Under the pieces are notes generated by a model. The model did not search any database. It was given only the letters and a program-made list of their open reading frames with translations, and had not been told where the DNA came from. A stretch of 14,686 nt of DNA from Labilithrix sp. GTDB lineage: Bacteria; Myxococcota; Polyangia; Polyangiales; Polyangiaceae. Location: positions 1 to 14,686 of the forward strand of contig JAQBQL010000063.1 of the NCBI GenBank assembly GCA_028287035.1. Reading direction: 5' to 3'. Positions 1-14,686 of the stretch are shown here, piece by piece; position 1 is the first letter of the stretch; each line of letters opens with the position of its first letter. Both the position numbers and the translations under genes were made by a program.

Positions 1-1334
1 GGCTCGACTTCCTCGACAAGTCGGTGCGCTTCGTCGAGAAGCAGCGCCTCGAGCAGCGGACCCTCTACGACATCGAGATGATGGAGCAGATGGGCTTCTG
101 CAACGGCATCGAGAACTACTCGCGCCACCTGTCGAACCGGAAGCCGGGCGAGCCGCCGCCCACGCTCATCGACTACTTCCCGAAGGACTTCCTCCTCATC
201 CTCGACGAGTCGCACCAGACCGTGCCGCAGATCGGGGCGATGTATCGCGGCGACCGCGCCCGGAAGGAGACGCTCGTCGAATACGGGTTCCGCCTGCCCA
301 GCGCGCTCGACAATCGCCCGCTCCAGTTCGAGGAGTTCGAGACGCACATCCGCAACTGCATCCACGTGTCCGCGACCCCGGGCGAATACGAGATGCAGAA
401 GGCGGGCGGCAGCTTCGTCGAGCAGGTCATCCGCCCGACCGGCCTCATCGACCCGCAGATCGAGGTCCGCCCCGTCGCTGGACAGGTCGATGACCTCCTC
501 GTCGAGATCCGCGATCGCGCCTCGAAGAACGAGCGCGTGCTCTGCACGACCCTCACCAAGCGAATGGCCGAGGATCTCACGGACTACTACCGCGAGCTCG
601 GCGTGCGGATCCGCTACCTGCACTCGGACATCGACACGCTCGAGCGGATCGACATCCTGCGCGATCTCCGGCTCGGCGAGTTCGACGTGCTCGTCGGCAT
701 CAACCTCCTCCGTGAAGGGCTCGACCTGCCCGAGGTGTCGCTCGTCGCCATCTTCGACGCCGACAAGGAGGGCTTCCTCCGCAGCCCGCGCTCGCTCATC
801 CAGACCATCGGGCGCGCCGCCCGTAACGTGAACGGCCGCGTCATCATGTATGCGGACAACGTGACCGCGGCCATGAAGCGCGCGATGGACGAGACCGATC
901 GACGCCGCATCATCCAGGAGGCGTACAACACCGAGCACGGGATCGTGCCCGCCACGATCATCCGCGCGATCATGAACATCAACCCGGCGGCGGGGACCAC
1001 GGACTATTACGAGATCCCGAAGGTGCCGAAGTCGGGGAAGTTCCCCAAGTCTTCCGACCTCGACATCTCCGAGCAGATCCGTGCGATGCGCACCGAGATG
1101 TTCACCGCGGCCGAGGCGCTCGACTTCGAGCGCGCCGCGCGCGTGCGCGACGAGCTGAAGCGGCTCGAGGGGCTCGCGGGCAAGGACGGCATCGTCGTCG
1201 ACCCGACGTACGATCCGTACGCAGGCGCGCCGAAGAAGACCAAGAAGAGCGCGGCGCGCAGCAGCGCGAGCAGCTCGAACAGCGCGGCCAGCAAGGCCAA
1301 GGCCAGCGGAAGCCGCGGCCGCTACAAGCGCTGA
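1..1334 (+). CDS. uvrB: UvrABC system protein B, 3' part (5' end outside window)
   Basis: UvrB is the damage-verifying, helicase-like subunit of nucleotide excision repair; it is loaded by UvrA and recruits UvrC. The reading frame is open from base 3 at the window edge, so the gene starts upstream; about 443 residues are present against roughly 670 in the family, so Walker A and most of the beta-hairpin region lie outside. Visible helicase motifs in order are DESH (motif II) with the following PQIGAMY, SATPG (motif III), the [13 protein letters not shown] segment, [14 protein letters not shown] (motif V) and QTIGRAARN (motif VI). The C-terminus has a UVR motif (about 1068-1175; [15 protein letters not shown]) that binds UvrC or UvrA. 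After it comes a non-family tail rich in Lys, Ala and Ser (about 1225-1331). The stop is TGA at 1332-1334. Assignment is secure. Confidence 0.97.
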
Positions 1335-1381
1335 CGCACGCGCTCACGACGCACGGACGCGCTCGCTCGTTCGTGCTCGCG

Positions 1382-1434
1382 CTGTCCAGCACCTGGACGC
1401 GTCCGAGACGCGCGCGCGTCCAGCGACTGGACGG
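1382..1434 (+). terminator. Long imperfect hairpin downstream of uvrB, possible terminator
   Basis: The arm 1382-1401 pairs with 1415-1434. It contains GTCCAG (1384-1389) with CTGGAC (1427-1432), a 3x3 mismatch, then CTGGACGCG (1393-1401) with CGCGTCCAG (1415-1423), around a 13-base loop. There is no T-run after it, so classical intrinsic termination is uncertain. Each arm is also itself a near-palindrome of the form GTCCAG-N3-CTGGAC (1384-1398 and 1418-1432, centres 34 bp apart). A pair of operator sites is therefore an equally open reading. Confidence 0.4.
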
Positions 1435-1576
1435 AGGTGGTGGAGCGCGGACCTCCCACCTTCACGTCGCTCCATGCACGCCGTTCGAACGATTCCGATG
1501 AGGCTCGCCGAAATGGCGACACGTCACTTCTATCCGCACACCAAAGTGAGCGTGTGACTCCCGTTTAACTTCGCCT

Positions 1577-1592
1577 CGCGCGAATTCGCGCG
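1577..1592. repeat. Perfect 16-bp palindrome upstream of the M4 peptidase
   Basis: CGCGCGAATTCGCGCG is perfectly self-complementary. It lies about 155 bp before the peptidase start in the A/T-richer part of the intergenic region. It could be a regulator binding site; its alternating CG composition also makes chance occurrence in this GC-rich genome fairly likely. No function can be assigned from sequence alone. Confidence 0.45.
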
Positions 1593-1736
1593 CAATGATG
1601 CGCTCGTTCGGCTGAGAGAAGTGCCGGCGTGTGAGCGTGCGTGATGCCGCGTGCCCCCCGCGAGCCGCTGCCACGGACGGAAAATTCTGACAGAGCTCCC
1701 TGCCTGGGGGCTCCGTCGACGCATGCACAGAAACAC

Positions 1737-1740
1737 GGAG
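1737..1740 (+). promoter_or_regulatory. Ribosome binding site of the M4 peptidase
   Basis: GGAG lies 7 bases before the ATG at 1748. This favours 1748 over the in-frame ATG at 1760, which would also shorten the basic n-region of the signal peptide. Confidence 0.7.
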
Positions 1741-1747
1741 AATCCCG

Positions 1748-4021
1748 ATGAAGACGCGAATGCTCAAGCTTGCTGGTCTCGGTGCGTTGGCGGTGCTCGC
1801 CGGTTGTTCGCAGGCGGGCGACACGGACTCCGGCGGTGGAGACGGAAAGCCCGGCAATGCCATCGAGCTTCGTCCCATATCGCTGAGTGGCAATGACGCG
1901 GTCGAGCTGGACCAGATCGGCACTGCCGCGGTTCGCTTCGCCACGCTGCGCCGCGTCGATCTCGGTCTCTCCATCCGCGACGAGCTGCGCGTCAACAACG
2001 TGCGACGCGGCGCGGGCAGCGCCACGCACGTGCGCATGGGCCAGTACCTCGACGGCGTGCGCGTCTTCGGCGGCGACGTCGTGGCGCATGCCAGCAGTGA
2101 CGCGATCACCGGCCTCTCGGGCCGCCTCGCGACGCACCTCGACGACTTCGACGTGAAGCCCGCCCTCTCGGCCGACGCCGCCGCGACCGCCGCGAAGGCC
2201 GACTTCGCGGGCAACGAGACGTTCACGTTCGAGCGCGAGTCCACCGAGCTCGTCGTGCTCCCGGCGGAAGAAGGAGCGGGCGCGACCCTGGCCTACCGCG
2301 TCGAGTTCTACACCGAGCTCCAGAACGGCCGCGCTCCTGCGCTGATGAACACGTTCGTCGACGCGAAGACCGGCGCCATCGTGAAGAAGTTCAACGCCAT
2401 CCACACCCTGTCGCAGGCGAGCGGCCCCGGCGGCAACGCGAAGGTGCCCCGCACCTGGAGCAACGCGCTCGACGTGGAAGCGTCGGGCTCCACCTACGTG
2501 GAGAACACGACCCGCCTCAAGACGGTGACGCTCGCCGGCAAGACCTCGGGCACGGGCACGGTGATCAGCGGCTCCCTCAGCAACATCGGCGACGCCGCGG
2601 AGAACGACGCGCACGGGTTCGCCGAGGTCACGCTCAACATGCTGAGCGAGTGGATGGGCTACAACTCGATCGACGAGGCCGGCTACAAGATCAACAGCCG
2701 CGTCCACTACAGCAAGAACTACGAGAACGCGTACTGGGACGGCACCCAGATGACGTATGGCGACGGGGCCGCCACCTTCTATCCGCTGAGCGGCGCGGTC
2801 GACGTGGTCGCCCACGAGATCGACCACGGCTTCACGTCCTACCACTCGAACCTGAGCTACACGGGCCAGTCGGGCGGCATGAACGAGGCCTTCTCCGATA
2901 TCGCGGGAACGATCGCGGAGTTCTACTTCAAGGGAAGTAGCGCCGACTTCGACATGGGCCGCGACATCTTCAAGGGCTCGGGCGCGCTCCGCTACATGTG
3001 CAATCCCACCGCGGACGGCGGCTCGATCGACAATGCCGCCGATTACACGTCGAGCCTCGACGTCCACTATTCGAGCGGCGTCTACAACAAGTCCTTCTGT
3101 CTCGCCGCCAAGCGCCTCTCCAGCGGCAGCCCGACCGGCGCCGCGACGGTCGACGGCGTGCGCCGCGCCGGCAAGGCCTACTACGAGGCGAATGCCAACT
3201 ACTGGACGGCCAGCGCCACCTTCAAGACGGGCTGCGTCGGCGTCCTCGACGCAGCCAACGCGCTCGGCTACTCGGCCGCCGACGTGGCGAGCCTGCAGCA
3301 GTCGTTCGCGGACGTCGGCGTGGCCTGCGCCCCGACCGGCGGCACCGGCGGCGGCGGCGGCGGCACCAACGCCATCCCGACCACCTCGATCACCTCGCCC
3401 GCGAGCGGCAGCACGGTGAGCGGCACCGTGACGGTCACCGCGACCGCGGCCGACAGCGACGGCACCGTCGCGAAGGTCGTGTTCAAGCTGCCCGACGGCA
3501 CGAGCGTGACCGACACGACCTCCCCCTACAGCGTGACGTGGAACAGCACGACGTTCCCCGACGGCGCGGGCACGATCACGGCGACCGCCACCGACAACAC
3601 CGGCGCGACGAGCACCGCCTCGACCGTCAACGTCACGGTCGCGAACGGCACGGGCGGCGGCGGCGGCGGGACCGGCGACTGGTCGGCCTCGGCGACCCCG
3701 AACGCAGCGCTCAAGGACCTCACGGCGGTGTGCGCCAGCGTCAGCGTCACGGGCGCCGGCAACGCGGCCGACGTGAAGCTCGATCTCTCCGGCACCCACA
3801 CGTACCGGTCGGTGCTGAAGGCGACGCTCGCGCACAACGGGACGACGGCGACGGCGTTCGCCACGAAGACGTTCCCGTCCAGCTCGGGCACGTTCTCTCT
3901 CGCCAGCAAGGCCATCGCCGGCTTCTCGGGCAGCGCGACGGGCACCTGGACCCTCTGCGTGACCGACAGCGACGGCTACGGCGACAGCGGCACGCTGAAG
4001 TCCTTCAGCGTCCACGACTGA
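1748..4021 (+). CDS. Secreted M4 (thermolysin-like) metallopeptidase lipoprotein with Ig-like and P domains
   Basis: 757 residues. A lipoprotein signal peptide ends in lipobox LAGC with Cys20, so the pre-protein is predicted to be lipidated after export. Residues about 60-220 form a propeptide (FTP/PepSY type), normally an inhibitor and chaperone removed on maturation. The zinc peptidase core spans about 230-530. It has HEIDH (His356, Glu357, His360), NEAFSD with third ligand Glu380, and DVHYSSGVYNKSF with the transition-state His440. The 24-residue spacing from the first His to the Glu equals that of thermolysin. A Gly-rich linker, an Ig-like domain (about 546-632), a second Gly-rich linker and a P/proprotein-convertase domain (about 645-757; DLSGTHTYRSV, CVTDSDGYGDSG) follow. 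Such C-terminal modules usually aid surface or substrate binding. The likely role is protein degradation outside the cytoplasm, in nutrition or predation. It is monocistronic and converges on manC. Confidence 0.95.
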   Translation: MKTRMLKLAGLGALAVLAGCSQAGDTDSGGGDGKPGNAIELRPISLSGNDAVELDQIGTAAVRFATLRRVDLGLSIRDELRVNNVRRGAGSATHVRMGQYLDGVRVFGGDVVAHASSDAITGLSGRLATHLDDFDVKPALSADAAATAAKADFAGNETFTFERESTELVVLPAEEGAGATLAYRVEFYTELQNGRAPALMNTFVDAKTGAIVKKFNAIHTLSQASGPGGNAKVPRTWSNALDVEASGSTYVENTTRLKTVTLAGKTSGTGTVISGSLSNIGDAAENDAHGFAEVTLNMLSEWMGYNSIDEAGYKINSRVHYSKNYENAYWDGTQMTYGDGAATFYPLSGAVDVVAHEIDHGFTSYHSNLSYTGQSGGMNEAFSDIAGTIAEFYFKGSSADFDMGRDIFKGSGALRYMCNPTADGGSIDNAADYTSSLDVHYSSGVYNKSFCLAAKRLSSGSPTGAATVDGVRRAGKAYYEANANYWTASATFKTGCVGVLDAANALGYSAADVASLQQSFADVGVACAPTGGTGGGGGGTNAIPTTSITSPASGSTVSGTVTVTATAADSDGTVAKVVFKLPDGTSVTDTTSPYSVTWNSTTFPDGAGTITATATDNTGATSTASTVNVTVANGTGGGGGGTGDWSASATPNAALKDLTAVCASVSVTGAGNAADVKLDLSGTHTYRSVLKATLAHNGTTATAFATKTFPSSSGTFSLASKAIAGFSGSATGTWTLCVTDSDGYGDSGTLKSFSVHD

Positions 4022-4040
4022 CGGACCGACCCGGCTGACC

Positions 4041-4084
4041 GCGGATCGACCTGCTCTGGCTCCGGCTAGAGCAGGTCGGTTCGT
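4041..4084. terminator. Bidirectional hairpin between the peptidase and manC
   Basis: CGACCTGCTCT (4047-4057) and AGAGCAGGTCG (4068-4078) form a perfect 11-bp stem with a 10-base loop. Further outward pairs, including G-T, run to 4041/4084. It sits between two convergent genes, 20 bases past the peptidase TGA, which suits a shared terminator. No strong U-tract follows on either strand. The right arm encodes the last manC codons and the manC TAG (4066-4068) straddles the loop and arm boundary. Confidence 0.7.
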
Positions 4085-5163
4085 TTCGAAGCCTTGAGGG
4101 CCTCGACGACGAGGCGCACGTCCTGGGCGCGCTCGCGCGGGATCACCAGGATCGCGTCCTCGGTCTCCACCACCACGAGGTCGTCGACGCCGACCAGCGC
4201 GACGACCTTCTTCCCGTTCGGAAGGGCGCGAACGAGGTTGTTCTTGCCGTCGATGGCGATCGCGTTCTCCGAGAGCGCATTGCCATGCGCGTCGGCGGTG
4301 CCGAGCTCCCAGGCCGACTGCCAGCTGCCGACGTCGTTCCACCCGAACTCGCCGGGGACGACCGCGAGCCCGCCCGCCTTTTCCATGACGCCGTGGTCGA
4401 TCGAGATGCTCGGCAGGGTGGGGAAGACGGACGCGAGCACGTCCGTGCCGGCGGCGCCGACCGCCCCGCTCGCGGCCGCGGCGGCGTCGATCTGGGCGAT
4501 TCCGCGGGCGAGCTCGGGCAGGTGCTCGCCGACGAGCTTCGACATGTCCTTCGCGCGGAAGAAGAACATCCCCGCGTTCCACAGGTGCTTGCCGCCGGCG
4601 AGGAACTGCTCGGCGCGCGCGCGGTCCGGCTTCTCGACGAAGCGCGCCACCGCCTTGGCCCCGCTGCCTGCCAGCGGCTCACCGACCTCGATGTACCCGT
4701 AGCCGGTCTCGGCGCGGGTCGGGACGATGCCGACGGTGGTGACGTGGCCGGCCGCCGCGGATGCCAGCGCGCGTTCCAGCACGCGCCGGAACTCGGGCTC
4801 GTCGGCGATGAAGTGGTCGCTGGGCAGGACCGCGACGAGCGCGTCCGGGTCGAGCCGCTCGATGGTGGCGGTCGCCCAGGCGATGCACGGCGCGGTGTTG
4901 CGGGGCGCGGGCTCGCAGAGGATCTGCGCGGCCGGGACGCCGGGCACCGCGTGCATCGTGCCTTCCCTCAGGTGCTCGCCGGTGACGACGATGACGCGGT
5001 CCTCGGTCACGAGCGGGGCGAGCCGCCGGACCGTCGCGGCGAGGAGGCTCTCGTCGCTGCGGCCCGCGAGAGGAAGGAGCTGCTTCGGGCGGCTGCTCCG
5101 CGAGGCGGGCCAGAAACGCGTGCCGGCTCCGCCTGCCATGATCACCGCGTAGACCTTCGACAT
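4066..5163 (-). CDS. manC: Mannose-1-phosphate guanylyltransferase (GDP-mannose pyrophosphorylase)
   Basis: 365 residues, cytoplasmic. The enzyme makes GDP-mannose from mannose-1-phosphate and GTP, supplying mannose and derived sugars for exopolysaccharide, LPS or glycoprotein. The nucleotidyltransferase fold is clear: GGAGTRFWPASR at 11-22 followed by RPKQ at 25-28, EPAPRNTAP at 84-92, PSDH at 114-117 (a metal-binding Asp), FVEKPD at 175-180, WNAGMFFF at 195-202 and GWNDVGSW further on. The length is that of the single-domain form; the C-terminal phosphomannose isomerase (cupin) half of bifunctional AlgA/ManC is absent. Nearby upstream ATGs are out of frame, so 5163 is the best start although no strong Shine-Dalgarno precedes it. 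It is divergent from the complex-I-like operon and no polysaccharide genes flank it here. Confidence 0.94.
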   Translation of the reverse strand: MSKVYAVIMAGGAGTRFWPASRSSRPKQLLPLAGRSDESLLAATVRRLAPLVTEDRVIVVTGEHLREGTMHAVPGVPAAQILCEPAPRNTAPCIAWATATIERLDPDALVAVLPSDHFIADEPEFRRVLERALASAAAGHVTTVGIVPTRAETGYGYIEVGEPLAGSGAKAVARFVEKPDRARAEQFLAGGKHLWNAGMFFFRAKDMSKLVGEHLPELARGIAQIDAAAAASGAVGAAGTDVLASVFPTLPSISIDHGVMEKAGGLAVVPGEFGWNDVGSWQSAWELGTADAHGNALSENAIAIDGKNNLVRALPNGKKVVALVGVDDLVVVETEDAILVIPRERAQDVRLVVEALKASKRTDLL

Positions 5164-5233
5164 GGCCGGAGCATGGCATGAAAAAGGCCGAAAAGTCGCG
5201 CGATCCCGGAGGGTCCTCTAGAACCGATCCAGC
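5164..5233. promoter_or_regulatory. Divergent promoter region between manC and the complex-I-like operon
   Basis: The 70 bp between two divergent starts must carry both 5' leaders and probably both promoters. It includes short A/T-rich patches (GAAAAAGGCCGAAAAG at 5179-5194) in an otherwise GC-rich context and GGAGGG at 5208-5213. No convincing -10/-35 pair is visible. An in-frame TAG at 5219-5221 rules out any start of the downstream gene upstream of it. GTG at 5234 is therefore the first usable codon, although GGAGGG is 20 bases away, which is long for a ribosome binding site. Confidence 0.5.
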
Positions 5234-7054
5234 GTGCCGAGACCGACGACGTTCCCCACGTTTTTCCTGCTCGTGCTTCTGGCGGCGCTCCTCGCCGGTT
5301 GCGAACGTGACGGCGTCCCGCCGCTCGTCGAGGTCACCGAGATCGCGCCCCGCGAGATCGAGGTCGGCGATCGCATCGAGCTCCAGGGCGCCGGCTTCCC
5401 GCAGGGCCGCACCGCGCGCGTCACCTTCCGCGGGACGGTGCACCGCCCCGGCGAGGCGCCCGTCACCGGCGTCTCGGTGGAGGCCGAAGGCGTCGTCACG
5501 GGCAGCGACAGCATCGAGGTGCCGGTCACCGAGCGTCTCGAGGAGCGCTTCTGCGGTCACGGCGACCACGCGGCGCACACGACGATGGAGGGGGACCTCG
5601 AGGTGGCCTTCGCGTCGAGCGTCCCCGGGGCCGCTCCCCTGGTCGGCACGATGCACGGCATGTCGCTCGACATCACGCCGTCCTCGGTGCGGGCCAGCGT
5701 GGTCGACGCCCGCATGGGCGAGGGGCGGCGCGTGCTCGCCTATCTCGGGGTGACGCCGGGGCCCGCCTCGCCCCGCGGCATCCCGATCGAGAAGCTCGAG
5801 CCCGGGTCACCCGGCGAGCGCGCGGGCTTCCAGGTCGGCGATCTCGTGGCGGCGGTCGACGGCGTGCACGTGCGCGAGCCGTCCGACGTCGCGCCCGCCT
5901 CGGCGCGGAGCGCGCAGATCACCTTGCGCCGCGAAGGCGGCGGGGCCGAGGAGACGAAGACGGTCCCGATGATCGGCTATGCGGGCGCGCGCATCCCGAC
6001 CGAGTACCTCCCGGCGCTCCTCCTCGTCGGCCTCGCGCTCGCGGTGCTGCTCCTGCTGGTGCTCCCTGCGCCGGCGGTGGCGTCGGCCCTCGAGCTCCGG
6101 GTGGCGCGGCGGCTGAGGAGCGCGGGACCGGCGCGCCTCGCCCGGGCGCTCTTCGGACGCGGTCCTCGCGCGGCCTTCTCGGGGCTCGCCTCGCTGCTGG
6201 TGGGCACGTTCGCGCTCGGTCCGTACGTCGCGTCGGCCGACTTCGACCTGGTCGTCCTCCTCGCCATCGCGCTCGCGCTGCTGCTCGGAGCGCGCATGGC
6301 GGGCACCGGCTCGGCGCTCGCCTCGCTGAAGGCAGCGCTCGACGTCGGCCTCGCCGGTCTCGTCCTCGGCGCCGCGTCGGTCGGGGTCGTCGTGTCGGGC
6401 GGAGCCCTCCGTCTCGCCGAGATCGTGAGGGCGCAGGGCGGAGCGCCCTGGGAGTTCGCCGCGGTCCGTCAGCCGGCGAGCGCCGCGCTGGCGATGGCGT
6501 ACGTCGGCGCGCTGCTCGTCCTCCTGCGCGGCCGCGAGGACGGCGCCCTCCTCGCCCACGCGCGCCTCGACGAACGAGCGCCCGACGCGACCGCCCGGCC
6601 CGCGTCCTCGCCGGTCACGTCGCGCGAGGCGAACGGCGTCCTCCTCGAGCGCCTCGGCCTCCTCGTCGCCTCGGCGCTCGGCGTCGCGCTCTTCTTCGGC
6701 GGCTGGCAGCTGCCCGGCGTCGAGGTGCGGGGCGCGCCGCTCCAGGTCCTCGCCGCCGTGCTCTTCGTGGCGAAGACGTGGGCGCTGTGCGGGGCGCTGC
6801 TCGGCGCCGCCGCCATCGCCTCGCCGTGGTCCGCGCAGGCGTCGCGCGCGTTCGTCCTGCGCCGCCTCGTGCCGGCGCTCCTCGCAGGCGTGCTCCTCGT
6901 CGCGCTGACGCGTCGCCTGCCGCCGAGCGAGTCACTCGAGGCCGCGCTCGGGGTCACGCTCGTCGCGGCGCTCGTCCTGCTCTCGCTCCGCGCCGCCCTC
7001 CGCATCCGGGGCGCGTGGCGTCGTCCGGAACCGCACGCCAGCCCGTTTTTGTAG
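5234..7054 (+). CDS. Complex I subunit H (NuoH)-like membrane protein with lipoprotein signal, IPT-like and PDZ domains
   Basis: 606 residues, GTG start. Lipobox LAGC with Cys23 predicts N-terminal lipidation. Residues about 31-100 look like an IPT/TIG beta domain (TEIAPREIEVGDRIEL, GAGF). A CGHGDHAAH stretch (107-115) could bind metal. A PDZ domain covers about 168-245 (GIPIEKL, ERAGFQVGDLVAAVDG). Residues about 257-595 are polytopic and resemble NuoH, the quinone-chamber subunit that couples complex I to its pumps: AEIVRAQGGAPWEF at 395-408, LFFGGW at 486-491 and a following FVAKTW helix. The acidic loop of true NuoH (ETNRxPFDLPEAE) is replaced by unrelated sequence (about 431-466). It heads a three-gene operon and the next gene starts 41 bp on. 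Homology to NuoH is judged by eye; the function is unknown and need not be NADH oxidation. Confidence 0.75.
   Translation: MPRPTTFPTFFLLVLLAALLAGCERDGVPPLVEVTEIAPREIEVGDRIELQGAGFPQGRTARVTFRGTVHRPGEAPVTGVSVEAEGVVTGSDSIEVPVTERLEERFCGHGDHAAHTTMEGDLEVAFASSVPGAAPLVGTMHGMSLDITPSSVRASVVDARMGEGRRVLAYLGVTPGPASPRGIPIEKLEPGSPGERAGFQVGDLVAAVDGVHVREPSDVAPASARSAQITLRREGGGAEETKTVPMIGYAGARIPTEYLPALLLVGLALAVLLLLVLPAPAVASALELRVARRLRSAGPARLARALFGRGPRAAFSGLASLLVGTFALGPYVASADFDLVVLLAIALALLLGARMAGTGSALASLKAALDVGLAGLVLGAASVGVVVSGGALRLAEIVRAQGGAPWEFAAVRQPASAALAMAYVGALLVLLRGREDGALLAHARLDERAPDATARPASSPVTSREANGVLLERLGLLVASALGVALFFGGWQLPGVEVRGAPLQVLAAVLFVAKTWALCGALLGAAAIASPWSAQASRAFVLRRLVPALLAGVLLVALTRRLPPSESLEAALGVTLVAALVLLSLRAALRIRGAWRRPEPHASPFL
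7016..7050 (+). terminator. Terminator-like hairpin with T5 run at the end of the NuoH-like gene
   Basis: TGGCGT (7016-7021) pairs with ACGCCA (7035-7040), followed by GCCCG and TTTTT (7046-7050). The stem is only 6 bp with a 13-base loop. It lies inside the last codons of the gene, so it may be chance. If real, it could lower expression of the two downstream genes. Confidence 0.2.
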
Positions 7055-7095
7055 GCCAGCTCGAAGGCGGTCGGCGGTAGCCTAGGACGCCACAG

Positions 7096-9291
7096 ATGTT
7101 CGAGACCGCGGGCACACTCACGATCGTCGAGATCGTCTCGTCGCTCGTCGCGCTCGTGGTGCTGCCGATGCTCTGGTCGGGATTCGCGGCCTTCGCGGAG
7201 CTCCGCGGCGCCGGTGACGCGCGACCCAGGAGCGCCGTGCTCGCGGTGCGCGTCGCCATCGCCGGCTCGGCGCTCACCGTCGTGCTCGCCGCCTTCCACG
7301 CGGTCCGCGCATCGCTGGCGCCTCCCGGGCAGGTCGCGCAGCAGCACGTCAGCACCCTCGCTCGGTTCGGGTCGCTCGACATCGGGCTCGACCTCGTCCG
7401 CGACCCGACCTCGTCGGCGTGTGCGCTGCTGGCGGCGGTGATCGGGTTCGCGGCGGTGCTCCATGCCGCGTGGACCGCGCCGGCTCGCATCGCGGGCCGC
7501 CTCGCGTGGACGGGCCTCGCGACGGCGGCCGTGATCCTCGTCGCCATCGCCGATGGTCTGCCGTGCCTCGCCATCGGTCTCCAGCTCGCGACGCTCGCCG
7601 GCTGGGCGCTCGCCGGCGGCGGGCGGACGCGCGTGCTCGTCCTCGCGCTGGCCGGTGACGTGGCGCTCGTCTTCGCGGGCTGGGTGCTCTTCTGGTCGCT
7701 CGGCGGCAGCTTCAGCACGTCGGGGTTCACGCCCGATCCGCTCCCTCGCTTCGCGATCGTCGCGGTCCCCGAGGCGCCGCGGGCCGACGGAAAGGCGAGC
7801 GTCGCGCTCACCACGTACACCGACGCGCTCGTCAGCTCGGACGACGGTCCGCCGCTGCCCAATGAGCCGGTGCGTGCGCCGTTCCTCGCGGTCCTCGAGC
7901 CGGGCGTCTACTCGTTCCGGATCCAGGCGAGCGCCGCCACCGCCGACATGCTGGTCACGCACGTGACGCTCGCGCCGGGCCGCTCGTACGTGCTGACGCC
8001 GTACGGTCCCACGACGAGCTTCTCGAACCTCGACGACCAGCTCCAGGTGCCGCGTCCGACGCCCTCCGGCGCGACCTCGATGCGGACGGTGCTCGCGTCA
8101 CGGGTGTTCGGCGGCGTGCGCGTTGCGAGCGTCGTCGGGCTCCTCGCGGTGCTCGCCGCGCTGCTGCGCCTCGCTCTCCTCGCGAAGACGCAGCAGGGCG
8201 GTCTTGCCTACGCGCTCGAGGCGATCCCGCCGGTCGTCATCGCCATCCACATGTTGCCGCTGGTCGATCCGGGCGCCGCGCTCGGGCTCGCCATCCTGCC
8301 CGCGTTCATGGGTCTCCTGCTCGCCGGCGACGCCGCGGCAGCGGGCTCGTCGGACCGCGTGCCGCGCGCGGTGGTCGCGTCGCTCGCTGCCCTGGCGGTC
8401 GCCGCGGTCCTCGTCGGCGAGCCCGCCGGCGCCATGGTGATCCTCGTCGCCGCGGGTCTCGGCGGCGCCGCGTCGACCACCGCGCTCGACGCGGAGGCCG
8501 ACGTCCGCTGGCTCGGCATGGCATCGGCGAGCCTCGCCGGCGTGCTGCCGGGCGCCGGCTCGTCGGCGGGGATTGCCTCCGCGCTGCAGGGCTCGCTCGT
8601 CGCCGCCTCGCTCGGCCATCCGGCGGGCGCCGCGGTGGCGCTCCTGCTCGCCGGCTCCGCCCTGCTCGTCGCCCTGGCCGCCTTTCGCGTGTATGGTGCA
8701 AGCATCCGGCAGCCCCTTCCGACTCGCGGCAAGGTGGGTCCCCGCACCATGGCGCTCGCGCTGGCCGCGCTCTCGCTCATGGGCGGCGCGGTGCTCGGCG
8801 TCGGCAGCTCGCAGCTCGGCGGGCGCACCGTGCCGCTGGCGAGGCGCCTCGTCGACCCGCCGGGCGGCGTCGACGCGTACCCGAAGGTCATGATCCTCGC
8901 GCTGCTGATCACGGTCGCCATGGCGGTGCTCGGCCTGCTCGCGGCAAGGCGGGCGAGCACCACCAGGGAGCCGCCGGCCTGGCTCGCGTCCTTGGCCTTC
9001 CCGGTCACCGTCGTGGGCCGCGTCGCCCGCCGCGCGAGCGCGCTCGTGTGGTTCTTCGTCCGTTCGGTGACGGTCATGAACGAGGACGTCATCGACGACG
9101 CGGCCGACGCGGCGAGCTCGGCGCTGGCCCGGCTCGGGCGCCTCGTGGGGCGGCGCGGGCCCAGCGCCGGCGCAGCGGCAGCCACGGCAGGCGACGATCC
9201 GCGCGCCTTCGGTCGCTTGGAGCTCGTCCTCGTGACCTTCATGGTAACGGTCCTCGGCGTCGTGGTTCTCTCCTCGGTGGTCCTCGGTTGA
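7096..9291 (+). CDS. Complex I subunit L (NuoL)-like membrane protein with large extra soluble domain
   Basis: 731 residues; AGGA at 7084-7087 supports the ATG. NuoL is the distal antiporter-like proton pump of complex I. Matching landmarks by eye are: an early membrane pair with LDIGLDLVRDPTSSACALL (94-112; family pattern L-x-DPLS); a region resembling the TM12 to C-terminal part (DVRWLGMASASLAGVLPGAG, then AFRVYG); and a C-terminal amphipathic segment plus last helix (NEDVIDDAAD, then a hydrophobic end) like the NuoL lateral helix. Between about residues 205 and 335 lies a soluble domain, Pro- and Thr-rich with beta-like strands (EPGVYSFRIQ, LAPGRSYVL). It sits where the conserved PLHxWLPDAMxGPTPVSALIHAATM segment should be. 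Proton-path residues look lost: Gln163 at the TM5 Glu position and no FSKDE Lys-Asp pair. The function is unknown; it is co-transcribed with its neighbours. Confidence 0.75.
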   Translation: MFETAGTLTIVEIVSSLVALVVLPMLWSGFAAFAELRGAGDARPRSAVLAVRVAIAGSALTVVLAAFHAVRASLAPPGQVAQQHVSTLARFGSLDIGLDLVRDPTSSACALLAAVIGFAAVLHAAWTAPARIAGRLAWTGLATAAVILVAIADGLPCLAIGLQLATLAGWALAGGGRTRVLVLALAGDVALVFAGWVLFWSLGGSFSTSGFTPDPLPRFAIVAVPEAPRADGKASVALTTYTDALVSSDDGPPLPNEPVRAPFLAVLEPGVYSFRIQASAATADMLVTHVTLAPGRSYVLTPYGPTTSFSNLDDQLQVPRPTPSGATSMRTVLASRVFGGVRVASVVGLLAVLAALLRLALLAKTQQGGLAYALEAIPPVVIAIHMLPLVDPGAALGLAILPAFMGLLLAGDAAAAGSSDRVPRAVVASLAALAVAAVLVGEPAGAMVILVAAGLGGAASTTALDAEADVRWLGMASASLAGVLPGAGSSAGIASALQGSLVAASLGHPAGAAVALLLAGSALLVALAAFRVYGASIRQPLPTRGKVGPRTMALALAALSLMGGAVLGVGSSQLGGRTVPLARRLVDPPGGVDAYPKVMILALLITVAMAVLGLLAARRASTTREPPAWLASLAFPVTVVGRVARRASALVWFFVRSVTVMNEDVIDDAADAASSALARLGRLVGRRGPSAGAAAATAGDDPRAFGRLELVLVTFMVTVLGVVVLSSVVLG

Positions 9292-11381
9292 TGGTCGTCA
9301 CGCGGACGCTCCGTCACCTCGCGCGCGTGGTGCTCTTCGTGGTCCTCGGCTTCGTCGCCCTGGGCGCCGCGGCGCGCGTCGCTTGGGCCGAGGAGCCGCG
9401 ACGCGCCGGCAACGTGCACCTCGAGAATGCCTCGGGCGCGCGCGGCCCGATCGAGCTGCGCTTCGGGCAAGAAGGCTTCACGGGCGAGATGTCGATCGTC
9501 AACGAGGGCAAGGAGCCGCTCCTCGTCTCGCGCCTGACCGTCCGGGGCGACGCCGCCGATCCGCGCTCTCCGCCGAAGCTGACCGTCCGCATGAACGAGG
9601 GCACCTTGCCGGTCACCCTCGCGCCTGGCGCCTCGAAGAAGGCGACGATCACCTGGGTCGCCGAGCGTGGCGTCCGCCTCCGCCAGCTGTACGGGCACCT
9701 TCTCGTCACCTCCTCGGACGAGCAGACCGGTGAGGCTGCGATCGGCGTCCGTGCCCAGCTGCCCGGCGGGCTCGGCCCCCTCGAAGGACACCTCGTGTCG
9801 CTCCTCATCGGCGTTCCGCTGCTGGGCGCGCTCCTCACGCTGCTCGCGCGCGCGCTCGGCCGGCGCGACGATCACACCCCGCATCGCATCGCGGCCGTGG
9901 CCCTCGCCGTCCAGGCCGCCCTCGCGCTCTACGTGTTCGTCCGGTTCGCGCCGGACGTCTCCCGGCTCGACGGCAACGACGGCCTCCAGTTCATCGAGCA
10001 CGGCGTGTGGATCCGCGGGCTCTCTGCGGAGATCTTCTTCGGTGTGGACGGTACGAGCGCCGCCACCCTCGTCGCCACGAGCCTCGTCGGCTTCTTCGCG
10101 ATCCTGCCCGAGCGCGTCGTCCCGCGCGGCTCGGCCGGCTACCACGCCGCGTACCTGGCGCTCGCCGCGGCGGTGCCGGGCGCGCTCTGCGCGATGGATG
10201 GCCTCCTCTTCGTGCTCTTCGTGGCCCTTGCCGTGCTCGCGGCGACGCTCCTCGTCGCGGGCTGGGGCGGGGCGGGGCGCGAGACCGCGGCGCTCAAGCT
10301 CGGCATGTTCGGCGCCTTCGCGGTGCTCTGCCTCCTGGTCGCCGTCATCGCCGTGTCTCGCGCCGCCGACGCGACGTTCCTGGTCGACGGGACGAAGACC
10401 TCCACCACCTTCAGCCTGCCCGAGCTGTCGCGCGTCGCGCTCGGCGCCAAGGGCGTGAAGCTGTTCGGCGGCGCGCTCGTGAAGGTGGCGTTCCTGCTGG
10501 TCCTCGTGGCGAGCCTCGTCCTGCTCGGCGCCTTTCCCATGCATGCGTGGCTCGCCCCGACGTTCGCCGCGTCGAGCACCGCCGCGGGCGCGCTCGTCGC
10601 CAGCGCCCTCCCGGCGATCGGCGCGTGCGCCCTCCTGCGCATCGGCTGCGGCGTGCTCCCGGAAGGGATGCGCTGGGCCTCGGGCGTGGTGGTCGCGCTC
10701 GGCGCGGTGAGCGCCGCCTACGGTGCGCTCGCGGCGCTCGGGCAGAGCGACCTCCGCAAGCTCGCCGCCGCGGCGACGACCGCCCAGGTGGGCTTTCTCC
10801 TCCTCGGCGCAGGCTCGCTCACGCCTCAGGGGCTGTCCGGCGCGATGGTCCTCCCCGCGATGCGGGCGCTCGGGTGCGGGCTCTTCCTCGTCGCCACCGG
10901 CGCGGTCGAAGCGCGGGCCCACACGCGCGAGCTGGCGCGGCTCGAGGGCGTCGCCCAGCAGATGCCGGGCTGGTCCGCCGTGCTCACCGTGGCCGCGCTC
11001 GCCCAGGCCGGCGTGATGGGCATCGGCGGCGCGTGGGGACCCGTCATGGCGCTGCTCGGCGCGCTTCCCAACTACCCGCCGCTCGCGCTGCTCGGCGCCC
11101 TCGGCCTCGTGCTCGCCGCGGCCGCGCACTTCTTCGCGGTGTCCCGCGTCGTCTTCGGCGGCCTCGCGCCCGAGTGGCAGCGCAGCCCGCTGCTCGAGCC
11201 CTTCGGCGGCCGGTTCCCGGATCTGAGCAGGCGTGAGTGGCTGAGCGTCGCGCCCCTCGCGCTCCTCGTCGTGCTCCTCGGCGTGTGGCCCGCCGCGCTG
11301 TTCGCGTCGACGACGGGCACCGTGCGCGATCTGACGAACGCGGTCAGCCCCCCCGGGCCCGACCAGATCGCGTCCCTCTAG
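9291..11381 (+). CDS. Complex I subunit M (NuoM)-like membrane protein with signal peptide and ASH/Ig-like domain
   Basis: 696 residues. The ATG at 9291 overlaps the TGA of the previous gene by one base (TGATG), implying translational coupling. A signal peptide (cleavage predicted after AWA, residue 33) is followed by a beta domain at about 40-157, like ASPM/SPD-2/Hydin or choice-of-anchor domains (NEGKEPLLVSRL, TLAPGASKKATITW, GHLLVTSSDE). From about 165 on it is NuoM-like: PLLGALLTLLAR, QFIEHGVWIRGL, EIFFGVDGTSA (family FxLGVDGIS), FPMHAWLAPTF (415-425; family PLHxWLPDAH) and a STAAGALVASALPAIGACA region (family APTAGSVxLAGxLLK). Aligned by eye, the TM5 Glu, the TM7 Lys, the TM8 Lys and the TM12 Glu are replaced by Ala312, Leu411, Ala442 and Pro (in AWGPVM). 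Proton pumping in the usual way is therefore doubtful. It ends the operon. Confidence 0.78.
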   Translation: MVVTRTLRHLARVVLFVVLGFVALGAAARVAWAEEPRRAGNVHLENASGARGPIELRFGQEGFTGEMSIVNEGKEPLLVSRLTVRGDAADPRSPPKLTVRMNEGTLPVTLAPGASKKATITWVAERGVRLRQLYGHLLVTSSDEQTGEAAIGVRAQLPGGLGPLEGHLVSLLIGVPLLGALLTLLARALGRRDDHTPHRIAAVALAVQAALALYVFVRFAPDVSRLDGNDGLQFIEHGVWIRGLSAEIFFGVDGTSAATLVATSLVGFFAILPERVVPRGSAGYHAAYLALAAAVPGALCAMDGLLFVLFVALAVLAATLLVAGWGGAGRETAALKLGMFGAFAVLCLLVAVIAVSRAADATFLVDGTKTSTTFSLPELSRVALGAKGVKLFGGALVKVAFLLVLVASLVLLGAFPMHAWLAPTFAASSTAAGALVASALPAIGACALLRIGCGVLPEGMRWASGVVVALGAVSAAYGALAALGQSDLRKLAAAATTAQVGFLLLGAGSLTPQGLSGAMVLPAMRALGCGLFLVATGAVEARAHTRELARLEGVAQQMPGWSAVLTVAALAQAGVMGIGGAWGPVMALLGALPNYPPLALLGALGLVLAAAAHFFAVSRVVFGGLAPEWQRSPLLEPFGGRFPDLSRREWLSVAPLALLVVLLGVWPAALFASTTGTVRDLTNAVSPPGPDQIASL

Positions 11382-11388
11382 TCGACTA
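11379..11388. repeat. 10-bp palindrome made of two convergent stop codons
   Basis: TAGTCGACTA is perfectly self-complementary. The + strand TAG (11379-11381) ends the NuoM-like gene and the minus-strand TAG (11386-11388) ends the lipoprotein gene. Only 4 bp separate the two genes, so any transcription terminator must lie inside one of the coding regions. Confidence 0.7.
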
Positions 11389-12063
11389 CTTCTTGGTCGG
11401 CTTCTTCGTGTCCGCGGGCTTCTTGCCGGCGGGCGCGGCGGCCTTCTCGGCGGCGGGCGGCGCGACCACGAAGGCGACGGCAAGAGCGCCGGCGCGCTTG
11501 GCCCCGCCGAGGTTCTCGAACTTGCCGAGCGTCGCGGCCTTGCCGGCGCCGGACGTCCACGAGACGGTGCCGTCGTCGCCGACGCTGACCTTGTCGCCCT
11601 TGGCGAGCGTGAGGTCGTCACCCGAGAAGCTGCCGTATGCGGTGGCCGACTCGCCCGCCGTGACCGCGCCGTCGCCGCCGACGTTGAGCAGGCTCTTGCT
11701 GCCGTCCGCGTTCTGCAGCGTCATGCCGGAGATCTTCGCGACCGCCTTGCCGCCGCTCGAGACGGTGCCGTCCGCCTTCAGCTCGAGGGCCTTCTTGCCC
11801 TTCAGCGCGGCCTTCGCGTTGGCCGTCGGGAGCGAGAGCGTCGCCGCGGGGGGCGGGGTCGAGTCGCTGGAGGCGCTGCTGCCGGTCGCGCCGCCATCGA
11901 CGCTGCCCGTCGTGTCGGGCATGCCCGGCATGTCGGCCGAGGCCGAAGCATCGAGGGCGTCCGACTCGGGCGGATGTGCCGGCTTCTTCGAGCCGCAGGC
12001 AGCGGTCGCGAGCAGCGCGAGGAGGGAGACGGAGGCGAAGGTGTATTTTGCAACGCGGAGCAT
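11386..12063 (-). CDS. Small repeat lipoprotein of unknown function, downstream of atpG
   Basis: 225 residues. An export signal ends in LLATAAC (Cys23); the -3 residue of the lipobox is Thr, so lipidation is likely but not certain. Residues about 30-80 are a disordered Ser/Asp/Pro-rich linker. Residues 97-195 form three repeats of exactly 33 residues, each starting with an acidic-DG-small-V motif (ADGTV at 97, GDGAV at 130, DDGTV at 163). A GK/GE-A-x-A and Gly-aromatic pattern follows in each, consistent with repeated beta-strands. The end is Lys/Ala/Pro rich (EKAAAPAGKKPADTKKPTKK). ATG at 12063 is preferred because upstream in-frame sequence belongs to the atpG shadow. It lies 56 bp behind atpG on the same strand and is probably the last gene of that transcript. 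I do not recognise a named family. Confidence 0.8.
   Translation of the reverse strand: MLRVAKYTFASVSLLALLATAACGSKKPAHPPESDALDASASADMPGMPDTTGSVDGGATGSSASSDSTPPPAATLSLPTANAKAALKGKKALELKADGTVSSGGKAVAKISGMTLQNADGSKSLLNVGGDGAVTAGESATAYGSFSGDDLTLAKGDKVSVGDDGTVSWTSGAGKAATLGKFENLGGAKRAGALAVAFVVAPPAAEKAAAPAGKKPADTKKPTKK
11479..11775 (-). repeat. Three tandem 99-bp (33-residue) units in the lipoprotein gene
   Basis: The motif x-D-G-[TA]-V-[ST] recurs at residues 97, 130 and 163, an exact 33-residue period. The units have diverged at the DNA level, so this is an old protein repeat and not a recent tandem duplication. The third unit is the least regular at its end. Confidence 0.7.
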
Positions 12064-12069
12064 GGCGGC

Positions 12070-12089
12070 GGAGCCTACTTCATGGCTCC
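12070..12089 (-). other. Short hairpin between atpG and the lipoprotein gene
   Basis: GGAGCC (12070-12075) and GGCTCC (12084-12089) form a 6-bp stem with an 8-base loop, 6 bases before the lipoprotein ATG on the minus strand. It has no T-run. It could attenuate read-through from atpG or mask the weak ribosome binding site; it may also be chance. Confidence 0.3.
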
Positions 12090-12119
12090 ACGACCAACAA
12101 CAAGCAGCGGCGCGAGCCG

Positions 12120-13034
12120 TTACTCCTTGAGCGCCTCGGCGCCGCCGATGATCTCCATCAGCTCCTTCGTGATCGCCGCCTGGCGGGCGCGGTTGTAGAC
12201 GAGGGTGAGGCGTCCGATCATGTCCTTCGCGTTGCGCGTCGCCGCGTCCATCGCGGTCATACGCGCGCCGAGCTCGCTCGCCTGGCTCTCGAGGAGAGCG
12301 CGGTAGATCGAGGTCTCGACGTACATCGGCATGAGCCGCTCGAGCACCGCGCGCTCGTTCGGCTCGAAGCTGTACTCGGTCGGCTCGAGCGCGCCCTCGG
12401 CGCGGGCCGGCGGCTCGGGCAGCGGAAGCAGCATCTCGGTCGTGACCTGCTGCGTGATCGCGCTCTTGAACTCGTTGTAGACGATGTAGACACTGTCCAC
12501 TTCCGCCTTCACGAACCGCTGCGTGACGTACTCCGCCACCATGCGCGCCTTGGCGATGTCGAGACCCTCGTAGAGCTTCGGGAAGTCGAACGCGATCGTC
12601 GCGCGCCGCCGCGTGAGGAACTCGCGCGACTTCTTTCCGATGGTGACGATCTGGACCTCGGCGCCGGCGTCGGTCTTTTCGCGCCAAGCCTTGAACGCCG
12701 CCTTGCTGGCGTTCGCGTTGAAGGCGCCGGCGAGGCCGCGATCGCCCGAGAGGACGATCAGCATCACGTTCTTCTCGGGCCGGCGCTCGAGGAGCGGGTG
12801 CAGGCTCCCGTGGGTGCCGCCCGCCGAGTACTCGAGGTCGGTTTGCTTCTCGACCATCGCTGCCGAGACGCCCGCGAGGATCTCGTGGGTCTTCAGCGCG
12901 TACGGGCGAAGCGCCTGGATGCGCAGCTGCGCGCGGTTCAGGCGCGCACCGGCCACCATCTTCATCGCGCGCGTGATCTTCTGCGTCGCCTTGACGCTCG
13001 TGATCCGCTTGCGAATGGTCTTCAGCGAGGGCAT
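12120..13034 (-). CDS. atpG: ATP synthase F1 gamma subunit
   Basis: 304 residues. It is the central-stalk rotor that turns inside the alpha3beta3 head and couples the F0 ring to catalysis, on the cytoplasmic face of the membrane. The N-terminal helix is typical (IRKRITSVKATQKITRAMKMVAGARLNRAQ region, residues 7-36), as are LSGDRGLAGAFN and the C-terminal helix (LVYNRARQAAITKEL, EIIGGAEAL). The length is slightly above the usual 285-290, with a Pro/Ala/Glu-rich stretch (PLPEPPARAEGALEP) accounting for some of the excess. AAAGG (with GAGGT just before it) precedes the ATG. It starts 11 bp after the atpA stop, so the two are one operon. The gene after it is not atpD, unlike the classical atpHAGDC order. 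Confidence 0.97.
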   Translation of the reverse strand: MPSLKTIRKRITSVKATQKITRAMKMVAGARLNRAQLRIQALRPYALKTHEILAGVSAAMVEKQTDLEYSAGGTHGSLHPLLERRPEKNVMLIVLSGDRGLAGAFNANASKAAFKAWREKTDAGAEVQIVTIGKKSREFLTRRRATIAFDFPKLYEGLDIAKARMVAEYVTQRFVKAEVDSVYIVYNEFKSAITQQVTTEMLLPLPEPPARAEGALEPTEYSFEPNERAVLERLMPMYVETSIYRALLESQASELGARMTAMDAATRNAKDMIGRLTLVYNRARQAAITKELMEIIGGAEALKE

Positions 13035-13045
13035 GCGCCTTTACC

Positions 13046-14686
13046 TCAGTTCTTCTTCTTGGAGTCTTTGGCCGGCGCAGCCTTGCTGCTGCTGCTCTCG
13101 CCGCCGAACGCCTTGCCGAAGTCCTTGAGGGCCGTCTTCAGGAGGTCCTCGGTGTCCTTGTCGAGCGCCTTCTTGGTGCGGATCGTCTCGAAGATCTGCG
13201 GATGCTTCGAGTCGATGAACGCGTAGAACTGGCGCTCCCACTCGCCGAGCTTCGACACCTCGACGCCGTCGAGGAAGCCCTTCGTGCCGGCGTAGATCAG
13301 GACGACCTGCTTCTCGACGGGCTGCGGGACGTACTGTCCCTGCTTCAGGATCTCGACGAGGCGCGCGCCGCGCTCGAGCATGTTGCGCGTGACCTGATCG
13401 AGGTCGGAGGCGAACTGGCTGAACGCCGCCTTCTCGCGGTACTGCGCGAGATCGAGCTTGATGGATCCGGCGACGCCCTTCATCGCCTTGATCTGCGCGC
13501 TGCCGCCGACGCGGCTGACGGAGATGCCGACGTTGATGGCGGGACGAACGCCCGAGTAGAAGAGGTCGGCCTCGAGGAAGATCTGGCCGTCGGTGATCGA
13601 GATGACGTTGGTCGGGATGTACGCCGAGACGTCACCGGCCTGCGTCTCGATGATCGGGAGCGCCGTGAGCGAGCCGCCCGAGAGCGGGTCCTTGACGATC
13701 TCGAAGGGGCCTTCCTTGGCCTTCGTCTTGAGCTGCTTCTTCAGCTCCTCTTTTTCCTTCTTGTCCGTCTTCTCGGAGGTGGCTTCCCACTTCGCGAAGA
13801 GCGCTTCGTCGGACTTCTTCCAGAGCTCGAGCTCGGAGGACTCGTGGCCCTGCTCGCCGATGTGCACCGTCGCGTCGCCGACCTTTTCCCAGGTCGAGCC
13901 CTTCGGCAGGACCGCGTTGCGGTCGGCCATGCGGGCCGCGCGCTCGAGGAGGCGCGAGTGAATGTAGAAGACGTCGCCCGGGTACGCCACGCGGCCCGGC
14001 GGGCGGCGGATGAGGAGCGAGAGCTGGCGGTACGCGACGGCCTGCTTCGACAGATCGTCGTAGACGACGAGGGCGTGACGGCCGCTGTCGCGGAAGTACT
14101 CCGCCATCGTGACGCCGGTGTACGGCGCGATGTACTGGAGCGGGGCCGAGTCACTCGCGCCGGAGATGACGATGGTCGTGTACTCCATCGCGCCGTGGCG
14201 GGTCAGCTTGTCGACGACGGCGGCGACGGTCGACTGCTTCTGCCCGATGGCGATGTAGAAGCAGTAAACGCCGAGGCCCTTCTGGTTGATGATCGCGTCG
14301 AGCGCGACGGCGGTCTTGCCGGTCTGGCGGTCGCCGATGATGAGCTCGCGCTGGCCACGGCCGATCGGGACCATCGCGTCGATGGCCTTGATGCCCGTCT
14401 GGAGGGGCTCCTTGACCGGCTGGCGCTGGAGGATGCCGGGGGCCTTGACCTCGACGCGGCGGCGGTGCGGCGAGTCGATGGCGCCCTTGCCGTCGATGGG
14501 CTGGCCGAGGGCGTTGACGACGCGGCCGATGAGGGCCTCGCCGACGGGGACGTCGAGGATGCGGCCCGTGCGCTTGACCGTGGCGCCTTCCTTGATGCCG
14601 CCGATGTCGCCGAAGAGCGCGGCGCCGACGTTGTCCGCCTCGAGGTTGAGGGCGAGGCCCATGAGGCCGCCCGGGAACTCGAGGAG
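13046..14686 (-). CDS. atpA: ATP synthase F1 alpha subunit, 5' end outside window
   Basis: 546 residues are visible, running off the window end; the frame continues upstream of the first ATG as [16 protein letters not shown], so roughly 75 N-terminal residues are missing. The non-catalytic nucleotide-binding subunit is recognised by GDRQTGKT (Walker A), [17 protein letters not shown] (Walker B region), [20 protein letters not shown], and [17 protein letters not shown] with the Arg that reaches into the catalytic site. The whole protein would be about 620 residues against about 510 usual. The excess is mainly an insertion at 13676-13930, plus a Ser/Lys/Ala-rich C-terminal tail ([16 protein letters not shown]). 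The usually conserved PPGREAYPGD reads [10 protein letters not shown] here. It is first in the visible atpA-atpG-lipoprotein transcript. Confidence 0.97.
13676..13930 (-). other. Charged insertion inside the AtpA nucleotide-binding domain
   Basis: Between the invariant LLERAAR and GSLTALP motifs there are 85 residues; E. coli AtpA has about 18, giving an insertion of about 67. The inserted part has a short folded-looking stretch ([20 protein letters not shown]) followed by a predicted charged helix ([30 protein letters not shown]). It is in frame and flanked by perfect family sequence, so it is not a frameshift. Confidence 0.88.

Follow-up and report, generated by a model that had tools for sequence, protein, structure and literature searches.

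Three adjacent genes on the forward strand of a 14,686 nt stretch of DNA from Labilithrix sp. (in the following, the window) encode relatives of the complex I membrane-arm subunits NuoH, NuoL and NuoM, here denoted H, L and M. We consider it somewhat more probable than all other outcomes together (roughly 55%) that this trio is what remains of the membrane part of a second complex I and now serves as a scaffold or receptor in the inner membrane that carries out neither redox chemistry nor pumping. The descent from a second complex I is well supported, and relatives show that this enzyme was already decorated with extra domains on H, L and M while it was still intact. A sequence-only reading of the same DNA had recognized the trio, the one-base coupling of L and M and the added domains, all of which were confirmed. 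Its proposal that the trio descends from the complex I membrane arm was borne out by fold searches for H and L and by the family assignment for M. It had missed that the source was a second, scattered and already decorated complex I, that loops and pump residues have been lost, that H persists where L and M were not found, and that H and L-M can occupy separate loci; for its suggestion of ion-gradient sensing, nothing was found. Genomes, loci and contigs are denoted by G, L and C, respectively, each with the number used in this analysis.

The three gene products and their added domains

The H-like gene (5234..7054, + strand, 606 aa) encodes a lipoprotein signal, a beta-rich domain, a PDZ domain, a NuoH-type membrane part (residues 250-596, 5981..7021) and a conserved C-terminal tail, and the fold search identified a NuoH fold. 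The codon of the lipobox Cys (LLAGC, residue 23, 5300..5302) was assigned from a lipobox-like pattern and the alignment: the pattern is present in 19 of 20 aligned rows, in a few of them at another Cys of the hydrophobic stretch, and 18 of the 20 rows have a Cys at the position aligned with residue 23. The beta-rich domain (residues 29-150, 5318..5683) looks IPT-like by eye, yet no Pfam TIG match was obtained in the 20 rows. The PDZ domain (residues 154-246, 5693..5971) was found as PDZ_6 by Pfam in all 20 rows; its NCBIfam matches to GspC, DegS and Do-type models were weak and far under the cut-off. The lipobox and the PDZ domain suggest that H may bind a ligand at the inner membrane. Among the stretches measured, the highest conservation (0.92) is that of the tail, RPEPHASPFL (7022-7051). 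This tail, which ends in ..ASPFL, is nearly invariant, and intact decorated H proteins of relatives already have a similar one (VNPFI, LNPFL).

The L-like gene (7096..9291, + strand, 731 aa) encodes a protein with a NuoL fold. A sequence search of solved structures returned nothing useful, and profile comparison with canonical NuoL alone gave a weak match (probability 23%). The NuoL-type identity was settled by a bridge via L004 and L011 together with the fold search. An insert (residues 204-342, 7705..8121) lies between long helices six and seven, and a long helix (residues 635-684, 8998..9147) occupies the position of the NuoL lateral helix. In the intact decorated NuoL of G322 (L232:12783-15875) the insert contains very many His, Gly and Asp residues (HGHDAHGGHDAHGG...), resembling a metal-binding stretch, which is absent from the window L.

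The M-like gene (9291..11381, + strand, 696 aa) belongs to the NuoM family, and its ATG overlaps the stop codon of L by one base. Behind a signal peptide follows an outer domain (residues 34-160, 9390..9770) that is ASH-like by eye, with no Pfam ASH match in 21 rows. Thus, all three products carry added domains, as first proposed, but the labels IPT and ASH were not upheld by Pfam.

Loss of the quinone-chamber loops and of the proton path

Both loops of NuoH that build the quinone chamber, GPNR and the quinone-site loop PFDLPEAESEL (PFDLxExExEL), are absent from the window H. In the tabulated set of 51 decorated H proteins, including that of the window, six have retained both loops and 45 neither; in the H of G365, checked separately, both are gone as well. 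The H of G004 has kept LPEAES, a vestige of the quinone loop. One charge of H inside a hydrophobic stretch, K514, is conserved.

Four key charges of NuoM have been replaced in the window M: the TM5 Glu by Ala (residue 312, 10224..10226), the TM7 Lys by Leu (residue 411, 10521..10523), the TM8 Lys by Ala (residue 442, 10614..10616), and the TM12 Glu by Pro (residue 584, 11040..11042). Lys265 on TMH8 is described as invariant (PMC8357420). All four charges are lost in 21 of 21 close M rows and in G355, and are kept in all seven canonical or M2 rows and in all three intact decorated rows. Partly eroded states also exist: the M of G004 has kept the TM8 Lys and the TM12 Glu, and that of G006 the TM5 and TM12 Glu. 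For L, the residues at TM5, TM7 and TM8 were measured, the TM8 column being gappy; at these places, the six aligned window-type rows have lost the TM5 Glu in five cases, the TM7 Lys in six (Arg in five of them) and the TM8 His in six. Pumping by the canonical route is very unlikely.

It could be argued that an Mrp-like antiporter or channel is built from L and M, possibly joined by H, and that its ion path has been rewired and is gated by the outer domains. Indeed, M has retained the FP-H-WL motif, whose His is present in 20 of 21 rows, as well as D303 and K398 in hydrophobic stretches (21 of 21 rows); H418 of M and D153 and E442 of L are further conserved charges of this kind. Because charges have been kept in hydrophobic stretches, residual ion conduction or a rewired path is possible. 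In addition, the membrane part of M is well conserved, with the same mean pairwise identity as its outer domain (0.67 and 0.67), so that a membrane function may remain. With the four M charges gone from every close row and the path residues of L lost at the places measured, however, we regard a transporter as unlikely.

In the M tree, the window M falls into a clade of decorated M proteins that also includes the intact ones from G322, G173 and G381 (SH-aLRT 97), apart from canonical NuoM, and the undecorated M2 of G012 is placed next to this clade (95). The fewest changes that explain the loss of the TM12 Glu on this tree are two. Constraining all rows with Pro at TM12 to one group was rejected (p-AU 0.0003), and constraining all rows without the TM12 Glu was rejected less firmly (0.017), in tests that include long branches and groups named after the tree was seen. 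The replacement of the TM12 Glu by Pro at the same position is observed in two separate clades, the fused M of the G301 type (see below) and the window-type M.

A second, decorated complex I is the source of the trio

Two genomes, G173 and G381, contain a second complex I that looks complete as far as the subunits A, B, C, D, H, J, K, L, M and N are concerned. Its genes are distributed over four loci with the arrangements A-B-C-D, J-K, H and L-M-N (in the two genomes L251, L252, L254, L255, L177, L178, L233 and L234). The second NuoA-B-C-D locus is present in these two genomes and the second J-K pair also in G322; a NuoI-like frame, recognized by its place, was seen in G381 only. In all three genomes, H has a lipoprotein-like start (by eye), is a complete NuoH (PF00146, 373 bits) and possesses both quinone-chamber loops, and the H of G173 has a PDZ domain by Pfam, like the window H. 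The decorated L and M of these genomes have retained every key residue measured, and the L-M-N locus lies away from H and yields strong canonical scores. Next to the intact H (L177) and L-M-N (L232, L233), no Nuo redox partner and no Nuo subunit besides H, L and M was found; the frames there encode a GTPase, an ABC ATPase, a sigma factor, a glycosyl hydrolase and a pilin-like protein.

The second set of G173, G381 and G322 matches an undecorated set in G011 and G012 (59-62% for D), in which a single contig carries H, L and M along with C, D, J and K. Yet another type of NuoD, 43-44% identical to the second NuoD, occurs at G113:C3, G126:C21, G082:C9, G067:C43 and G365:C527; in G113 and G126 the contig also encodes an undecorated NuoH. 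This type perhaps represents a third class of complex I.

Loss of the redox arm and of other subunits

In the window, Pfam revealed neither a redox partner (NuoB/C/D/I) nor DabA, in agreement with the sequence-only reading, and NuoN does not adjoin the trio. The gene losses described here were deduced from the genomes of relatives, not from the window's own genome. A second NuoD is encoded in G173, G131, G381, G206 and G298 (identity to the G173 protein, 74-100%) as well as in G011 and G012 (62%). It was found in five of the six genomes with an intact decorated H, versus none of 45 with an eroded H, a comparison between related genomes rather than independent cases. In these 45 genomes, NuoD matches over ≥280 residues are at most 46% identical to the second NuoD, and fragments reach 47% (G010) and 53% (G333); absence counts little in G010, G333 and G357, where NuoD was present in pieces only, and in G373, which gave no match. 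The exception among the intact-H genomes is G322, which is devoid of both the second NuoD and the second NuoA.

Two NuoJ are present in five of five genomes with the intact second set and two NuoA in four of five (not in G322), whereas NuoJ and NuoA are single in all ten eroded genomes searched, and window-type relatives have one NuoA, one NuoD and one NuoJ each (10/10). Extra, unclassified NuoB-family (PF01058) matches exist in G002, G003, G355, G301 and others, and an unclassified second NuoK-family match in G001, G355, G301 and others, which in G001 adjoins three further PF00361 matches on C141 and is remote from the trio. Taken together, loss of the redox arm in the window lineage is well supported.

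A separate canonical complex I, for which the sequence-only reading had suggested a survey, is present in the relatives: PF00361 and PF00146 were found in 12 of 12 genomes and NuoD in 30 of 30. H and L match complex I subunits in fold searches, and the trio, as far as relatives can tell, is not the sole nuo set of its genome. The trio could also be an alternative membrane arm docking onto the redox arm of the canonical enzyme, in the way of NdhD3 and NdhF3 in cyanobacterial NDH-1. Since NuoA, NuoD and NuoJ are single in window-type genomes, this reading would need these subunits to be shared, and their single state fits it to that extent; with both loops of H missing, the pump residues of M lost and a second NuoJ or NuoA absent from ten of ten genomes, docking appears highly improbable.

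Distribution and gene neighborhood

Relatives of H, L and M are numerous; the named ones are mostly from Labilithrix, with a few from Deltaproteobacteria or soil metagenomes. In a scan of genome contigs, the trio or parts of it were among the matches listed for Labilithrix, a Polyangiaceae bacterium and other MAGs of Myxococcales or Deltaproteobacteria. The order uvrB-manC-H-L-M-atpG-atpA is kept in L001 and L004, in L001 including a small frame between M and atpG, and L003 has H in the same place with L and M missing there. The small frame (11386-12048, - strand) is lipoprotein-like (ATAACGSKK), belongs to no Pfam family, and has relatives in L001, L002 and L003. None of the window's main frames encodes a small Mrp subunit. 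Neither promoter-like sites (0, compared with 0.1 in shuffles) nor terminator-like sites (2, compared with 1.2 in shuffles, sd 1.1) gave a signal.

The conserved neighborhood of atpG and atpA, together with the canonical complex I in all relatives searched, would agree with a role of the trio in assembly, stability or regulation of the cell's own canonical complex I or ATP synthase, in which a paralogue has kept binding its old neighbors. The atp genes are on the strand opposite to H-L-M, however, H lacks the cytoplasmic loops that face the redox arm, and H and L-M lie at separate loci in genomes of the G301 type. Such an accessory role is likewise improbable.

From 377 genomes sampled within the phylum, 40 H loci were retrieved. 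Seven have H, L and M together and one has H and L at a contig end; the remaining 32 have no L or M by profile, in some cases due to a contig end. Among 18 genomes in which H lacks an adjacent L or M, a decorated M was found at another locus in eight; the other ten gave canonical-type matches only, a search that a strongly eroded M could escape. L and M are fused in one frame of 1315-1341 aa at a separate locus in G301, G347, G376 and G378, and they form one frame also in G006, there beside H. These fusions suggest that L and M touch each other. In canonical complex I, H is not in contact with L; this geometry and the separate loci suggest that H may constitute one unit and L-M a second. A further eroded H stands solo in a different group of Myxococcota MAGs (L007-L010), with no partner detected beyond conserved neighboring frames of unassigned family.

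Conservation and divergence

In H and L, the outer parts are better conserved than the membrane parts: the mean pairwise identities in H are 0.63 for the beta domain, 0.53 for the PDZ domain and 0.49 for the membrane part, and in L 0.57 for the insert versus 0.38-0.46 elsewhere. In comparisons with L001, the dN/dS pairs of the three genes are 0.29/0.69, 0.37/0.69 and 0.22/0.71 (NG86, which is crude in GC-rich genes). At the same time, when the same genome pairs are compared, decorated proteins show lower identity than their canonical counterparts in 24 of 24 comparisons; for example, the H proteins of G001 and G002 are 49% identical for the decorated and 76% for the canonical type.

Decay would also give such fast divergence, and the many genomes in which L and M are missing beside H could be read in the same way. 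Genes that merely decay without function would not be expected from the long open frames in the relatives compared, from dN below dS for each gene, or from the conserved outer domains and C-terminal tail, and we consider decay very improbable.

A proposed course of events and present role

According to the reading we prefer, a remnant turned scaffold or receptor, outer domains were added to H, L and M at a time when the second complex I was still intact, and its genes became scattered over several loci. The redox arm, the small subunits and N would then have been lost in the window lineage. Gone from H are the loops that form the quinone chamber and point toward the redox arm; M has lost its four proton-path charges, and L the path residues that were measurable. 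What remains is under purifying selection, which in H and L acts most of all on the outer domains.

In canonical complex I, the N termini of NuoH and NuoM face out. This orientation and the signal peptides argue for a periplasmic location of the outer domains. H would be a PDZ protein that is anchored by a lipid and held in the membrane, with C-terminal tails or loops of envelope proteins as its ligands, and L and M would dimerize and present two further domains. As one assembly or as two units, the three proteins might act as a periplasmic scaffold or receptor of the inner membrane, free of redox chemistry and pumping. H would be the core, being found without L and M in many genomes. As judged from sequence, redox work is unlikely, because no partner and no quinone-chamber loops were detected.

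More tentatively, and with less than even confidence, these events can be generalized: a second complex I would have grown a periplasmic crown and afterwards, in at least two parallel events, have parted with its redox arm, its quinone site and its proton path. This would have left a non-redox, non-transporting envelope machine with the crown, that is, the lipid-anchored PDZ domain of H and the further domains of L and M, as its working surface.

Comparison with known systems

The trio shares with the membrane arm of respiratory complex I the fold of H and L, the family of M, the gene order and the long helix of L at the lateral-helix position. It differs in having no redox arm alongside, no quinone-chamber loops and no central-axis charges in M, and in its additional outer domains. 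Its direct kin are the decorated second complex I of G173 and G381 and the undecorated one of G011 and G012, which group with the trio in the M tree and, in G173 and G381, have additions of the same type on the three proteins. Unlike the trio, these enzymes have kept A, B, C, D, J, K and N as well as the measured key residues.

Mrp (CPA3) antiporters are also NuoL/M-type proteins without a redox partner. They keep a charged path and have small subunits, whereas the charges of the trio have been lost in M and, at the places measured, in L. The DabA-DabB CO2 uptake complex is another case of a NuoL/M-type protein in a non-redox job, and its DabB is described as resembling proton-conducting subunits (PMC13144422). 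The trio differs in that its proton path is lost and DabA is not beside it. Among 13 relatives, seven encode DabA, located either on different contigs or at megabase distances from the trio, and G001 does not; a DAB-like partnership is thus not indicated. The envelope proteins GspC, DegS and HtrA have a PDZ domain anchored at the inner membrane, as may also be true of H, but H shows neither a protease nor a secretin-binding part.

In the literature searched, which covered few subscription journals, no description was found of a Myxococcota complex I trio that is decorated or lacks the redox arm. The relatives of the trio in complex I, Mrp and DAB are known as ion movers, and living lineages show steps from a complete-looking, decorated complex I to a remnant in which the redox arm, the quinone-site loops and the proton-path residues are gone and the outer domains are conserved. 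The trio therefore provides natural proton-path mutants and makes it testable what the scaffold of a membrane arm does without energy coupling.
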